Source: Clostridiales bacterium
Lineage (GTDB): Bacteria > Bacillota > Clostridia > Saccharofermentanales > Saccharofermentanaceae
Assembly (NCBI GenBank): GCA_017545245.1
Contig: JAFWPB010000016.1
Span: 186,001-250,000 of the forward strand
Direction: 5' to 3'
DNA: 64,000 nucleotides
Position numbers and translations under genes: made by a program. Shown here one piece after another: positions 1 through 64,000 of the stretch. The notes under the pieces were generated by a model. It did no database searches, was not told the DNA's origin, and saw only the letters and a program-made list of their open reading frames with translations. Each line of letters begins with the position of its first letter. Position 1 is the first letter of the stretch.

Positions 1-55
1 TCGTACACTTACTAAAGCCGTCGCTTCGGCCTGATAAAAACTCACGTCCATTGTA

Positions 56-682
56 CTAGATCTTAATACGCTGATAGTAGAAGCACGCAAGCTGCGTACG
101 ATCCCGCAGATCCAGTTTGGACAACACCGCGCTGATCATGTTTCTCACCGTTCCTTCTCCGAGAAACATTTTCTGTGCGATTTCTTTATTTGAAAGCCCT
201 TCTGCAACCAGTTCCACAAGTTCTCTTTCTTTCGGCGTAATATCGTAATCTTCCCAACGGAAGGATTCACTTCGGTTCAGAAGATCCGGCAGACGCTCAA
301 CGATTTTGCCGCCGAAAACAGTCTGTCCGCCAAATACCGCATGTACAGCTGTAGATAGCGAGGCACAGTCCTGTTTCAGGATATACCCCTTTGCGCCGAC
401 TTTCAGCGCACGGTTGATATATTCATCATCGAGAAAGGTAGTAAGCAGGATCACCTTGGCCGTCGGATCAATCTTCAGGATTTCTTCTGTTGCAGTCAGA
501 CCGTCCGTCTCTTCCATTCGGATGTCCGACAGCACCACATCGGGCCTACATTCCGGGTAAGAATCCACCGCCTCTTTTCCACTACTGCACATCTTGATTA
601 CTTCGATGTCCTGATCCTGCTCCAGGATGATCTTCAGTGACTGGTTAACGAGTGGATCGTCATCCACGATCATGATCTTCAT
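56..682 (-). CDS. NarL/FixJ-family response regulator
   Basis: DNA-binding response regulator of 208 aa. An N-terminal receiver domain (about 1-118) has the acidic pocket DDD at 7-9, phospho-acceptor Asp53 (LSDIRM), Thr81 and Lys103. A LuxR-type helix-turn-helix fills about 147-200 (ITPKERELVELVAEGLSNKEIA). The start codon overlaps the stop of the upstream histidine kinase gene (ATGA), so the two are translationally coupled. It sits last in an ATPase-permease-permease-kinase-regulator set, the order seen in Bacillus LnrLMN/LnrJK, so the adjacent exporter is the likely target (inference). A candidate binding site, ATGACA-TT-TGTCAT, lies upstream of the ATPase promoter. The family call is secure; the inducing signal is unknown. 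Confidence 0.95.
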   Translation of the reverse strand: MKIMIVDDDPLVNQSLKIILEQDQDIEVIKMCSSGKEAVDSYPECRPDVVLSDIRMEETDGLTATEEILKIDPTAKVILLTTFLDDEYINRALKVGAKGYILKQDCASLSTAVHAVFGGQTVFGGKIVERLPDLLNRSESFRWEDYDITPKERELVELVAEGLSNKEIAQKMFLGEGTVRNMISAVLSKLDLRDRTQLACFYYQRIKI

Positions 683-1890
683 TTTTGCTCCTCCGTTTTT
701 CTCGGTATCGTTACTGTGATATGAAAGCCGTCTTCCCCCCCGCGGATCGAAGTTCTTCCTCCGCAGGAAACAGCTCTTGAATTGATGTTATAAAGTCCGA
801 TGCCATGCTCCCCTTCCAAAGCCGCGAAATCAGCCGGACGTGACAATTCCATAGGTTTGCATTTACCATCATCAGAAACGAGTATGCGCCAGAAAGTTAC
901 GTTCTCGACAACTTCCATCCGAACCTTCTTACCATTACTATGTTTGGCAATATTGGTAACCCCTTCCTTGAAAATGCCAAGGATCGCATTCTTCACATTT
1001 GTCGGAATCGGTGATTCGATCGATGTTGACACTGTCACATCAAAACGGTCCTTGATCGTGGATGCGATCTCATGGATGCCGATGGAAAGATCGATGGAAT
1101 CATCATGCAATTCATGGACACTTCTTCTTATATTAGTCATCGCCTCATTGACCGTGCCGGTGACCGATTCCAGAAGTGGCTTGGTCTTCTCATCCTGGTT
1201 TATGACATTGATCGCCTGAAGCTGTACGACCGCCCTCGTCAACATATGTCCGACATTGTCATGGATCTCCCTTGCAATACGGTTTCTCTCGGACAGGGTC
1301 GCATTACGGACCTGCATATCCATGTTATTCGATATCTCATCCTTCAAGCGGAGAGATTTCTGCGCATCGTAACGCACATCATCAAACTTATCCGTCAGAA
1401 ACGATTCATACTGATGCACATATACAGTCTTAACTGCAAGAAGCGCAGAAGGGATCACAAGATAGACCAGATACGTCGGTACCGAGACCACACATGCTCC
1501 GACAACAAGAATGAACTTCAGCCAAAGTGCTTTTTGCGATGCAAGAGACCAGTCGGGATTCTTCGCTGCTTTCTCCACATGAAATTGCCGGAGAAGCTCC
1601 TCCATCTTCTTATCTGACAAAAGACCGTATACACAAGCCGGAAGAGCCGTGGTCGTCTCCGGAATAAAATACGAAAGCACACCCACACCGATCAGGATCA
1701 CTGTACTGACATACTGATTCCGAAGCACCTCCGTCGCCAGGCAAACGATCACGATCAGAAGGATACACGCAATCGTATACTCATTTCTCTGAAACATACT
1801 CTGACCACCCGCACCGTTCCCGGAAAGCAGAAAAAGCGCCGCGACCGAAAGCCCGATCAGTATTAACTTGTCGATCAATCTATATAACAT
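679..1890 (-). CDS. NarL-type sensor histidine kinase (HisKA_3)
   Basis: Membrane histidine kinase, 403 aa from the chosen start. About five hydrophobic segments fill the first 150 residues, followed by a short coiled linker, a HisKA_3 box (SERNRIAREIHDNVGH, phospho-His210) and a C-terminal HATPase_c domain with the G box EGEHGIGLYNI. It pairs with the response regulator it overlaps by 4 bp. The start is uncertain. The open frame continues upstream to 1995, but that part runs into a long inverted repeat and reads as non-membrane sequence. The ATG at 1890 has no clear ribosome binding site and a TATAAT-like box ends just upstream, so a leaderless transcript is possible; ATG at 1908 is the alternative. 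Confidence 0.92.
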   Translation of the reverse strand: MLYRLIDKLILIGLSVAALFLLSGNGAGGQSMFQRNEYTIACILLIVIVCLATEVLRNQYVSTVILIGVGVLSYFIPETTTALPACVYGLLSDKKMEELLRQFHVEKAAKNPDWSLASQKALWLKFILVVGACVVSVPTYLVYLVIPSALLAVKTVYVHQYESFLTDKFDDVRYDAQKSLRLKDEISNNMDMQVRNATLSERNRIAREIHDNVGHMLTRAVVQLQAINVINQDEKTKPLLESVTGTVNEAMTNIRRSVHELHDDSIDLSIGIHEIASTIKDRFDVTVSTSIESPIPTNVKNAILGIFKEGVTNIAKHSNGKKVRMEVVENVTFWRILVSDDGKCKPMELSRPADFAALEGEHGIGLYNINSRAVSCGGRTSIRGGEDGFHITVTIPRKTEEQK

Positions 1891-1909
1891 GTATTCATTA
1901 TATCGCATA

Positions 1910-1997
1910 AAGTGAACCGTGACATACAAGCCTAAGCGCTGGTCCTCGGACTTCGTCCTGCGGAATCGCGCTACGGCTTGATGCTCACGGTTCACTT
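1910..1997. repeat. Structured inverted-repeat element A
   Basis: Non-coding element with perfect 13-bp outer arms, AAGTGAACCGTGA (1910-1922) and TCACGGTTCACTT (1985-1997). Nested inside are CAAGCC/GGCTTG (1927-1932/1975-1980), GCGC/GCGC (1936-1939/1968-1971) and an apical GGAC-TTC-GTCC hairpin (1948-1958). The interior read on the minus strand (GCGATTCCGCA, hairpin, GAGGACCAGC) matches the plus-strand interior of the element at 2005-2139. It lies between the permease and kinase genes, so it could act as a terminator or processing site in that transcript. The structure is seen directly; the function is not known. Confidence 0.7.
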
Positions 1998-2004
1998 CTC
2001 TCCG

Positions 2005-2139
2005 AAAAAGACTTTATGTTGAGCAGCGTTTCCTCCCGACGCAACCCGTTCACTCACAAAAAGCGTGACATCAAACCGATTCGCGATTCCGCAGACGCGA
2101 GGCGTCGAGGACCTAGCTGCGAGACATGCAGTCTTTTTT
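2005..2139. repeat. Structured inverted-repeat element C, terminator-like
   Basis: A long imperfect hairpin closed by AAAAAGACT (2005-2013) and AGTCTTTTTT (2130-2139), with GAGCAGC/GCTGCGAG pairing inside. Its core GCGATTCCGCA-[GACGC-GAG-GCGTC]-GAGGACC-T-AGC (about 2084-2117) repeats the core of element A in opposite orientation. The apical stem differs in sequence but keeps its pairing. Read on the minus strand it follows the stop of the second permease within 3 bp and ends in a T run, so it probably terminates the exporter transcript. Confidence 0.65.
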
Positions 2140-2141
2140 AC

Positions 2142-3350
2142 TTATGCTGCCTTCCCTTGCTTGATCTTCTTGATCACTATTGCGATCATTACAAATGCAA
2201 GTCCGAAGAGGATCTGTACACCGAAGGATCCGAAGATGTTTCCTACGCTGAAAGTATAGTTCATGCCCGACCCCGAATAGATCGTATTGAATACTTTCGA
2301 TGTCCAGAAGAACGGCAGGAAATGGGCAAATGTCTGTACACCGCTGCTCATGAAATAGAACGGGACGAAAATGCCGCAAAGGAAGCACATGGAAAGTCCG
2401 ACTGCATTGCAGATGAGGCTGAGTGTTCCGGTCTTGAGATTGAATGAAGAAACCAGAAGAGTAAAACCACAAAGGTAAAACGTCGTAGTGATCAGATTCA
2501 GAACAACTACCCATCCGTATTGTCTCATCATGTCCGTAGAACCCGCATATACAAAGCTGAATATCACATAGACCGCCACCATACATGCTGCGCAGGTCAT
2601 CAGTCCTGCCATCTGCGCAAGCGTTTTCTTGACGGGACGGACAGGTGCGGCATCCATACGTGCTGCAATCTCTTTTTTGTTACCGGTGATGATCACAGAA
2701 GCGACAGACATACCCAGTACCCAGAGGCAAATGAAGCAGAAATAATTCAGTACCATGTATGTGGCATACTCACGGGTATCCGTGTGGAGCGATTCTTTAT
2801 TCTCGGAAACGACACCGAAAGTCACATCCGAAACCGCCGTCGAAAGTGCTTTTGAAACGGATGTCTCTGCATCCAGACCCATTGCACGATAGCTTCTGTA
2901 GATGTTTACGAAAGAATCGATATCATTGACGAAGCTGAATGTTTTACCGGAGACCTGGCTGTGGGAAGAATAGCTCAGGGAGATATCCTCACCTGCATCG
3001 ATCTTCTCCTGGAAGTGCTCCGGCACCTCTACAAAGTAATCCGAGATGGCGAAGTACAGAATATCGTTGATGGATTCTTCGGAAGATGTCTTATCGTCTT
3101 CTACCGAACCATAGGACTCGAGCATTTTGCGGATACCCGCACTCAGTTCGCTCTCATCATTGTCACGGAAAAGCACGCCGAGGTTATTGTAGCTGACGCT
3201 TTTTTCACTCGCAGAATCTTCCCCGTTATCGACCTGATAAGGCGCAGAAACAATCATGGAGATCGCGTACACGATCATGACGATCACTGCGATAATGATC
3301 GATAAACGATAAGCTTTGACCAGTTTGAAGAAATTCTTATATAGCTGCAT
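2142..3350 (-). CDS. ABC-2 type transporter permease (second subunit)
   Basis: Integral membrane permease, 402 aa. One N-terminal membrane segment (about 17-36) is followed by a roughly 170-residue extracytoplasmic region and then five to six hydrophobic helices to the C-terminus, the ABC2_membrane_3/YhgE-like layout. A ribosome binding site (AAGGAGA) precedes the ATG, and the gene overlaps the upstream permease gene by 14 bp. With its partner and the ATPase it would form an exporter of the ABC-2 family, probably for a drug, lantibiotic or polyene-type lipophilic compound given the LnrLMN-like gene order (inference). The substrate cannot be read from the sequence. Confidence 0.88.
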   Translation of the reverse strand: MQLYKNFFKLVKAYRLSIIIAVIVMIVYAISMIVSAPYQVDNGEDSASEKSVSYNNLGVLFRDNDESELSAGIRKMLESYGSVEDDKTSSEESINDILYFAISDYFVEVPEHFQEKIDAGEDISLSYSSHSQVSGKTFSFVNDIDSFVNIYRSYRAMGLDAETSVSKALSTAVSDVTFGVVSENKESLHTDTREYATYMVLNYFCFICLWVLGMSVASVIITGNKKEIAARMDAAPVRPVKKTLAQMAGLMTCAACMVAVYVIFSFVYAGSTDMMRQYGWVVVLNLITTTFYLCGFTLLVSSFNLKTGTLSLICNAVGLSMCFLCGIFVPFYFMSSGVQTFAHFLPFFWTSKVFNTIYSGSGMNYTFSVGNIFGSFGVQILFGLAFVMIAIVIKKIKQGKAA

Positions 3351-4527
3351 ACTTTTCTCTCCTTAATTTCAGGATCGCAATCGTCAGGAACACCACTGTT
3401 GCTCCGGCAATTTTGATCAGGTTCATCCAGAAGCCATCCAATGTCGCATAATTGACCAGTCGGAAGAATGCGAAGTTCATGATCGTTGCCGGATTGATCC
3501 GGTTGATGATCGGACAGTATTTCTCGAAGAAACCGGGAAGCACTACGATCATCTCACCGCTCAGGAATACCGACAGCATGACCAAACCGGTTGCCTTGCC
3601 GTCGCGCTGGTTCTCGTCTCCTTTGGTAAAGAGGCCGAAAAGTGCACCAAGGCTCATGGAGAACAGGTTTCCGATCAGAACGAACAGGATGATTTCCAGT
3701 ATGCGGTTTCCGACCGGGATCTTGAAGATGTACTTGAGTGCAAGCAGGTCAAAGAACGATACAAAGCAAGCCACTACATATCGTGCCAGGAAGGAAGAAA
3801 GAAGGATCGCACTCTTTTTCTTCGGGGATACGCTCGTTCTCATTCCGTATCCGCTCAGGTCACCCTGGATATCAAATACTGTATGCACGCCCGGAGTCAC
3901 ATTAAAGAACATGCCCATGACGATCGTAGAGTAGAAATACCAGGCATACACATTTGCCGAGGTGCCATCATCGCCGAGAAACGTTGACTTGGCTTTCATA
4001 ACGGAGATCTGGTCCGAGAGACTGTCCATGACCAGCTGGATCTTGTCCGGCGCCGTCATCGCTGCATCCTTCATGATCTGGTAGTTTCTTCTATAGGATT
4101 CGACGATGGATCTGGCCACCATCAAAGTTGTCGTATCTACGGAATCGCCAACCTTCACTTCTATCGTCTCCGCTTTTCCATCGACCAGGAAAAGCACTTC
4201 GTTTTTTTTGTCAAGGATCAGTTTTTCCGCTTCTTCTTGTGAGTTCGCTGCGATCAATTCCACAATCTCGTGATTATAGCCCATATTGCTGTTTTTCACG
4301 GCCGCAGGGTCAGATAAGTTTTGTAATACATTTCCGAATTCTTCGGTAAAAGCACTTTCGTTTACATAGATCGCGCTGCATTTTACCGGTTCAAAATCCA
4401 CTTCACCTTTTGCCGGTCCCATGAAAGTTACATGGAAACATGTCATCAGAAGAAGCGGGAAGGCTAATGCCCAGAAGACATAGGCTTTGTCGCGCAGTGC
4501 TTTGCGCAGATAATATGAAAACATCAT
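3337..4527 (-). CDS. ABC-2 type transporter permease (first subunit)
   Basis: Integral membrane permease, 396 aa, with the same design as its downstream neighbour: one N-terminal membrane helix, a soluble loop of about 170 residues and a C-terminal bundle of about five helices. A strong ribosome binding site (AGGAGGAACGGG) precedes ATG-ATG at 4527/4524. It lies 15 bp downstream of the ATPase gene and overlaps the next permease gene. It is likely the partner half of a heterodimeric permease. Sequence identity to the second permease is low, so the two are distinct subunits and not a recent duplication. Confidence 0.88.
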   Translation of the reverse strand: MMFSYYLRKALRDKAYVFWALAFPLLLMTCFHVTFMGPAKGEVDFEPVKCSAIYVNESAFTEEFGNVLQNLSDPAAVKNSNMGYNHEIVELIAANSQEEAEKLILDKKNEVLFLVDGKAETIEVKVGDSVDTTTLMVARSIVESYRRNYQIMKDAAMTAPDKIQLVMDSLSDQISVMKAKSTFLGDDGTSANVYAWYFYSTIVMGMFFNVTPGVHTVFDIQGDLSGYGMRTSVSPKKKSAILLSSFLARYVVACFVSFFDLLALKYIFKIPVGNRILEIILFVLIGNLFSMSLGALFGLFTKGDENQRDGKATGLVMLSVFLSGEMIVVLPGFFEKYCPIINRINPATIMNFAFFRLVNYATLDGFWMNLIKIAGATVVFLTIAILKLRREKYAAI

Positions 4528-4542
4528 TTCCCGTTCCTCCTA

Positions 4543-5481
4543 TTAATCATCACGAAGTTCTTTTCCGGTCAGTTCAAGGAAGACATCGTTCAATGTCGGC
4601 TGCTCGGAATAGACACCCTTCATCTTGTAACCTTTCTCTTCGAGCACCTTGATCACTTCCACGACATTGTTTCCATGACCGGCCTCGACCTTCAGTTCTT
4701 TGCCATCGTAATTGACGCTGTACACGTTGTTCAGTTTCCTGATCTTCTCAACATCCTCTTCTGCTACGCCTTTTACGATGATGCGGATCAGTTCGCTCTT
4801 CTTGATCATGCTCTTCAGTGCATCAACGGTTCCCTCTGCTATCAGCTGGCCTTTGTCGATGATGATGATCCTGTCTGCGAGCTGTTCGACCTCTTCCATG
4901 TAGTGGGACGTGTAGATGATCGTTGCACCTTCATTGCGGAGCTGCTCGATACCCTCGAGGATCTTGTTTCGGCTCTGTGGGTCAACCGCTACTGTCGGCT
5001 CGTCAAAGAAAATGATCTTCGGTTTGTGGGCGATGCCGCATGCGATATTCAATCTTCTCTTCAAACCACCGGACAGTTTCTTCGGGCGGAACTTCTTGAA
5101 CTCTTCGAGGCCGACGAAATCGATGGCTTCCTGCACTCTCTTTTTGCGCTCAGCCTTATCTTCGATATAAAGGCCACAGAAGAAATCAATATTCTCATAC
5201 ACGGTAAACTCTTCGAATACGGAAACTTCCTGTGGAACGACACCAATCTTACTCTTCAGATCGTAAGACTTGGGTGTCATCTCCTTGCCCATGATCGTGA
5301 TCGAGCCTTTATCGTATTCCAGAAGAGACAGGATGCAGTTGATGGTCGTGGACTTACCGGAACCGTTCGGACCAAGAAGACCCAGGATCTCGCCCTCGTT
5401 GACCGTCATGCTGAAATTATCGACGGCGATCAATTCTTTGTAACGCTTTACCAAACCATCTACTTTAATGATTTCATTCAT
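4543..5481 (-). CDS. ABC-2 exporter ATP-binding protein
   Basis: Nucleotide-binding subunit, 312 aa, energising the two downstream permeases. Walker A is GPNGSGKST, the signature is LSGGLKRRLNIACG, and Walker B is KIIFFDEPTVAVDP, with TVAVD where TVGLD is usual. A C-terminal extension of about 80 residues is typical of drug-export ATPases (DrrA/CcmA type). The start at 5481 was chosen because GAGGTCACGAAC precedes it and because the N-terminus MNEIIKVDGLVKRY fits the family; the open frame runs 38 codons further upstream into leader sequence. A promoter and a candidate operator lie upstream. Confidence 0.93.
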   Translation of the reverse strand: MNEIIKVDGLVKRYKELIAVDNFSMTVNEGEILGLLGPNGSGKSTTINCILSLLEYDKGSITIMGKEMTPKSYDLKSKIGVVPQEVSVFEEFTVYENIDFFCGLYIEDKAERKKRVQEAIDFVGLEEFKKFRPKKLSGGLKRRLNIACGIAHKPKIIFFDEPTVAVDPQSRNKILEGIEQLRNEGATIIYTSHYMEEVEQLADRIIIIDKGQLIAEGTVDALKSMIKKSELIRIIVKGVAEEDVEKIRKLNNVYSVNYDGKELKVEAGHGNNVVEVIKVLEEKGYKMKGVYSEQPTLNDVFLELTGKELRDD

Positions 5482-5566
5482 GTTCGTGACCTCATTTCTT
5501 TTTCGTTCTTTGTGTTTTTCTTTTGGGTCCGGCCGCTTGCGTAGCCCGCCCGCACTCTTTATGAGT

Positions 5567-5595
5567 CTATTATTCCATACCCGCTTTTCACGCAA
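5567..5595 (-). promoter_or_regulatory. Predicted promoter of the exporter operon
   Basis: Minus-strand -35 TTGCGT (5595-5590) and -10 TAATAG (5572-5567) with a 17-bp spacer, about 85 bp upstream of the ATPase start. Neither box is perfect, which fits a promoter that needs activation. Confidence 0.5.
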
Positions 5596-5619
5596 TAGTG
5601 AACAGCATCACTTCCGCAC

Positions 5620-5633
5620 ATGACATTTGTCAT
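5620..5633. promoter_or_regulatory. Candidate response-regulator site ATGACA-TT-TGTCAT
   Basis: A perfect 6-2-6 inverted repeat about 25 bp upstream of the -35 box of the exporter operon, near -66 from the predicted transcription start. NarL-family regulators typically bind such short dyads upstream of promoters, so the co-encoded regulator is the natural candidate. The site is seen; the binding is inference. Confidence 0.5.
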
Positions 5634-5638
5634 ATCAT

Positions 5639-5726
5639 AAAAAACCGGCAAACGTAAACCTTAATGCGCTGGCCAGAAACGATGTTCTGGTCCTCAGCGA
5701 TGCTGGTCTACATTTGCCGGTTTTAA
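5639..5726 (-). terminator. Large bipartite hairpin terminator (element B)
   Basis: Perfect 12-bp arms AAAACCGGCAAA (5641-5652) and TTTGCCGGTTTT (5713-5724) enclose further stems CGCTG/CAGCG and CCAGAA/TTCTGG. On the minus strand it begins about 25 bp after the glucanase stop and ends with a run of six T. It shares short stretches (GCGCTGG, CTGGTCCTC) with element A and may be a relative, but the arrangement differs. Confidence 0.65.
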
Positions 5727-5749
5727 CGAGGTAAATATGCGTTTGGCGC

Positions 5750-7180
5750 TTAAGCGGGGATTTCTTCGACTCTTACGTTTGTAATATAGATCGTATCTGT
5801 ATAGCCTAATTTGCCCATATTAAACTCGAGGCGTCCGTTGTTATCGTCTTTATCTTTCATCTCGAATTCAAATTCGAATGTCTGCCATTCCGGGGAAAGC
5901 CAGATCGCCGTGTCTTTCAGATAGCGGATCCAGCCGGCATTCGGTGCCGAGACACAAACTACACAATTTCTCTTCGCGTCTGCCTTGATGTCAAAAGTAA
6001 CTTTGTACTTGTGTCCTTTTCTCATCGGAAGATCCGGTTGAACGAGCTGGACAGAATATTCTTCTGTTCCGCAATTGGTGGAAGTGATCACGATCGCTCC
6101 ATCTTTAATCTGCGCTTCACCTACGCCATCGTTAAACAGCAGGAACTTCCAGTCCAGATCATCGGTGAGGTCTTCCTGTTCTTCGAATTTACCGTTACGG
6201 ATAAAGTTTCCATCAGGAAGCGGCTCACGGAACGTTTTCTCAGGCTTCTTAACATTTGTATCGTAAGAAGGTTTCTGGTAAACACGGACATAATCGATTT
6301 CAAACTCGGCTTTAGAAAAGTCTGTCGTCGAATCCGGGTTTCCCGGCCAGTTACCACCGACCGCCAGGTTCATCTGTACGAAGAAATCCTGGTCAAAAGG
6401 AGCCGGATACGGTAATTCATCAGAACCGGCGATTGCCGTGAACCAGTCATTACATGTAAGCACCAGTTCGTTGTCCGTATAAAAGCGCATCTCGCCAGGT
6501 TCCCATTCCACAGAGTATTCATGGAACTTCGCCGAGAAACTATCGGCGCCCTTCTTCTCAATCGTACCTTGCTGCTCCGCATGCGGCTCACCATAATGGA
6601 TCGTCGAATACGAGATAGTCGTATCATTACCAAGCGACTCCATAATATCGATTTCACCGCACTTCGGCCACTGGCCATAGATGTTTTCGTTCTTCGGCAT
6701 CATCCAGATTGCCGGCCACAAGCCTTGGCCTTCCGGAACTTTTGCCGAAACGACTACCTTTCCGTACATAAAGTCTGTCTTGTTCTGGCTGTTGACCTTT
6801 CCGGATGTATAGTAAGGATTTCCATCCTTTTCTGTCTTGATTGCCTTCAGGATCAGTTTTCCATCACGGACAAAAACATTCTCGGTCGTGTTGGTATATT
6901 CCTGAAGTTCATTGTTTGTCCAGCCCGGCTGACGGGTCTCACGGGTCCACTTGGTCGTATCCAGATCCTCGCCCTCGAATTCATCATTCCAAAGAAGCTT
7001 GTACCCATCCAGCTCCGGCGCTTCCGTTTTTGCCTGTGTCGTTTCTGCGGCAGTTGTCGTTGCTTCTGTTGTAGTCTGAGTCTGCGTAGAAGCTGCGGTC
7101 GTCTCATTCTTTTTACAGCCGACGATCGAAAACAACATACTTGCTGCCAAAGCACTGCAAACCAGTTTCATTTTCTTCAT
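5750..7180 (-). CDS. GH16 family beta-glucanase lipoprotein with C-terminal CBM
   Basis: Secreted endo-beta-glucanase (laminarinase/lichenase type), 476 aa. A lipoprotein signal peptide ends at the lipobox FSIVGC (Cys22) and is followed by a Thr-rich linker (about 26-54). The GH16 catalytic domain (about 58-300) contains the hallmark GEIDIMES with nucleophile Glu176, Asp178 and acid/base Glu181. Residues 330-476 form a beta-rich module that looks like a CBM4/9-type carbohydrate-binding domain. GGAGG lies 8-9 bp before the ATG. It is transcribed divergently from an AraC-type regulator, suggesting substrate induction (inference). Beta-1,3 versus mixed-linkage specificity cannot be decided here. 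Confidence 0.93.
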   Translation of the reverse strand: MKKMKLVCSALAASMLFSIVGCKKNETTAASTQTQTTTEATTTAAETTQAKTEAPELDGYKLLWNDEFEGEDLDTTKWTRETRQPGWTNNELQEYTNTTENVFVRDGKLILKAIKTEKDGNPYYTSGKVNSQNKTDFMYGKVVVSAKVPEGQGLWPAIWMMPKNENIYGQWPKCGEIDIMESLGNDTTISYSTIHYGEPHAEQQGTIEKKGADSFSAKFHEYSVEWEPGEMRFYTDNELVLTCNDWFTAIAGSDELPYPAPFDQDFFVQMNLAVGGNWPGNPDSTTDFSKAEFEIDYVRVYQKPSYDTNVKKPEKTFREPLPDGNFIRNGKFEEQEDLTDDLDWKFLLFNDGVGEAQIKDGAIVITSTNCGTEEYSVQLVQPDLPMRKGHKYKVTFDIKADAKRNCVVCVSAPNAGWIRYLKDTAIWLSPEWQTFEFEFEMKDKDDNNGRLEFNMGKLGYTDTIYITNVRVEEIPA

Positions 7181-7201
7181 CTGATGTCCTCCCCAATGCC
7201 G

Positions 7202-7222
7202 TCGGACATGATGTATGTCCGA
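7202..7222. promoter_or_regulatory. Inverted repeat in the glucanase leader
   Basis: TCGGACAT-5 bp-ATGTCCGA, a perfect 8-bp dyad 22 bp upstream of the glucanase start and close to its ribosome binding site. It could be an operator or a leader hairpin in the shared glucanase/AraC intergenic region. A TATAAT at 7301-7306 is the likely -10 of the divergent AraC gene. Nothing else is recognisable in 7223-7402. Confidence 0.4.
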
Positions 7223-7402
7223 TCGAATTCATTTTCTTAAACATAACAAGAAAGGAGTTTTCATTATTGCTTTTTAATGCTGTTTTTTACTTTTTCATGT
7301 TATAATCTTCTTGAAAAGCACTGTCATATCTTGATTCTTTGATTTCTTTCTGAAAATCATTCCAATGCACATGCTTAACTCATTTAAGAAAGGACAGGAA
7401 TA

Positions 7403-8161
7403 ATGCCGTCGCGGAAAAAGCAGATTTCTTATCAGGAATTTCTCAGTCGTGAATTTGAACTCTTTCATGCTCCCTATCAGGAGGAGACAGATTTTTTCCA
7501 TGCAGTTAAGAATGGCGAGATCAAGAAGATCCAGGTACTCCTGCGCGATTCTTTTCATACAAAAGAAGGTCTTGGAACGCTCTCCAAAGACCCTCTTCAG
7601 AATTTGAAATATCATTTTACGATCACGACAGCTATGGTCGCCCGCTACTGCATTTCCGGCGGTATGGCGCAGGCAGAAGCTTTCAGCTTAAGCGATTACT
7701 ATATCCGGCTTGCAGATGAAGCCACTTCGCCGGAAGAGATCTCAGACATCCATCACGATATGTGTCTGGCCTACACCACAAGAATGCGGGAACAGCTTCG
7801 TCAGGATCAGGTTTCCTCTTCGATCCGGATATGCATCAACTACATCTACGAACATCTGCACACCCGCATTACGATACTGACACTTGCTTCCGTCACCAAT
7901 CTTTCCCAGACTTACCTTTCCCGTTTATTCAAGAAAGAGACCGGATTCAGTATCAGCGAATACATATTGAATAAAAAACTGGATACCGCAAAGTCGATGC
8001 TGGCCAATTCATCGTATTCGATAGCAGAGATCTCTGCCTCTCTCGCCTTTCCAAGCCAGAGTTATTTCTCGAATGTCCTGAAGAAAAACTGCGGTATGAC
8101 TCCCAAACAATACCGGGATCAGAATATCGGAAAGATGGTACTTGATGAGATCATCCCATAA
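7403..8161 (+). CDS. AraC-family transcriptional regulator
   Basis: Regulator of 252 aa. The N-terminal 140 residues are helical and resemble the sensory half found with several Firmicutes AraC proteins rather than a cupin. The C-terminal 100 residues carry the two AraC helix-turn-helix motifs (ITILTLASVTNLSQTYLSRLF and SIAEISASLAFPSQSYFSNVLK). AAAGGACAGG precedes the ATG. It is divergent from the GH16 glucanase gene, so control of that gene is the simplest hypothesis. The downstream thioesterase gene is convergent, with 19 bp between the two stops. Confidence 0.9.
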   Translation: MPSRKKQISYQEFLSREFELFHAPYQEETDFFHAVKNGEIKKIQVLLRDSFHTKEGLGTLSKDPLQNLKYHFTITTAMVARYCISGGMAQAEAFSLSDYYIRLADEATSPEEISDIHHDMCLAYTTRMREQLRQDQVSSSIRICINYIYEHLHTRITILTLASVTNLSQTYLSRLFKKETGFSISEYILNKKLDTAKSMLANSSYSIAEISASLAFPSQSYFSNVLKKNCGMTPKQYRDQNIGKMVLDEIIP

Positions 8162-8180
8162 AAGCCGGTTTCGGAACGGA

Positions 8181-8603
8181 TCAGCCTTCTGCAATCTGTT
8201 CAGCCAGCGCCTGATAAAAATCCGGATGATCCTTCTCTAATCGGATCGGCCGTCCTTCCTTATTAACAAAGCAGTGTTCGGATCGTGCCTCGCACACCGG
8301 CTTTCCTTCTTCATTTTTCATAACATATCCGATCTGCAGGCGGACGCCTTTACAAGCCAGGACAGATACTTCAATACTTATCTTGTCCGGAAACGACGTA
8401 CTGCCTTTATATTTTACTTCGATACCGATCACAGGGGAAATGATTCCCTTCTCTTCCAGTTTATCGTAATCCCAGCCAAGCTGCGAAAGATAATCCACGC
8501 GCGCCTCTTCCATCCAACGTACGTAATTTGAATGATGGGTGATCCCCATCTTATCTGTCTCATAGTACTGTACTACATGTGAATATGCGTTGATCTTTTT
8601 CAT
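8181..8603 (-). CDS. Acyl-CoA thioesterase, 4HBT/YbgC family
   Basis: Hotdog-fold thioesterase, 140 aa, the usual length for the YbgC/FadM group. The motif YYETDKMGITHHSNY carries the family catalytic Asp (Asp17) and the following His pair. It would hydrolyse acyl-CoA or acyl-ACP thioesters in the cytoplasm; chain length is unknown. It stands alone between a convergent AraC gene and the terminator of the next gene, so there is no operon context to refine the substrate. Confidence 0.9.
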   Translation of the reverse strand: MKKINAYSHVVQYYETDKMGITHHSNYVRWMEEARVDYLSQLGWDYDKLEEKGIISPVIGIEVKYKGSTSFPDKISIEVSVLACKGVRLQIGYVMKNEEGKPVCEARSEHCFVNKEGRPIRLEKDHPDFYQALAEQIAEG

Positions 8604-8649
8604 AGCTTTATACTCCTGAATAATTAAACTCCTACCATTATACTAAATA

Positions 8650-8680
8650 AGTGGGCCATCTCGTAAGGAGATGACCCACT
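8650..8680 (-). terminator. Intrinsic terminator
   Basis: Thirteen-bp stem AGTGGGCCATCTC / GAGATGACCCACT with a 5-nt loop, between the stop of the DUF4214 gene and the thioesterase start. On the minus strand it is followed by TTATTT. Confidence 0.75.
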
Positions 8681-8716
8681 CTTCATTCTTGGATAATTCA
8701 GGATCTTAATTCAAGA

Positions 8717-10822
8717 TCAGATATCGCCTCTCTCGAAACCATAGGACTTGCAGAGATTGGTATACTCCTGAGAAGAAACAAATCCGCGGAGGAGTTCACG
8801 ACGTGAAGCACCATCCTTAAGTCTGGTGGTCCAGTAGTTGAAACCATCTGTCTCCGGTTCTCTGTCAAGGAATGTTCTATACAGAGCTGTTACATAATCT
8901 GCATTGGAAGACTTCTTGTTCATGTATTCTTCAGACTCGAAGAACTGCTTGCCAAGTTCTGCACCGGTGATGTCACGGTTTGTAAGTCTGAGAGACCAGT
9001 ATCTGAGGCCTTTCTGCTCAGGCTCACGTCCGAGGCACTTGGTGTAAAGTCTTGTTGAGAATTCAACGGAAGATTCAGACGGCTCGGTAGCCTTAGCATT
9101 CGGAGCACCCGGATTTACACCGTACTTCGCGCAGAGGTTGCACCACTCAGCAGAATCAACAAAGCTTTCGATTACTTCCTGACGGGAATGGCCATTCTTC
9201 AGCCAGTCCTTCCAGAAGTCGAAACCGCCCTTTTCAGGCTCACGGTCAAAGAAAGTCTTATAGAGTGTTGTCAGGAATTCATCATCAGTAGTATTCTTCT
9301 GCAGGAACTCAGGACCTGTGAGGAAGAAGAGTGCGCAGTAACCACCTGTGAACTCGCCGTTGGTAACTTTCTCAACCCAGAAATCTTTTCCCTCTTTTTC
9401 GGACTCTCTTCCGAGAGCTACGTTGTAAAGACGCTCAACGAAGTCAGCAAAGGAAAGCTTATGAGTCTTCGGAGCTTCTTTCCACTTAGCAACAAGCTTC
9501 ATGTCCTGTGTAACAATAATGGAGAAGTCAAACTTCACATCGCCATAGTACCAGCCTGCAAAGAAGAAACCCGCTTTGATCGGATCTGCCGGCTTGGTAG
9601 CTGTCTGTCCATAAACGACCTTCTGCTCCGGAACTCCGGGAATATCAAAAGATACAGTATAGAGGTTGCTGACAGTATACATCTTACCGTCATCTGTCTT
9701 TACTGAACGATAGCCTTCTTTCAAAGTCTTAACGGAAACTGCAGAAGAAAATGTACCGCCAGAGACAAACTTCTCGATTTTATTGTTTCCGGAACCATAA
9801 GCATATGTTCCGATCGGTTCTGCGTTTGCACTCTTAAATGTACCGCCTGTGACCTCAATCACCGGAGCACCATTCGGGTAACCGCAGTTATCTACTGCAA
9901 GCGCATCACCTGTAGAATAAGCGCCATTGTTGTAGTACTTGTAAGCAGCCTTCGCACCGGTTGCTTCCATCGTACCACCTGAAATCTTAAGATTACCGGA
10001 CTTCATGTAAACAGCGGTTGCACCAGTGATCGTACCGCCGCCGATCGTCATAACACCGGAAGGCAGATAAACCGCGATGCTTTCGCTCTTTAATGTACCG
10101 CCTAAGATCTTCATTGTGCCGACTTTTTCGCTTGAGCCATTTGTTGTGAGAGCAAAGAGTTTGGAATTGATTGTACCAGCCGTCATGCTGAATGTAGCGG
10201 AGCAGTCTGCCAAAGCTACGCCGTAGCCCTGGGAATTGATAACACCGCCTGAAACATTGATGCTCGGCTGGTTCTTATTGAATGCATATACTGCATATCC
10301 CTTTGCATTGCCGGCATTGATCGTACCGCCCTTGATATCGATACTGCCGCTGTTAACGGAAACAGCACATTCAGCGGAAGTTTCGATCGAACCACTTTCC
10401 AGTACGAACTTTCCGGCAGATGCGTAGATACCATACTGTCCACTGTGAACAAATTTACCTGATGCACTCGAGGAACTGTCCTTAACGGTAACAACTGCAT
10501 TACTTGTAATAGCAAACGGGTACATCTGCGAACTCGTGTTTTTATAAGTAAAACCGTTCAGATCCAATGTCAGGTTCTTGCTGATATTCGGCAGATCAGC
10601 AGAACTGCTGTCGGCGATGAGTGTGATCGTGTCACCCGCCTTGGCTGCTTTCACCGCATTTCCTAACGAGGAATATGTGTCTGAACCGATCTTAGCCACA
10701 TCTGCGCTAGCACGTACCAGTGTACCTGCACCTGCGTACACACCCAAGAATAAGGACATCGAAACAATTGCGGATGCAATCGACAAGAGACGATGACCCT
10801 TCTTCGATTTTCCAAATAGCAT
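8717..10822 (-). CDS. Secreted beta-helix/InlB-repeat/DUF4214 protein
   Basis: Exported protein of 701 aa. A signal peptide (about 1-38, KSKKGHRLLSIASAIVSMSL) precedes a right-handed beta-helix-like region of GG(T/S)I-type rungs (about 60-375), one InlB/Listeria-Bacteroides repeat (about 385-455, ending FAGWYYGD...LVAKWKE) and four DUF4214 half-repeats (about 460-700, each with a LY..F.DREPE..G..(F/Y)W core). The start at 10822 is set by AAAGGAGGGAACC; the open frame continues 51 codons upstream without support. A paralogue with the same C-terminus follows upstream. DUF4214 occurs in secreted and surface proteins, and its function is not established. Probably cell-surface adhesion or carbohydrate contact (inference). 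Confidence 0.88.
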   Translation of the reverse strand: MLFGKSKKGHRLLSIASAIVSMSLFLGVYAGAGTLVRASADVAKIGSDTYSSLGNAVKAAKAGDTITLIADSSSADLPNISKNLTLDLNGFTYKNTSSQMYPFAITSNAVVTVKDSSSSASGKFVHSGQYGIYASAGKFVLESGSIETSAECAVSVNSGSIDIKGGTINAGNAKGYAVYAFNKNQPSINVSGGVINSQGYGVALADCSATFSMTAGTINSKLFALTTNGSSEKVGTMKILGGTLKSESIAVYLPSGVMTIGGGTITGATAVYMKSGNLKISGGTMEATGAKAAYKYYNNGAYSTGDALAVDNCGYPNGAPVIEVTGGTFKSANAEPIGTYAYGSGNNKIEKFVSGGTFSSAVSVKTLKEGYRSVKTDDGKMYTVSNLYTVSFDIPGVPEQKVVYGQTATKPADPIKAGFFFAGWYYGDVKFDFSIIVTQDMKLVAKWKEAPKTHKLSFADFVERLYNVALGRESEKEGKDFWVEKVTNGEFTGGYCALFFLTGPEFLQKNTTDDEFLTTLYKTFFDREPEKGGFDFWKDWLKNGHSRQEVIESFVDSAEWCNLCAKYGVNPGAPNAKATEPSESSVEFSTRLYTKCLGREPEQKGLRYWSLRLTNRDITGAELGKQFFESEEYMNKKSSNADYVTALYRTFLDREPETDGFNYWTTRLKDGASRRELLRGFVSSQEYTNLCKSYGFERGDI

Positions 10823-10934
10823 AAAGGTTCCCTCCTTTAACCATGTAGTTAATGAAATCATACCCATCGGGCCACATGACCCCGACAAAGCTTGTACCCT
10901 GAAAAACCTCTTCTCCCCATAGATACATAATTCT

Positions 10935-10963
10935 ATTCTACACATCAAATGCCTTATTTTCAA
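10935..10963 (-). promoter_or_regulatory. Predicted promoter of the 701-aa DUF4214 gene
   Basis: Minus strand -35 TTGAAA (10963-10958) and -10 TAGAAT (10940-10935), spacer 17 bp. This leaves a leader of about 105 nt containing a GC-rich hairpin near 10866-10885 (CGGG...CCCG). I could not match the leader to a known riboswitch. Confidence 0.5.
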
Positions 10964-11031
10964 CAAGATTTTCATTTTTATTTGAGACTTTTTATCCCGT
11001 GCAGATTATTACATTCCGAAGACAAAAGAAC

Positions 11032-11065
11032 TGCCCCCGTTGCTGGGAATTCAGCAGCAGGGGCA
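11032..11065 (-). terminator. Intrinsic terminator
   Basis: Stem TGCCCCCGTTGCTG / CAGCAGCAGGGGCA around a 6-nt loop, downstream of the 691-aa DUF4214 gene and followed on the minus strand by TTCTTTTG. Between it and that gene's stop (11066-11154) I see no gene. Confidence 0.7.
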
Positions 11066-11154
11066 TATAAAATTACTTTTCCGTTACATCCGAAAAGATG
11101 TGCTTTTCATGGGGAATCCTGAACAAGAAATCAAACATTCACATGTGTGTTTTC

Positions 11155-13230
11155 TTAGAGGGTCCCTTTCTCAATTCCATAGGACAGACAGATCTCCGTA
11201 AACTCTTTCGAATCAACAAAGCCACGGAGGACATTTTCACGAGCTTCGCCCTGATCGAGCTGTCCTACCCAGTATTTCAGGCCATCTGCTTCCGGTTCAC
11301 GATTCATGAACGTTCTGTAGAGTCGTGTGACGTATTCTTTGTTGTCCGTCTTGAAGTTCACAAACTCATCGGACTCGAAGAAGAACTTCGCACATCCGGC
11401 ACCATCCTTTTCCAGGTTGGTAAGGGCCAGGCTCCAGTACTCCAGGCCTTCCGCTTCTGCTTCTCTACCGAGGCACTTGGTATACATTCTCTCTGCAAAT
11501 CCTTTTGCCGAAACAGACGGGATCTCTGCTTTGGCTGTAGGTGCACCGGACTTAATTCCATACTTCGCACAAAGATTGCACCATTCCTTGGAGTCAACAA
11601 AAGACTTCACCACATCGGCACGTTCATGGCCTTCCTTCAAGAACTTCTGCCAGAAAGCAAAACCTTCCTTCTCAGGTTCACGGTCAAAGAACGTCTTATA
11701 AACTGTCTTCAGGAATTCGTCATCAGTAGTCTTCTTCTGGAGGAACTCCGGGCTAGTCAAAAAATATAACGCACATCCGCCACCTGTGTAGGCGTCGGTC
11801 TTCACCTGTTCAACCCAGAATTCTTTTCCTTCTGCATCCGATTCACGGTTAAAAGCAACACTGTAGAGCCTTTCCATGAAATCGCCGAATTCATATGTCG
11901 GCTCCGCCGCTTCTTCCCACACTGCAAAAAGAACTGTGTCTTCTTTGAGTTTTGTTTTGAAACTGAACGCCTTGCGCTCTTCTTTATCATTCGTGTCCAA
12001 CGTCCAGTACTTGAACTCAAAACCTTCCTTCTTAGGATCCTCCGGTTTCACTACCGTTCCATTGAGCTTGACCATCTGTGCATCCACATCCGAACCACCC
12101 TCGGTTTCGAAATTCACGATCCACATATCTTCCTTAGCCCACTGTGCGTAGAACGACACATTCTCAGCGAAGAGATTTCCCGGAAGTTCGTGGTCCGCTC
12201 TGTAAAGATGTCCCAGATTCTCCTTGCCTGTAGACCATGCCACAAACTGATATTCTTCTTTTTCGAACGGGCACTTCAACAGTATCATGGGATCCAGAGC
12301 ATTATGAATGCAGGACACAAGGCCCTCATCCTGCTCATTTATTCCGCCGTTACCGGCATAAACGATCTCGATCTCCCTGACTGTAACAGTCCAGTCTTCG
12401 ATGATATATGTTTTTCTTCCTTCGTTATTCTCAATGGCAAACTTCTCCGGGTAGACCTCTACCAGAAACTTGGCCTGCGGATTCTCTGTATCATCTTTCT
12501 TGGCAAACCAGACATCCCAGGTCAGAGCAGACTTATCTTCCAGATGACTCTCGATCTCACTCAAATCCGCGCGGAACGGAACATGGGCATCGTAACGGCC
12601 TGCATCTCCCGGGTTTTCACGAGGATTCTCATCGGTATACTTGGAAAACGCTTCCCAGGTCTTACCTCCATCAAGGCTGATCACGTAAGCATCCCTCTCA
12701 ATGTCTGCCGGAGATACAAACGATATCCACAATGAATATTCATCCTGCTCGATCACGGTAATGTGGTCGAATTTGATACCGTTGTCAGTTAATACGCCTT
12801 CGAACATCGGGAAGACATTCGGATCGATCTCCCAGCCATTGTTCAGAAGTTCCCATGTTGCTTTGATCATGATGTTCTTCGTGACCGGAGTCTTCAGATC
12901 ATAAGGCTCGTCATACAAGGTCCAGCCTTTAAACTTGTGGCAGCTTCCCCAATCCGGATCCGGCACTTCCGTCACACTCGGATCCTGCTGTTTGGCAATG
13001 GCCAGAGCCGCATCATAAGCACTCTGTCCTTCCTCAACCGGAAGAATGATCGGTTCATCTCCATTCTGAAGATCGATGGTCACCGTGTACTTGGCCGCCT
13101 CCGCATCCTCATCGGCAAGTGCTTTTCCCGTATTACCAAAGATCAAAAACGCACTCAACAGCATGGCCGCTATGACGATCCACGCCCACTTTCTTGATTG
13201 AGTCTGATGTAAAACACTACTAACTGTCAT
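11155..13230 (-). CDS. Secreted InlB-repeat/DUF4214 protein
   Basis: Exported protein of 691 aa, paralogous at its C-terminus to the neighbouring 701-aa protein. A signal/anchor helix (about 14-32) is followed by beta-rich sequence with three Flg_new/InlB-like repeats (for example CHKFKGWTLYDEPYD, FVAWSTGKENLGH, FKYWTLDTNDKEER) and four DUF4214 half-repeats (about 458-690). AAGGAGGGATG precedes the ATG at 13230. No LPXTG or other known wall anchor is visible, so attachment may depend on the DUF4214 module or the protein may be released (inference). An independent promoter is not obvious in the 64-bp gap to the upstream gene. Confidence 0.85.
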   Translation of the reverse strand: MTVSSVLHQTQSRKWAWIVIAAMLLSAFLIFGNTGKALADEDAEAAKYTVTIDLQNGDEPIILPVEEGQSAYDAALAIAKQQDPSVTEVPDPDWGSCHKFKGWTLYDEPYDLKTPVTKNIMIKATWELLNNGWEIDPNVFPMFEGVLTDNGIKFDHITVIEQDEYSLWISFVSPADIERDAYVISLDGGKTWEAFSKYTDENPRENPGDAGRYDAHVPFRADLSEIESHLEDKSALTWDVWFAKKDDTENPQAKFLVEVYPEKFAIENNEGRKTYIIEDWTVTVREIEIVYAGNGGINEQDEGLVSCIHNALDPMILLKCPFEKEEYQFVAWSTGKENLGHLYRADHELPGNLFAENVSFYAQWAKEDMWIVNFETEGGSDVDAQMVKLNGTVVKPEDPKKEGFEFKYWTLDTNDKEERKAFSFKTKLKEDTVLFAVWEEAAEPTYEFGDFMERLYSVAFNRESDAEGKEFWVEQVKTDAYTGGGCALYFLTSPEFLQKKTTDDEFLKTVYKTFFDREPEKEGFAFWQKFLKEGHERADVVKSFVDSKEWCNLCAKYGIKSGAPTAKAEIPSVSAKGFAERMYTKCLGREAEAEGLEYWSLALTNLEKDGAGCAKFFFESDEFVNFKTDNKEYVTRLYRTFMNREPEADGLKYWVGQLDQGEARENVLRGFVDSKEFTEICLSYGIEKGTL

Positions 13231-13294
13231 TATTCATCCCTCCTTCGTAACAAGAAATGTTATTGCTTTTTTCTTCCTGAAAAGAACTTGCGCC

Positions 13295-15088
13295 TCAACT
13301 GATCGGTTCAAAGTCGGCGGCACCGTGTTTGCAGAGCGGACATACGATATCGTCCGGAAGCTCGTCGCCTTCGTAAACATATCCGCATACCTTGCAGACA
13401 AATCCCTTCTTGCCTTCCGTCTCCGGCTTCGGCTTCACGTTCTTCTGGTAGTACGTATACGTCATCGTCTCCTTGTCGCTGAGCACGCGTGCCTCGGTGA
13501 CGGAGCAGATAAACATACCATGTGTATCGAGGTCCACATAATCTTCCACCTTCAAAGACATGAAAGAATTGATGTAACGGCTCAGGAAAATAAGTCCGTT
13601 ATCGGAACGCAGGTTCTCGTCGGAACCGGCAAACTTATCCACATTGCGGCCACTCTGGAATCCATATGTTTCAAAAACCTTGAAAGGCGCTTCCACAGAG
13701 AGGCAGTTCACATTCATCACACCCGTCTGCTTGATGACGTGATGCGAATAGTTCTGCTTGTTGATCGTTACCGCGATGCGGTTCGGGGTATTGGTGACCT
13801 GCGTCACAGTATTCACGATTAGGCCGTTATCCTTCTTGCCGTCATTTGATGTGACGACATAGAGGCCATAACCGATATTGAAAAGCGCTGTCAAATCATT
13901 CTTGTTTGCCGTGTCTTCCTTCTGTGCAAGATAATCCTGGCAAAGCTCCTGCGCCATGGCTTCCAGCTGTGCTTTGGAGTCATCGTTCAAGGCCGACATG
14001 ATCTTGACATTGTTCTCGGTATACGTAATATTCTTGGACTTCTCCAGCATCGCCTTCATCGTACGGATCGCCTGCGGTGCCCAGGAACCATTCTCGATCA
14101 TACCGATCGTCTTGTTCTGGAACTGGCGTTCTGTCAGGTGATGAATGAATTCACGCATGAACGGGAACACATCCGCGTTATATGTCGTCGTCGCAAGGAC
14201 AATTCTGCCATAGCGGAACGCATCCTCGACACACTCTGCCATATCCTCACGGGCAAGATCATTTACAACCACCTTCGGGCAGCCATTGCTCTTCAACTTC
14301 TCCGCAAGAAGCTCCACTGCTTTTTTCGTATTACCGTAAACAGACGTATAGAAGATCGCGATGCCATCGCTCTCCACGCCGTAACTGGACCATGTATCAT
14401 AGAGCTTGAGATAAGGAGAAAGATCTCCTGTCAAAACCGGACCATGGAGCGGGCAGATCGTCTTGATCTCCAGAGCCGCCGCTTTTTTCAGGACAGCCTG
14501 TACCTGCGCACCATATTTTCCGACGATACCAATATAGTAACGTCTTGCTTCACACGCCCAATCTTCTTCCACATCCAGTGCGCCGAACTTTCCAAACCCG
14601 TCCGCCGAGAAAAGCACTTTATCATAAGCATCGTACGTCATCAGTACTTCCGGCCAGTGTACCATCGGCGCGGCTACAAAGTGCAGGACATGCTTTCCAA
14701 GAGGAAGAGTATCGCCTTCACCTACAACGATCCTGCGGTCTTCAAACTCCGTGCCAAAGAAGTTCTTCATCATGGTAAATGCTTTCGCGGAAGAGACGAT
14801 CGTTGCCTCCGGATAATTCTTCATAAAGTTCACGATGTTGGCGGAATGATCCGGCTCCATGTGCTGTACGACCAGATAGTCCGGAGTCTTCCCGTCAAGT
14901 GCTTTTTCCAGGTTATCAAGCCACTCATGGGTGAAATTCCGGTCCACTGTATCCATGACCGCAACCTTATAATCTGCAACCACGTACGAATTGTATGCCA
15001 TGCCGTTCGGGACCACATACTGTCCTTCAAAAAGATCGATCTGATGATCGTTTACGCCAACATACTTGATATCATTACTAATAAACAT
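13295..15088 (-). CDS. Flavodiiron protein fused to flavin reductase and rubredoxin
   Basis: Oxygen (or NO) reductase of anaerobes, 597 aa. A metallo-beta-lactamase-like diiron domain (about 1-240; ligand motif HMEPDH and later CPLHGP) is followed by a flavodoxin domain (about 245-385, FYTSVYGNTKKA), a flavin-reductase-like FMN domain (about 415-540) and a C-terminal rubredoxin ([10 protein letters not shown]...CPLCKHG). Carrying both electron-delivery modules on one chain makes it largely self-contained. The start at 15088 is set by GTGAGG eight bases upstream and by homologous N-termini; the frame extends to 15130, overlapping the upstream stop. It would reduce O2 to water as part of the oxidative-stress set here. 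Confidence 0.92.
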   Translation of the reverse strand: MFISNDIKYVGVNDHQIDLFEGQYVVPNGMAYNSYVVADYKVAVMDTVDRNFTHEWLDNLEKALDGKTPDYLVVQHMEPDHSANIVNFMKNYPEATIVSSAKAFTMMKNFFGTEFEDRRIVVGEGDTLPLGKHVLHFVAAPMVHWPEVLMTYDAYDKVLFSADGFGKFGALDVEEDWACEARRYYIGIVGKYGAQVQAVLKKAAALEIKTICPLHGPVLTGDLSPYLKLYDTWSSYGVESDGIAIFYTSVYGNTKKAVELLAEKLKSNGCPKVVVNDLAREDMAECVEDAFRYGRIVLATTTYNADVFPFMREFIHHLTERQFQNKTIGMIENGSWAPQAIRTMKAMLEKSKNITYTENNVKIMSALNDDSKAQLEAMAQELCQDYLAQKEDTANKNDLTALFNIGYGLYVVTSNDGKKDNGLIVNTVTQVTNTPNRIAVTINKQNYSHHVIKQTGVMNVNCLSVEAPFKVFETYGFQSGRNVDKFAGSDENLRSDNGLIFLSRYINSFMSLKVEDYVDLDTHGMFICSVTEARVLSDKETMTYTYYQKNVKPKPETEGKKGFVCKVCGYVYEGDELPDDIVCPLCKHGAADFEPIS

Positions 15089-15126
15089 ATTCATTTCCTC
15101 ACATGTAATTTTTTTCGCCAGATCGG

Positions 15127-16512
15127 TCATTCTTTCTGGCCGTTGTCTTTCTTTCTAGTCTTCACAATGATGATCACTACCACTACTGCCACCACGACAA
15201 TGATCGCAATCCAGATGAAGATGCAAAGACCAAGAGGCTGCGGGCAGAATCCGCAGAGTGAACACTTCTTTTCCTCTTTCTTTTCTTTTTCTGCTCTTCC
15301 GAATGCAGGGTGCTCGGTCGGAGTCGGTGTATCATCCGGCACTTCCGTCGGTGTCGGATCTTTCTTATCTTCGATCTTCGTCGTCTTGAACGTCAGCACA
15401 TCGGAATATTCGGAGCTGAAGGCATCGATACCCTCAACGTTCTGCTCACAATAGTATCTGCAACGGATCTCCAGTTCGGAACCATCCGGGATCACTTTTC
15501 CATCATTGAGCCATGTGGTCAGTTCCCACAAATGTTCGCCCGGCTTGATGTCACGCTCGCCATTAAGCGGGATCCATTCATCGTCCCCCTTCAGTCTGGC
15601 CTCCGTTTCAATAAAAACATATCCACCGTTACCATGCACATTTGTAACTTTTGTAATAAACTCATCAGTAACAGCAAGCTTATATCCGGCATACGGCATA
15701 TCGCTGTCAGAAGACGGTTCGATCAGACGAAGCTCGGAAATCTCCGGCTTAGGAAGATCTTTCTCAGAAATCGGCTCGTATGCTTTCACATCTTTACCGT
15801 AACCGCAAATTTCAGACCAGTCGGAATAGAAGAACTTATAGCCATCATCTATAGTAGAAGTATAAGTTTTAGCGATCAGTCTCGCGCGGAAATAAGCCGT
15901 ATGCTTGGTAAAATCGATGTGTAAGGATTCTGTTTCCTCGTCATAAGTGTACTGGTCGGGATTCAACTGATCTTTCACTCCCGGAGTCTTTGTTTCCGGA
16001 TTTCCGTACCAGCGTTCATTATTCGGCAAACCTCGCATGAGCCAGGCTTCATGGACTGTATCCGTCGAGTTACTCAAAGGTAATTCCACCACATCCCATT
16101 CACTGACCCGGCAAAACCCTGTCTCAGGATCATAACCAAAACTGCAATCCACATGGCCATCCCAGTATTCCGGCTTATAGTGCCAGCCGCTGACAGGATC
16201 ATTGACATCATCGATTGCCCAGTCGACCTGCAGACATACATTCAGTTCTTCAAAATCATACGGTGCGAAAAATTCATCGCCCTTATCGTCGGCCCTTGCT
16301 TCCTCCATCTTCGAAATGAAGTCCATTATACCGTCATCCACACTTGCCGCGAACTGCATCGTCGTCGGGGAGTCATTTCCCTCGAGCCAGTTGACCGAAA
16401 CCTTCGGTGCTTTCAAATCAAACGGAAGCTTCGAATTATCCGCTAAAACTGAGAATGCCAGAGTCGGCAGCAGCATCGCTCCTGCCAATAGCGTCGCTAA
16501 AAGCTTCTTCAT
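15127..16512 (-). CDS. Membrane-anchored surface protein with Cys-rich juxtamembrane motif
   Basis: Not a family I can name with confidence. The 461-aa product has a signal peptide (MKKLLATLLAGAMLLPTLAF), an extracellular region of about 370 residues rich in Trp, Asp and Tyr, a Thr-Pro linker (DPTPTEVPDDTPTPTEHP), a cluster CSLCGFCPQPLGLC directly before one strong transmembrane helix (about 430-450), and a basic tail KTRKKDNGQ. GGGAGGTATTT precedes the ATG at 16512. Its upstream region carries the seven-unit palindrome array. The five-cysteine motif abutting the membrane may be an anchoring or assembly signal (inference). Confidence 0.8.
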   Translation of the reverse strand: MKKLLATLLAGAMLLPTLAFSVLADNSKLPFDLKAPKVSVNWLEGNDSPTTMQFAASVDDGIMDFISKMEEARADDKGDEFFAPYDFEELNVCLQVDWAIDDVNDPVSGWHYKPEYWDGHVDCSFGYDPETGFCRVSEWDVVELPLSNSTDTVHEAWLMRGLPNNERWYGNPETKTPGVKDQLNPDQYTYDEETESLHIDFTKHTAYFRARLIAKTYTSTIDDGYKFFYSDWSEICGYGKDVKAYEPISEKDLPKPEISELRLIEPSSDSDMPYAGYKLAVTDEFITKVTNVHGNGGYVFIETEARLKGDDEWIPLNGERDIKPGEHLWELTTWLNDGKVIPDGSELEIRCRYYCEQNVEGIDAFSSEYSDVLTFKTTKIEDKKDPTPTEVPDDTPTPTEHPAFGRAEKEKKEEKKCSLCGFCPQPLGLCIFIWIAIIVVVAVVVVIIIVKTRKKDNGQKE

Positions 16513-16618
16513 AAATACCTCCCAAATCCAGTGTTCATCGGACCTTCGTCCATCGAACGGCCTCAACCCCAAAGAAACAAGAATCCTTCGCTGTGCGAAA
16601 AGAACTCAATACAATTTT

Positions 16619-16624
16619 ATTATA
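16619..16624 (-). promoter_or_regulatory. Predicted -10 box of the surface-protein gene
   Basis: TATAAT on the minus strand, about 107 bp upstream of the start codon. At a 17-bp spacing the -35 position reads AAGACC, a poor match, and the first unit of the palindrome array begins just beyond it at 16649. A weak -35 next to an array of sites fits an activator-dependent promoter. Confidence 0.5.
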
Positions 16625-16648
16625 GCATACACACCACCGTCGGTCTTC

Positions 16649-16922
16649 TTTTTTCCAACCCTAGGTGCGAAGCTTTATCCCCCTCCCGGATTTTTCCAAC
16701 CCTAGGTCGGATTTCTGAAGAAGCGGCTTTATTTTTCCAACCCTAGGTTGGAAAAACTGAAAAGCACCAGGAAATATCCAACCTAAGGTTGGAAAAAAAT
16801 GAAAGTACGAATGTGCCCCTCCAACCTAGGGTTGGAAAAAACTTGAAGCATACCGAAGCAGCGAACCTTAGGTTGGAAAAATCCAAAGGCACAAAAATGC
16901 ATCCTGCTTAGGGTTGGAAAAA
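16649..16922. repeat. Seven-unit palindrome array, 41-bp period
   Basis: Seven copies of a dyad based on TTTTTCCAACC-TAGG-TTGGAAAAA, with centres near 16663, 16704, 16745, 16785, 16828, 16869 and 16909. Spacing is 40-43 bp, about four helical turns. Units 1-2 keep only the left half (TTTTTCCAACC), units 3-5 both halves, and units 6-7 mainly the right half (GGTTGGAAAAA), so the array has overall dyad symmetry about unit 4. The intervening sequences are unique. No gene overlaps it. It fills most of the 432-bp gap between the surface-protein start and the rubrerythrin stop. The spacers and degenerate palindromes do not fit CRISPR. Confidence 0.85.
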
Positions 16923-16937
16923 TGTTCCCCTAAAAGG

Positions 16938-16978
16938 AGAGGCTGTCTCTCGCAACACCAGCCACGTGAGACAGCCTC
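16938..16978 (-). terminator. Intrinsic terminator of rubrerythrin
   Basis: Perfect 11-bp stem GAGGCTGTCTC / GAGACAGCCTC with a 19-nt loop, 26 bp after the rubrerythrin stop on the minus strand and followed by TCCTTTTAG. Confidence 0.75.
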
Positions 16979-17004
16979 TGTTTCTTTAGTGCCGTTATAA
17001 AGGA

Positions 17005-17592
17005 TCAGCCGAAGTATCTGTCAAGCAGGCCCTTCAGTGCTTTTCCATGGCGAGCCTCGTCACGTGCCATCTCGTGTACTGTATCGTGGATCGCATCCAG
17101 GTTGTTCTTCTTCGCTAAGGTAGCCAGCTCTGTCTTACCAGCTGTAGCACCGAATTCGCAGTCAACGCGCCAAGCAAGATTTGCCTTTGTGGATGCCTTC
17201 ATGTTCGGCTCGAGGTCCTCACCGAGAAGCTCTGCGAACTTTGCAGCGTGCTCGGCTTCTTCGTAAGCCGCTTTCTCCCAGTAGAGACCGATCTCCGGAT
17301 AACCTTCACGGTAAGCAATACGAGCCATGCAGAGGTACATGCCAACTTCACTGCACTCACCTGTAAAATTCGCCTTGAGCTGTTCGAAGATGTACTTTTT
17401 ATCTTCCTCAGAGATGTCCGGATTATTCTTTACAGTCTGAGCATATACACCATACTTGTGCTCTGCTGCCAGGTTAGCATTCTCTTCCATGATCTTGAAC
17501 ATTTCCTTCTTTGCCTTACAAACCGGGCACTGATCCGGAGCCTCGTCACCCTCATAAACGTAACCACATACTGAACAAACATACTTAGCCAT
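17005..17592 (-). CDS. Reverse rubrerythrin (NADH peroxidase type)
   Basis: Peroxide-scavenging diiron protein, 195 aa. An N-terminal rubredoxin-like Fe(SCys)4 site ([10 protein letters not shown]...CPVC, residues about 6-24) precedes a four-helix ferritin-like domain with the Glu/His ligands seen in [18 protein letters not shown] and MARDEARHG. This domain order is that of the reverse rubrerythrins of clostridia, which reduce H2O2 with NADH through an oxidoreductase. AAGGAG is eight bases before ATG 17592; a TTG two codons upstream is too close to it. It lies just downstream of the PerR-like gene and probably belongs to its regulon. Confidence 0.93.
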
Positions 17593-17637
17593 ACTCAATT
17601 CTCCTTGTATAAAAGATTTGGGGATATGCGCAGAAGC

Positions 17638-18036
17638 TTAGGCGCCACGCTCTTCCTCTAATTTTTGGCACTCCGGGCACAATCCGTCGAACTGAAGTGA
17701 GTAACCGGAGATCTGATAACCTGAAGTATCCTTCAGAAGTTCGACCAGGCTCTCGACCGGCATCTTTACATCCGCCACCTTGCCGCACTCGTTACAGTGC
17801 ACATGGTAATGCGGGAAAGTCTGATGATCGAAATGGTCTGCGCCATTATTAATGCGGATACGCAATGCCTCGCCGGAATCGGCAAGCTTATTCAGAATAC
17901 GGTACACAGTCGCACGGCTTACTGATGGGTAAGTGTTCTGCACCTCGGCCACCACTTCGTCCGCTGTCGGATGGCTGGCCATGGCGACCAGCGTCTCGTG
18001 CACGATCCTTTTTTGTAAAGTATTGCGTTCCTGCAT
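17638..18036 (-). CDS. Fur-family regulator, PerR-like
   Basis: Metal-dependent repressor, 132 aa. A winged-helix DNA-binding half (SVSRATVYRILNKLADSG) is followed by the dimerisation half with metal ligands HYHVHCNECGK and the second CPEC pair of the structural zinc site. The position directly upstream of reverse rubrerythrin, in a block with a flavodiiron protein, points to a peroxide sensor (PerR) rather than Fur; sequence alone cannot settle this. GGGGAG before ATG 18036 sets the start. A good promoter upstream has a dyad in its spacer, consistent with autorepression. Confidence 0.87.
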   Translation of the reverse strand: MQERNTLQKRIVHETLVAMASHPTADEVVAEVQNTYPSVSRATVYRILNKLADSGEALRIRINNGADHFDHQTFPHYHVHCNECGKVADVKMPVESLVELLKDTSGYQISGYSLQFDGLCPECQKLEEERGA

Positions 18037-18107
18037 CTTTTGGCTCCCCTTCAACAGATCTACAGAATCACTCGCTCGGGATATTCCCAAGTGCTTTTCT
18101 ATTATTG

Positions 18108-18136
18108 ATATTAAATCCTAATAGGGATTTTGTCAA
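18108..18136 (-). promoter_or_regulatory. Promoter and candidate operator of the PerR-like gene
   Basis: Minus strand -35 TTGACA (18136-18131), 17-bp spacer, -10 TAATAT (18113-18108). The spacer holds a perfect dyad AAATCC-N6-GGATTT (18113-18130). Its position between the boxes fits repression. It is not the classical TTATAATnATTATAA PerR box. Confidence 0.65.
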
Positions 18137-18187
18137 CATCGAAAATAGTTTTTCTTCACATAATCTGTTGTGACGGAAAAGCCGGAG

Positions 18188-20896
18188 TCACGACTCGGTT
18201 CCCTGATACTTCAAAGATGCGTATTTCTGGATCGACTGGGCAACACGCGCCTCGATCGTCTGCACCAGTTCTTTTTCCGGGCGCGAAGTGAAATAGCCCT
18301 GAATCAAGTCGACGCCGAGCATGATCACCGTCTTCAGTTCCGCTTCCGTTTCCACACCTTCCGCCAGCGCCAGAATTCCGTTATCGTGCGAGAATTCAAT
18401 AATATCTCTTACAAAGTGCTGCTTCTGCGGACTTTCTTCGATCCTGTTCAAGAGCGAGCGGTCTATCTTTACAAAATCCGGTTTATACCGCAGGAGATTC
18501 GAAACATTCGAATAACCTGAGCCGTAATCATCTACTGCAGTTTTGATATTCATCCGCTGATATGTCTCTTTCATCGTGGCAAGCGCTTCATCGGACATCT
18601 CGGAACGTTCAGTTAATTCGACGACTACGGAATCCGGATGGTCCGCAACATATGCTTCAAGTACCAGAATATCCTGTTCATTCAGCATGTGCCCGGCAAT
18701 CGAGTTGATAAAGATCTTCTTTCCACCGGAAAGCTTGGATTCATTCCGCTTCATGGAACGGATCACGTTAAAGAACGTTGCTCTTTCCACATCGTAGAGC
18801 CGGTCATAGTATTCCGCATAGCGCAATATCTCAACAGGCGACATATAAGGTGTCACATCGGCCCGCATCAAGGCCTCATACGCATAGATCTTTCCGGTTT
18901 TGACATCAACGATTGGCTGGAAGTGATACATGATCTTGTTATCGTCCAGGATCATGCTGACCACTTTCGCGTCATGCATTTCCTGCTCCGTGAGTTCTCT
19001 CTTCTTCAAAAGCTTCTGCGCATTTGCTTTGGCTACATTCTTTTTACTGATCGCAACATTGACCAGTCTTTCGATTTCTTCTGAAGATGCAGGACTTCCG
19101 CTTTGTACCCCATAGAATATCTCGACCGGATACTCGATCCCGGCTGCCTGCACACGTTTCTCGATCATGGACATGAGTTTGTCTTTTTCGGCAAGCATCT
19201 CATCATCGTCCGGACTTCTCGTGATACGAAGCGCAACCATCTCATCGTTTCCGATACGGACACAGATGCAGTTACGGGAAGAAAATACCGCCTCCAGAGA
19301 ACTGGCTGTAAGGATGATCACATTGTCGCCTTCTTTACGGCCGTACTTTCCATTGATCTCCGCAAGGCCTTTGATATCGATCGCCAGTGCTCCCATATGC
19401 CCGCCGTTATTGTTCATAAGATGCAAAAGCGTGTCTGCCTGCTCCAGGAAACCACGGTAATTACGGAATCCTGTAAGGTTGTCCGTAGTAATACCCTTCT
19501 TAGCAATCCTGCTGCTTCCGATCAGCTTATCAGATCTGCGGTAACACTCGATACCACGGCATATACTCTTCAGCCATGCTCGGTATTCCGCACCGATCAC
19601 TTTCTGATCATCGTCATAACTTACTGCCGCAAATCCAAAAATACTATCCTCGTAATGCAACGGCATGAAATAGAAAACAGCCGGTTTGTCCCGCTTTTCA
19701 TACAATTCCGGAAGTATCTCATTCTTATCAAAGAACGCATCCGTGAGAATACGGTCGTTGTTTCTCTCCCCGCACTTGATCACATGCTTGATCTTTTGCT
19801 CAAAACCGGGACCCGACTCACCAAGAGAAGGATTCAGACACAGATCGAAGCTTCTGTATCCGCGGATATAATGCAACGACACGAAAATCGTATTCAGAAG
19901 TCCGGTCAAAGAAGACTGGGCCAAAAGATCCTCATCCAGCCGGCTTAGCGGAGAAAACATCGAACTGATGGATAGATCACTATCCCATGTACTTCTCTTG
20001 AAATATGTCGGAATAGCACTCTCACAGTTACATCCGCAGCTTCCTCCTATGAAGAGTTCCGGTTCACAAGGAATCTTCTCCGGTTCTTTATCCTGAATCA
20101 TCGCATGGATCGTCACTGCCGCGTTCTGTCCCAGATTAAACGACTTCAGATGCGCAGAAGTGATCGGTAACGGAGCATGACGTCCCTCCGAGATGGAGTC
20201 ACAGCCTACGATCGCGATATCGTCCGGAACCGACAAGCCTTTCTCTGTCAGTCTCTTAGCCAGACCGATGGCCATACAGTCGTTTGCGCAGGCTACTGCC
20301 TCCGGAAGCTTCCGGTCACTGCTGATCAGGCTGTCTGCCAGGCTTTCTCCGCTAGTATACCAGAAATCCCCGAAGAAGATTCTTTCCTCATCCACCTTGA
20401 TACCGTGTTCAGTAAGCACATCTTTATATGCCTGCATGCGGATCGCACTGTGAGGATGCCACGATTTTCCTGCCAGAAAAGCAATGTCGCGCTTGCCATG
20501 TTTCTCGATCAGATGCTCCACGGCCAGTTTCTCCGGAAGATAATTATCGTTTAGTATCGACGGGAAAAACTCACTCTTCTTATCCACAAACAAGACCTTG
20601 CCCCGGAAACCGGAACACAGTTCTTTTTCGATACGCGAGACTTCTCCCTCTGTCTGAATGGTATCCGCGAGCACGACTACTGCATCGAACTTATCATAAG
20701 AAATCAGACGGAAGATCGATGTTTCCCCTATGCAACGCGCCGGCGTATTCTGGTACTTGATATACATCGCAAAAACGCAGACATCATAATCCCGCGCAAC
20801 CGCCTCTTTCAGAAAGCCTTTGAGAAAACGCTCCTGATTATATTCTTCCGGCTGTCCTAATAAAACAGCTATTCTTTTCCGACATTCGTCTGACAT
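18188..20896 (-). CDS. LacI-type sensor domain fused to degenerate GGDEF and EAL domains
   Basis: Predicted cyclic-di-GMP phosphodiesterase, 902 aa. Residues 1-290 resemble the sugar-binding half of LacI/GalR regulators (VPDDIAIVGCDSISEGRHAPLPITSA split over the typical C-terminal subdomain) but lack the helix-turn-helix and any signal peptide. After a linker, a GGDEF-like domain (about 485-625) reads RIGNDEM where RxGGDEF is expected, so it is probably not a cyclase. The EAL domain (about 640-890) keeps YEALMR, VELTER, DDYGSGYS, FVKIDRS, AEGVET and IQGYF, so it is likely active. A cytoplasmic ligand would then tune c-di-GMP breakdown (inference). Confidence 0.88.
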   Translation of the reverse strand: MSDECRKRIAVLLGQPEEYNQERFLKGFLKEAVARDYDVCVFAMYIKYQNTPARCIGETSIFRLISYDKFDAVVVLADTIQTEGEVSRIEKELCSGFRGKVLFVDKKSEFFPSILNDNYLPEKLAVEHLIEKHGKRDIAFLAGKSWHPHSAIRMQAYKDVLTEHGIKVDEERIFFGDFWYTSGESLADSLISSDRKLPEAVACANDCMAIGLAKRLTEKGLSVPDDIAIVGCDSISEGRHAPLPITSAHLKSFNLGQNAAVTIHAMIQDKEPEKIPCEPELFIGGSCGCNCESAIPTYFKRSTWDSDLSISSMFSPLSRLDEDLLAQSSLTGLLNTIFVSLHYIRGYRSFDLCLNPSLGESGPGFEQKIKHVIKCGERNNDRILTDAFFDKNEILPELYEKRDKPAVFYFMPLHYEDSIFGFAAVSYDDDQKVIGAEYRAWLKSICRGIECYRRSDKLIGSSRIAKKGITTDNLTGFRNYRGFLEQADTLLHLMNNNGGHMGALAIDIKGLAEINGKYGRKEGDNVIILTASSLEAVFSSRNCICVRIGNDEMVALRITRSPDDDEMLAEKDKLMSMIEKRVQAAGIEYPVEIFYGVQSGSPASSEEIERLVNVAISKKNVAKANAQKLLKKRELTEQEMHDAKVVSMILDDNKIMYHFQPIVDVKTGKIYAYEALMRADVTPYMSPVEILRYAEYYDRLYDVERATFFNVIRSMKRNESKLSGGKKIFINSIAGHMLNEQDILVLEAYVADHPDSVVVELTERSEMSDEALATMKETYQRMNIKTAVDDYGSGYSNVSNLLRYKPDFVKIDRSLLNRIEESPQKQHFVRDIIEFSHDNGILALAEGVETEAELKTVIMLGVDLIQGYFTSRPEKELVQTIEARVAQSIQKYASLKYQGTES

Positions 20897-20956
20897 ATAA
20901 TAGGTCCTTCCAAATCCGTCGTGTTATGGCAACTCTACCTTTTCTCCCGACTTCTT

Positions 20957-21197
20957 CACGCTACCTCTTCACCTGCTTTCAGCGGAAAAAGAACTATACT
21001 TTCAACTGATTTGGAAATGAGGGATTGATACCATTGCGGATTCTTCTCTTTCACAAATTCCCAGTCAGATGCGTTCTTGACGATCAGACAATTGCTTCCG
21101 CCAATCGTCTATCGCCGTACGTGCCGTCTTCTTTTGCCTCAACAGACATAATACAGGTCATCGGATCGATCATATCAACAAAAGCTTGCAAGTCCAC
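20957..21197 (-). pseudogene. Remnant of a sensor/cyclase N-terminal domain
   Basis: Minus-strand coding remnant. It begins at a GTG preceded by a strong AGGGGGTGG and reads VDLQAFVDMIDPMTCIMSVE... before a TGA at 21084-21086. A second frame continues with GGSNCLIVKNASDWEFVKEK...LFPLKAGEEVA to a stop at 20957. The first part resembles the N-terminal sensory region found ahead of GGDEF/EAL domains in related anaerobes (from memory). The two halves look like parts of one protein joined by a frameshift or internal deletion, with all catalytic domains lost. No other feature was found in 20897-21268 apart from a possible promoter near 21230. Confidence 0.55.
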
Positions 21198-21268
21198 GAA
21201 CCCACCCCCTGAATCAAAAAAGTTTAATAAAATTTTACCACAAAAGCTACCGATGATACAAAGGTTTC

Positions 21269-22987
21269 TTAGGCCCGGTCTTCCTTGCAGACACGGTTAC
21301 GTCCCGTTTCTTTAGCTATATAGAGACGACCATCGGCAACGCTGATGTTTTCTTCGATCGTCTTTTTCGGATCAAAAAGCGCACATCCGAAACTCAATGT
21401 GCATCGGATGATCGTACCATCTGCATCAATGTCCGACTCCATCAGTTTGACACGGACATTCTCTGCTTTCTGCGCGGCCTCCTCAAGATCCGTATCCCGC
21501 ATGACCATAACGAATTCTTCTCCGCCCCAACGGTAGACACAATCCTTCTCCGTACATGTGGACTCGATAAGATGGGAAGTAAATGCAAGCACGTCGTCGC
21601 CGGCATTGTGGCCATATGTATCGTTGACCCGCTTGAATTTATCGATATCGCAGATGAAGACCGACATCGTCTTGCCGGAATCCGGAAGAAGATACTCTTT
21701 ATATTTTCCACTAAAATCGAAATAGAATCCCATTCTGTTTTTTAGCCCTGTAAGCTTATCGTGATGTGACTCTTCCAGGAAAGTTTCTGACTCCAGTGCG
21801 ATACCGCACACCAGCGCAGCAAGCGAAAGTTTTTTCGTATCCTCGGTCTCATCAAATCCCTTCTCGCTGTTTTTATTCAGCAGCTGCAAAGCACCGATAA
21901 AGTTACCGTTAATATCTGCAACAGGAAGGACGAGAACGGATTTTGTGACATATCCGGTCTTCAAATCGACTTCACGGTTAAAATCCGGATCGGAATATGG
22001 GTCGTTTGTGATCACGGTCTTCTTATTCCGGAGGGACTTTCCGACAAGTCCCGCGCTGTCCGGAATCACGATCCTGTCCACGCCGGTTGCCGACATCGTC
22101 CAGAGTTCACACTTTCTCTTATCCCATTTCCAGAAGCTTGCCCGGTCCGCATCGACCAGCGTCTTGGCCAGTTCGGTCAGATAAGAAAAAAGAAGCGCGT
22201 GATCTTTTCGATCATTCATGCACATATCCTTATAGAGACTGTCCGTGATATCGAAAATATTGTTCAGCAGTTTTCCCTGTTCGTCCATGGATACCTCTTC
22301 CTGAAGCGGCGCCAGTTTCGCACCACTTCCCTTCATTATGTTTACAATTTTATCTTCATCATCTATATGCATAAGATAGACTTCTACACCTTGTCCGGTC
22401 AAACCTGAGATCGTCTCCTTTATCTCTTCTGCGAAAAGATGCACAGGACTATTTACCGAAGAGACTTCCGTATAAAGGACCGATCCGGAATCAAGATACT
22501 TCGCAAATGGAGTAAGCGTACTCGTGTCACCTGTATAGATGACATTTTTCTCGCCGATCTTCAGCTGATATCCGAAACACTTGCCATCCAGCTCCTTGGT
22601 ATGGCTCGTCGGAATGGCCTGCACCAGCCAGTCCTTTTGCAGATCGGATGCTTGCACCAGCGTATACCAGGAATCATCGCAGCCCTCTATTTTCGAAAGA
22701 AGATACAGCAAATCAGCAAACACTTCATCCGATGGTGCAACCACCGTGACTTTCACATGGCTCACGAAAAAACAGTAGTCTACGAGCATCGCAACACCGC
22801 CACTGTGATCGCCATGCGTATGTGTGACCAAAATATAAATATTCTCGTAAACAGATAAGTCTCTTTTTTTGAGTTTGAAAAAAGCACTCATCGGGCAGTC
22901 CAGAAGCACCAGATCTTTTCCCACGGTAAAATACGCGCAGTTATGTTCGTTTGCAAAAGCCGATCCTCTTCCCAAGAAACTAAGCAT
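21269..22987 (-). CDS. Metallo-beta-lactamase-fold / GAF / GGDEF fusion protein
   Basis: Predicted diguanylate cyclase of 572 aa with an unusual input. An MBL-fold domain (about 1-225) carries the metal motif THTHGDHSGG, a second His in IPTSHTKELDG and GDTSTLTP. A GAF domain (about 265-400; ASFWKWDKR...IGALQLLNK) and a C-terminal GGDEF domain (about 410-570) with an intact RWGGEEF follow. The inhibitory-site RxxD position reads TEKD, so product inhibition is probably absent. AAGGAGTGA places the start at ATG 22987, 2 bp after the cyclase stop. Last gene of an operon with FecR and CHASE2-adenylate cyclase genes. Confidence 0.88.
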   Translation of the reverse strand: MLSFLGRGSAFANEHNCAYFTVGKDLVLLDCPMSAFFKLKKRDLSVYENIYILVTHTHGDHSGGVAMLVDYCFFVSHVKVTVVAPSDEVFADLLYLLSKIEGCDDSWYTLVQASDLQKDWLVQAIPTSHTKELDGKCFGYQLKIGEKNVIYTGDTSTLTPFAKYLDSGSVLYTEVSSVNSPVHLFAEEIKETISGLTGQGVEVYLMHIDDEDKIVNIMKGSGAKLAPLQEEVSMDEQGKLLNNIFDITDSLYKDMCMNDRKDHALLFSYLTELAKTLVDADRASFWKWDKRKCELWTMSATGVDRIVIPDSAGLVGKSLRNKKTVITNDPYSDPDFNREVDLKTGYVTKSVLVLPVADINGNFIGALQLLNKNSEKGFDETEDTKKLSLAALVCGIALESETFLEESHHDKLTGLKNRMGFYFDFSGKYKEYLLPDSGKTMSVFICDIDKFKRVNDTYGHNAGDDVLAFTSHLIESTCTEKDCVYRWGGEEFVMVMRDTDLEEAAQKAENVRVKLMESDIDADGTIIRCTLSFGCALFDPKKTIEENISVADGRLYIAKETGRNRVCKEDRA

Positions 22988-22989
22988 AT

Positions 22990-24783
22990 TCACTCCTTCG
23001 GCCCGAGCAGTTTCAAAACTTCAAAGCCCTCGGCCTTTCCTTTCAGTTTGATCGATGCGCCCAACGACTCAAAATCCATGCGGCCTTCGAGTTTATCTGC
23101 CACGGCACGGCTGATGTAGACCGTTCCGCCAGGCGCATTGGCTTCGAGACGAGCCGCTGTATTGACCGTATCGCCGATCGCGGTGTAGTCCATTCTCTTT
23201 TCCGAACCCATGTTACCGACAACGGCCGGTCCGAAGTGGACGCCTACGCCGACATTGAGCTCCTCGTTGATTTCTTCTTTTAGTTTCTTCGACAGTGCTT
23301 TTGCCCCGTCAACAATATCCAGAGCGGTCTTTGCTGCACGCATGACTGGATCTTCCTCCGGAAGCGGCGCGCCCCAGAACGCCATGGTCGCATCACCGAC
23401 AAACTTATCGAGCGTCCCCTTGTTTTTCTCGATGCAGGAACTGGTCATGGTCAGATACTGGTTGAGGATATTTACGACTTCTTCCGGCGACAGTCTCTCC
23501 GACATGGTCGTAAAGCCGCGGATATCAACGAAAAGCACTGCGATATCACACAATTTACCACCAAGTTTCAAGCTGTCCGTACCCTCCTTCAGGATCTCGC
23601 CGACAATACTCGGGGCAACGTATCTCTCGAAGGTCTTTGTGACATTCTGTCTCTCAATGGCAGCATGGACATAGCTTCCGGCAACATTGAAGATAAACAG
23701 GATCAACACACTTAACGGGATCCATACGGCATGCGTGATGGTTCCTGCCGAATAAAGCAGCAAGGAAGCGGCGATTCCCAAAAGGGAAAACACGATCAGT
23801 ATCGGTACAGTGACCCGAAGTCGTCTTTCGTTAGTGAAATAGAAAAACGCAAACGAGACAAGTCCCAGAACGATCAGCTGGATATAGTCAGGAGCACTTT
23901 CCTTATAGTTTCCATCCAAGATGCACTGAATGACATTGGCCTGATACTCGACACCATACATATGCTCGGATTGATCGATTGCCGTAATAAACGAGTCCTG
24001 AAGTGCGGCTGCATGAGGTCCGATCAGGACCAGTTTCCCGGCAAAATAATCCGATGGCAAGTCTCCGCTGATCAACTTACTTACAGAAATGCCATCGTAG
24101 AAGTCCATCGGTTTTGCGGAAAAATCAACGTAGAACTGTCCTCGCGCATTGACCGGCGGTTCCGTGATCGTGATACCCTTCTGTTCTGCGTACAGTCTTG
24201 CACATTCATATGCCATGGAATAGACCCGACCGCTCTCAGGTTCGACATATAGCTGCGCGTGGCGCAAGACACCATCATCGTCAAGCATCGCATTGATATG
24301 ACCTTCTGTTGTGACTTTCTTCAATTCCTCGAATGGTTCTTCGAATCCTACTACGGCAAAAGGATCTTCGATGACGCTTTTGACGCCGAACGTTCTCTTG
24401 ATACCCATTTCCGCCGTGCAGGCCGTTACCATGTTCAAAGCGGCGGCGGCATCCACAAGCCTTTGATCCGCTTCCGGAGTCGTATGTCCGGTAAACATCA
24501 CATCGACCGCGACAACAGCAGGCTTGTTCGCAGGATCTTGTGCCAGTGCTTCCAGTGCGGAAGCAAGGATCGTACGATTCCAGGAGTTATATGGTCCGAA
24601 TTTATCAAGATCTGACTTCTCTATTCCGATGACGACAATGTCGCCAGGCACAGATCGAGGTCTCTGGAAAAGTGCATCCTGTACCCACAGATCAGGACGC
24701 TGAAACAGCCCGCTGCCACATAAAAACGTAACGATCAGCGCTCCTACAAGCGACAGTATCAGTTTTCTGTTCGTTTTATTCAT
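22990..24783 (-). CDS. CHASE2-domain adenylate cyclase (class III)
   Basis: Membrane-bound nucleotide cyclase, 597 aa. An N-terminal membrane anchor is followed by an extracytoplasmic CHASE2 sensor (about 35-335), about three membrane helices (about 340-410) and a class III catalytic domain (about 425-590). Metal-binding Asp residues are in LFVDIRGFTTMSERL and DKFVGDATMAFWGAP; the Lys of DKFVGD and Asp of MDYTAIGD favour ATP over GTP, and the transition-state Asn/Arg are in VNTAARLE. It probably makes cAMP in response to an extracellular cue. Four bp separate it from the FecR gene, and CHASE2 cyclases are often found beside FecR proteins. Confidence 0.93.
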   Translation of the reverse strand: MNKTNRKLILSLVGALIVTFLCGSGLFQRPDLWVQDALFQRPRSVPGDIVVIGIEKSDLDKFGPYNSWNRTILASALEALAQDPANKPAVVAVDVMFTGHTTPEADQRLVDAAAALNMVTACTAEMGIKRTFGVKSVIEDPFAVVGFEEPFEELKKVTTEGHINAMLDDDGVLRHAQLYVEPESGRVYSMAYECARLYAEQKGITITEPPVNARGQFYVDFSAKPMDFYDGISVSKLISGDLPSDYFAGKLVLIGPHAAALQDSFITAIDQSEHMYGVEYQANVIQCILDGNYKESAPDYIQLIVLGLVSFAFFYFTNERRLRVTVPILIVFSLLGIAASLLLYSAGTITHAVWIPLSVLILFIFNVAGSYVHAAIERQNVTKTFERYVAPSIVGEILKEGTDSLKLGGKLCDIAVLFVDIRGFTTMSERLSPEEVVNILNQYLTMTSSCIEKNKGTLDKFVGDATMAFWGAPLPEEDPVMRAAKTALDIVDGAKALSKKLKEEINEELNVGVGVHFGPAVVGNMGSEKRMDYTAIGDTVNTAARLEANAPGGTVYISRAVADKLEGRMDFESLGASIKLKGKAEGFEVLKLLGPKE

Positions 24784-24787
24784 AATA

Positions 24788-26602
24788 CTATCCCACTAAT
24801 TCAGTATAGTAATCGATCGTTTCCCCATCCAACTCGTAACTGTAGGTATAGATGTATCCGTCACTCGTCTCTTGTACATTCATCTCCAGAGGCAGCCAGT
24901 TGCCCTCTACATAGCCATAAAGGTTTTCGGATTCATCCATCATGATGAATATGTAATTCTCTTCATCCCAGACGAAAGGCTCTTCAAGGAATTCCGACGG
25001 GAATGTAGTAGGGATCAGTTCCGGCGGCGGATCAGTCTCTCCTGCAGCCTTTGTCGGCGTCGGAGTGTTTGTATTCGTTGGCTTGGCCGTCGGCGTAGAA
25101 GTTGCTGTTGGCTTCGAAGTCGGTGTATTTGTCGGAGTCGGCTTCGGAGTTGGTGTCTTCGTTAGCGTCGGCGTTGCTTTTTTAGTAGGCGACAAGGTCG
25201 GCGTAGCCGTTGGCGTTGGTGTCAACGTCGGGGTCGGTGTCGGAGCCTTTGTCGGCGTTGGTGTCAAACTCGGAGTCGGCCTCGGAGCAGGTGTCGGCGT
25301 AGATGTCGGTGTCACCGTCGGCACAGGAGAAGGCGTAGGCGAAGCAGTCGGCGTTGCCGTCGGTGTTTCTGCCGGCGTTTCTGTCGGGACAGTCGTTGGT
25401 GTAGATCCCGCTGCTTCAGTCGGTGTTGCAGCAGGAGTATTGGTCGGTGTCGGCGTCGCTTCTGTCGTCGGTGTCGGCGGCACTTCTGTCGGAGTCGCTT
25501 CCGGCGTAGCCGTCGGTGCGGCCGTCGAAGTTGGCGTTGCCACTGGTGTATTTGTCGGTGTATTTTCCGGTGTCGGAGCCTTAGTCGGCGTCGGTGCTTC
25601 TGTAGGCGAGTTTTCCGGCGCAGTCGTAGGTGTCGCAGCCGGCGTTTCTGTCGGTGTAACTGTCGCACCGGTTGTCGGTGTCGCACCCTTCGTTGGTGTC
25701 ATCTCCGGAGTGACTGTTGGCGTCGCGGAAGGATCTGGTGTGGGTACCGGAGTCTCAGTCGGTATGGATGTCGGCGTCGGAGGAACCGTCGGGGTCTCCG
25801 CTGGTGTCGGGGTATGTTCCGGATTCGGGTTCGTTATGTTTTTCGCCAGTTCAAGGATCTTATTCTTATCCCAACCGGTATACTCGCAAACTTTATCAAG
25901 GAGCTTCGGGTTTTCCGCCAGCATCTTGATTGGGAAAGCCGGAATCTCATCTTCAGATAATTCATCCAGGAAGAAGTCTACTGTATCGACTGTTCTGTCG
26001 TTAAAGGTATAGACTTTGATCTTATAGCCGGCATAGACGTCTGTCTCCTTCACTTCACCCGTATCCGGGTTCGTGGCAACGATATGGACCTGTCCGTCGG
26101 TCAGAACCAATGCGATCCTTCCATCATCATCAAAGAAAACGTAACCGGAAGTACCACGGATACCAACGGTCATAGTGGAGGTCTTAATCTCGAAAGACTC
26201 ATCACTTTGGAGCTTCTCGGTCACTTCAAAATAAACTGCACCCTTGGTCAGTTTCAGTTCCAGCTGTTTGTTCTTCTTGATGAATTCGGCACGGCTGTCC
26301 GACTGGAGTGTCACGATTTTAGTATCATCCAGGCCGACCGATGCCAGTCCGTCCGATCCCGTACTCAGGGCATCACCGCTCTGGAAACGTATATTATCAA
26401 TAACGGGTTTTTGTCTTCCGCTTGCGTCTTCTATATTGACTGTGCCTTCTACACGCAGAAGACGCATCGTTGTCGCCCGCAGATCACTCTTAAAGAAAAA
26501 GACATAGAAGATAATGACAGCCGCGATCACCAGTACAAGTGCGCCCGAAATAATGATTTTCGTCTTTGTCGGCAAACCTTTGATCTTATCTATTAACACC
26601 AT
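24788..26602 (-). CDS. FecR-domain membrane protein with long Thr-Pro repeat
   Basis: Bitopic membrane protein, 604 aa. One transmembrane helix (about 15-36) precedes an extracytoplasmic FecR domain (about 50-200; [19 protein letters not shown]). About 255 residues of (P-T-x) low-complexity repeat (about 265-520) follow, then a C-terminal domain of about 80 residues rich in Tyr and Glu. The repeat probably acts as a wall-spanning stalk holding the C-terminal domain outside the peptidoglycan (inference). It is the first gene of the operon with the CHASE2 cyclase, for which FecR may be a sensing partner. The plus-strand Val-Gly frame opposite the repeat is an artefact. Confidence 0.85.
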
Positions 26603-26678
26603 ATGTGTAATCCATCCTACCCGTCAAACGTAGACATCTATATTTTAATATACTTACGTGGCGAAATAAAGACAGATA

Positions 26679-28982
26679 TTATTTCCAACGGCCGATTGCT
26701 TTCAATTCATCGACTCTTTTTCTCTTACGGATATGCTCAAGCCCGAATATAACGAGTTTGATCACGATCATTTCCGCGATGGCAAAGCAGAAGAAGATCT
26801 TGACCTCAGACGGATCGATGTCGCTGACCATATAGATATTTCTTGTCAGAGGCAGTAGTAAGAAAAGGATAAAGCCCAGGAACATCAGATGGACCACGAC
26901 CGAGCGGTAGATATTCAGCGGTCTGGAGATATGGACCAGAAGCATGAAAGCAGCTATGGCCAGAAGGTACATGCTGATCATACCGATACTCTCTGACGGG
27001 ATATGATTCCGTTCACCGAAATTAGACAGAACCGCTATCGCAAAGAATGCGGTAAAAGCAGCCGGCCCGGCATTGGTCAGTATCCTTCGGAAGAATTCCT
27101 GTTTCTGTTTGCGGATATTCGGTTCCAAAGACAACAGGAAAGCTGGCACGCCCGTATTGAACAACGTGACCAGCGAAATATGGGACGGGATCAAAGGATA
27201 CTTGAATGTCGCTATGATCGCACAGATTGCCAGGAGTGCAGAGAAAATGTTCTTGAACAGGAAAACCGTGGCCGATCTGGTAATGTTGTTGATAATCTGT
27301 CTTCCACGGGAAACGATATCTTCCATACGGGAAAAGTCCGAATCCAGAAGCACGACCTGCGCCGCCTGTCTGGCCGCGTCACTTCCTGTACCCATGGCGA
27401 TGGAACAGTCTGCTTCCTTCATGGCAAGAATATCATTTACACCATCACCGGTCATCGCCACTTTCAGTCCGTTCTTCTTGATTGCGAGTACGATGCTCTT
27501 TTTCTGTTCAGGCTTGACTCGTCCGAAGATCGTATACTCCGAAACCGCTTTCTCGATGTCTTCCTCCGTCTCGAGCGTACTTGCATCGACGTAGCGGTCA
27601 GCGTTGCGGATACCAACCTGGGCAGCAACTCTGGAAACTGTCAGCGGGTTATCGCCCGAGATGACCTTTACTTCCACACCCTGATTATTGAAATACTCAA
27701 ATGTCTTCTCGGCATTCTTACGGATGCCGTTCTTCAGCGCGATAAAGAAGATCGGAACAATATGCTCATCTTTCTCCATCTCGGCGAATACCAGGACACG
27801 AAGTCCCTGGTCGGCACGTTCCTCGATCAAAGCACGATTTCTCTCATAGTCATTCTTGGAAAGAAGAATATCCGGCGCACCAAGACGGTACGTCGCCTCC
27901 TTCAGCGTAACCTGGGAATACTTCAGTTTTGATGTAAACGGTATTACTTCCGCATCACGGAACACTTCACCTTTTCCGAAATACTCCACCAAAGCATTCA
28001 TGGTAATATTGCCGTCATCGACCGTAGCAATATAACGTGACGCCAGTTTTTTCTCCGAATAAAGCGAGTCATTTTTCCTCTCGATCGGCGCAAAGATCTC
28101 GGTCACACTCATCTCATTCGATGTGATCGTACCGGTCTTGTCCACGCAGAGCACATCGACACGGGCCAACGTCTCGATACTTCTCATGTCGTGGAGAAGT
28201 ACTTTTTTCTGGGCAAGATGCATCGCGCCCAGTGCCAGGGCAACCGTCAGGAGGAGGTAAAGTCCCTCCGGGATCATACCGATGATCGCGCCGACCATGG
28301 CAACGATCGATTCACTGACAGACATATGATTGATCGTCACGCCTTCAAAATAAAGCGCTGCGCCGATTGGAATAATGGCCACACCCGCGATCTTAATGAT
28401 CAGCTCGATATTCTTGACCATCTCCGATTTTTTATTCTTGATCTCCCGCGCCTTGGTCGTCAGCTGTGCTGCATAACACTCTTCACCCACAGCTGTAAGA
28501 CGCGCCGTACACTTGCCGGAAACGACGAAACTTCCGGACATGAGCGTACTACCAGTTATTTTCTCAATTTCATCTGCCTCACCGGTCAGAAGAGACTCAT
28601 TCACATTCACAGTTCCTTCGACCAGTTCTCCATCCGCCGGGATCTGCTGCCCGCCCTCAAGATGGATCAAATCACCTGTCTCCAGTTCATCCATCGGAAC
28701 CGTCACCGTCTGCCCGTCCCGATCCACCAGATAAGAAGCCTGGGCCAGAACATTTAAATTGTCGAGGACTTTCTTCGAACGAAGCTGCTGGAAAATACCG
28801 ATACCGCAGTTTGCTATGATGATCGGCAGGAATGTTAAACTCCTGTACGATTTCGCAATAACAAGCAGCACCGCGATAATAGCAAATACCAGGTTAAAAT
28901 AGGTGAATACGTTTTTACATACGATGGAAAGCACCGTATCCTGACTTGATGTCTTTTTCTTATTCTTCTTCTCTTTTTCCAT
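26679..28982 (-). CDS. P-type cation ATPase, CtpE-like
   Basis: Membrane ion pump, about 767 aa. Landmarks in order are the actuator motif LTGEADE (TGE), a helix PEGLYLL resembling the M4 PEGL of CtpE-type pumps, the phosphorylation site CVDKTGTITSNE, the hinge TGDGVNDILAMKEADCSIAM, and a C-terminal membrane bundle. No heavy-metal CPC motif or HMA domain is present. Mycobacterial CtpE, a calcium importer, has this layout; the ion here is not proven. The start is uncertain. ATG 28982 fits the family but has a weak ribosome binding site, and the frame remains open to 29093. The roughly 100-nt leader matches no riboswitch I know. Confidence 0.9.
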   Translation of the reverse strand: MEKEKKNKKKTSSQDTVLSIVCKNVFTYFNLVFAIIAVLLVIAKSYRSLTFLPIIIANCGIGIFQQLRSKKVLDNLNVLAQASYLVDRDGQTVTVPMDELETGDLIHLEGGQQIPADGELVEGTVNVNESLLTGEADEIEKITGSTLMSGSFVVSGKCTARLTAVGEECYAAQLTTKAREIKNKKSEMVKNIELIIKIAGVAIIPIGAALYFEGVTINHMSVSESIVAMVGAIIGMIPEGLYLLLTVALALGAMHLAQKKVLLHDMRSIETLARVDVLCVDKTGTITSNEMSVTEIFAPIERKNDSLYSEKKLASRYIATVDDGNITMNALVEYFGKGEVFRDAEVIPFTSKLKYSQVTLKEATYRLGAPDILLSKNDYERNRALIEERADQGLRVLVFAEMEKDEHIVPIFFIALKNGIRKNAEKTFEYFNNQGVEVKVISGDNPLTVSRVAAQVGIRNADRYVDASTLETEEDIEKAVSEYTIFGRVKPEQKKSIVLAIKKNGLKVAMTGDGVNDILAMKEADCSIAMGTGSDAARQAAQVVLLDSDFSRMEDIVSRGRQIINNITRSATVFLFKNIFSALLAICAIIATFKYPLIPSHISLVTLFNTGVPAFLLSLEPNIRKQKQEFFRRILTNAGPAAFTAFFAIAVLSNFGERNHIPSESIGMISMYLLAIAAFMLLVHISRPLNIYRSVVVHLMFLGFILFLLLPLTRNIYMVSDIDPSEVKIFFCFAIAEMIVIKLVIFGLEHIRKRKRVDELKAIGRWK

Positions 28983-29141
28983 ATTTAGACATAACAGGGC
29001 CCTCTTGCTTCTACAAAAGAACTCCCACTTAAAATATCCTTTCTTACTGCATCCTACAACCACCCCGGTGAGATACGAGACATATTGTACCACAATATAC
29101 TGAAGGTATACGGTGAATATGCAAAAAACATCCCTTTCCGA

Positions 29142-29171
29142 TTGTATTTGACATTTACAAAATGATACAAT
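29142..29171 (+). promoter_or_regulatory. Predicted promoter of the MoxR operon
   Basis: Plus strand -35 TTGTAT (29142-29147), 18-bp spacer, -10 TACAAT (29166-29171). Imperfect dyad ACAAAAT/ATTTTGT surrounds the -10. It is divergent from the P-type ATPase gene. Confidence 0.5.
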
Positions 29172-29219
29172 TATTTTGTCATGCAGAAGAAATCAGTGAA
29201 TAATACAGGAAAGAGAAGT

Positions 29220-30158
29220 ATGTCTATGCGTGAAAAAACCACTCAAATCATAGAAGAAATTAAAAAGGTCATATGCGGCAAGGATGAAGTGATCCGTCTT
29301 ATCCTGCAAAGCGTTCTTTCCGGAGGACATGTACTGATGGAAGATGTGCCCGGTGTAGGAAAAACTACAATGGCCGTTTCTTTTTCCAAGACCATGGGCC
29401 TGGATTACGGACGTGTACAGTTCACACCGGACGTCCTGCCTTCCGATCTCACAGGCTTTTCTCTTCTGGATCAGGAAACACATACCATGAAATACCAGAA
29501 AGGTGCCGTCTTTCACAATCTCTTCCTGGCAGACGAGTTGAACCGTGCTTCCGCACGTACCCAGTCCGCACTGCTGGAAGCAATGGAAGAAGGACAAGTC
29601 ACCGTCGACGATAAGACCTATTCTTTGCCGAAACCTTTTGTCGTCATTGCTACGCAGAATCCTTCCGGCGCCTCCGGGACCACACTTCTTCCAGACTCAC
29701 AGATGGACCGCTTTGCCGTACGCGTTTCGATGGGATATCCTTCCCAGGACAACGAGATTGAGATGCTCATGAACCGTCAAAACGGTGCCAATCCTCTTTC
29801 CGAACTAAAGCCGGTCTGCACGATCGAAGACATTCTTCAGATGCAGGACGAGACCAGCAAAATATACGTTAAATTGCGCGTAATGAAGTATATCGTCGCA
29901 CTGATGGACCGGACCCGTACACACCGGATGCTTGCCCGTGGCGGCAGTCCCCGTGCGACACTTGCTCTGACCGCTATGGCCAAGGCGCACGCATACATGA
30001 CCGATCGCGATTACGTGATCCCGGATGACGTCAAAGCCGTATTCCCGGCCGTCATGTGCCACCGTATGCTGCTCACTCCGGAAGCGGAGTTCAAAGAAAT
30101 CAGCGAAGCTGAAATTGCAAGTGAGATCTTAAAGACAACAGTAATTCCAAAGGAATGA
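29220..30158 (+). CDS. MoxR-family AAA+ ATPase
   Basis: Chaperone-like ATPase of 312 aa. Walker A is GVGKTT, Walker B is LFLADELNRAS, sensor 1 lies in VIATQNPSGASGTTLLPDSQMDRF, and a C-terminal lid carries RGGSPRA. The start at 29220 follows AGGAAAGAG; the ATG two codons later is possible. It heads a three-gene operon with a DUF58 protein and a transglutaminase-like membrane protein, the standard MoxR-DUF58-TgpA grouping, whose members are thought to act together in maturation of envelope or metal-requiring proteins. The specific client is unknown. Confidence 0.93.
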   Translation: MSMREKTTQIIEEIKKVICGKDEVIRLILQSVLSGGHVLMEDVPGVGKTTMAVSFSKTMGLDYGRVQFTPDVLPSDLTGFSLLDQETHTMKYQKGAVFHNLFLADELNRASARTQSALLEAMEEGQVTVDDKTYSLPKPFVVIATQNPSGASGTTLLPDSQMDRFAVRVSMGYPSQDNEIEMLMNRQNGANPLSELKPVCTIEDILQMQDETSKIYVKLRVMKYIVALMDRTRTHRMLARGGSPRATLALTAMAKAHAYMTDRDYVIPDDVKAVFPAVMCHRMLLTPEAEFKEISEAEIASEILKTTVIPKE

Positions 30159-30161
30159 TCT

Positions 30162-31061
30162 ATGCTTCGAAGTTGGGTGATCTACATTCTTGCATTGCTT
30201 GGTGAAGCCATGTTCTTTCTCTGTTATCGGATGTGGTTCTCTTGGTTTGTCCTGGTCATGACGATAGCGATCCTCCCACTTGCCTTCGTGATCTGTTTCG
30301 CCTGCTCCCTTTTTTTTAAGATTGAATCCGATGCTTTTAGAAAAGTCATAAAGGGCGACGAAACACAGATCTCCTTCACCTCTTTCGGACTGGAATTCTT
30401 TCCTTTTGCACTATATTCGGTACGTATCCTGCTTACTGAGTCAATGACTGGCGAAGTAAGCATGATCCAGCTCTTTTCACAAGGCGATACGACGGACAGC
30501 GTGATCATCAACACCGATCACTGCGGCACGTACCGTTTTCAATCCGCCAAAGTCCGCGTTTACGACATGTTCGGTCTGTTTTTCATACCTAAGACATTCG
30601 AACTCGCCGGAGAGATCGTCGTGTTGCCCGTTCCGTGCATTCCGCAAGCGGTTCCCGATTTGAGCGGTTTCCGGGCCAAAGGACTGCGACGGTCCAATTC
30701 TTCCTCTTCTGAAATCTACGATGTGCGTGGTTACGTTCCCGGAGATCCGATCAAGAAGATCCACTGGAAGCTGTCGGCAAAGAAAAACTCTCTTATGATC
30801 AAAGAACCACAGGAAGAAACTTTCGGCCATTCCCGCCTCGTTCTCCCACTCACCCGCGATCGCGATAAGATGGACCGGACCCTGGGGGAAGTGCTTTTCA
30901 CGTCGAGATATTTCCTTTCTCATGAGGTTGAGCACAAGATCCGTGTTCTGCCTCCTGTAAAGAAAGAGATTGGTTTTGATATCGCTTCGAAAGAAGACTT
31001 GGACAAGGCGATGATCTCGATCCTTCATATTCCGATCCCGGAGGACCTGGAAGATGAATGA
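30162..31061 (+). CDS. DUF58 membrane protein
   Basis: 299 aa. Two N-terminal membrane helices (about 3-50) precede a cytoplasmic or extracellular DUF58 region whose hallmark reads DVRGYVPGDPIKKIHWKLSAKK. It begins 3 bp after the MoxR stop and overlaps the next gene by 8 bp, so translation is coupled. DUF58 proteins almost always accompany MoxR ATPases and contain a von Willebrand A-like fold. Its biochemical activity is not known. Confidence 0.9.
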   Translation: MLRSWVIYILALLGEAMFFLCYRMWFSWFVLVMTIAILPLAFVICFACSLFFKIESDAFRKVIKGDETQISFTSFGLEFFPFALYSVRILLTESMTGEVSMIQLFSQGDTTDSVIINTDHCGTYRFQSAKVRVYDMFGLFFIPKTFELAGEIVVLPVPCIPQAVPDLSGFRAKGLRRSNSSSSEIYDVRGYVPGDPIKKIHWKLSAKKNSLMIKEPQEETFGHSRLVLPLTRDRDKMDRTLGEVLFTSRYFLSHEVEHKIRVLPPVKKEIGFDIASKEDLDKAMISILHIPIPEDLEDE

Positions 31062-33546
31062 CCGTCGCTCGAAAAAGAAAACAAAGCAATTCACCGAGAA
31101 CCGGCTTGAGAAAAAGCGCATTACTGTCGCCGAGCAGGAGAAGATCCGTGCCAAAGAGGAACAGAAGCGGCGCAAGCATTCCATGCATGTCGTCCGCGCA
31201 GTCAGAAAAACTTCTGAACCGACCTATCTCACAATGGTTTTTTCGGTGATCCTGAATCTGATTTTGGGGTCCGGGTTTACTCTTATGCTGACCTCGACCT
31301 ACAATCTGCCGGTCAACGTATATATATTCGTCCCTCTCCTGGCCCTTCTTTCCCTTGGCATATCCTACTGTCATGGGCAGAAAGAAAAGCTGGCTTCCTT
31401 TCTTCTGGCAGGTCTTCTCGCATCGACCGTTTGGTGTTTTTTCATGACAGATCTGTTCCGCACCAACGCGCAGACGAGACTCGTGTATTCCACATTGCAG
31501 CAGCGTGTCTTTCATGCGTGGAAACCGATGTGGGAAGCAGAGCAGCTGATTGAGAGACGGCGTGATGTTACGATTCTGATGTGGCTTATCAACTTTGTCC
31601 CCACATACTTTACATCTCTTACGATTGAAAAGCGCCGGAGCATCTTTCTTTCGCTCATCTGGTACGTTCCGCTTCTTTTCTGTGCAACTGTCACTTCGCG
31701 CATGACACCGAAAGCCATTCCCTGCCAGCTCGCTGTAGCAGGTATATTACTGCTTCTCATCTTCCATTATGTCCGACGTCTCGGAGACAAAAGTACTGAC
31801 AAACGTATGCTTTTGATCACGGCACCGGTGCTTTTGCTGAGTTTCCTGGTCGGCGGTCTCTTTCCGAAAGAAAGATATACGCTCGACAAGCTTGCTGCCT
31901 CCCATTTTCAGGAACTACGCGGATTCGTCCAAGATCTGGGAAGAAGAATGATGATCGGCGGAAAGCCTGACCCTGAAGAGGAAGAACAACAAGAAGAAGG
32001 CGCCAAGTACGAAGGCAGTATACTTTTTGACGAGTCCGAGACCATATTGTCCGCTAACTCTGTCGAAGACCTGAGCCGGATGGGTTATTTTGATCCGCCG
32101 GACCAGAAGATCATGTTCATCTCACGATACTACAACGACACGGAAAACCACTATGTCACGAGTACCACACGCCTGATCTATCTGCGCAGCACCTGCATGG
32201 AAGTTATGGAAGGGAACAGCTGGCGCACCTACTCTCCGCCGGAACTGAAAGAACCCGCCTACTATTACACGGAGGAGAACGACGTCCCGCAGAGGGAAGC
32301 CGACTTCGTGATCCGGATAAAATCGTATTTCCCGACCGACACGTTCCTTGTTCCGAGTTATACTGACCATTTCTATATTTCACAAGAAAGTAAATATGCC
32401 GATCTGGATATCGAAGCGCACACTTTCTGGAATCTTCAGGAGCGCATCCCCAGCAACGGCGTCACCAACTATGACTACGCTTTCAACCTGGTCCCACAGA
32501 AGGCCACACCGGAGTGGAACCCGGACTATCTTGAAAACGAAGTGTACGGGGTCTGTCTGGAAGTTCCGGAAAAGACCCGTGAAGGCATCCTGCAGAGCAA
32601 GAAGATTCCTGCCTGGTACAGAGAGGTACTGGACGGCACGCTTACGATGACCACATCAGAGAAGGTATACGGCGTAGTTGAATACGTAAAGAATCTTCAC
32701 CCGTACGATCAGCATACTCCCTACCCACCGGAAGGATCTGACTTCGTGACCTGGTTCATCACGCAGGCCAAGAGCGGCTTCTGCGTCCATTATGCAACGA
32801 CCGCGGCTGTTCTCCTTCGCATGATCGGTGTTCCGACCCGTTACGTAACCGGCTATCTGACCGGTAGTGATGTGTTCGTTTCCGGAAGTGAGATCTCCAT
32901 GCGGGACGCCCACGCCTGGTTCGAGTTTTTCGATCCGGATTACGGCTGGATCCTCGATGACGCGACACCCGGAAATGCAATCACGGCAGGACACTTCAAT
33001 GCCTACGCCATCGCTACGGAATACGGTGATATGCACTACAGTTTCCCGGCAACGCCGACACCGACACCGACGCCGAGTCCTACTCCTACTCCGACAAAAG
33101 CACCTGTCCAGGGAACCATTTACGGCCCGACTATGTCACCGACCCCGACTGTAACTCCGATTCCGGAATCGACATTCGGCCTGCCTTTTAAGATCCCGCC
33201 GGTCATTCTTGTCATCCTGCTCGTGCTCGTGATCGTTGCCGCCGTGCTTGCGCTTCTGCATCTTCTCTACGTCCTGTTCTGGAAGATACGGTTTAAGAAA
33301 GATTCTCTGAACCGCCGCGCGATCGAGTATACCCGTTACTTCAATATGCACCTGCACATCCTTGAAGCAGCAGATTCCCGCGTCGTCCGCTCGATCTTCA
33401 CCAAAGCCGAATACAGCAATGAAAGCGTCACCGAAGAAGAACTCGAAAAACTGATCCGGTTTGGTCTTCACAACCTCGACAAACAGATCCCCGGACGAAA
33501 TGTATTACGGAGAATGCTTTCCAAGATCTTACGCGTTTCTCTCTAA
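31054..33546 (+). CDS. TgpA-like membrane transglutaminase-domain protein
   Basis: 830 aa. A charged N-terminus (about 1-50) leads to six or so membrane helices (about 58-275), an extracytoplasmic region with a transglutaminase/protease core, a Thr-Pro linker ([16 protein letters not shown]), a final membrane helix (about 715-740) and a cytoplasmic tail. The catalytic triad is visible as Cys in SGFCVHYA, His in DAHAWFEF and Asp in GWILDDATP. It is the third gene of the MoxR-DUF58 operon. It may crosslink or cleave an envelope protein; the substrate is unknown. In 33547-33618 no clear terminator or gene is visible. Confidence 0.9.
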   Translation: MNDRRSKKKTKQFTENRLEKKRITVAEQEKIRAKEEQKRRKHSMHVVRAVRKTSEPTYLTMVFSVILNLILGSGFTLMLTSTYNLPVNVYIFVPLLALLSLGISYCHGQKEKLASFLLAGLLASTVWCFFMTDLFRTNAQTRLVYSTLQQRVFHAWKPMWEAEQLIERRRDVTILMWLINFVPTYFTSLTIEKRRSIFLSLIWYVPLLFCATVTSRMTPKAIPCQLAVAGILLLLIFHYVRRLGDKSTDKRMLLITAPVLLLSFLVGGLFPKERYTLDKLAASHFQELRGFVQDLGRRMMIGGKPDPEEEEQQEEGAKYEGSILFDESETILSANSVEDLSRMGYFDPPDQKIMFISRYYNDTENHYVTSTTRLIYLRSTCMEVMEGNSWRTYSPPELKEPAYYYTEENDVPQREADFVIRIKSYFPTDTFLVPSYTDHFYISQESKYADLDIEAHTFWNLQERIPSNGVTNYDYAFNLVPQKATPEWNPDYLENEVYGVCLEVPEKTREGILQSKKIPAWYREVLDGTLTMTTSEKVYGVVEYVKNLHPYDQHTPYPPEGSDFVTWFITQAKSGFCVHYATTAAVLLRMIGVPTRYVTGYLTGSDVFVSGSEISMRDAHAWFEFFDPDYGWILDDATPGNAITAGHFNAYAIATEYGDMHYSFPATPTPTPTPSPTPTPTKAPVQGTIYGPTMSPTPTVTPIPESTFGLPFKIPPVILVILLVLVIVAAVLALLHLLYVLFWKIRFKKDSLNRRAIEYTRYFNMHLHILEAADSRVVRSIFTKAEYSNESVTEEELEKLIRFGLHNLDKQIPGRNVLRRMLSKILRVSL

Positions 33547-33618
33547 AGCAATATGTTCCGCATAAATCAAAAACCCGGTTTCCAAATCTATTATACAAAT
33601 ATATTAGTGCAACTGAGT

Positions 33619-35172
33619 TTATCCGACAAGTTTCCCTCTCTCGATATGGATCACTTCATCACAGCATAAAGCCAAGAGCTCAGGATCGTGAGTACTGACC
33701 AATATCGTGCTTCCTGACTTAGCCAGTTTTTTAAGCATATCTCCGACTTGCTTCATATGAGCATAATCAAGACCGGATGTCGGTTCGTCGAAAAGGAGGA
33801 TCTTCGCCCCGGCTGCCATTGCCGAAGCAATGGCCACTCTTTGCTTCTGTCCACCGGAAAGTGCCATCGGATGCTTATCTTTAAATGGGAGAAGTCCCAG
33901 CCTATCCAGGATCTCGTCACAACGCTTCTCATCGTCTTCTTCCATCGAGAGCATCACTTCCGCTTTCACACTATCCGTAAAAAGCTGATGATTCACATCC
34001 TGCATGACCAAATAGGTTATTTTCAAACGTTCCTTGCCAGCATACTGCTTCCCGTCAACCTCAATCTTACCCGGGCAGCGCTTCTCAAGCCCGCAAACGC
34101 AACGCAAAAACGTGGATTTTCCTGTTCCGTTCCTGCCGATCACACCGACTACTTTTCCGGCAGGAAGAGTGATATTCGGAATACATAATTGCAGACCGTC
34201 ACACTCGCCGGTTATTCCATTCTGTATACATTTCCGAAGGCGTCTGCCGCTGTGTTTCTTATCGTAAGAAAAGCAAAACTCGGAAAGTATCACTTTCTCC
34301 CCTATGTCAGATGCTTGAGTCAGATTTCCATTACACTTCGCTTTCTCCCTCGCAGGCATCTGTTTTGAAGTAATCTGACCCTTTTCATCTGTAAACGCAT
34401 CGATGTATTTCTCTTCCAGCGAAATCGGTCGAAGCTTCAGTTCCGCCACTTCCGATTCAGAAAGAGTACGGAATTCTTCACCGCGCCACTCCTTCTTTAC
34501 TGCTCCGTCAGAAAGATAAAGGACCCGGTCGATCAGGTCTTTCACATACCAGAGCCGGTGCTCTGAGATGATGATCGTCTTTCCTTCTTCTTTCCACCTG
34601 CGGATTGAATCCCGAAGATCGGAGATTGCATTCCAGTCAAGATTCGAAGATGGTTCATCAAGAAGAATGATTTCCGGAAGCAGTGCCGACACTGAGGCAC
34701 AGGCGATTTTCTGCTTTTCCCCTCCTGAAAGCTCGAAAAGCGAGCGGTTCAGAAGTTTTTCGATTTTCATCTCCGAGACGGCCAAGTTTTTTCTCTTCAC
34801 AATTTCCTTAGGAGAAAGTCCGATATTTTCCGGACCAAAAACGATCTCTCCATCCGTATCCACAGAGAAGAATTGGGATCTTGGATTCTGAAAGACCGTG
34901 CCCACTACTCCGGCCAGTTTATAAAGTTCCGTCTCCCGGATATTGTTTTCCGCCACGATCACATTCCCCGTCAGATCCCCGGAATAATAATGGGGGATCA
35001 GGCCATTGATCAGGCGTAGGATCGTCGTCTTTCCACATCCTGAAGCCCCGCAGAGCAGCACGGTTTCTCCTTTAGTAAAAGAGAGAGAAACATCTGAAAG
35101 AAACCCCTCCGTGCTCCCTTTATATTTGAAAGAGACATGATCGATCTTAATGATAGATTCTTGATTTTCCAT
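33619..35172 (-). CDS. ECF transporter duplicated ATPase (EcfA-EcfA' fusion)
   Basis: Energising subunit of an energy-coupling-factor importer, 517 aa, with two ABC ATPase domains in one chain. The first has GASGCGKTT, LSGGEKQKIACAS and IILLDEPSSNLD. The second has GRNGTGKST, LSGGQKQRVAIAS and ILLFDEPTSGLD. The fused form is common beside MptD-family substrate subunits. It follows the T component gene by 41 bp and ends the operon. It powers uptake through the S and T subunits; the same layout occurs in the streptococcal heme importer SiaFGH, which makes a tetrapyrrole or metal chelate a reasonable guess. Confidence 0.92.
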   Translation of the reverse strand: MENQESIIKIDHVSFKYKGSTEGFLSDVSLSFTKGETVLLCGASGCGKTTILRLINGLIPHYYSGDLTGNVIVAENNIRETELYKLAGVVGTVFQNPRSQFFSVDTDGEIVFGPENIGLSPKEIVKRKNLAVSEMKIEKLLNRSLFELSGGEKQKIACASVSALLPEIILLDEPSSNLDWNAISDLRDSIRRWKEEGKTIIISEHRLWYVKDLIDRVLYLSDGAVKKEWRGEEFRTLSESEVAELKLRPISLEEKYIDAFTDEKGQITSKQMPAREKAKCNGNLTQASDIGEKVILSEFCFSYDKKHSGRRLRKCIQNGITGECDGLQLCIPNITLPAGKVVGVIGRNGTGKSTFLRCVCGLEKRCPGKIEVDGKQYAGKERLKITYLVMQDVNHQLFTDSVKAEVMLSMEEDDEKRCDEILDRLGLLPFKDKHPMALSGGQKQRVAIASAMAAGAKILLFDEPTSGLDYAHMKQVGDMLKKLAKSGSTILVSTHDPELLALCCDEVIHIERGKLVG

Positions 35173-35213
35173 TTATTTTCTGTCCATACGCGGATACATC
35201 TTCAAACATCCGC

Positions 35214-35915
35214 TCATCTGAAATATTTATAGTATACAAAGACCCCGAGCACTGCAGTAAATACCAGCATCAGAAGAATGTCCGCGGCATGAAGTTTCAG
35301 GTCTACAATACTGGTTCTTTTCACATTGCCGTCAAGGCCGCGCGTGATCGCTGCAGCCGAGAGCTCATCTCCGATATTGACACAAGAGAATAGTAGCGGG
35401 ATCATGCGATATTCTACCATCTTCAGTACATTTCCACTTCCGAAAGTGATTCCTCTCATCTTCATGGCGTCTCTGATCGATCCGTATTCTTCTTTGATCG
35501 TTGGAAAGAAACGCATCACGACAGCAAGAGAGATAGCAATTCCGTTAGGAATATGGAGTTTTTGCATCGCAGACATAAACTCATCGATCTTCGTAGTCCT
35601 CACACAGTACCAGGCGGTGATCATGGACGGCATGAACTGCACGACGATTCCGCAGTAGCCGATCAGGATAGCGGTGAATATTCCTGAAGACTCCTCAGAA
35701 AGAAAGAAAAAAGTCAATACAAGCGCCACGCCATAGAAGATCAGGAACCGTATTGCACTCGCATATTTCTTTTCTATAAAAAGAAGCGTGATCGGCACCA
35801 ACGTCATAAAAATGCGAACGCCCCATAGAAATGGCGTCGTGGCCGTCATGAGGACGACCATCGACACCACCAGGATCATATATAGCTTTGTTCGGGGGTC
35901 CAGTGCAACATGCAT
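35214..35915 (-). CDS. ECF transporter T component (CbiQ family)
   Basis: Transmembrane coupling subunit, 233 aa, with four to five helices and the two Arg-Gly coupling motifs (RDAMKMRG and AAAITRGLD) that contact the ATPases. The start at 35915 overlaps the S-component stop as ATGA, which also rules out the longer frame to 35996. Confidence 0.92.
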   Translation of the reverse strand: MHVALDPRTKLYMILVVSMVVLMTATTPFLWGVRIFMTLVPITLLFIEKKYASAIRFLIFYGVALVLTFFFLSEESSGIFTAILIGYCGIVVQFMPSMITAWYCVRTTKIDEFMSAMQKLHIPNGIAISLAVVMRFFPTIKEEYGSIRDAMKMRGITFGSGNVLKMVEYRMIPLLFSCVNIGDELSAAAITRGLDGNVKRTSIVDLKLHAADILLMLVFTAVLGVFVYYKYFR

Positions 35916-36505
35916 CAGACAATACCCGCCTTTTCGAAATGCTTCTTTACTACTTTCTTGCCGATCACTGCGCCGATACAACCGAATACGAAGCAAAGGA
36001 TCAGAAGAACCGCAATCGTCTTTTCATTGATAGCCCGGAAAAGATCGTCACAATATTCCGCAGAGTAACCTCCGTCAAGAAGATCCTTTCTGTATGAGTC
36101 TGCAGTCACAATGACCGGGAAATAATTCGCACAGATCCACAGACAGAACACACCATAGCTTATGATCGTTTTCTTAAAACTCTTATATTTTCCGGACTTG
36201 GCAATCAGATCTGCGACTACACCGGCACACACAATGAGTGGAGCGCCGAGATATCCCATACCCAAAACAAACATGATGATTGCGATAAGTACTGACATGA
36301 GTGAGAGCATGCCGAACTTCTCCACCTTTGTGTAGAATAACATCATCGGGATCGCGCCCACCAACGGAATCATGATGACATACGATGCCACAATGTACGG
36401 ATGAATGTATCCGAGCATACCGCACAAGAACTCCACCACGATCAGGATCGCTGTAAAAATGCCGACTGTTATAAAATCTTTTGCTTTCAACTTGTTACTG
36501 TTCAT
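35915..36505 (-). CDS. MptD-family ECF transporter S component
   Basis: Substrate-binding membrane subunit, 196 aa, with about six hydrophobic segments and the N-terminal KAKDFITVGIFTAILIVVEF that resembles the Trep_Strep/MptD family. The family is variously linked to heme, metal or unknown substrates. It is the first gene of S-T-ATPase, immediately downstream of two palindromic operators and a predicted promoter. The position next to exporter-fold ABC pairs and FeoAB supports an iron- or heme-related role; no direct evidence for the ligand is available. Confidence 0.87.
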   Translation of the reverse strand: MNSNKLKAKDFITVGIFTAILIVVEFLCGMLGYIHPYIVASYVIMIPLVGAIPMMLFYTKVEKFGMLSLMSVLIAIIMFVLGMGYLGAPLIVCAGVVADLIAKSGKYKSFKKTIISYGVFCLWICANYFPVIVTADSYRKDLLDGGYSAEYCDDLFRAINEKTIAVLLILCFVFGCIGAVIGKKVVKKHFEKAGIV

Positions 36506-36526
36506 ATAAACCCTCTACCTTCATTA

Positions 36527-36542
36527 GTTATCATTAGCTAAC
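36527..36542. promoter_or_regulatory. Island palindrome, imperfect copy (ECF operon, proximal)
   Basis: GTTATCATTAGCTAAC, one mismatch to the GTTAGC-N4-GCTAAC consensus, 22 bp upstream of the S-component start. It lies 31 bp from the next copy, about three helical turns, so both would sit on the same face of the DNA. Confidence 0.65.
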
Positions 36543-36557
36543 TTGCGATCGCTAATA

Positions 36558-36573
36558 GTTAGCGTTTGCTAAC
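36558..36573. promoter_or_regulatory. Island palindrome (ECF operon, distal)
   Basis: GTTAGCGTTTGCTAAC, a perfect 6-4-6 dyad, beginning 9 bp downstream of the predicted -10 box of the ECF operon. Repression by blocking initiation is the likely mechanism. Confidence 0.8.
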
Positions 36574-36582
36574 CAATAATAG

Positions 36583-36611
36583 AATATAAGAAGAGAAAAA
36601 TCCAGTAGTAA
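36583..36611 (-). promoter_or_regulatory. Predicted promoter of the ECF operon
   Basis: Minus strand -35 TTACTA (36611-36606), 17-bp spacer, -10 TATATT (36588-36583). The remaining gap to the ABC gene at 36662 holds only a weak AACA...TGTT dyad. Confidence 0.55.
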
Positions 36612-36661
36612 TTGAACACTTTTTTAGATTTGTTCAGTAAAATCGTCATATTTCACGAAAA

Positions 36662-38398
36662 TCATGTTCCGGATTGCAGTGTTACCATACGTGCATACAT
36701 ACCGTTTTCCGAAAGTAATTCATCATGACTTCCCCGCTCTATGATATTTCCATCAGATACGACCAGTATCTGATCCGCATCTTTAATCGTCTTCAGGCGA
36801 TGCGCAATGACCAGAAGTGTCTTATTCCGGCACAATTCCGATATAGCTTCCTGAATTGCCCTTTCATTGTCAGCATCTACACTGGCAGTTGCCTCATCCA
36901 GAATAACGATCGGTGCATCTTTTAATATACATCTGGCGATAGAGATACGCTGCTTCTCACCACCGGAAAGAGACGCTCCGCCCTCTCCGATCACGGTATC
37001 AAAGCCATCCGGAAGTGCCATGATGAAATCGTAGCAGCGTGCTTTTCGGGCAGCTTCGTAAACTTCCTCTTTCGAAGCATGCGGACGTGCCATCGCAATA
37101 TTGTTATAGATCGTATCCTGAAAGAGATACACTCGCTGGAATACCATACTGATATGATCCATCAGATCTCCCATCGGCACATTCCTGATATCTTTACCGT
37201 TCACCAGGATCTTTCCTTCTCCGATATCCCAGAACCGTGCAAGAAGCGAAGCGATCGTTGACTTACCTCCGCCGGACGGGCCGACCAGAGCGCACATTTC
37301 ACCATTTTTCACCTTGAAGGAGACATGCTTGAGTACATCTTTCTCAGTATATCCGAAAGTGACATCATCATACTCGATTGCCGCCACTTTTCCATTCTCA
37401 GAAGCTGAATCCGGAAGCTTCTCTTTTCCGGTATCTGGCATTTCTTTTTCCGCAAAAAGCGCTTCGATGCGGTCCAGACTGGCAGAAGTAACTGTGAGAC
37501 GTGCCATCTGGGAATAATAACTTTTGACCGCACTGAAAAGGTCAAAGAGAAATTGTGCCATGCCGACCATATACACATTCGAGATCATTCCATTATGAAA
37601 AAGATAAGCACATGCAATAAGCACAAGCGAAGTACCGATTCCATAAGTAAGATGCAGAGCTCTTGACCAGGGAGTGTAATCCACTTCAAATGCGATGCTC
37701 TCCTGACAGTTTTTCTCAAACTCATCCGTTAGTTTCTTTGAGTTTTCTCCCAGAAGATTATAGGCCTTAATGATTCCCATTCCTTCTGCAAAATCCAGCA
37801 CTTCGTTGGTCAATGATTCGCTATACTCCTGCTTCTTGCGGGAATGCTCCATAGTATGACGGAGCATAAGATTTCCGACAACAAAGAAAACCAGCACAAC
37901 AAACAGAGACAAAAGCCCCAGCCGTATGTCCATATAGAACATCATGAGGATCATCAGCGCCTGGGAAATAATGAAGGAGACCAATTCCGAAAGGACACCC
38001 ATGCAGTTTTCTTCTATAAAGACCATATCGGTGGATAAGATCGAACTGATCTTACCTATATTTCCTTCGGTGAAATACCCCATCGGGAGTTTTCTCAGAT
38101 GGTCACCCAAACGGATACGCATATTCGCAAATACTTTATACCCAGCCGATGACTGAAGGATATTCGTCAGATGTTCGAATCCTGCCTGAAGGAGCACACT
38201 TGCAGCAAGAATGATACCGAAGATCAGGCAGGTCTTCTTATCCATGGTTCCTTCCATAAAATACTTGATCATCAGGAAACTCAGCATCAGCGGCATTTTC
38301 ATCAGGCACCCTTTGAAAAAGGATGTTATATAGGATGCCCGGATCGATTTTTTATACTTTCCCGTCATACGGATCAGTCGATGCATGATCTTGATCAT
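36662..38398 (-). CDS. ABC exporter-fold ATPase/permease (pair 2, second subunit)
   Basis: Half-transporter of 578 aa: six transmembrane helices (about 10-310) then a nucleotide-binding domain with VGPSGGGKST, LSGGEKQRISIARC and VILDEATASVD. The start at 38398 overlaps the upstream partner as ATGA. Together they form a heterodimer. Pairs like this beside AraC regulators and iron genes include YbtPQ and IrtAB, which import ferric siderophores despite the exporter fold; export of a drug or peptide is the alternative. The signature motif and Walker B are canonical, so this subunit should hydrolyse ATP. Confidence 0.88.
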   Translation of the reverse strand: MIKIMHRLIRMTGKYKKSIRASYITSFFKGCLMKMPLMLSFLMIKYFMEGTMDKKTCLIFGIILAASVLLQAGFEHLTNILQSSAGYKVFANMRIRLGDHLRKLPMGYFTEGNIGKISSILSTDMVFIEENCMGVLSELVSFIISQALMILMMFYMDIRLGLLSLFVVLVFFVVGNLMLRHTMEHSRKKQEYSESLTNEVLDFAEGMGIIKAYNLLGENSKKLTDEFEKNCQESIAFEVDYTPWSRALHLTYGIGTSLVLIACAYLFHNGMISNVYMVGMAQFLFDLFSAVKSYYSQMARLTVTSASLDRIEALFAEKEMPDTGKEKLPDSASENGKVAAIEYDDVTFGYTEKDVLKHVSFKVKNGEMCALVGPSGGGKSTIASLLARFWDIGEGKILVNGKDIRNVPMGDLMDHISMVFQRVYLFQDTIYNNIAMARPHASKEEVYEAARKARCYDFIMALPDGFDTVIGEGGASLSGGEKQRISIARCILKDAPIVILDEATASVDADNERAIQEAISELCRNKTLLVIAHRLKTIKDADQILVVSDGNIIERGSHDELLSENGMYARMVTLQSGT

Positions 38399-40137
38399 AC
38401 GTTCTTTTCCTCCTTGATTCTCCAAGTGCTGGCGCTCACCGAGGCGTCCCACAGATTTTTATACTCAGGACATGAGAGCAGAAGCGCTTCGTGGCGATCC
38501 GACGCAATACATTCACCATCTTTCATTACACATATCGTATCGGCGTTCCTGATCGTAGATAAACGATGAGCAATGACCAGAACCGTTTTGTTCTTCATGA
38601 TCTCATCGATCGCCCGATTCATCTTTTCTTCGTTTTCCGGATCCATAAATGCCGTAGCCTCATCCAGCACGATGATCGGAGCATTTTTCAAAATCGCTCG
38701 CGCAAGTGAGATCCTCTGTCGTTCTCCTCCGGACAACTGCTTTCCTCCATCTCCGGCAAGAGTCTCAATACCATTTGGAAGTCTTTCCAGAAATTCATCA
38801 CACTGCGCCCGTGATGCGGCTTCAAGCACTTCTTCCTTGGTAGCTTCTGGATTTCCGATATGGATATTCTCATATAGAGAAGTATTGAAAAGAAACTGCT
38901 CCTGAGAAACAAATGCAACCTGATCATTCAGTGCACGGAGCGACATATCCGTAATATCCTGTCCGCCGATCGAGATATGTCCCGAAGAAAGATCGTAGTA
39001 ATGGACCAGAAGTTTTGCCAGTGTGGATTTACCGGACCCGGATTCACCAACCAGCGCGGTGGTCGTTCCCTGTTTTAATGTAAGAGAAACACCATGGAGC
39101 ACTTCTTTCTCGTCATATCCGAAGTGTATGTCTTCAAAGGTTACATCGGAATTATTCCCGGTAAAATCCGATGTTCCTTCCTTAAGCGGCGGAAATTCCA
39201 TCATCTTTTCCAGAGCATCGATCTTAAAGTTCAGCTGAGGAAACTTTCCCGCGAAGTTCAGTGCTTTTAGCACGGAAGGACCCACCGCAAACGACATGCA
39301 GATGACCAGGACCAGTTTATCCAGTGCGATCACCTCGTTGATGACCAGGAGAGATCCGACAGGCAGTATCAGAAGTGCCAGACACGGCAATACACTTGCA
39401 TAGATCGCCATCCACGGCCAGCAGACTTTGTACCAGGCAAGCGTAAAGTCTCTGTAGCTTCTAACGACTTCTCCGAACCGCTTATAGGAGTCACCGTCCT
39501 TATTAAACACTTTCACGACTTCCATTCCATTGACGTATTCGATGATCGTGTTGTTCATCTTCGTCGCGGATGCATAATAGTCGTTCATTTTCGACATGCC
39601 GGCTTTCATCATCATGCTCATGGCAATCATTCCGACTATAAGTGGTACCAGAGACAGCAGTCCTAATCTCCAATCCGCGACAAACATCAAAACCAGTATC
39701 AGAACCGGTATTGCCACATTCGCAATGCCTTCCGGGATTGCATGAGCCAACAGAAGTTCGATCTGATCGATATCATCTGTAAACACTTTCTTGATCCGTC
39801 CGGTCCCCATATCCTGGATATGGCCGAGAGGCTGTTTTTCCAGTTTTCCTTGAAGAGATACACGAAGATTTTTCAGCGTGTGATAGGCACTGTAATGCGA
39901 AAATGACAGGCCCTGCGTGTATAACACCGCGAAGAGGATCTTACAGACAGCAACTGCCGCCACCCGGTATAGAATATAGGAAGTACTGACGGATTCCCCA
40001 CGGATCAGTGGAGAAATGATCTGAAACACAAAAAAATACGGAAGTACATTCGCAATGATACCCAGACTCATACAGATCACGGCCCAGATTGTGTACTTCT
40101 TGTATTTCCCGATATAGGGAGCAACTTTCTTAAACAT
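38395..40137 (-). CDS. ABC exporter-fold ATPase/permease (pair 2, first subunit)
   Basis: Half-transporter of 580 aa with an N-terminal six-helix domain and a nucleotide-binding domain with VGESGSGKST, LSGGERQRISLARA and IIVLDEATAFMDPE. The ATG at 40137 (AAAGGACG upstream) is preferred to the in-frame GTG at 40167, which lies inside the 36-bp palindrome. The unusual AFMDPE in place of ASxD is shared in type (AFADPD, AYTDPE) by the first subunits of the other two pairs. This divides the six proteins into two orthologous series and shows that the pairs arose by duplication of a whole heterodimer. Confidence 0.88.
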   Translation of the reverse strand: MFKKVAPYIGKYKKYTIWAVICMSLGIIANVLPYFFVFQIISPLIRGESVSTSYILYRVAAVAVCKILFAVLYTQGLSFSHYSAYHTLKNLRVSLQGKLEKQPLGHIQDMGTGRIKKVFTDDIDQIELLLAHAIPEGIANVAIPVLILVLMFVADWRLGLLSLVPLIVGMIAMSMMMKAGMSKMNDYYASATKMNNTIIEYVNGMEVVKVFNKDGDSYKRFGEVVRSYRDFTLAWYKVCWPWMAIYASVLPCLALLILPVGSLLVINEVIALDKLVLVICMSFAVGPSVLKALNFAGKFPQLNFKIDALEKMMEFPPLKEGTSDFTGNNSDVTFEDIHFGYDEKEVLHGVSLTLKQGTTTALVGESGSGKSTLAKLLVHYYDLSSGHISIGGQDITDMSLRALNDQVAFVSQEQFLFNTSLYENIHIGNPEATKEEVLEAASRAQCDEFLERLPNGIETLAGDGGKQLSGGERQRISLARAILKNAPIIVLDEATAFMDPENEEKMNRAIDEIMKNKTVLVIAHRLSTIRNADTICVMKDGECIASDRHEALLLSCPEYKNLWDASVSASTWRIKEEKNV

Positions 40138-40160
40138 AAGCTCGTCCTTTCCAAAAAGAT

Positions 40161-40196
40161 AATCCACATAGTTAGCATTTGCTAACTATGTGGATT
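40161..40196. promoter_or_regulatory. Extended 36-bp perfect palindrome with island operator
   Basis: Sixteen-bp arms AATCCACATAGTTAGC and GCTAACTATGTGGATT flank ATTT; the central GTTAGCATTTGCTAAC is at 40171-40186. The predicted -10 TATAAT (40199-40194, minus strand) abuts it, giving the same promoter-operator layout as elsewhere in the island. Transcribed, it would fold into a 16-bp hairpin 25 nt ahead of the start codon of ABC pair 2. Confidence 0.8.
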
Positions 40197-40225
40197 ATAC
40201 TCGTTTCACTATCCGATTCCACCAT

Positions 40226-41218
40226 TTACAAATCGTTTTCTAACACTTTTCGCTCACGGTATTCTTTGGGACTCATTCCGAACCGTTCCCGGAAAGACTT
40301 GGAGAAATAACTCATATTGTTATACCCTGCACGTATTGCGGCTTCAGAAACATTCATCCGGGTCTCGCAAAGAAGAGATGCCGCATACTCCAGCCGCATC
40401 TCCTGCACGTATGCATGCAGGGATGTATCATACATCATCCGGAACAAACGGTTGAGCTTACTAAGACTCATGGCCAGGGACTTTGCGATATTGGGCGCGC
40501 TGTAGTCATCGTACGGGACCAGCTGGATCTTCTCTCGGAGATGCTCGACCGAAAGACGGTCCTGAGGATCGATATATACTTCCTTTTTCACGTTTGCACT
40601 CTCTCCATTAACAATACCGAAAAGCACCTGTGCCGTCAGTTCGATCATTTTTGTCTCCAGATAGACATCTTTAAACTCCGCATAGCGGTCGGCACTGTCG
40701 ATCTCAGATAGGATCCTGGACATCTCCGGCGTAATACGTGTTTTCATTACCCGAGCAAAAACCAGCTTCTCGATCCGATCGCTCTCTCCCTTCGGAAAAA
40801 GCATATGAAGAAGTTCGGAAAAGCGCGATGTTTTCATCTGCAGGCTACGGAACTGATAATGCCGTCCGCTGGGGTAAAACATAGAGGTGCCGATGTTATC
40901 ATTCCTGTAGATACACACCTCCCCCCGTTTCATGATCACCTTCTGAAAACGTGGCGAGGCGGGATCCTCTCCCACCTGCCACTCGATATCCTGATTAAGA
41001 TTGAATATGATCTGCACTTCATCCATCCCTGCATTATCACATTTCTTTGCGTCCGTATCCTTGGTAAAGGACAGATCCCAGCGGTAGTACAGGACATCAT
41101 TCCTGGACTTTTCCTTTCGGATCTTCGCCGTGCCGATCTCCTCAGGAAACCCGGCTGCGCCATCCATATACTGATACAGTTCTTCCGTGCTGATCATGTT
41201 TTTTCTTTCTTTACTCAT
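40226..41218 (-). CDS. AraC-family regulator (YbtA/PchR-like position)
   Basis: 330 aa. The N-terminal 200 residues have the PchR/YbtA-like pattern of a ligand-sensing beta-rich domain (VQIIFNLNQDIEWQ...SGRHYQF). The C-terminal 105 residues hold the AraC DNA-binding unit (SVEHLREK...NIAKSLAMSLSKLNRLFRMM and VSEAAIRAGYNNMSYFSKSFRERFG). Its start overlaps the stop of ABC pair 1 (TAATG), and the pair 2 promoter follows its stop. YbtA and PchR activate siderophore uptake genes when the ferric complex is present, so a substrate-responsive activator of the flanking ABC pairs is likely (inference). Confidence 0.88.
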   Translation of the reverse strand: MSKERKNMISTEELYQYMDGAAGFPEEIGTAKIRKEKSRNDVLYYRWDLSFTKDTDAKKCDNAGMDEVQIIFNLNQDIEWQVGEDPASPRFQKVIMKRGEVCIYRNDNIGTSMFYPSGRHYQFRSLQMKTSRFSELLHMLFPKGESDRIEKLVFARVMKTRITPEMSRILSEIDSADRYAEFKDVYLETKMIELTAQVLFGIVNGESANVKKEVYIDPQDRLSVEHLREKIQLVPYDDYSAPNIAKSLAMSLSKLNRLFRMMYDTSLHAYVQEMRLEYAASLLCETRMNVSEAAIRAGYNNMSYFSKSFRERFGMSPKEYRERKVLENDL

Positions 41219-42954
41219 TACTCCATCTTCCAGTTCTGTGAAAGCATCTGCTGCTCTGTCATATGACGGTAGAGACTGTCTTTTCCCATCAATTCCGAAG
41301 GGGTTCCTTCTTCTGCGACGACACCGTCCTTCAGCACAACGATATGATCCGCATTAGCGATCGTACGCATACGGTGGGCGATAATCATTACGGTTTTATT
41401 TCTGATCAGGCGGGAAAGCGCTTCCTGGATCACTGTCTCATTTTCAGCATCGAGAGAGGCTGTCGCTTCATCGAGAAGAATGATCGGTGCATCCTTCAGA
41501 AAAGCTCTTGCGATAGAGATACGCTGACGTTCTCCTCCGGAAAGTTCACTTCCGTTTTCTCCGATCCTTGTGTTGTATCCTTCCGGAAGGAGCGATACGA
41601 ACTCTTCACAGTTGGCTAATCTCGCCGCTTCCTTTACTTCATCATCAGTAGCTCCTGCCTTACCGATGCGGATATTCTCCAATACACTGTTATTGAACAG
41701 CGTGACATCCTGGAACACAATGGAATACTTCTGCAAAAGAGTCTCCGGATCAATACCGGAAATATCCGTGCCTCCCAATGTGATCTTACCTTCCGTCGGA
41801 TCCCAGAAACGGGCTGCCAGTCGGGAGATCGTCGTTTTTCCTCCACCGGAAGGACCGATCAATGCAGTCACCTCGCCCTGCTTAGCTGTAAAGCTTACAT
41901 CCTTCAGGACCGTAGTATCATCCGAATACTGAAAACCTACATGATCGAAAGTAATATCATATCCGGTGTTCGACAGGTGATCCGTTCCAGTCTGGATCTT
42001 ATGTGAAAGCACTTCATCCAGACGTTCACTCTGGATTCCGATGGAAATGATCGCAGCGAAATTCTGTAGTGTGATCTGCATCGGATCGTAAAGCCGCGAA
42101 ACCAGCATAAGGAACATAAAGAAGGTAAGTATCGATATACTTCCATCAGCAAACAGAGCTCCTCCAACCAGAGCCGTCGTTCCGATACCGAGTTTCAGGA
42201 TAATGGCTGCGGAATTGACATATACGGCCATTTTCAGTTCAGTGAAAAGAGCCATTTTTTCCACTTTCCGGATCTTGTTCTCCAGGCCGTCCATATATTT
42301 TCCCTCCGCATTATTCGCGCGCAGGTCACGGATCGATTCCAGGCACTCCTGGATCCCATCTGCCATATCCATTTTGATCGCTGTATTTTTCCGAATAGCT
42401 CTTTTTTCTGCACCGGAGCAACTGAGCACGATCAGGAACGCTATCGGGATCACCCAGAAACTGGCAAGTGCCATACGCCAATCAAAGAAGAAGAAGAGAC
42501 TGATTCCGACCAGACTTGTAGAAATGAGTGCGCCGATCAGTTCAGGGATCCAGTGACTGGAAGCTGTTTCGATCGATGCACAGTCTCCCATGATATTGGT
42601 AGTAAGATCCGCAATATTCTTTTTTCCGAAATACGATAGCGGCAATTTACGGAGCTTCTCGGCAAGAGCCGTTCTTCGTACTCCGCTTTCCCGATATGTA
42701 GATAAGAATGTGGCATTATACTGAAGATAATTCGTAAAAGCGATCAGCGCGAGAATAACAGCGCTGGCTATCAAATAGATCCCCAGACGGTCACGGGAAA
42801 GATTATCTTCCAGAAGATCCTTAATAAGCATATAAAGCACACCCGAAGGCATCATCAGGCAGATATTGGTCAGCGCACAGAAAAAGCATGCTTTCACCAT
42901 ATCTTTAGCGCCTTGTTCTGAAAGCGCATATTTATGCATAAGTTTCTTTATCAT
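41218..42954 (-). CDS. ABC exporter-fold ATPase/permease (pair 1, second subunit)
   Basis: Half-transporter of 578 aa with six membrane helices then a nucleotide-binding domain with IGPSGGGKTT, LSGGERQRISIARA and IILLDEATASLDAE (fully canonical). Start ATG 42954 follows GGAAGGTAGG and lies 2 bp after the partner's stop. Paralogous to the genes at 36662 and 57720. Confidence 0.88.
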   Translation of the reverse strand: MIKKLMHKYALSEQGAKDMVKACFFCALTNICLMMPSGVLYMLIKDLLEDNLSRDRLGIYLIASAVILALIAFTNYLQYNATFLSTYRESGVRRTALAEKLRKLPLSYFGKKNIADLTTNIMGDCASIETASSHWIPELIGALISTSLVGISLFFFFDWRMALASFWVIPIAFLIVLSCSGAEKRAIRKNTAIKMDMADGIQECLESIRDLRANNAEGKYMDGLENKIRKVEKMALFTELKMAVYVNSAAIILKLGIGTTALVGGALFADGSISILTFFMFLMLVSRLYDPMQITLQNFAAIISIGIQSERLDEVLSHKIQTGTDHLSNTGYDITFDHVGFQYSDDTTVLKDVSFTAKQGEVTALIGPSGGGKTTISRLAARFWDPTEGKITLGGTDISGIDPETLLQKYSIVFQDVTLFNNSVLENIRIGKAGATDDEVKEAARLANCEEFVSLLPEGYNTRIGENGSELSGGERQRISIARAFLKDAPIILLDEATASLDAENETVIQEALSRLIRNKTVMIIAHRMRTIANADHIVVLKDGVVAEEGTPSELMGKDSLYRHMTEQQMLSQNWKME

Positions 42955-42956
42955 TA

Positions 42957-44720
42957 TTACGCACCTACCTTCCACTCGATCGACCGGCTGTATTCATCAA
43001 CCATCCGCTTGTAGAGACCGTTCTGATCCATAAGATCTTTATGTGATCCGCTTTCTACGAGTTTTCCATCTGACAAAACAAAGATCCTGTCCGCGTCGGC
43101 CACGGTACTAAGACGATGTGCGATCATGATCACCGTCTTATCCTTTGCCATTTCCGAGAAAGCCGCCTGAACTTTCGTCTCGTTATCCGGATCGGCAAAT
43201 GCCGTCGCCTCATCCAGGATCAGGATCGGCGCATCTTTTAAAACAGCACGGGCGATCGTGATCCGCTGCTGTTCTCCTCCGGACAGATAGGTTCCCTTTT
43301 CACCCAGGACCGTATGGATCCCGTTCGGAAGCTTATTGATAATGTCCATGCACTGTGCTTTTTCCAGAGCCGCCAGAACCTCTTCTTCCGTCGCGGAAGG
43401 TCTTCCCATCCGAACATTTTCCAGGATCGATGTCTTGATCAACCGGCTGTCCTGGAATACGAAGGACACCTGTCCCATCAGTTCCGACGAAGACATATCC
43501 TTGATATCCACTCCACCGATAGATATCTTTCCCTCACTCACATCGAAAAAGCGCACCAGAAGCTCCGCCAAAGTGGTTTTTCCTGATCCTGAAGGTCCGA
43601 CCAGTGCAACATGTTCGCCGGGACGGATCGAAAGAGAAATATCCGATACCGCATCTCTTGTTGCATCTTTATAACGATAGCTGACATGTTCCAGTTCAAT
43701 ACTGCTGTCCTTGGCCGAAAGCGAGCATTTCGATTCCGGGAGAGGTTCAATAGCCAGGACCTGATCTACACGTTTCAGCGCATCGATCAACGTCATTTCC
43801 GCTTCGCCGGAATAAGCAACCTTGGTTAGTGCTACCGTGATCAGCGGTGTTACGATAATGTAGTACATGACATTCAGAATATCGGCATTAGCGATACCGT
43901 CGCCTGTAATAAGAAAAGCCGATACAACGAGTGCCAGAAAAATCGCATTTATACAAGTCATGAATGCGATCATGGGTTTACGAAGCATGAGCGTGTAGTC
44001 TGTCGACCATTTTCCGAAATCATCGATCGATTTTTTAAATCTTGCAAATGAATGCACGGTCTGACCGAAAGTCTTCACTACCGGAATTCCGCGTACGTAC
44101 TCTGTTGCTTCACTGCTCATGACCTCAAGGGCACTCTGATACTCCCCCATTTTTTCCTGCATGTTCTTCCCCATCATAGTCATCATAAAGCAAAACCCAA
44201 TGATTGCAGGGATCACGCAGATCAGACCGATCTTCCAGTTAAATGCAAGTACCAGAACAATAAGACCCACAGGGGTAACTGCCGCGACGGTCTTATCTGC
44301 CAGATTATGGGCGATATATGTTTCAGTTGCCGCGGTCGAATCATTCACGATACGGCGGATCTTGCCGGTTCCGTCTTCATCAAAAACGCCCAAAGGCAGC
44401 GTAATGATCCTTCTCATCAATGCGCTCCTCATATTCGCTTGAACCCGGAACGCAGCAATGTGCGTGCACAACAGCGCCAGAATATAAACCAGAAGCGCTC
44501 CGATGATCAATCCTACCGCCAGCCATGCGTGTCCGGTGATCAGATCCGGGTCCTGTCCCTCTACCGCGATCTTAATGATCTTCCATAACTCATAAAACGG
44601 GATAAGTGTCATAGCACCACTAACACCAGCCAGTGCCCTTCCTATCAGGATCAGGTTCTTGTGACCGCCTGCATAATTCCGTATGAGCTTCATGTGATCA
44701 TACTTTTCAACTTTTGCCAA
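42957..44720 (-). CDS. ABC exporter-fold ATPase/permease (pair 1, first subunit)
   Basis: Half-transporter of 587 aa. The start is TTG at 44720, supported by AAGGAG nine bases upstream; the next ATG is nine codons in. Six membrane helices are followed by a nucleotide-binding domain with VGPSGSGKTT, LSGGEQQRITIARA and ILILDEATAFADPD. First gene of an operon ABC-ABC-AraC, with an island palindrome (44743-44758) 22 bp upstream of the start. The TetR gene lies just upstream on the same strand, behind a terminator, the same TetR-then-ABC order seen near 61 kb. Confidence 0.88.
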   Translation of the reverse strand: MAKVEKYDHMKLIRNYAGGHKNLILIGRALAGVSGAMTLIPFYELWKIIKIAVEGQDPDLITGHAWLAVGLIIGALLVYILALLCTHIAAFRVQANMRSALMRRIITLPLGVFDEDGTGKIRRIVNDSTAATETYIAHNLADKTVAAVTPVGLIVLVLAFNWKIGLICVIPAIIGFCFMMTMMGKNMQEKMGEYQSALEVMSSEATEYVRGIPVVKTFGQTVHSFARFKKSIDDFGKWSTDYTLMLRKPMIAFMTCINAIFLALVVSAFLITGDGIANADILNVMYYIIVTPLITVALTKVAYSGEAEMTLIDALKRVDQVLAIEPLPESKCSLSAKDSSIELEHVSYRYKDATRDAVSDISLSIRPGEHVALVGPSGSGKTTLAELLVRFFDVSEGKISIGGVDIKDMSSSELMGQVSFVFQDSRLIKTSILENVRMGRPSATEEEVLAALEKAQCMDIINKLPNGIHTVLGEKGTYLSGGEQQRITIARAVLKDAPILILDEATAFADPDNETKVQAAFSEMAKDKTVIMIAHRLSTVADADRIFVLSDGKLVESGSHKDLMDQNGLYKRMVDEYSRSIEWKVGA

Positions 44721-44742
44721 ATTAAATCACTCCTTTTTTCTA

Positions 44743-44758
44743 GTTAGCTATCGCTAAC
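44743..44758. promoter_or_regulatory. Island palindrome (ABC pair 1 operon)
   Basis: GTTAGCTATCGCTAAC, a perfect 6-4-6 dyad between the TetR terminator and the ribosome binding site of ABC pair 1. A TATAAG about 13 bp upstream on the minus strand may be the -10. Confidence 0.8.
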
Positions 44759-44781
44759 CGTCAAACGATAACTTATACAAT

Positions 44782-44803
44782 AAAAAAGAGCCTTGCGGCT
44801 CTC
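44782..44803 (-). terminator. Intrinsic terminator of the first TetR gene
   Basis: AGAGCC-TTGC-GGCTCT hairpin followed on the minus strand by TTTTTTATTG, 3 bp past the TetR stop. Confidence 0.85.
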
Positions 44804-44805
44804 TT

Positions 44806-45423
44806 CTATTTCACACCCATGATCTTCAGCCATCCCGGCATGAAGAACTCTTCTAATGTATTCAGATAACTTAGGATCTTTTCGTCTTCCTCTTCATGAA
44901 GGATCGATTCAAAGCAAGCCGATAAATACGCAGTGAGCAGCATATGTAATTCTGTTTCACTGATTTCTTTTACTGGATAACCTTTCTCCTTAAAGTACTC
45001 CAAAGCACGCATGAATTCCTTCTGATTCTCGATGACGAAATCATGTACGAAATTCTCATATTTCGTTCCCTTCGACCCATTGAGCAAAAGGCGGAATTCT
45101 TCTTTTCTCGGAAGGATCACAGTCTTGATCAGATCCATGATCGTTTCATCAAAAAGCTTCTCTTCACTTTCCTTGCGTGCTGTCATTTCGTATTTGATCC
45201 GGATATGCCGTTTGGTCCAGTTTTCAATTTCTGAAACCAGAGGGGAAACAATTGCCTCAAACATGGATGCCTTGTCGGGATAATGCCGATAAAGTCCGGC
45301 GGAAGTCATGCCCGCACGGGAACCGATGCTACGGATCGATGCAGCTTCAAATCCTTTTTCAAGAAACTCTTCCTTGATCGCCCGGTTCACTTTGATGTGA
45401 CTTGCAGACTTATCTCTCGGCAT
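44806..45423 (-). CDS. TetR-family regulator (paralogue 1)
   Basis: Repressor of 205 aa: N-terminal helix-turn-helix (AASIRSIGSRAGMTSAGLYRHYPDK, split over helices 2-3) and a ligand-binding C-terminal half. It shares GTKYENFVHD and FFMPGW with the second TetR (GTRYANFVHD, FFIPGW), so they are paralogues, each upstream of a paralogous ABC pair. GGAAG before ATG 45423 sets the start; the frame is open to 45453. Its own promoter carries a variant of the island palindrome, consistent with autoregulation. It is a candidate regulator of the island. Confidence 0.88.
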   Translation of the reverse strand: MPRDKSASHIKVNRAIKEEFLEKGFEAASIRSIGSRAGMTSAGLYRHYPDKASMFEAIVSPLVSEIENWTKRHIRIKYEMTARKESEEKLFDETIMDLIKTVILPRKEEFRLLLNGSKGTKYENFVHDFVIENQKEFMRALEYFKEKGYPVKEISETELHMLLTAYLSACFESILHEEEDEKILSYLNTLEEFFMPGWLKIMGVK

Positions 45424-45454
45424 GAACAACAGACTTCCTTTCATTGTGATCATT

Positions 45455-45473
45455 GTTAGCTATCATCGATAAC
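45455..45473. promoter_or_regulatory. Variant island palindrome at the first TetR promoter
   Basis: GTTAGCTATCATCGATAAC: GTTA...TAAC ends with a 19-bp span instead of 16 bp and a divergent right half. It lies 7 bp downstream of the -10 box. Confidence 0.55.
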
Positions 45474-45480
45474 CTACATA

Positions 45481-45509
45481 ATCATGCACCATAAAAGGAA
45501 GTCTGTCAA
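45481..45509 (-). promoter_or_regulatory. Predicted promoter of the first TetR gene
   Basis: Minus strand -35 TTGACA (45509-45504), 17-bp spacer, -10 CATGAT (45486-45481), just past the gpmA stop. Confidence 0.6.
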
Positions 45510-45517
45510 GTTCATGA

Positions 45518-46264
45518 TCAAGCTTTTTTACCCTGATTTGCCACAGCTTCCATCTTCGCTTTCAAAGCTTCCTGATCACCGAGATAGTAGTGATTCAGAA
45601 CACGGAAATCATCATCAAATTCATATACCAGCGGAACAGCTGTCGGAATATTGACGCCGATGATCTCTTCGGAAGACAGGTTATCAAAATACTTCACAAG
45701 AGCACGGAGCGAGTTACCGTGAGCCGCGATCACCACTCTCTTTCCCGCCTTCATTTCCGGCTTGATCACCTCTTCAAAATACGGGATCACGCGCTCTATC
45801 GTCGTTTCCAGACTTTCATTCTTCGGAAGAAGCGAAACATCCACATCCCGGAACATAGCCTGCTTTGTCGCAGAACGCTCATCGTCGTCAGAAAGCTCCG
45901 GCGGCTTTACGTCGAAAGAACGTCTCCAGATCTTCACCTGCTCCTCACCGTATTTTTCGGCAGTTTCAGACTTATTCAACCCCTGTAGCGCACCGTAGTG
46001 GCGTTCGTTCAGTTTCCATGACTTCACGACAGGGAGCCAGGCTCTGTCCATCTCATCCAGCGCAATATTCAGCGTATGGATCGCACGCTTCAGATAGGAA
46101 GTGAAACAAATATCAAAGTCATATCCTTCAGCAAGAAGCATCCGGCCTGCCGCCTTTGCCTCTTCTCTTCCCTTTTCGCTCAGATCCACATCTGTCCACC
46201 CGGTGAACAGGTTGAGCTTATTCCATTCACTTTCTCCATGTCGGATCAATACTAATTTCATCAT
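45518..46264 (-). CDS. gpmA: 2,3-bisphosphoglycerate-dependent phosphoglycerate mutase
   Basis: Glycolytic enzyme interconverting 3- and 2-phosphoglycerate, 248 aa. The phosphohistidine motif [10 protein letters not shown] is at the N-terminus, [12 protein letters not shown] in the middle and AHGNSLRAL near the end. This dPGM type needs no metal, unlike the Mn-dependent iPGM that many clostridia use. GGAGAG precedes the start. It is the last gene of feoA-feoB-HMA-gpmA, 29 bp after the HMA stop with no terminator visible, so it should be co-expressed with iron uptake under the island palindrome. That placement suggests a metal-sparing isoenzyme (inference). Confidence 0.95.
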
Positions 46265-46293
46265 GATTCATCTCTCCTTTATATATGATTCTA

Positions 46294-46548
46294 TTAACCA
46301 AACAATCCGAAAAGTTTTTTCTCATAAGGAGCCGCCTGAACCGACAGGACCGTATATCCTGTCTCGCGGATCGCTTCTTTGAGTTGTTGCATATCCGGTC
46401 TTTCTTCCGCGACAAAAGAACTCTCCCCTTTGCTATGGGAGCTCTTGACCTTCTTGGCTCCCGGGATGGTTTTCCTTATCACTTCATTGATATGCGCCTC
46501 ACACATACTGCATGCCATACCTTCAATTTTCATCGTGATCTGATACAT
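46294..46548 (-). CDS. Small HMA-domain metal-binding protein
   Basis: 84-aa heavy-metal-associated domain with the metal-binding loop GMACSMCEAH (CxxC) and a C-terminal tail FGLFG. AAAGGAG precedes the ATG, 10 bp after the feoB stop. HMA proteins usually carry Cu(I), sometimes Zn or Cd. Here it lies in the feo operon, so it may handle ferrous iron or protect the transporter from copper (inference). Confidence 0.9.
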   Translation of the reverse strand: MYQITMKIEGMACSMCEAHINEVIRKTIPGAKKVKSSHSKGESSFVAEERPDMQQLKEAIRETGYTVLSVQAAPYEKKLFGLFG

Positions 46549-46558
46549 ATTGACTCCT

Positions 46559-48427
46559 TTACATAAACAAATCCGCTACATGATAAACAATGCAGGATAG
46601 GAGCAGTGCTGATCCGAAATAGAAGATGGCTACCCGTGCTGTCCACTTTAAGGAATGGGACTCACGATAGGTCGTAGAGAGAGCCATCACGCACGGAATA
46701 TTGAACGTCACGGCAAACATGAATGCCAGAGCTTCTGCCGAAGAGACCGCATTACTCATGACCGTAGAAAGCGTACCTGCATCCGCTCCGCTTGTTTTAG
46801 CATTAAATGTCGCATTGAGGAGCGAATTATCACCTACAAATACAGAGTTCAGGACACCGAGAACTGCTTCTTTTGCAAAGGCCGAGCTTAAGAATGCCAT
46901 AAAAGTACGCCATCCCATACCGAAGAACTTGGTCACCGGCTCGATCGCCGTACCGGCTTTATAAAGGATACTGTCTTCAACTTTTCCGCTTCCACTGTAT
47001 GAAAGTGCCCAGAACAGAAGCGAGATCAAGGTCACCGTCCGAAGCGCACGGAAGAAGATATCGGAAGACTTAAAGAAGGATTCTTTCCAGATATGTTTCC
47101 AGTGAGCTTTGTGATACGGCGGAAGCTCCATGATCATACCGGTACGGTTCTCAATAGGTGCAAGTTTTTTACCGAAGATCTTGGATACAAGAAAGATCAT
47201 CACAAAGATATAAAGAAGGATCCCGATACAGATCAGCAGCGTTCCCCATGCCGGGAAGAACATACCGGAAATGACCGGCACGATCGCCCAGATCGATGCA
47301 CACGGGATGGCCCATACTGCTGCCATCGCCAGCATCTTCTGTCCCCAGTTATCCATGACACGGGTACCACAGGAACCTCCGATCGTACAGCCGAACCCCA
47401 TAAGAAGCGGAGCGACCGCCTTGCCCTGAAGGCCGATCTTGCTTAATACGCCATCGAACTGATATGCGGCTCTTGCCAAAAAACCAACTTCTTCCAGGAA
47501 GCCGAAAACAAGATTTACACCAAGTACAAAAGCGGCCATAGAAAGAGAGAAATAGACTACATTCGGCAGCATCAGACTGAATATCGATACCAGCCACGGA
47601 TGAACGTTCCATCCCGTCAAAGCATCTGCGATCGGCCCGCTGGTATACTGTGGAATCATGGATCCAATGCTCATAAACGGAATACAAATGATCATCGCCA
47701 CCATGAAAGCCAGAAGAATAATACCGATAGTAACAACTTTTCCAAGGACCGGACGGATCGCGATACGGTCAAACTTAGATAAAGAATACTTTTCATCTTT
47801 GGTTTTCGTTACGCCATCGAGGATCTCCGAAACCCACTGGAATTTCGTTTCACTTTCTGCCTTCAACTGATCCGCGCTCACCTTATCTTTTGCTCCATTT
47901 CCCGAAGCCAGATAGGGAGCCGAGGAAAGTGTATGCGGAGCAGAGAGTTCCTTCACGATCAACTCTTTCAGTTTCCCATATTCTTTGCCTTCCGCCGCTG
48001 TGAACGGAAGGACCGGGATACCCAGACGCGAGGAAAGAAGGTCAGCATCAATGGTTTTGTTCTGCTTTTCCGCCACGTCCATCATGTTCAGGATCAGGAT
48101 CGCAGGTTTCCCCATCGAGGCAAATTCCGATACCATATACATGCTTCTCTCAAGCTGGGAAGCATCGACCAGTATGCATACCAGATCAGCTTTCCCGCTC
48201 TTGATAAAATCCTCTGTGATGATCTCTTCATCCGAGTTTCCGGAAAGCGCGTAGCTGCCGGGAAGGTCAACCAGATTATATTTCGTTCCGTTATAAGAAA
48301 AAGAACCATCCTTCTTTTCGACAGTCTTACCAGGCCAGTTACCAACATGCTGACGGGCACCGGTCAATTGATTAAATACAGTGGACTTACCGGAGTTCGG
48401 CTGTCCCAGAAGTGCAATCGTGCTCAT
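46559..48427 (-). CDS. feoB: Ferrous iron transport protein B
   Basis: Membrane Fe(II) importer, 622 aa. The N-terminal G domain has GQPNSGKST (G1), DLPGSYAL (G3) and NMMD (G4). A GDI-like spacer precedes about ten membrane helices with the two Gate motifs (around GCTIGGSCGTR and FNIPCVMAL). Start ATG 48427 overlaps the feoA stop (TAATG); the longer frame to 48460 lies inside feoA. Some FeoB proteins also move Mn. No separate FeoC is present. Confidence 0.96.
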   Translation of the reverse strand: MSTIALLGQPNSGKSTVFNQLTGARQHVGNWPGKTVEKKDGSFSYNGTKYNLVDLPGSYALSGNSDEEIITEDFIKSGKADLVCILVDASQLERSMYMVSEFASMGKPAILILNMMDVAEKQNKTIDADLLSSRLGIPVLPFTAAEGKEYGKLKELIVKELSAPHTLSSAPYLASGNGAKDKVSADQLKAESETKFQWVSEILDGVTKTKDEKYSLSKFDRIAIRPVLGKVVTIGIILLAFMVAMIICIPFMSIGSMIPQYTSGPIADALTGWNVHPWLVSIFSLMLPNVVYFSLSMAAFVLGVNLVFGFLEEVGFLARAAYQFDGVLSKIGLQGKAVAPLLMGFGCTIGGSCGTRVMDNWGQKMLAMAAVWAIPCASIWAIVPVISGMFFPAWGTLLICIGILLYIFVMIFLVSKIFGKKLAPIENRTGMIMELPPYHKAHWKHIWKESFFKSSDIFFRALRTVTLISLLFWALSYSGSGKVEDSILYKAGTAIEPVTKFFGMGWRTFMAFLSSAFAKEAVLGVLNSVFVGDNSLLNATFNAKTSGADAGTLSTVMSNAVSSAEALAFMFAVTFNIPCVMALSTTYRESHSLKWTARVAIFYFGSALLLSCIVYHVADLFM

Positions 48428-48651
48428 TATACCTTCACCTCCACTTCGATCCTCTCGCAATCCTTACGGTTCAAAGCCAGAAGTGTTTCCCGCGCATAAA
48501 TCAGAAGCGGCATCTTCTTATCATTACGGACGACCTGTATACGAGTCCCTTCAGTTAATCCGATTGAAGTTATGCGTGACAGGAAATGCGTATCCGAACC
48601 CAGCGTCCTTATAGTCGCCATCTGATCCACGCTTACATCACTAAGTCTCAT
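48427..48651 (-). CDS. feoA: Ferrous iron transport protein A
   Basis: 74-aa SH3-like cytoplasmic partner of FeoB, with the expected length and pattern (RLSDVSVDQMATIRTLG, SRITSIGLTEGTRIQVV, LLALNRKDCERIEV). It is the first gene of the feoAB-HMA-gpmA operon. The leader carries one island palindrome and the promoter another. Confidence 0.94.
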   Translation of the reverse strand: MRLSDVSVDQMATIRTLGSDTHFLSRITSIGLTEGTRIQVVRNDKKMPLLIYARETLLALNRKDCERIEVEVKV

Positions 48652-48671
48652 TCATTCATCCCCCTTGCATC

Positions 48672-48687
48672 GTTAGCTTATGCTAAC
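48672..48687. promoter_or_regulatory. Island palindrome (feo leader)
   Basis: GTTAGCTTATGCTAAC, perfect 6-4-6 dyad 20 bp upstream of feoA, followed immediately by a second small palindrome CAGCATATGCTG (48688-48699). Confidence 0.8.
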
Positions 48688-48746
48688 CAGCATATGCTGA
48701 TTAGCCATATTGAAAACGAAAGAAATATATTTTGCGGAATTTCGCA

Positions 48747-48778
48747 GTTAGTATATGCTAACCGCTGTACAAATGCAA
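48747..48778 (-). promoter_or_regulatory. Predicted feo promoter overlapped by an island palindrome
   Basis: Minus strand -35 TTGCAT (48778-48773), 17-bp spacer, -10 TATACT (48755-48750). The dyad GTTAGTATATGCTAAC at 48747-48762 covers the -10, so bound repressor would block polymerase. It lies 75 bp from the leader copy, close to seven helical turns, allowing cooperative binding or looping. Confidence 0.65.
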
Positions 48779-48801
48779 GGGCATTTTAAAGATTTTCTTT
48801 C

Positions 48802-48969
48802 TCAATTTTCACAGAACGAAGCTTTGCGAAGAGTTATATATCTATTGTCTCCTTCCAGATAGGTATCAAATACTCCCCTCACCATACATTCTTCGCCGAT
48901 ATCCGGATAATCATCCGGGAAAGTTCCTTCTTTTTCCTTTCCAAAAGCGAAGCGCATAATGCGAATCAT
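48802..48969 (-). pseudogene. C-terminal remnant of an OB-fold-like protein
   Basis: A 55-codon frame reading FPDDYPDIGEECMVRGVF, DTYLEGDNRYITLRKAS and FCEN to a stop at 48802. The pattern resembles the OB-fold tail of clostridial membrane/lipoproteins (from memory). Its only ATG codons lie in a hairpin (48952-48983), without a ribosome binding site, and the frame is closed by TAA just upstream. This is best read as a decayed gene end. It occupies most of the 376-bp gap between the feo promoter and the FtsX gene. Confidence 0.45.
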
Positions 48970-48983
48970 TCGCAATTATGCGC
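48952..48983 (-). terminator. Hairpin downstream of the first FtsX gene
   Basis: GCGCATAA/TTATGCGC and GCGAA/TTCGC stems separated by a one-base internal mismatch. It lies about 45 bp after the FtsX stop on the minus strand. The T-tract is poor, so it may be a processing or weak termination site. Confidence 0.45.
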
Positions 48984-49027
48984 TACCGTAAAATCTCTGT
49001 CAAACCTGTTTTTCTATAATCTCACTT

Positions 49028-51262
49028 CTATTCCTGATTATTCTTCAGGCTCTCCACCATCTCTACCTTTTTCACCTTCGAAGACAGGAGGAACATGGAG
49101 ATCACATAGGATGCAAGAGTGATTCCCACACAGATCAGGAGCGACTTGGGCGTGACATAGTTCTCAATAAAGGAATTATACTTCGCCGTCTGGGATTCAA
49201 AGTTCAGCCGGTTCAGAACCGTGCCCAGCCAGATACCCAGAGCGATACCGATCGGCAGAAGCAGATGATAAACATAGGTCACGATGCGGTTGATCTCCCC
49301 GTCCCTATAACCCAGCACCTTCAGCATCGAGATCACCGAAGTACTCTCATTGAGAAGGATATTTACCATCAGGTATGTCGTGATGACCGAGATAATGACT
49401 GCGATCACCGTGATCGGCATCAAAAGATCTTTCATGCCCTGATTGATCGTCTTATCCAGCGCTTCCGAAAGAGAAGATTTGCTCACTTCACGCAGAAGTT
49501 CCGAATCTCTGTATGGCAGTTTTTCCTTGCTCATGACCAGCGTATAGGCGTTCTCTGGCATAGAAAGGAGCCTGTTGACCGAGGATCGGGATGCAACCAT
49601 CAAAGACTGCGAACCGTTGACAAAAACTCCATCCACATGAACCGGATACTCTTTAAGATCCGCGATATTTCTTATAGTAATGGTATCTCCGGCTTTCACG
49701 TGATATGCAAAAGCACTCATCTCGGAGATATAGAATTTGTCCTCATCAAGTGGGAACTCATTTCCATCCGAGTCTTTTACATGGATCATCGAAGTATCGT
49801 CGATTCCCATCAGGGTGATCAGGTCCGGGTTATCCTTGACTTCAAAGGAAGCTGCCATCACTGCCGCTCCCTTATCCGGAACTCCGGTCTTTACCGAAGA
49901 AAGAAAGTATTCGTATTCAAATTCACCTGTCTCTTTCACGCTGGTGTCGACATATCTCTGGATCGAGTCCACGCAGGCGAAGGTAAATGCCACCAGTGTG
50001 CCGCCCAGCGCGATGCCGCAGATGACCAGAAGGGTTCTGGGGAGATGGCCGAACACAGCGCGAAGCTTATACTTTGTTCTGAAACTTAACTTCGCCTTTC
50101 GAAGTCCCATCCTCTTCTTCTTATTCTTCTTAAGGCCTTTGATCATGTCGATCGCTGACCCGCGCATGTTGATAAGGGCAGTAATAAAAACTGCGATCAC
50201 ATAGCACGCGGTAGGAAGCACAAGTGCAATAAGAGAGGATTTCCAGGTGATGTGTGTCACTTTATAGAAGACTTCCATCTTATCCTCGATCAGCATATCT
50301 GAAAGAGGAGCAAGTGCCGGGATCGAAAAAAGAACACCCAGGATACCGCCAAGAATTCCCGGAATTGCGCCCAGCACACTGTAATGCAGAGCCAGTTCAT
50401 ACCGCTTATATCCCAAGGCATGGAGGACACCGATCATCTTTCTCTCGTTTTTGATCTTACGACCCAGCACGACCGCGATCAGAAGCACCATGAACACCAT
50501 CGTTGTCGGCAGGATGATTTGCACGGTATAGCTTAATTCATCGAACTGGTCTTTCGGGCTCTGAATACGGGAGTTATTACTGACATCCACATAGGACAGC
50601 GTCCCGTACTTCTCGTTCAGTGCTTTTCGAAAAGCCGTCACGTCAGTCTTATCACTATATCGAACAGCATAAACTGTCGCCATATCCTTTTTCTCATATG
50701 TGACAAAAGCACTTTCCTTCACCACACCGATGCCAAACCGGTCGCTGTCGGAAAAGGTATCCGTGATGTTTTTCAGGCAGAAAAGATAGTCCGTGCGGAT
50801 GACTTCGCCACAGATGTGATAGGTCCTTCCGTCAAGATCGATACTATCGCCGATCTTGAGGTTCTGGCGTTGCATAAAAAGCCCATTTAGAAGAATATCT
50901 GTATCGGACTCAAGATCCCTGCCATCCTGCACCTTGTATAGATTGATCGCTGAAGAGGGAGCAAAGATTCGGACCTCCGCTTCCGAGTTTTCCATATTAA
51001 GATCGATATAAGGCTGTGTTTCCACAGTAACGTGGTGCTTTTCTTCCAGTTCCTGTACATCATCGATCGGCAGCAGTGTCATAAACTGCGCGTCTTCCAG
51101 CTGTGCCTCATCCAGAAGCTTATTAAAACTTTCCTGTTGTACCCCGTAAGAGGAATCGAATGCCACATACAGACATACCACAAGTGCCGTCAGTATCGTT
51201 ATACTCACGAAAAATGACAAATTACTTCGGAAATTCCGGATATATCTTTTATTCAGTACCAT
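49028..51262 (-). CDS. FtsX/MacB-type ABC permease (system 1)
   Basis: Membrane permease of 744 aa. One N-terminal helix and a large extracytoplasmic MacB-like domain (about 45-245), three helices (about 250-365), a second extracytoplasmic domain (about 430-600) and three terminal helices make the duplicated FtsX layout. Such permeases act as mechanotransmitters or lipoprotein/peptide exporters and not as import channels. It begins 11 bp after its ATPase gene. It is a distant paralogue of the permease at 54636. No substrate can be assigned. Confidence 0.88.
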   Translation of the reverse strand: MVLNKRYIRNFRSNLSFFVSITILTALVVCLYVAFDSSYGVQQESFNKLLDEAQLEDAQFMTLLPIDDVQELEEKHHVTVETQPYIDLNMENSEAEVRIFAPSSAINLYKVQDGRDLESDTDILLNGLFMQRQNLKIGDSIDLDGRTYHICGEVIRTDYLFCLKNITDTFSDSDRFGIGVVKESAFVTYEKKDMATVYAVRYSDKTDVTAFRKALNEKYGTLSYVDVSNNSRIQSPKDQFDELSYTVQIILPTTMVFMVLLIAVVLGRKIKNERKMIGVLHALGYKRYELALHYSVLGAIPGILGGILGVLFSIPALAPLSDMLIEDKMEVFYKVTHITWKSSLIALVLPTACYVIAVFITALINMRGSAIDMIKGLKKNKKKRMGLRKAKLSFRTKYKLRAVFGHLPRTLLVICGIALGGTLVAFTFACVDSIQRYVDTSVKETGEFEYEYFLSSVKTGVPDKGAAVMAASFEVKDNPDLITLMGIDDTSMIHVKDSDGNEFPLDEDKFYISEMSAFAYHVKAGDTITIRNIADLKEYPVHVDGVFVNGSQSLMVASRSSVNRLLSMPENAYTLVMSKEKLPYRDSELLREVSKSSLSEALDKTINQGMKDLLMPITVIAVIISVITTYLMVNILLNESTSVISMLKVLGYRDGEINRIVTYVYHLLLPIGIALGIWLGTVLNRLNFESQTAKYNSFIENYVTPKSLLICVGITLASYVISMFLLSSKVKKVEMVESLKNNQE

Positions 51263-51273
51263 ACTCCGTCACC

Positions 51274-51972
51274 TCAGATCTCAAGGTCCGAAACCGGAAG
51301 TTTCTTACTGTTCATGCTGTTCTCGACGATCTTTCCGTCATGGATCCGTATGATCCTGTCCGCCATTCCGGCGATACCTTCGTTGTGGGTAATAATCAGT
51401 ATCGTCGTCTTAAATTCCCTGTTGATCTTCTCCAGCATCGTCAATACATCCCGTGACGATTTCGAATCCAGCGCGCCGGTCAATTCATCGCAAAGGAGGA
51501 TCTGCGGATTCTTCACCAGCGCACGGGCAATTGCGCAGCGCTGCTGCTGACCGCCGGACAGTTCCCGTGGGAACTTATGTTTATGCTTGGCAAGATTCAA
51601 CGTTTCCAGAAGATCGTCGATCGACAGAGGCTCCTTCGATATATCCGCCACCACTTCCACATTCTCCCGCACGGTCAGATCCGGGATCAGGTTATAGGAT
51701 TGAAAAACAAATCCCACATGTTTTCTCCGATACTCCGAAAGGCCGCTCTTCCCTTGGGATGTGAGTTCCGTTTTTCCGATCCGTATCACACCGGAATCCG
51801 GTGAATCGATTCCACCCAGCATATTTAACAGCGTGGATTTTCCCGAACCGGAAGGTCCCAGGATCACTGTAATTTCTCCTTGTTCCGCGGAAAAGTCCAC
51901 CCCGTCCATAGCACGGATCAGGCTTTCTCCGTTCCCATACTGTTTAACCGCATTTTTCACTTCAATAAACAT
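51274..51972 (-). CDS. ABC ATPase for FtsX system 1 (LolD/MacB type)
   Basis: 232 aa: Walker A GPSGSGKST, signature ELSGGQQQRCAIARA, Walker B ILLCDELTGALD (DE-LTGALD in place of DEPTGALD), and the H-loop in ITHNEGI. GGAGAAGAAG precedes the ATG. It is cotranscribed with the FtsX permease and lies 92 bp downstream of an AraC gene, which may control the pair. The intervening gap shows no island palindrome. Confidence 0.93.
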   Translation of the reverse strand: MFIEVKNAVKQYGNGESLIRAMDGVDFSAEQGEITVILGPSGSGKSTLLNMLGGIDSPDSGVIRIGKTELTSQGKSGLSEYRRKHVGFVFQSYNLIPDLTVRENVEVVADISKEPLSIDDLLETLNLAKHKHKFPRELSGGQQQRCAIARALVKNPQILLCDELTGALDSKSSRDVLTMLEKINREFKTTILIITHNEGIAGMADRIIRIHDGKIVENSMNSKKLPVSDLEI

Positions 51973-52064
51973 CGCTTCTTCTCCTTTTTTTCGTGTTTTG
52001 GGACGTAGGAAACTCCACCCTTACATTCGTAAAGGCACTTGTTTCACTGAATGTCCATTCATTC

Positions 52065-53069
52065 TTAAATATGTAATCGACGATATTCGGTCGGTGTCAC
52101 TCCATATGTCTTCTTAAAAAGCGCACAGAACTTACTCGGATTGCTGTATCCGGCTTCTTCTGCCAGATCCGCGATACTCTTTCTCGTTTTCCGAAGATCT
52201 TCTTCCGCTTTTTGCAGCCGGACATTCTGAAGAAATGTATAGATCGGAACACCATATACTTTCCGGAAATACATCTTCAGCGCCGGTGCTGTACAGCGAA
52301 GTTCTTCTGCCAGTTCTTCCGCCGTCAGATGAATGCTTGGATCCTGTAGTATCCGTTTTCTAGCATCTTCTGCGATCTTCCTTTGACCGGAAGTGGTATA
52401 TTCGCTTTTCCGGAGCGGTTCCACATCTTCGTGAAGAAGAAGATAAAGAAGTCTCGTACTCTGCATCCTGGCCCGCGGAAGATCCATGGTCCGGTCATCG
52501 ATTCCCTTCGCCAGATCCTCCACGATCTGGCGGAATTCCTGCGATGCATTTCCCACGAAGCATTCTTTATCCCTTTCGATCAGGTTCATACAGGCTTCTT
52601 TAGTGATGCCATAGTAAGAAAGCGTGGTCCGGTCACTGTCACTCATGAGTTCGAAATTAAAATACAGACCAAAACCTCGATAGTATTCTTTCCGGAAAGT
52701 CAGCATAACTTGAGGATCATTCTCATCGAAGCCGACCATTCCTTTATCCAGGTAGGCATACTTCCCCTTTCCCCTCATAAACACTTCGACGCGGCCGTCC
52801 ATGCAATAGTTCAATTTAAAGAAACGGAGCCTGTCCGTAAGAACAGGTCTCCGTCCATCAATATGTGCACCAAATTCAAGTTCTCTCGGGATCGTGTAAT
52901 AGAAGATCCCCATACCTTCGAAGGGCATCACCACATACGCCTCGACCGCTTCATCATCACGAGGTGATGCTTTTAGCTCCATCTTGGTAATCCATTCAGA
53001 AGCACGCGCAAAATGTACTACATCATCCAAAGGAACCGGGGAAACTTTTTTGACCAGATCTTCAAACAT
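52065..53069 (-). CDS. AraC-family regulator
   Basis: 334 aa. The N-terminal 210 residues are a sensor resembling that of the other AraC protein of the island (FKLNYCMDGRVEVFMRGKGKYAYLD split across strands). The C-terminal DNA-binding part contains LTAEELAEELRCTAPALKMYFRK and SIADLAEEAGYSNPSKFCALFKKTYG. It lies upstream of FtsX system 1, probably its activator. A degenerate island palindrome lies upstream. Confidence 0.88.
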   Translation of the reverse strand: MFEDLVKKVSPVPLDDVVHFARASEWITKMELKASPRDDEAVEAYVVMPFEGMGIFYYTIPRELEFGAHIDGRRPVLTDRLRFFKLNYCMDGRVEVFMRGKGKYAYLDKGMVGFDENDPQVMLTFRKEYYRGFGLYFNFELMSDSDRTTLSYYGITKEACMNLIERDKECFVGNASQEFRQIVEDLAKGIDDRTMDLPRARMQSTRLLYLLLHEDVEPLRKSEYTTSGQRKIAEDARKRILQDPSIHLTAEELAEELRCTAPALKMYFRKVYGVPIYTFLQNVRLQKAEEDLRKTRKSIADLAEEAGYSNPSKFCALFKKTYGVTPTEYRRLHI

Positions 53070-53111
53070 CTTCTGCTCCTTACTTCGTTATGATCGCATT
53101 GTAACACAGAA

Positions 53112-53127
53112 GTTAGCATATGTTTAC
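53112..53127. promoter_or_regulatory. Degenerate island palindrome (AraC gene)
   Basis: GTTAGCATATGTTTAC: left half perfect, right half GTTTAC instead of GCTAAC. It lies 43 bp upstream of the AraC start. Weaker evidence than the other copies. Confidence 0.45.
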
Positions 53128-53157
53128 TCCATTTGAACAAAAATAGCCCAAATGATA

Positions 53158-53658
53158 TCACAATAGTGTACAGATCCATGCAAGGATCGCACATGCCGGG
53201 AAAAAGCAGATCACATGGGTAATATGTGTCTTTTTGTTGTATCCGAACAGGCTTCTGTTATAGACAGATCCGACCTTCGGATAGTAATGGGTAAAGAATC
53301 CGAACCCCTGATTACAAAGAAGCACCCAGTCAAAGAAGATCACATCAAATGCCTTAAGCAAAAGCAGCATGACCAGAAATCTTACGAAAAACTGCCAGAA
53401 GCTGTACTCGTGAATTATGCCATCCCATGCGCCAAGAATAACAGCACCGCCCATTAGAACCAGCGATAGCGCTGCCATAACATAGCCCACAGCGTGCTGT
53501 CCCTTAAACCGTTCCGGGACATAGTCAGGTGTCACCTCAATGGCTTCTTTGGGAGCGGAAGAGAAAAATTTCTTGTCTTGGATAAACCCGACGCCACTCC
53601 AGAGCATCAGAAAAAGCCCTGCCATCATCATAAGTGAAAGTAAAATCGTAACTAGCAT
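53158..53658 (-). CDS. Four-helix membrane protein of unknown function
   Basis: 166 aa with hydrophobic segments near 3-25, 57-77, 88-110 and 145-165, and short soluble loops. I do not recognise a domain. Loop residues include KEAIEVTPDYVPERFKG and FFTHYYPKVGSVYN. GGAGC precedes the ATG. It is divergent from the alpha/beta hydrolase gene, with an island palindrome in the shared promoter region, so both may be coregulated with the transporters. Confidence 0.75.
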   Translation of the reverse strand: MLVTILLSLMMMAGLFLMLWSGVGFIQDKKFFSSAPKEAIEVTPDYVPERFKGQHAVGYVMAALSLVLMGGAVILGAWDGIIHEYSFWQFFVRFLVMLLLLKAFDVIFFDWVLLCNQGFGFFTHYYPKVGSVYNRSLFGYNKKTHITHVICFFPACAILAWICTLL

Positions 53659-53693
53659 TTTTAAAGCTCCTTTACTATTATCCGATACACTAT

Positions 53694-53709
53694 GTTAGCA
53701 TAAGCTAAC
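53694..53709. promoter_or_regulatory. Island palindrome (divergent membrane protein / hydrolase)
   Basis: GTTAGCATAAGCTAAC, perfect 6-4-6 dyad. It overlaps the -35 region of a plus-strand promoter whose -10 is TATAAT (53719-53724), and lies about 35 bp from the minus-strand start. Confidence 0.8.
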
Positions 53710-53767
53710 CATTTGTGCTATAATCGGCAAGAAAAAAAGCGGGAAACAGTATAGAAAGGAACGGCAC

Positions 53768-54652
53768 ATGGGTAAGGATGGCTTTGCACAATCTTTCCTG
53801 ATTCGTCGTGATGGGTTTCACGGTCACTTATTTCTTCCTCATCGGGATAAATACCCGGGACTGGCTCTTCTGGTCCTCGGTGGCGGCAGTATGCCATATT
53901 CATTCACGAGAAAGGAAGCGGATGCTTTTTCCGAAGAAGGCATCTCCTCACTCGCTGTCGGCTACTTCGGTGTAAAGGATGCACCGAAAACGATCGTCCA
54001 TGTACCCATCGAGTATGTGGAAAAAGCTGCCGCCTATCTTCATGCTTTCGGATATACGAAGGTGATTGCAGTCGGGATCTCCAAAGGCTCGGAGCTGGCG
54101 CTGACCGCCGCCTCCTTTCTTCCTGACATAGACGGCGTCATTGCCTTTGCTCCATCTTGCCGGGTGTACATGGGCATCGGATCCGGAATATCCTGGGTAG
54201 ATCGTTCTTCATGGACATTCCGCGGGGTCCCGCTCTCTTTTGCTTATCATCGGTCTTCCGGTATCAAGGCAGTTCTTCACAGCCTGAAAGCACGAGAACT
54301 GACCTTTCGTCCGGTATATGAAAAAGCAGATCAGGATGCAGAAGAGGGAACCATCATCCCTGTAGAAAGAATACATGGTCCCCTACTTCTTATTGCCTCT
54401 TCACAGGATTCCCTTTGGTCCAGCGAAAATGCCTGCCGCATGATTCGTCAGAGGCTTATTGCCCAGCCATTCCGGTATCCTGTAAAAACATTGATCTATC
54501 CGTACGCTTCCCACATACTTCTTCCGTTCGAGAGCGGCTTTGAAAGATTTTTCCGGGTCGCAAGGAAACATCCGGAAGAATGCCGTCAGACGATCCTTGA
54601 TGTGAGACACGAAGTATTTACATGGCTAAGAGATCTTATTCCCGATTCTTAA
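53768..54652 (+). CDS. Alpha/beta hydrolase, BAAT C-terminal family
   Basis: 294-aa serine hydrolase. The nucleophile is in VGISKGSELAL (GxSxG), the acid in LIASSQDSLW and the catalytic His in PYASHILLP. The segment order matches the acyl-CoA thioester hydrolase/BAAT C-terminal family, but the N-terminal BAAT beta domain is missing. GGAACGG precedes the ATG. Family members hydrolyse or transfer acyl groups. In this setting a role in freeing metal from an ester-type chelator is conceivable but unproven. The stop overlaps the convergent FtsX gene by 17 bp. Confidence 0.82.
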   Translation: MGKDGFAQSFLIRRDGFHGHLFLPHRDKYPGLALLVLGGGSMPYSFTRKEADAFSEEGISSLAVGYFGVKDAPKTIVHVPIEYVEKAAAYLHAFGYTKVIAVGISKGSELALTAASFLPDIDGVIAFAPSCRVYMGIGSGISWVDRSSWTFRGVPLSFAYHRSSGIKAVLHSLKARELTFRPVYEKADQDAEEGTIIPVERIHGPLLLIASSQDSLWSSENACRMIRQRLIAQPFRYPVKTLIYPYASHILLPFESGFERFFRVARKHPEECRQTILDVRHEVFTWLRDLIPDS

Positions 54653-56900
54653 GTGCTTCGGTCATATCGATCTTACGGACATGCTTAACATGGATCGCAT
54701 TTGTAATCAGACAGGTTGCCGTACCAAGCACAACAATGATTGCAAGAACCAGTGGTGTCACCCGGAAGTAGAAGTATCCGCTCATCGAATTAAGCATACC
54801 CGGCCAGAGCTTGCCGATCAGAAAATACTGAAGAGGCAGGAACACGATCACAGATAGAATAATGATCCATTGTGTCTGAGACAGGTAAAGCTTATTCACT
54901 TCTTTATTCCGGTACCCAAAAACTTTCAAAAGCGAAATATTCAGTGCATTCTTTTCAATAACCATTTTGGTGAGCATGAACATAACGATAACATAGCAGA
55001 TGATTCCTACCGCAGTCAGCATCACGATGAGTGATGCCATAAGCGTCTTCATCTGTTTCGCGCTGTCCGCCACCTTCTCTTTCGTGACAACAGTTGATAT
55101 GAAACGTTCATCGATCCCCTGGATCTCACTGTCAGAAAAAACAGTATTATAATATCCTTCGCCTTTTTCAAGATACGCATTCAGCGTATCCTGTGAAGTA
55201 AAAGCATATACTCCCAGTTCGAAGTCAACGATTTTCACAACTTTAGCGTTCCATGTATGAAGTGTCAGTTTATTGCTGATTTCGATAGTATCTCCGGTAT
55301 GTATACCGATTTTGGCTGCCATAATATCGGAAATGATGATCTCATCTTTCGAAAGCGAGGCGACATCTATACTTTGCAAATACTTTGAATCACTGCTGAT
55401 ACCAAGGACATTCACCGGAAGCATTCTGCCATTATACTCTGTCTCATAGGTGCTGATCGTATCTTTTTCCACATCGGACGGAAGGACAGACGGATCCGGA
55501 AGCGGTGATTTCAAAACATATTGATACTCCGCCACTGCGGAACCTGGAAGGGTATCGATGTATTTATCAAAGGAGGATCGCATGCCCAAGCCAAACATGC
55601 AAAGAAGTCCAGCGAGGAAAACACCAATGATCAGGGAAATATACTGTCCTTTGCTTCTTACGACTGTACGGACACGGAAACGGTTGAGGAAACCGAGTTT
55701 TTTCATCTCATGAGCATTCTTCACCCGCTTCTCTTTTTTCGTATCTTTTCGGATCAGGCGAAGCGGAGTAAGGTTGATTTTTTTCCCGAAAACGATCAGG
55801 TTAATAAGGATCACAGAAAGGATCGGGAACCCAATCATGAGGGCCATTCTGACCGGATCGATCGTATAGAGCATTTTCGGAACCACATAATAGGCATATA
55901 CACTTTCCAGCGGGATCTTATAGACGAATGTTAAGGCAAGAAGAAGACCTATACCGGTAGAGATAAGGGTAACCAGAACCGGAATCGTCAGATAATGACG
56001 CAGGATCGATTTTTTCTTATATCCTGTGGCAATCAGAACTCCGACAAAAGAACACTCGTCTTCGAATGTATGGACCGATACAAGTGCGAAAAGGAAGGCA
56101 ACGATCACCATTGAAAGGAGCATAAAATAGGTCGACATATTAATATTCAGTTCCAATTTGGAGATCAGATTATTCACTCTGTTGTTATCTCCGATTGCAC
56201 AGAAGTCAGTCAGAATACCCTTATCCCCCAGTTTTTTGATGATTTCCCGGTTCTCCTGGTTGACTTCTTCTCTGGACAGTTCATTTTTGAACTTATATGC
56301 ATACTGGTAGATCATGTTCTCTTCATCCAGTTTGGAGAAAAAACCGTCACTGACGATTGCGACACCGAAGACTTCACGGTCCGCCAGAAGATCTCCCAGT
56401 TCCCTGAAGCTGACGATATATTCAGGAAGTCCGATAATACCCGAAACTTCCATTTCCTCTGTTCCGACCTGAAAGTGGTCACCGAGTTTCAGATCATGCG
56501 TTTCTGCATAGAGACGATCCAGTGCAATCTCCTTATCACTGTCCGGAAAGCTTCCTTCCAACAGGAACGGAACATCAATGGAATTCCGCATCCGAAACAC
56601 ACGGATATCCGACTCTTCCACAGAAGGAAGATCAACATACGGCTGATATTCGAGTTCGAGAGTATCCCCTAACAGACCAGAAACCTCAGATTGATCCATC
56701 GGTACAGCAAGTGAGAAGAAACCGTCTTCCAGACCATTCTTATCTTTCATATCATGAAAAGCCGCCCGGATCCCCTGATTTCCGACCACATAGGCAGCAC
56801 AAAGGCAGATCACAAGTATAATGAACAGTGCGATTCCCCCATAGATTCCGATGTTTCTTTTAAAGAAACGGGGAAGTCTTTTCTTAAGAACATTTCTCAT
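54636..56900 (-). CDS. FtsX/MacB-type ABC permease (system 2)
   Basis: 754 aa with the same architecture as system 1: N-terminal helix (about 20-40), extracytoplasmic domain (about 45-250), three helices (about 255-370), a second extracytoplasmic domain (about 440-620) and three terminal helices. It starts 21 bp after its ATPase gene. Its 3' end overlaps the convergent hydrolase gene by 17 bp. Low similarity to system 1 suggests an old duplication. Confidence 0.88.
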   Translation of the reverse strand: MRNVLKKRLPRFFKRNIGIYGGIALFIILVICLCAAYVVGNQGIRAAFHDMKDKNGLEDGFFSLAVPMDQSEVSGLLGDTLELEYQPYVDLPSVEESDIRVFRMRNSIDVPFLLEGSFPDSDKEIALDRLYAETHDLKLGDHFQVGTEEMEVSGIIGLPEYIVSFRELGDLLADREVFGVAIVSDGFFSKLDEENMIYQYAYKFKNELSREEVNQENREIIKKLGDKGILTDFCAIGDNNRVNNLISKLELNINMSTYFMLLSMVIVAFLFALVSVHTFEDECSFVGVLIATGYKKKSILRHYLTIPVLVTLISTGIGLLLALTFVYKIPLESVYAYYVVPKMLYTIDPVRMALMIGFPILSVILINLIVFGKKINLTPLRLIRKDTKKEKRVKNAHEMKKLGFLNRFRVRTVVRSKGQYISLIIGVFLAGLLCMFGLGMRSSFDKYIDTLPGSAVAEYQYVLKSPLPDPSVLPSDVEKDTISTYETEYNGRMLPVNVLGISSDSKYLQSIDVASLSKDEIIISDIMAAKIGIHTGDTIEISNKLTLHTWNAKVVKIVDFELGVYAFTSQDTLNAYLEKGEGYYNTVFSDSEIQGIDERFISTVVTKEKVADSAKQMKTLMASLIVMLTAVGIICYVIVMFMLTKMVIEKNALNISLLKVFGYRNKEVNKLYLSQTQWIIILSVIVFLPLQYFLIGKLWPGMLNSMSGYFYFRVTPLVLAIIVVLGTATCLITNAIHVKHVRKIDMTEALKNRE

Positions 56901-56921
56901 AATGACACCTCTTCCCCCCTC

Positions 56922-57620
56922 TTACCAGACCAGATCCTTAGCACAGATCTTTGCATTATTCACTTCATCCTTCGTAATACGGCCGTCTTTTAAGTGGATG
57001 ATCCGGTCAGACATCCGGCTGATCGCTTCGTTATGTGTTACGATCAGAATCGTCGTATTATATTCGTGATTAACTCTCTCAAGGAGCTCCAAGATCTCCT
57101 TGGATGTATCATAGTCCAGAGCTCCGGTCGGCTCATCACAAAGAAGCAGTGTCGGAGCCTTAACCAGTGCTCTTCCAATTGATGTTCTCTGTTGCTGACC
57201 TCCGGAAAGCTGTCTCGGATACTTATTCTGATGCTCTTTCAAGCCCAGATCCTTCAGTAGTTTCTGGATGTCCAGAGATTTCTTTCCCAGGAAACCGCAA
57301 ACTTCGATATTCTCTTTGACTGTCAGATCCGGGATCAGGTTATAAAACTGGAACACAAAGCCCAAGTGATCTCTTCGGTACTCCAGAAGACCATCCTTAT
57401 CATCCAGTTCGATTTTCTTGCCATTGATACGGATCTCTCCGGATGTGAGTGTATCGATACCGCCAATCAGATTAAGAAGTGTTGACTTACCTGCACCGGA
57501 TGGTCCGAGGACCGTGCAGACCTCCCCTTTTTCAAGCTGAAAGTTCAGGCCCTTCAATACATGGACAACATTCTCACCAATCCCATAGTCCTTCTTTAAA
57601 TCCTTTACTTCTACAAACAT
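56922..57620 (-). CDS. ABC ATPase for FtsX system 2 (LolD/MacB type)
   Basis: 232 aa: Walker A GPSGAGKST, signature QLSGGQQQRTSIGRA, Walker B LLLCDEPTGALD, H-loop VTHNEAI. Same length as and clearly homologous to the system 1 ATPase. It lies downstream of ABC pair 3 behind a hairpin, so it may be read by partial read-through. Confidence 0.93.
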   Translation of the reverse strand: MFVEVKDLKKDYGIGENVVHVLKGLNFQLEKGEVCTVLGPSGAGKSTLLNLIGGIDTLTSGEIRINGKKIELDDKDGLLEYRRDHLGFVFQFYNLIPDLTVKENIEVCGFLGKKSLDIQKLLKDLGLKEHQNKYPRQLSGGQQQRTSIGRALVKAPTLLLCDEPTGALDYDTSKEILELLERVNHEYNTTILIVTHNEAISRMSDRIIHLKDGRITKDEVNNAKICAKDLVW

Positions 57621-57651
57621 TTTCCGTACATCCTTTCTGTGTTTTTTCGCG

Positions 57652-57700
57652 CACTATACCCGGGGAAGGTTTTTTTCTCGTTGCCTTTCCCTGTATAGTG
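57652..57700 (-). terminator. Hairpin between ABC pair 3 and FtsX system 2
   Basis: Imperfect 17-bp stem (CACTATAC...GAAGG / CCTTTCCCTGTATAGTG) around a T-rich loop, 20 bp after the stop of ABC pair 3. The minus-strand 3' flank is GCGCGAAAAAA, without a U tract, so it may terminate weakly. Confidence 0.5.
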
Positions 57701-57719
57701 TTTCTTTATCTGTTTTTTC

Positions 57720-59459
57720 TTATTCGGCGATCTTCCAGGAAGCAGCCTCTTGCCTGTCGTTTATAAACTGCTTATAGATGCCCTCTTCTTTCGCAAGTTT
57801 CTCATGACTTCCATGCTGGGCGATCCGCCCGTCATCGATCACGAAGATCTGATCAGCGTGGCGCACAGTCTTTAGGCGGTGCGCAATCATGATGATCGTC
57901 TTCTCCCTTGTCAGTTCCTCGATGGCCGATGTGAGCTCTGCTTCATTTTCCGGATCCACATTCGCCGTTGCTTCATCGAGAATGATGATCGGTGAATCTT
58001 TCAGGATCGCTCTTGCAATGGAGATACGCTGCTTCTCACCTCCGGAAAGACTGGCTCCACCTTCTCCGATCACAGTATCGTATCCATCCGGCAGAGTTCT
58101 TATGAAATCATCGCAGCGGGCTTTTTTCGCAGCAGCAATCACTTCATCCATACTTGCATCGGGTTTGCCAAAACGGATGTTATTGGCGATCGTATCTTCG
58201 AAAAGATATACTCTCTGAAATACGAAACTGAAGTTTCTCATCAGCGAATCGAAACTATAGTCTTTCACGTTTCTTCCACCTAATTTGACTGCGCCTTCAT
58301 CCACATCCCAGAAACGGGCAAGAAGATTGCACAGTGTCGTCTTTCCGCCTCCGGAAGGGCCGACGAATGCGGTAGTCGTCTTCTCCGGGATCGTAAGAGA
58401 AACATCGTTGATGATCTTCTTTTTGTCATATGAAAAACCGATATGCTCGACTGTGATCGAATGATCCTTCGGAGTGATCTCCTCCCCATCAATATCCATC
58501 GGCGGCATGTCCATGATCTCTTTTGCCTTGGTAACGGCAATGTTGATATTCCGCATCAGTGCAGAGAATATACCCATGATCTCAAGGCTTTCATATACCA
58601 TAAAGGAAGAGATCATCATCATGATGCAGTAAAGAAGGGACATACTTCCATCAAAATAGAACTTCAACGATGCTATACACATCAAAACACCGGTGAGTTT
58701 AGTTGTTAACCCCTGAAGGAAGACATGAGGCATGACACAGAACTCCAGTTTAGTATCCGTCTTCACCTTGCCTGCTATGGCTTTTTCCAGTTTCTTTGCT
58801 GTCCTATCCGTGAGATTATAGCTTTTTACCTCTGCAATCCCCTGAACATATTCGATCACCGCGGTAACGATTGCTTCATCCGCTTCATGCTTCATCGGCG
58901 CTACGGTCTTCGTACTTCTCTGCATAAACGTATTCCAAAGAATAAATACCACGATACCGGCAAGAAGGATCAGGCCGATCCTCCAGTCGAAGGCAAATAC
59001 AAAAGCAGCGATCACAGCAGTGGTAAGAATTCCCTGCGAGACGACCATTACGATACGTGTTGCAATATCCGAGAGGCTTTCCATGACATTGGTCGTTACA
59101 TTCGTGATGGAACCAAGACTGTTATGATTGAAGAATCCCATCGGCAGATAGCGGAGATGTTCGGCAATCTCTATGCGTTTATGAGCACAGGAATGGTAGC
59201 CGGCCTCTGTCTGAAGCATCGTGATTTTCAGTCCGATCAGGATCTGACCGATCACGGATACCAGCATGATGCCTAAGGAAAGAAGGATCCTTCGGTTCGT
59301 CATGTCACCTTCAATCACCCCTTGTGCGAAAACGGCAACAGCAGAAATCCGAAGGGCCGCAAACACGGCTTTCACCACACTGAGAACAATGGCCAGATAA
59401 AGTTTCTTTCTATCTTCTTCATTACAAAAATCGAAGAATTTTCTAAGTGTCGAAAACAT
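57720..59459 (-). CDS. ABC exporter-fold ATPase/permease (pair 3, second subunit)
   Basis: 579 aa. Six membrane helices (about 18-300) precede a nucleotide-binding domain with VGPSGGGKTT, LSGGEKQRISIARA and IIILDEATANVDPE. GGAGGTGG sets the start at 59459, just after the partner's stop. Closest in this window to the proteins at 36662 and 41218. Confidence 0.88.
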   Translation of the reverse strand: MFSTLRKFFDFCNEEDRKKLYLAIVLSVVKAVFAALRISAVAVFAQGVIEGDMTNRRILLSLGIMLVSVIGQILIGLKITMLQTEAGYHSCAHKRIEIAEHLRYLPMGFFNHNSLGSITNVTTNVMESLSDIATRIVMVVSQGILTTAVIAAFVFAFDWRIGLILLAGIVVFILWNTFMQRSTKTVAPMKHEADEAIVTAVIEYVQGIAEVKSYNLTDRTAKKLEKAIAGKVKTDTKLEFCVMPHVFLQGLTTKLTGVLMCIASLKFYFDGSMSLLYCIMMMISSFMVYESLEIMGIFSALMRNINIAVTKAKEIMDMPPMDIDGEEITPKDHSITVEHIGFSYDKKKIINDVSLTIPEKTTTAFVGPSGGGKTTLCNLLARFWDVDEGAVKLGGRNVKDYSFDSLMRNFSFVFQRVYLFEDTIANNIRFGKPDASMDEVIAAAKKARCDDFIRTLPDGYDTVIGEGGASLSGGEKQRISIARAILKDSPIIILDEATANVDPENEAELTSAIEELTREKTIIMIAHRLKTVRHADQIFVIDDGRIAQHGSHEKLAKEEGIYKQFINDRQEAASWKIAE

Positions 59460-59460
59460 C

Positions 59461-61218
59461 TCATTCCACCTCCTTTGAAAGAATATGGGCATCCCACATC
59501 TTACGGTACAGTCCGCTTTCACTGAGAAGTTTTTCCTGTTTACCGCATGCTTCGATGCTGCCCTGGTTCACAAGGATGATATTGTCTGCCGAAGCGATCG
59601 TAGAAAGGCGGTGCGCGATAACGATCAGCGTTTTCCCCCGGACCAGTTTCGCTACGCTCTTTTGTACCAGTGCTTCATTCTCCGGGTCTGTATAGGCCGT
59701 TGCTTCGTCAAGTATCACGACTGGAGCATCTTTCAGCATCGCACGCGCGATGGAGATCCTCTGGCGCTCTCCGCCGGAAAGGTGAGATCCGGCGCCGCCG
59801 CATATCGTCTGATAGCCGTCTTCCAGGCGCATAATGAAATCATGGCATCCGCATCTTTTCGCAGCATCAATTACCTGCTCATCTGTCGCTCCGGGATGAC
59901 CCATACGGATATTTTCCATGACTGTTTCATCAAAAAGATAGTTATCCTGTGAAACATACGCAATGTTCTGATTGTATACATCCAGCGGGATCTTACGGAT
60001 ATCTACTCCACCGAGAAGGATCGCGCCTTCATTTACATCCCAGAAAGAAGCGATGAGCTTGGCGATCGTCGACTTTCCCGATCCCGAAGGGCCGACCAGT
60101 GCATTGACTGTGCCTTCTTTGATCTGAAGGTTTACACCGTGAAGCACTTCTTCTTTTTCATAGGCAAAATGGACATTTTTCAGTTCGATATCATAACCTT
60201 CGGGAAGTTCGGATACTTTATCCGGACGTTCCAGTTCCGGTTTGACGATAATGGATGTCGCCTCGCCGATAATTACCTGACATTTCTTCAGATCATCCAG
60301 ATAATTGGCAATGACCAGAAATGGTGATACCAGACCAAGGGCAAGAATGATCAGCATAAAAGCATCACTTCCGCTGACCCATCCGCGGCTATAGAACCAT
60401 CCCGCAAAAGGAACCAGAGAAAGAAGCTGCGCAGGAAGCATCGTCAGCGCCACATTCTGATACACGTTGCAGCTTCTCATCCACTCTATAAAACAGTCCG
60501 CGCCTTCCTTCGCCGCCGTGACAAACTTGGCGTAAGAGGTCTTTGCTTTACCGAAAGCCTTGATTACTTCGATACCGTTTATATACTCGACGGCAGTATC
60601 ATTCAGCGCTTTTGTCTTATCAATGGTATTCTGGAAACGCTCTCCGGCACCGATAAATTCAAAACTGAAGAAAAGAGCACCAATCGGAAGTGAAAGGAGA
60701 GAAAGAAGCGCGAGTTTCCAGTTGATCGTCAGCATATATACGAAGACGACGATCGGGATAAGGAGATTCGAGGTCACTTCCGGAAGAATATGTGCCATAG
60801 TTGTCTCCACTGAATCGACACGCTCGATAATGATGTTCTTATATGTTCCTGACGATTCAGAAAGAACGTCTCCGAGCGGCATCTTCGCCATATGCTTCGT
60901 GATCCTTCTTCGGATATTCCCGAGTACTTCAAAAGTCGCTCTATGAGAGAGCGCTGTTGAGATCGTATGCATCAGTCGGTTCAGTACCCAGCAGATCGCG
61001 ACAAAGAGCAACTGACGATAGCAGAATGTGCTATCCGCATTTCCGGAAAGGAGTTCTTTGACGATCCTACCGATAAAAACATATGGCAAAAAGCCAAAAG
61101 CAACGCTGAGTATAGCAAGTACTATACTTGCGACATAATAACTTTTCTTTGTCCCGGCAAATTCCACGACCCAGCTTACCGTTGACCTTGGTTTTACCTT
61201 TGATGTGTTTTTTTCCAT
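59461..61218 (-). CDS. ABC exporter-fold ATPase/permease (pair 3, first subunit)
   Basis: 585 aa. Six membrane helices precede a nucleotide-binding domain with VGPSGSGKST, LSGGERQRISIARA and VVILDEATAYTDPE. ATG 61218 follows AAGGAGGGG; the GTG one codon upstream is too close to it. The upstream region holds an island palindrome and then the TetR 2 terminator, repeating the TetR-ABC-ABC arrangement near 44 kb. Confidence 0.88.
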   Translation of the reverse strand: MEKNTSKVKPRSTVSWVVEFAGTKKSYYVASIVLAILSVAFGFLPYVFIGRIVKELLSGNADSTFCYRQLLFVAICWVLNRLMHTISTALSHRATFEVLGNIRRRITKHMAKMPLGDVLSESSGTYKNIIIERVDSVETTMAHILPEVTSNLLIPIVVFVYMLTINWKLALLSLLSLPIGALFFSFEFIGAGERFQNTIDKTKALNDTAVEYINGIEVIKAFGKAKTSYAKFVTAAKEGADCFIEWMRSCNVYQNVALTMLPAQLLSLVPFAGWFYSRGWVSGSDAFMLIILALGLVSPFLVIANYLDDLKKCQVIIGEATSIIVKPELERPDKVSELPEGYDIELKNVHFAYEKEEVLHGVNLQIKEGTVNALVGPSGSGKSTIAKLIASFWDVNEGAILLGGVDIRKIPLDVYNQNIAYVSQDNYLFDETVMENIRMGHPGATDEQVIDAAKRCGCHDFIMRLEDGYQTICGGAGSHLSGGERQRISIARAMLKDAPVVILDEATAYTDPENEALVQKSVAKLVRGKTLIVIAHRLSTIASADNIILVNQGSIEACGKQEKLLSESGLYRKMWDAHILSKEVE

Positions 61219-61291
61219 CACTCACCCCTCCTTATTTATTTCTCAACCGGCAGATGGAATACCGTAGAGAAAATCTGGTGAACATTATGTG

Positions 61292-61307
61292 GTTAGCGTA
61301 CGCTAAC
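61292..61307. promoter_or_regulatory. Island palindrome (ABC pair 3)
   Basis: GTTAGCGTACGCTAAC, a perfect 16-bp palindrome including its centre. A minus-strand TATAGC ends 1 bp before it and may be the -10. Confidence 0.85.
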
Positions 61308-61315
61308 TGCTATAC

Positions 61316-61347
61316 AAAAAGAAAAGCGACTAGGCCGCTTCTTTTTT
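61316..61347 (-). terminator. Intrinsic terminator of the second TetR gene
   Basis: GAAGCG...CGCTTTTC hairpin with a 7-nt loop on the minus strand, followed by TTTTTG, directly after the TetR stop. Confidence 0.75.
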
Positions 61348-61962
61348 TCAGAAACCAAGCACCGCCCGCCATCCGGGGATGAAGAATTTCTCAAGAGTCT
61401 TCGCATAGTGCATCGCCTGCTCTTTGGTGAAATCATGTTCTACCGCCGCTACCACAGCATCGATATTCATGGTCACCAAAAGATGCAATTCCTCGTCTGA
61501 GACCTCATTGACAGAGAATCCGTTTTTCTTCGCATTCGCAATGTACTCATGTGTATTCTTTTCTTCCTTGAGTGCTATATCATGAACAAAATTGGCATAC
61601 CTTGTCCCCTGGGAGGAACAGATGACCAGTTTAAATGCATCAAGGTGTGAATAGATATAATCCAGCATGATCGATGTTGAAGATGTATCTTCCCACGCGC
61701 GCTTTGTTTCCGGAAGATTCAAAGTCTCATTTTCTTTCTTTGCCAGATCGTCATAGAGATGCATCATGCCATCAATGGCCGGATCCACCAGTGCCGAGAA
61801 CATCTCTTCTTTACTCTCAAAATGTTTGTAAAGACCGGATGCACTCATACCTGCAGCAGATGCGATCCTGCGCATGGAAGCATCAATAAAACCATACTTA
61901 CGGAATTCATCATATGCTGCTTTCATGATCTGATCATGATGGGTTTTCTTATCGCGAACCAT
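61348..61962 (-). CDS. TetR-family regulator (paralogue 2)
   Basis: 204 aa with an N-terminal helix-turn-helix (ASMRRIASAAGMSASGLYKHF) and a C-terminal domain paralogous to TetR 1. GGAAGAG precedes ATG 61962; the frame is open to 62004. Its promoter holds two copies of a longer dyad that embeds TTAGCGAAC/TTCGCTAA, related to but distinct from the island palindrome. Probably autoregulated and a repressor of the divergent xylA and/or downstream ABC pair 3. Confidence 0.88.
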   Translation of the reverse strand: MVRDKKTHHDQIMKAAYDEFRKYGFIDASMRRIASAAGMSASGLYKHFESKEEMFSALVDPAIDGMMHLYDDLAKKENETLNLPETKRAWEDTSSTSIMLDYIYSHLDAFKLVICSSQGTRYANFVHDIALKEEKNTHEYIANAKKNGFSVNEVSDEELHLLVTMNIDAVVAAVEHDFTKEQAMHYAKTLEKFFIPGWRAVLGF

Positions 61963-61993
61963 AACTCTTCCTTTCAAGAAGGTCAAAACAAAT

Positions 61994-62041
61994 TTAGCGA
62001 ACACTGTTTGCTAACATTAGTTAGAGTACACCGTTCGCTAA
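61994..62041. promoter_or_regulatory. Paired TetR-type operators between TetR 2 and xylA
   Basis: Two 21-bp dyads, 61994-62014 (TTAGCGAAC...GTTTGCTAA) and 62021-62041 (TTAGAGTAC...GTTCGCTAA), 27 bp apart. They cover the TetR promoter: minus strand -35 TTGACA (62051-62046), 17-bp spacer, -10 TACTCT (62028-62023). A short CTAAC-ATTA-GTTAG dyad sits between them. Confidence 0.7.
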
Positions 62042-62078
62042 TTATTGTCAACATGTTTTTTCTTCTTTCAGGAAAACA

Positions 62079-62127
62079 TTGACGGAATTGGATGAACCCG
62101 ATAAGATTGTAGTTAGCATACACTAAC
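62079..62127 (+). promoter_or_regulatory. xylA promoter with island palindrome
   Basis: -35 TTGACG (62079-62084), 17-bp spacer, -10 TAAGAT (62102-62107), then GTTAGCATACACTAAC (62112-62127) four bases downstream. It has the same layout as the candidate small-RNA promoter behind xylA. Confidence 0.75.
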
Positions 62128-62167
62128 TTATTGTGTAAATTCACTATTATTAAATGGAGGTATCACT

Positions 62168-63493
62168 ATGAGTGAAATCTTTAAAGGTATCCCTCAAATC
62201 AAGTATGAGGGACCAGAAAGCAAGAACCCGATGGCATTTAAGTACTATGATCCGGACAGAGTCGTTCTGGGTAAGAAAATGAGCGAGCAGCTTCCGTTTG
62301 CCATGGCATGGTGGCATAACCTTTGTGCCAATGGAGTGGATATGTTCGGACGCGGTACAGCAGACAAGCGCTTTGGTGCTGAAGCTGAAGGAACGATGGA
62401 ACACGCCAAGGCAAAGGTAGATGCCGGTATCGAGTTTATGAAGAAACTCGGCATCAAATACTTCTGTTTCCACGATGTCGATCTCGTTCCGGAAGCAGAT
62501 GACATTAACGAAACCAATAAAAGACTGGATGAGATCACGGATTATATTCTTGAAAAAACTGCCGGTACCGACATCAAATGTCTCTGGGGTACAGCCAATA
62601 TGTTCAGTAATCCCCGTTTCATGAATGGCGCCGGTAGTACAAATGATCTGGATGTTTATTGCTTTGCCGCAGCACAGGTCAAGAAAGCCATCGAACTTAC
62701 TGTAAAGCTCGGCGGACGAGGATACGTTTTCTGGGGTGGACGCGAAGGCTACGAGACCCTTCTGAATACCAAGGTCAAATTCGAGCAGGAGAACATCGCT
62801 AACCTGATGAAAATGGCCAGAGATTATGGAAGGAAAATCGGATTTACCGGGACTTTCCTGATCGAACCGAAGCCGAAAGAGCCGATGAAGCACCAGTATG
62901 ACTTCGATGCGGCAACAGCGATCGGATTCCTGAAAGAATATGGTCTGGACAAGGACTTCATGATGAATATCGAAGCGAATCACGCAACTCTGGCAGGTCA
63001 TACATTCCAGCATGAATTACGTATCAGCCGCATCAACAACATGCTCGGTTCCATCGATGCGAACCAGGGCGATATCATGCTGGGCTGGGATACGGACTGC
63101 TTCCCGAGCAACGTATATGACACGACACTTGCTATGTATGAGATCCTGAAGAATGGCGGTCTTCCGGTCGGCATCAACTTCGACTCGAAGAACAGACGGC
63201 CGAGCAACACCTACGAGGATATGTTCTATGCGTTTATCCTGGGTATGGATTCCTTTGCCTATGGTCTTCTGAAAGCAGCCGAGATGATCGAGGACGGACG
63301 TCTCGAGAAGAATATCGAAGAACGCTACGCTTCCTTCTCTTCCGAACTCGGACAGAAAGTAAGAGCCGGGGAATCCACACTTGAAGAACTGGCGGCAAGA
63401 GCTTCTGAACTGAAAGCTCCGAAGAATCCTGCATCCGGTAAACAGGAATACCTCGAGGGTGTTCTCAATAATATTATTCTTTCGAATAACTGA
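62168..63493 (+). CDS. xylA: Xylose isomerase
   Basis: Converts D-xylose to D-xylulose in the cytoplasm, 441 aa, full length for the class II enzymes of Firmicutes. Landmarks are FCFHDVDLVPE (catalytic His), metal-binding LIEPKPKEP, NIEANHATLAGHTF, DANQGD and INFDSKNRRPS. The enzyme uses Mn, Co or Mg. GGAGG precedes the ATG. No xylulokinase, xylose transporter or xylose-type regulator is nearby. Instead it sits between TetR 2 and the candidate small RNA, with the island palindrome at its promoter, which ties a sugar isomerase to the transport regulon. Confidence 0.96.
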   Translation: MSEIFKGIPQIKYEGPESKNPMAFKYYDPDRVVLGKKMSEQLPFAMAWWHNLCANGVDMFGRGTADKRFGAEAEGTMEHAKAKVDAGIEFMKKLGIKYFCFHDVDLVPEADDINETNKRLDEITDYILEKTAGTDIKCLWGTANMFSNPRFMNGAGSTNDLDVYCFAAAQVKKAIELTVKLGGRGYVFWGGREGYETLLNTKVKFEQENIANLMKMARDYGRKIGFTGTFLIEPKPKEPMKHQYDFDAATAIGFLKEYGLDKDFMMNIEANHATLAGHTFQHELRISRINNMLGSIDANQGDIMLGWDTDCFPSNVYDTTLAMYEILKNGGLPVGINFDSKNRRPSNTYEDMFYAFILGMDSFAYGLLKAAEMIEDGRLEKNIEERYASFSSELGQKVRAGESTLEELAARASELKAPKNPASGKQEYLEGVLNNIILSNN

Positions 63494-63544
63494 TTGACAA
63501 AAGTACACCACGATGGTATAAATAGATAGTTAGCATACGCTAAC
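63494..63544 (+). promoter_or_regulatory. Strong promoter plus island palindrome after xylA
   Basis: -35 TTGACA (63494-63499, immediately after the xylA stop), 17-bp spacer, -10 TATAAA (63517-63522) and a perfect GTTAGCATACGCTAAC (63529-63544). It is the best promoter match in the window, yet no gene follows on this strand. Confidence 0.75.
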
Positions 63545-63608
63545 TCATGTCTTAATTCTAAATTCCCTCCCGCGAGTGCTTTTCTGGAATGGGCACAGGG
63601 AGGGAATT
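63529..63608 (+). ncRNA. Candidate palindrome-regulated small RNA
   Basis: Expected transcript from about 63529 to the end of a hairpin with perfect 11-bp arms AATTCCCTCCC (63561-63571) and GGGAGGGAATT (63598-63608), enclosing a second GTGC/GCAC stem. No ribosome binding site or frame longer than a few codons is present. The CCCUCCC stretch could pair with Shine-Dalgarno sequences, as the C-rich segments of iron-responsive small RNAs in other Firmicutes do. The T tract after the hairpin is weak (AATTATT), so the 3' end is uncertain. It could instead be only the xylA terminator. Confidence 0.45.
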
Positions 63609-63655
63609 AATTATTCTAAATAGTTTCACATCGATTCTTCGTCAAATATACGAAA

Positions 63656-63697
63656 GAAACGGTCCTGTCAGTGATATCCTCACCGCAGGACCGTTTC
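63656..63697 (-). terminator. Intrinsic terminator of enolase
   Basis: Perfect 12-bp stem GAAACGGTCCTG / CAGGACCGTTTC with an inner GTGA/TCAC stem, 25 bp past the enolase stop, followed on the minus strand by TTTCTTTCG. Confidence 0.8.
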
Positions 63698-63721
63698 AGC
63701 GTATATCTTTTCCTAGAAGAG

Positions 63722-64000
<279 letters not shown>

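What the first reader, a model, noticed from the sequence alone, without database searches (positions are those of the whole stretch)
16649..16922. Seven-unit, helically phased palindrome array with overall dyad symmetry
Seven copies of TTTTTCCAACC/GGTTGGAAAAA around CTAGG or TTAGG recur every 40-43 bp, close to four turns of B-DNA. Left-most units keep only the left half, right-most only the right half, and central units both, so the whole 270 bp is symmetric about its middle. CCTAGG is a rare hexamer in bacteria, and three units contain it exactly. The array abuts a promoter with a good -10 but no -35 in front of a surface-protein gene. This could be a cooperative activator platform, an A-tract-bent architectural site, or a nested cruciform. 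I know of no described element of this form.
Basis: partly seen in the sequence, partly recalled or inferred. Interest (0 to 1): 0.82.

Follow-up and report, generated by a model that had tools for sequence, protein, structure and literature searches.

The report
Nuclease-linked arrays of phased DNA palindromes
The odd 270-base row of seven mirror-image DNA motifs is one copy of a repeat that certain gut bacteria keep between their genes, spaced at four turns of the double helix, and it occurs together with one particular DNA-cutting enzyme gene, which points to an undescribed repeat-and-nuclease system in bacteria.

Summary
The array is real: seven units at 41,41,41,43,41,41 bp, against 0.16 palindrome matches expected by chance. 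It belongs to a dispersed, intergenic family found in 5 of 188 genomes of the order: G000 (this genome), G008 (a two-unit copy), G061, G081 and G113.

Four of these five carry one extra gene that no other genome of the order has in this form: an Exo_endo_phos (EEP, TDP2/LINE-1-endonuclease-like) nuclease with an N-terminal domain predicted to resemble the tandem ribbon-helix-helix protein TraY. In each, an array sits 110-145 bp upstream of the gene. The only other homologue (G110, about 30% identical) has its own array family of different sequence, upstream of its gene and dispersed through its genome, spaced 42 bp in 51 of 52 intervals. Repeat sequence and nuclease change together.

Distances fit a 10.5-bp helical repeat. 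Spacers are not complementary beyond the motif. Whole-array copies end at the array edges. Arrays also lie between convergent genes, and three same-genus relatives have the same gene order without an array, so this is not a dedicated activator platform. Best reading: a REP/RAYT-like system built on a different enzyme. The association is strong; the mechanism is inferred.

The parts
16649..16922 (.). whole array, seven phased units, overall dyad
16650..16674 (.). unit 1, left half only (TTTTTCCAACCCTAGGT...)
16691..16715 (.). unit 2, left half only
16732..16756 (.). unit 3, complete palindrome TTTTTCCAACCCTAGGTTGGAAAAA
16773..16797 (.). unit 4, both halves (core CCAACCTAAGGTTGG)
16816..16840 (.). 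unit 5, both halves
16857..16881 (.). unit 6, right half only
16898..16922 (.). unit 7, right half only
16938..16979 (-). intrinsic terminator of the rubrerythrin gene, its T-run pointing into the array
   Evidence: inverted repeat I16; terminator scan, 14 bp from the array edge; sequence shows it directly
16619..16627 (-). extended -10 (TGCTATAAT) of the surface-protein gene promoter
   Evidence: sequence; a -10-like TGATATACT/TGCTATACT is kept in relatives without an array
15127..16512 (-). surface-protein gene downstream of the array (signal peptide, C-terminal membrane anchor; no Pfam match)
17005..17592 (-). rubrerythrin gene on the other side of the array

Best explanation
The array is one member of a genome-dispersed repeat family that forms a system with a single-copy nuclease gene (G000 contig 21, 17102-18127, outside this window). 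SHOWN: arrays and nuclease occur together, the nuclease gene has its own array upstream, array sequence and nuclease diverge together, and units keep a 42-bp (four-turn) register. INFERRED: the N-terminal domain (predicted as two ribbon-helix-helix units in one chain, like TraY) binds the palindromic units; units 42 bp apart put the proteins on one face of the DNA so that they can associate along the array; and the EEP domain, which keeps its catalytic residues, nicks or trims DNA at or near the array so that the array is copied into other intergenic sites or maintained there. The lifestyle would be that of REP/BIME repeats and their RAYT enzyme, carried out by an unrelated enzyme.
For: Arrays occur in 5 of 188 genomes of the order (other genomes show at most a few scattered matches). 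The nuclease (E<=0.001 with one protein, E<=0.01 with the profile) occurs in exactly G000, G061, G081, G113 and the divergent G110, and in none of the other genomes sampled across the class apart from one partial weak hit. An array lies about 110-145 bp upstream of the gene in all five. The G110 arrays (AGTAACC-5nt-GGTTACT) are dispersed in G110 and found in no other genome beyond single hits. Spacing: family 1 mostly 41-43 and 82-84, best helical period 10.49; G110 42 bp in 51 of 52, 10.50. Nuclease: PF03372 above its gathering score, N104, E138, D260, N262, S329-D330-H331 invariant, EEP fold Z 20-23 to TDP2 and ExoIII homologues, N-terminal domain Z 8.3 to F-plasmid relaxosome chains that I take to be TraY (PMC12117103); purifying selection, w=0.10. 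Dispersal: L061 and L065, different loci of one genome, share 309 bp at 74% with homology ending at the array edges; L192/L197 90% over 186 bp; L195/L201 89% over 304 bp. The window locus lacks an array in G006, G010 and G015.
Against: No binding or cleavage has been shown. G008 has a two-unit array but no nuclease (probably brought in by the ~1.65-kb exchange seen, or left after loss). G000 shows only two arrays, so proliferation there is slight. No target-site duplication was established. The RHH match is modest (Z 8.3; Foldseek E 0.47). Relatedness of G061, G081 and G113 reduces the number of independent co-occurrences to about three lineages. G081 and G061 are incomplete MAGs.
Confidence: 0.55

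Rival explanations
1. Same nuclease-array pair, but with a host role rather than spread: arrays act as anchoring, titration or chromosome-organising sites (centromere-like or nucleoid-associated), and the EEP domain processes DNA or nucleotides there or is held in check by the arrays.
For: Orthologous arrays stay at the same loci between G061 and G113, several with few indels; strict phasing suggests a multi-protein complex on one face; nuclease under purifying selection.
Against: Whole-array copies at unrelated loci with homology ending at the array edges; the system is absent from nearly all close relatives, so it is not an essential housekeeping function.
Confidence: 0.25
2. Transcription-factor platform: the arrays are cooperative operators that regulate the adjacent promoters.
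For: An array lies upstream of the surface-gene promoter and of the nuclease gene itself; in L057/L069 three half-sites run into a -10. Autoregulation of the nuclease gene is plausible.
Against: Arrays also lie between convergent genes (L064) with terminators on both sides; flanking genes share no evident theme; same-genus species have the same gene order and a -10 without an array.
Confidence: 0.12
3. A structured RNA or DNA cruciform element: left and right halves pair into a long rod.
For: The window array folds at -122.5 kcal/mol, z -9.
Against: That energy can come from the repeated motif: spacers at mirrored positions are complementary in 0.440 of positions against 0.458 in chimaeras of unrelated arrays. 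No Rfam match in the window. Phase is kept at 10.5 bp, a duplex property.
Confidence: 0.03
4. Ordinary MITE-like or passive tandem repeats; the link with the nuclease is hitch-hiking of one array next to one gene.
For: Patchy distribution and multi-copy state.
Against: A homologue of about 30% identity has a different repeat sequence with the same period in the same upstream position; coincidence would have to occur at least twice.
Confidence: 0.05

Closest known systems
REP/BIME/REPIN repeats with RAYT (TnpA-REP) (PMC2817692, PMC3116915)
   Same: Intergenic palindromic repeats in mirrored arrangements, cognate nuclease gene beside its own repeats, repeat and gene co-evolve, repeat number follows gene presence, species-specific
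   Different: Enzyme is an RHH-EEP metal-dependent nuclease, not an HUH tyrosine transposase; no GTAG-type foot; units are phased at four helical turns; halves degenerate outward from a dyad; copy number is lower
TraY and the F relaxosome (PMC12117103)
   Same: RHH fold doubled in one chain (predicted here); several copies bind side by side on one DNA stretch next to a nicking enzyme
   Different: Here fused to an EEP nuclease and chromosomal; no conjugation genes seen at the loci read
sopC/parS-type centromere arrays (my own knowledge, not looked up)
   Same: About 43-bp repeats, each with a short inverted repeat
   Different: No ParA/ParB recognised at the loci read; many dispersed arrays; mirrored half-sites
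EEP endonucleases: LINE-1 endonuclease, TDP2, APE1/ExoIII
   Same: Catalytic domain fold and residues
   Different: No reverse transcriptase in the protein; N-terminal DNA-binding domain; no NCBIfam equivalog cut-off reached

Membership tests
REP/RAYT (BIME, REPIN) system | Cognate enzyme is a Y1 HUH tyrosine transposase | tested here: not met
   Cognate gene is Exo_endo_phos with no transposase match. Whether a separate RAYT exists elsewhere in G000 was not searched.
REP/RAYT (BIME, REPIN) system | GTAG/CGTC-type tetranucleotide beside the palindrome | tested here: not met
   Consensus of 197 units: WWWTCCAACCYNRGGTTGGAWWW
REP/RAYT (BIME, REPIN) system | Repeats extragenic, dispersed, number follows presence of the cognate gene, repeat and gene co-evolve | tested here: met
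EEP (Exo_endo_phos) superfamily nuclease | Profile match above the gathering score and conserved catalytic residues | tested here: met
   PF03372 32.5 and 29.4 bits against 24.5; invariant residues; Z 20-23. Activity itself is not shown.
TraY-like tandem RHH DNA-binding protein | Two strand-helix-helix units in one chain, binding DNA | tested here: inconclusive
   Secondary structure E2-7 H17-29 / E51-56 H58-75 H81-93; Z 8.3, 86 residues, rmsd 2.9, but Foldseek E 0.47; no binding data
CRISPR array | Near-identical direct repeats, unique spacers, Cas genes | tested here: not met
   Units vary, orientation flips across the dyad, spacers are shared between loci; genes beside the window array are not cas genes
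MITE / insertion sequence | Terminal inverted repeats with target-site duplications | tested here: inconclusive
   Whole-array copies with sharp edges and an array-free site in relatives, but no duplication established
Transcription-factor operator platform | Sits at promoters and changes their output | not testable with these tools
   Position argues against a dedicated role

The most novel reading that the evidence does not exclude
A previously undescribed class of bacterial repeat system: a tandem-RHH/EEP nuclease that recognises, and by nicking spreads, its own helically phased palindromic arrays between genes, a counterpart of REP/RAYT built on a LINE-1/TDP2-type endonuclease fold.
Probability: 0.5. 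Interest if true: 0.9.

Novelty: categorically new. Interest (0 to 1): 0.82.

Why it matters
REP/RAYT is the best-known case of a bacterial nuclease that lives with a population of genome-wide palindromes. A second, unrelated enzyme with the same lifestyle would show that such systems arise repeatedly, would give bacteria a counterpart to the endonucleases of LINE elements, and would offer a clean model for phase-dependent assembly on DNA, because two repeat families of different sequence keep the same four-turn register.

Tried and rejected
A scan of 84,980 named genomes with TTTTCCAACC-N30..33-TTTTCCAACC gave 62 stretches; outside ruminant-gut Clostridia MAGs the ones I read were simple unrelated repeats or coding matches. 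The long-hairpin (RNA or cruciform) idea was tested and dropped. No homologue of the nuclease in plasmids, phages or viral contigs and no PADLOC match, so a plasmid or phage origin or a known defence system has no support. A search for array-free sites at the cation-efflux locus (read) was uninformative because gene order is not kept. No Rfam match in the window. Literature searches for the combination found nothing. 26 of 40 arrays have an inward terminator within 75 bp, but I had no background rate for intergenic regions without arrays, so I claim no target preference.

Full report
OBSERVATION. The array is present at the stated coordinates. Seven dyads lie at 41, 41, 41, 43, 41 and 41 bp. 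The palindrome pattern gives 12 window matches, all in the array, against 0.16 expected. All four CCTAGG of the window are in it. Left units keep the left half, right units the right half, and the middle three keep both.

FAMILY. A pattern search of the whole genome finds a second array on contig 21 and a lone match on contig 25. Across all 188 genomes held for the order, only five have more than scattered matches: G000, G008 (two units), G061, G081 and G113; named records that match these contigs by length are ruminant-gut Clostridia MAGs. I read some 30 arrays in these genomes. The consensus of 197 units is WWWTCCAACCYNRGGTTGGAWWW.

PHASING AND SYMMETRY. Adjacent spacings cluster at 41-43 and 82-84, with further values near 53, 63-65 and 105, that is, near whole turns of the helix. 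Over 457 pairwise distances the best helical period is 10.49 bp, and the resultant at the unit period is 0.70 against a null of 0.10 +/- 0.02. Because most distances are multiples of about 42, the helical fit leans on those; the off-multiple distances are fewer and include exceptions (27, 28, 35, 37, 50, 75, 108). Left-only units lie left of right-only units in 110 of 125 pairs, reached by 0 of 2000 permutations. Orthologous arrays are not independent, so these figures overstate the number of events.

THE COGNATE GENE. The contig-21 array lies upstream of a gene for a 342-residue protein. The same gene lies beside an array in G061, G081 and G113. A search of the 188 genomes finds it in those four and, at about 30% identity, in G110, and nowhere else; a sample of 391 genomes of the class adds one partial weak hit. 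Residues 95-340 are an EEP nuclease (PF03372; Z 20-23 to TDP2 and ExoIII homologues) with the catalytic residues invariant in all five. Residues 1-97 are predicted as two strand-helix-helix units, and the best structural neighbours are chains of the F relaxosome (Z 8.3). I take these chains to be TraY, because their residue numbers exceed the length of IHF (my own knowledge) and entry 9F10 is titled as lacking TraM; the paper describes F TraY as an RHH dimer fold in one polypeptide. The match is modest.

INDEPENDENT REPLICATION IN G110. The G110 gene also has an array just upstream, but of different sequence: half-sites AGTAACC and GGTTACT around five bases. That array family is dispersed on several contigs of G110, is absent from the other 187 genomes beyond four single matches, and keeps 42 bp in 51 of 52 intervals. 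Some of these arrays are recent copies of one another, so 51 is not a count of independent events. The mirrored polarity is visible in several (for example <<<>>) but is less regular than in family 1. Two nuclease lineages thus have two repeat sequences and one period.

CONTEXT AND DYNAMICS. Arrays lie between tandem, divergent and convergent genes; 26 of 40 have an inward-pointing terminator within 75 bp (no background rate). At the window locus three same-genus species keep rubrerythrin, terminator, -10 and surface gene without an array. Two loci of G061 share a 309-bp array copy at 74% whose homology ends at the array edges, and G110 has copies at 89-90%. Orthologous arrays of G061 and G113 are at the same loci and align almost without gaps in several cases, with exceptions (a 6-bp gap in L067/L139; whole units gained or lost in L062/L100 and L068/L077). 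Between G000 and G008 a segment of about 1.65 kb from 15000 to the first array unit is about 98% identical while both flanks are about 80%, so a recent exchange ended in or at the array.

MECHANISM. The case for a nuclease-array pair is strong; how it works is inferred. I favour binding of phased units by the RHH domain and array copying or maintenance by EEP nicking (0.55), over a host structural role for the same pair (0.25), a promoter platform (0.12), passive repeats (0.05) and a folded RNA or cruciform (0.03). The RNA fold is very stable (z -9), but spacers are no more complementary within arrays than between arrays (0.440 against 0.458).

KNOWN SYSTEMS. The lifestyle matches REP/BIME repeats and RAYT: cognate gene flanked by its repeats, co-evolution, repeat number following gene presence (PMC2817692; PMC3116915). 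Membership fails on the enzyme and on the tetranucleotide foot. I found no description of an EEP nuclease with cognate phased arrays, within a library that lacks most subscription papers.

Noticed in passing
window 15000-16666 and L035 5600-7273: Surface gene with promoter and first array unit is about 98% identical between G000 and G008 while both flanks are about 80%: a recent exchange of about 1.65 kb ending in or at the array.
   Followed up: partly
L171 895-1174: The nuclease-adjacent array of G110 has a second palindrome, TATTTCACGNAACGTGAAAT, in its spacers; among the other G110 arrays read it appears once, as TTTCACGAAACGTGAAA at the end of L196. Possibly an extra operator.
   Followed up: no
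L057 3488-3585; L069 1977-2080: Three half-sites GGTTGGAAAAAT about 29-31 bp apart run into the -10 (TGCTATAAT) of a membrane-transporter-like gene in G081, with a similar promoter-side arrangement in G113.
   Followed up: no
G110:C6:48090-48485 (L195): A 126-bp module (three 42-bp units) is repeated in tandem with few differences, and occurs at about 90% identity at contig ends elsewhere: recent expansion.
   Followed up: partly
L061 2725-2857, L073, L065, L075: A 65-bp step module with a shared conserved spacer occurs at two unrelated loci in both G061 and G113.
   Followed up: partly
L116, L126 (Verrucomicrobia MAG CAJXYV): TTTTCCAACC repeats with a 21-bp period, an unrelated repeat in another phylum.
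   Followed up: no
window 11155-13230: Large protein with four DUF4214 stretches and a List_Bact_rpt domain.
   Followed up: no
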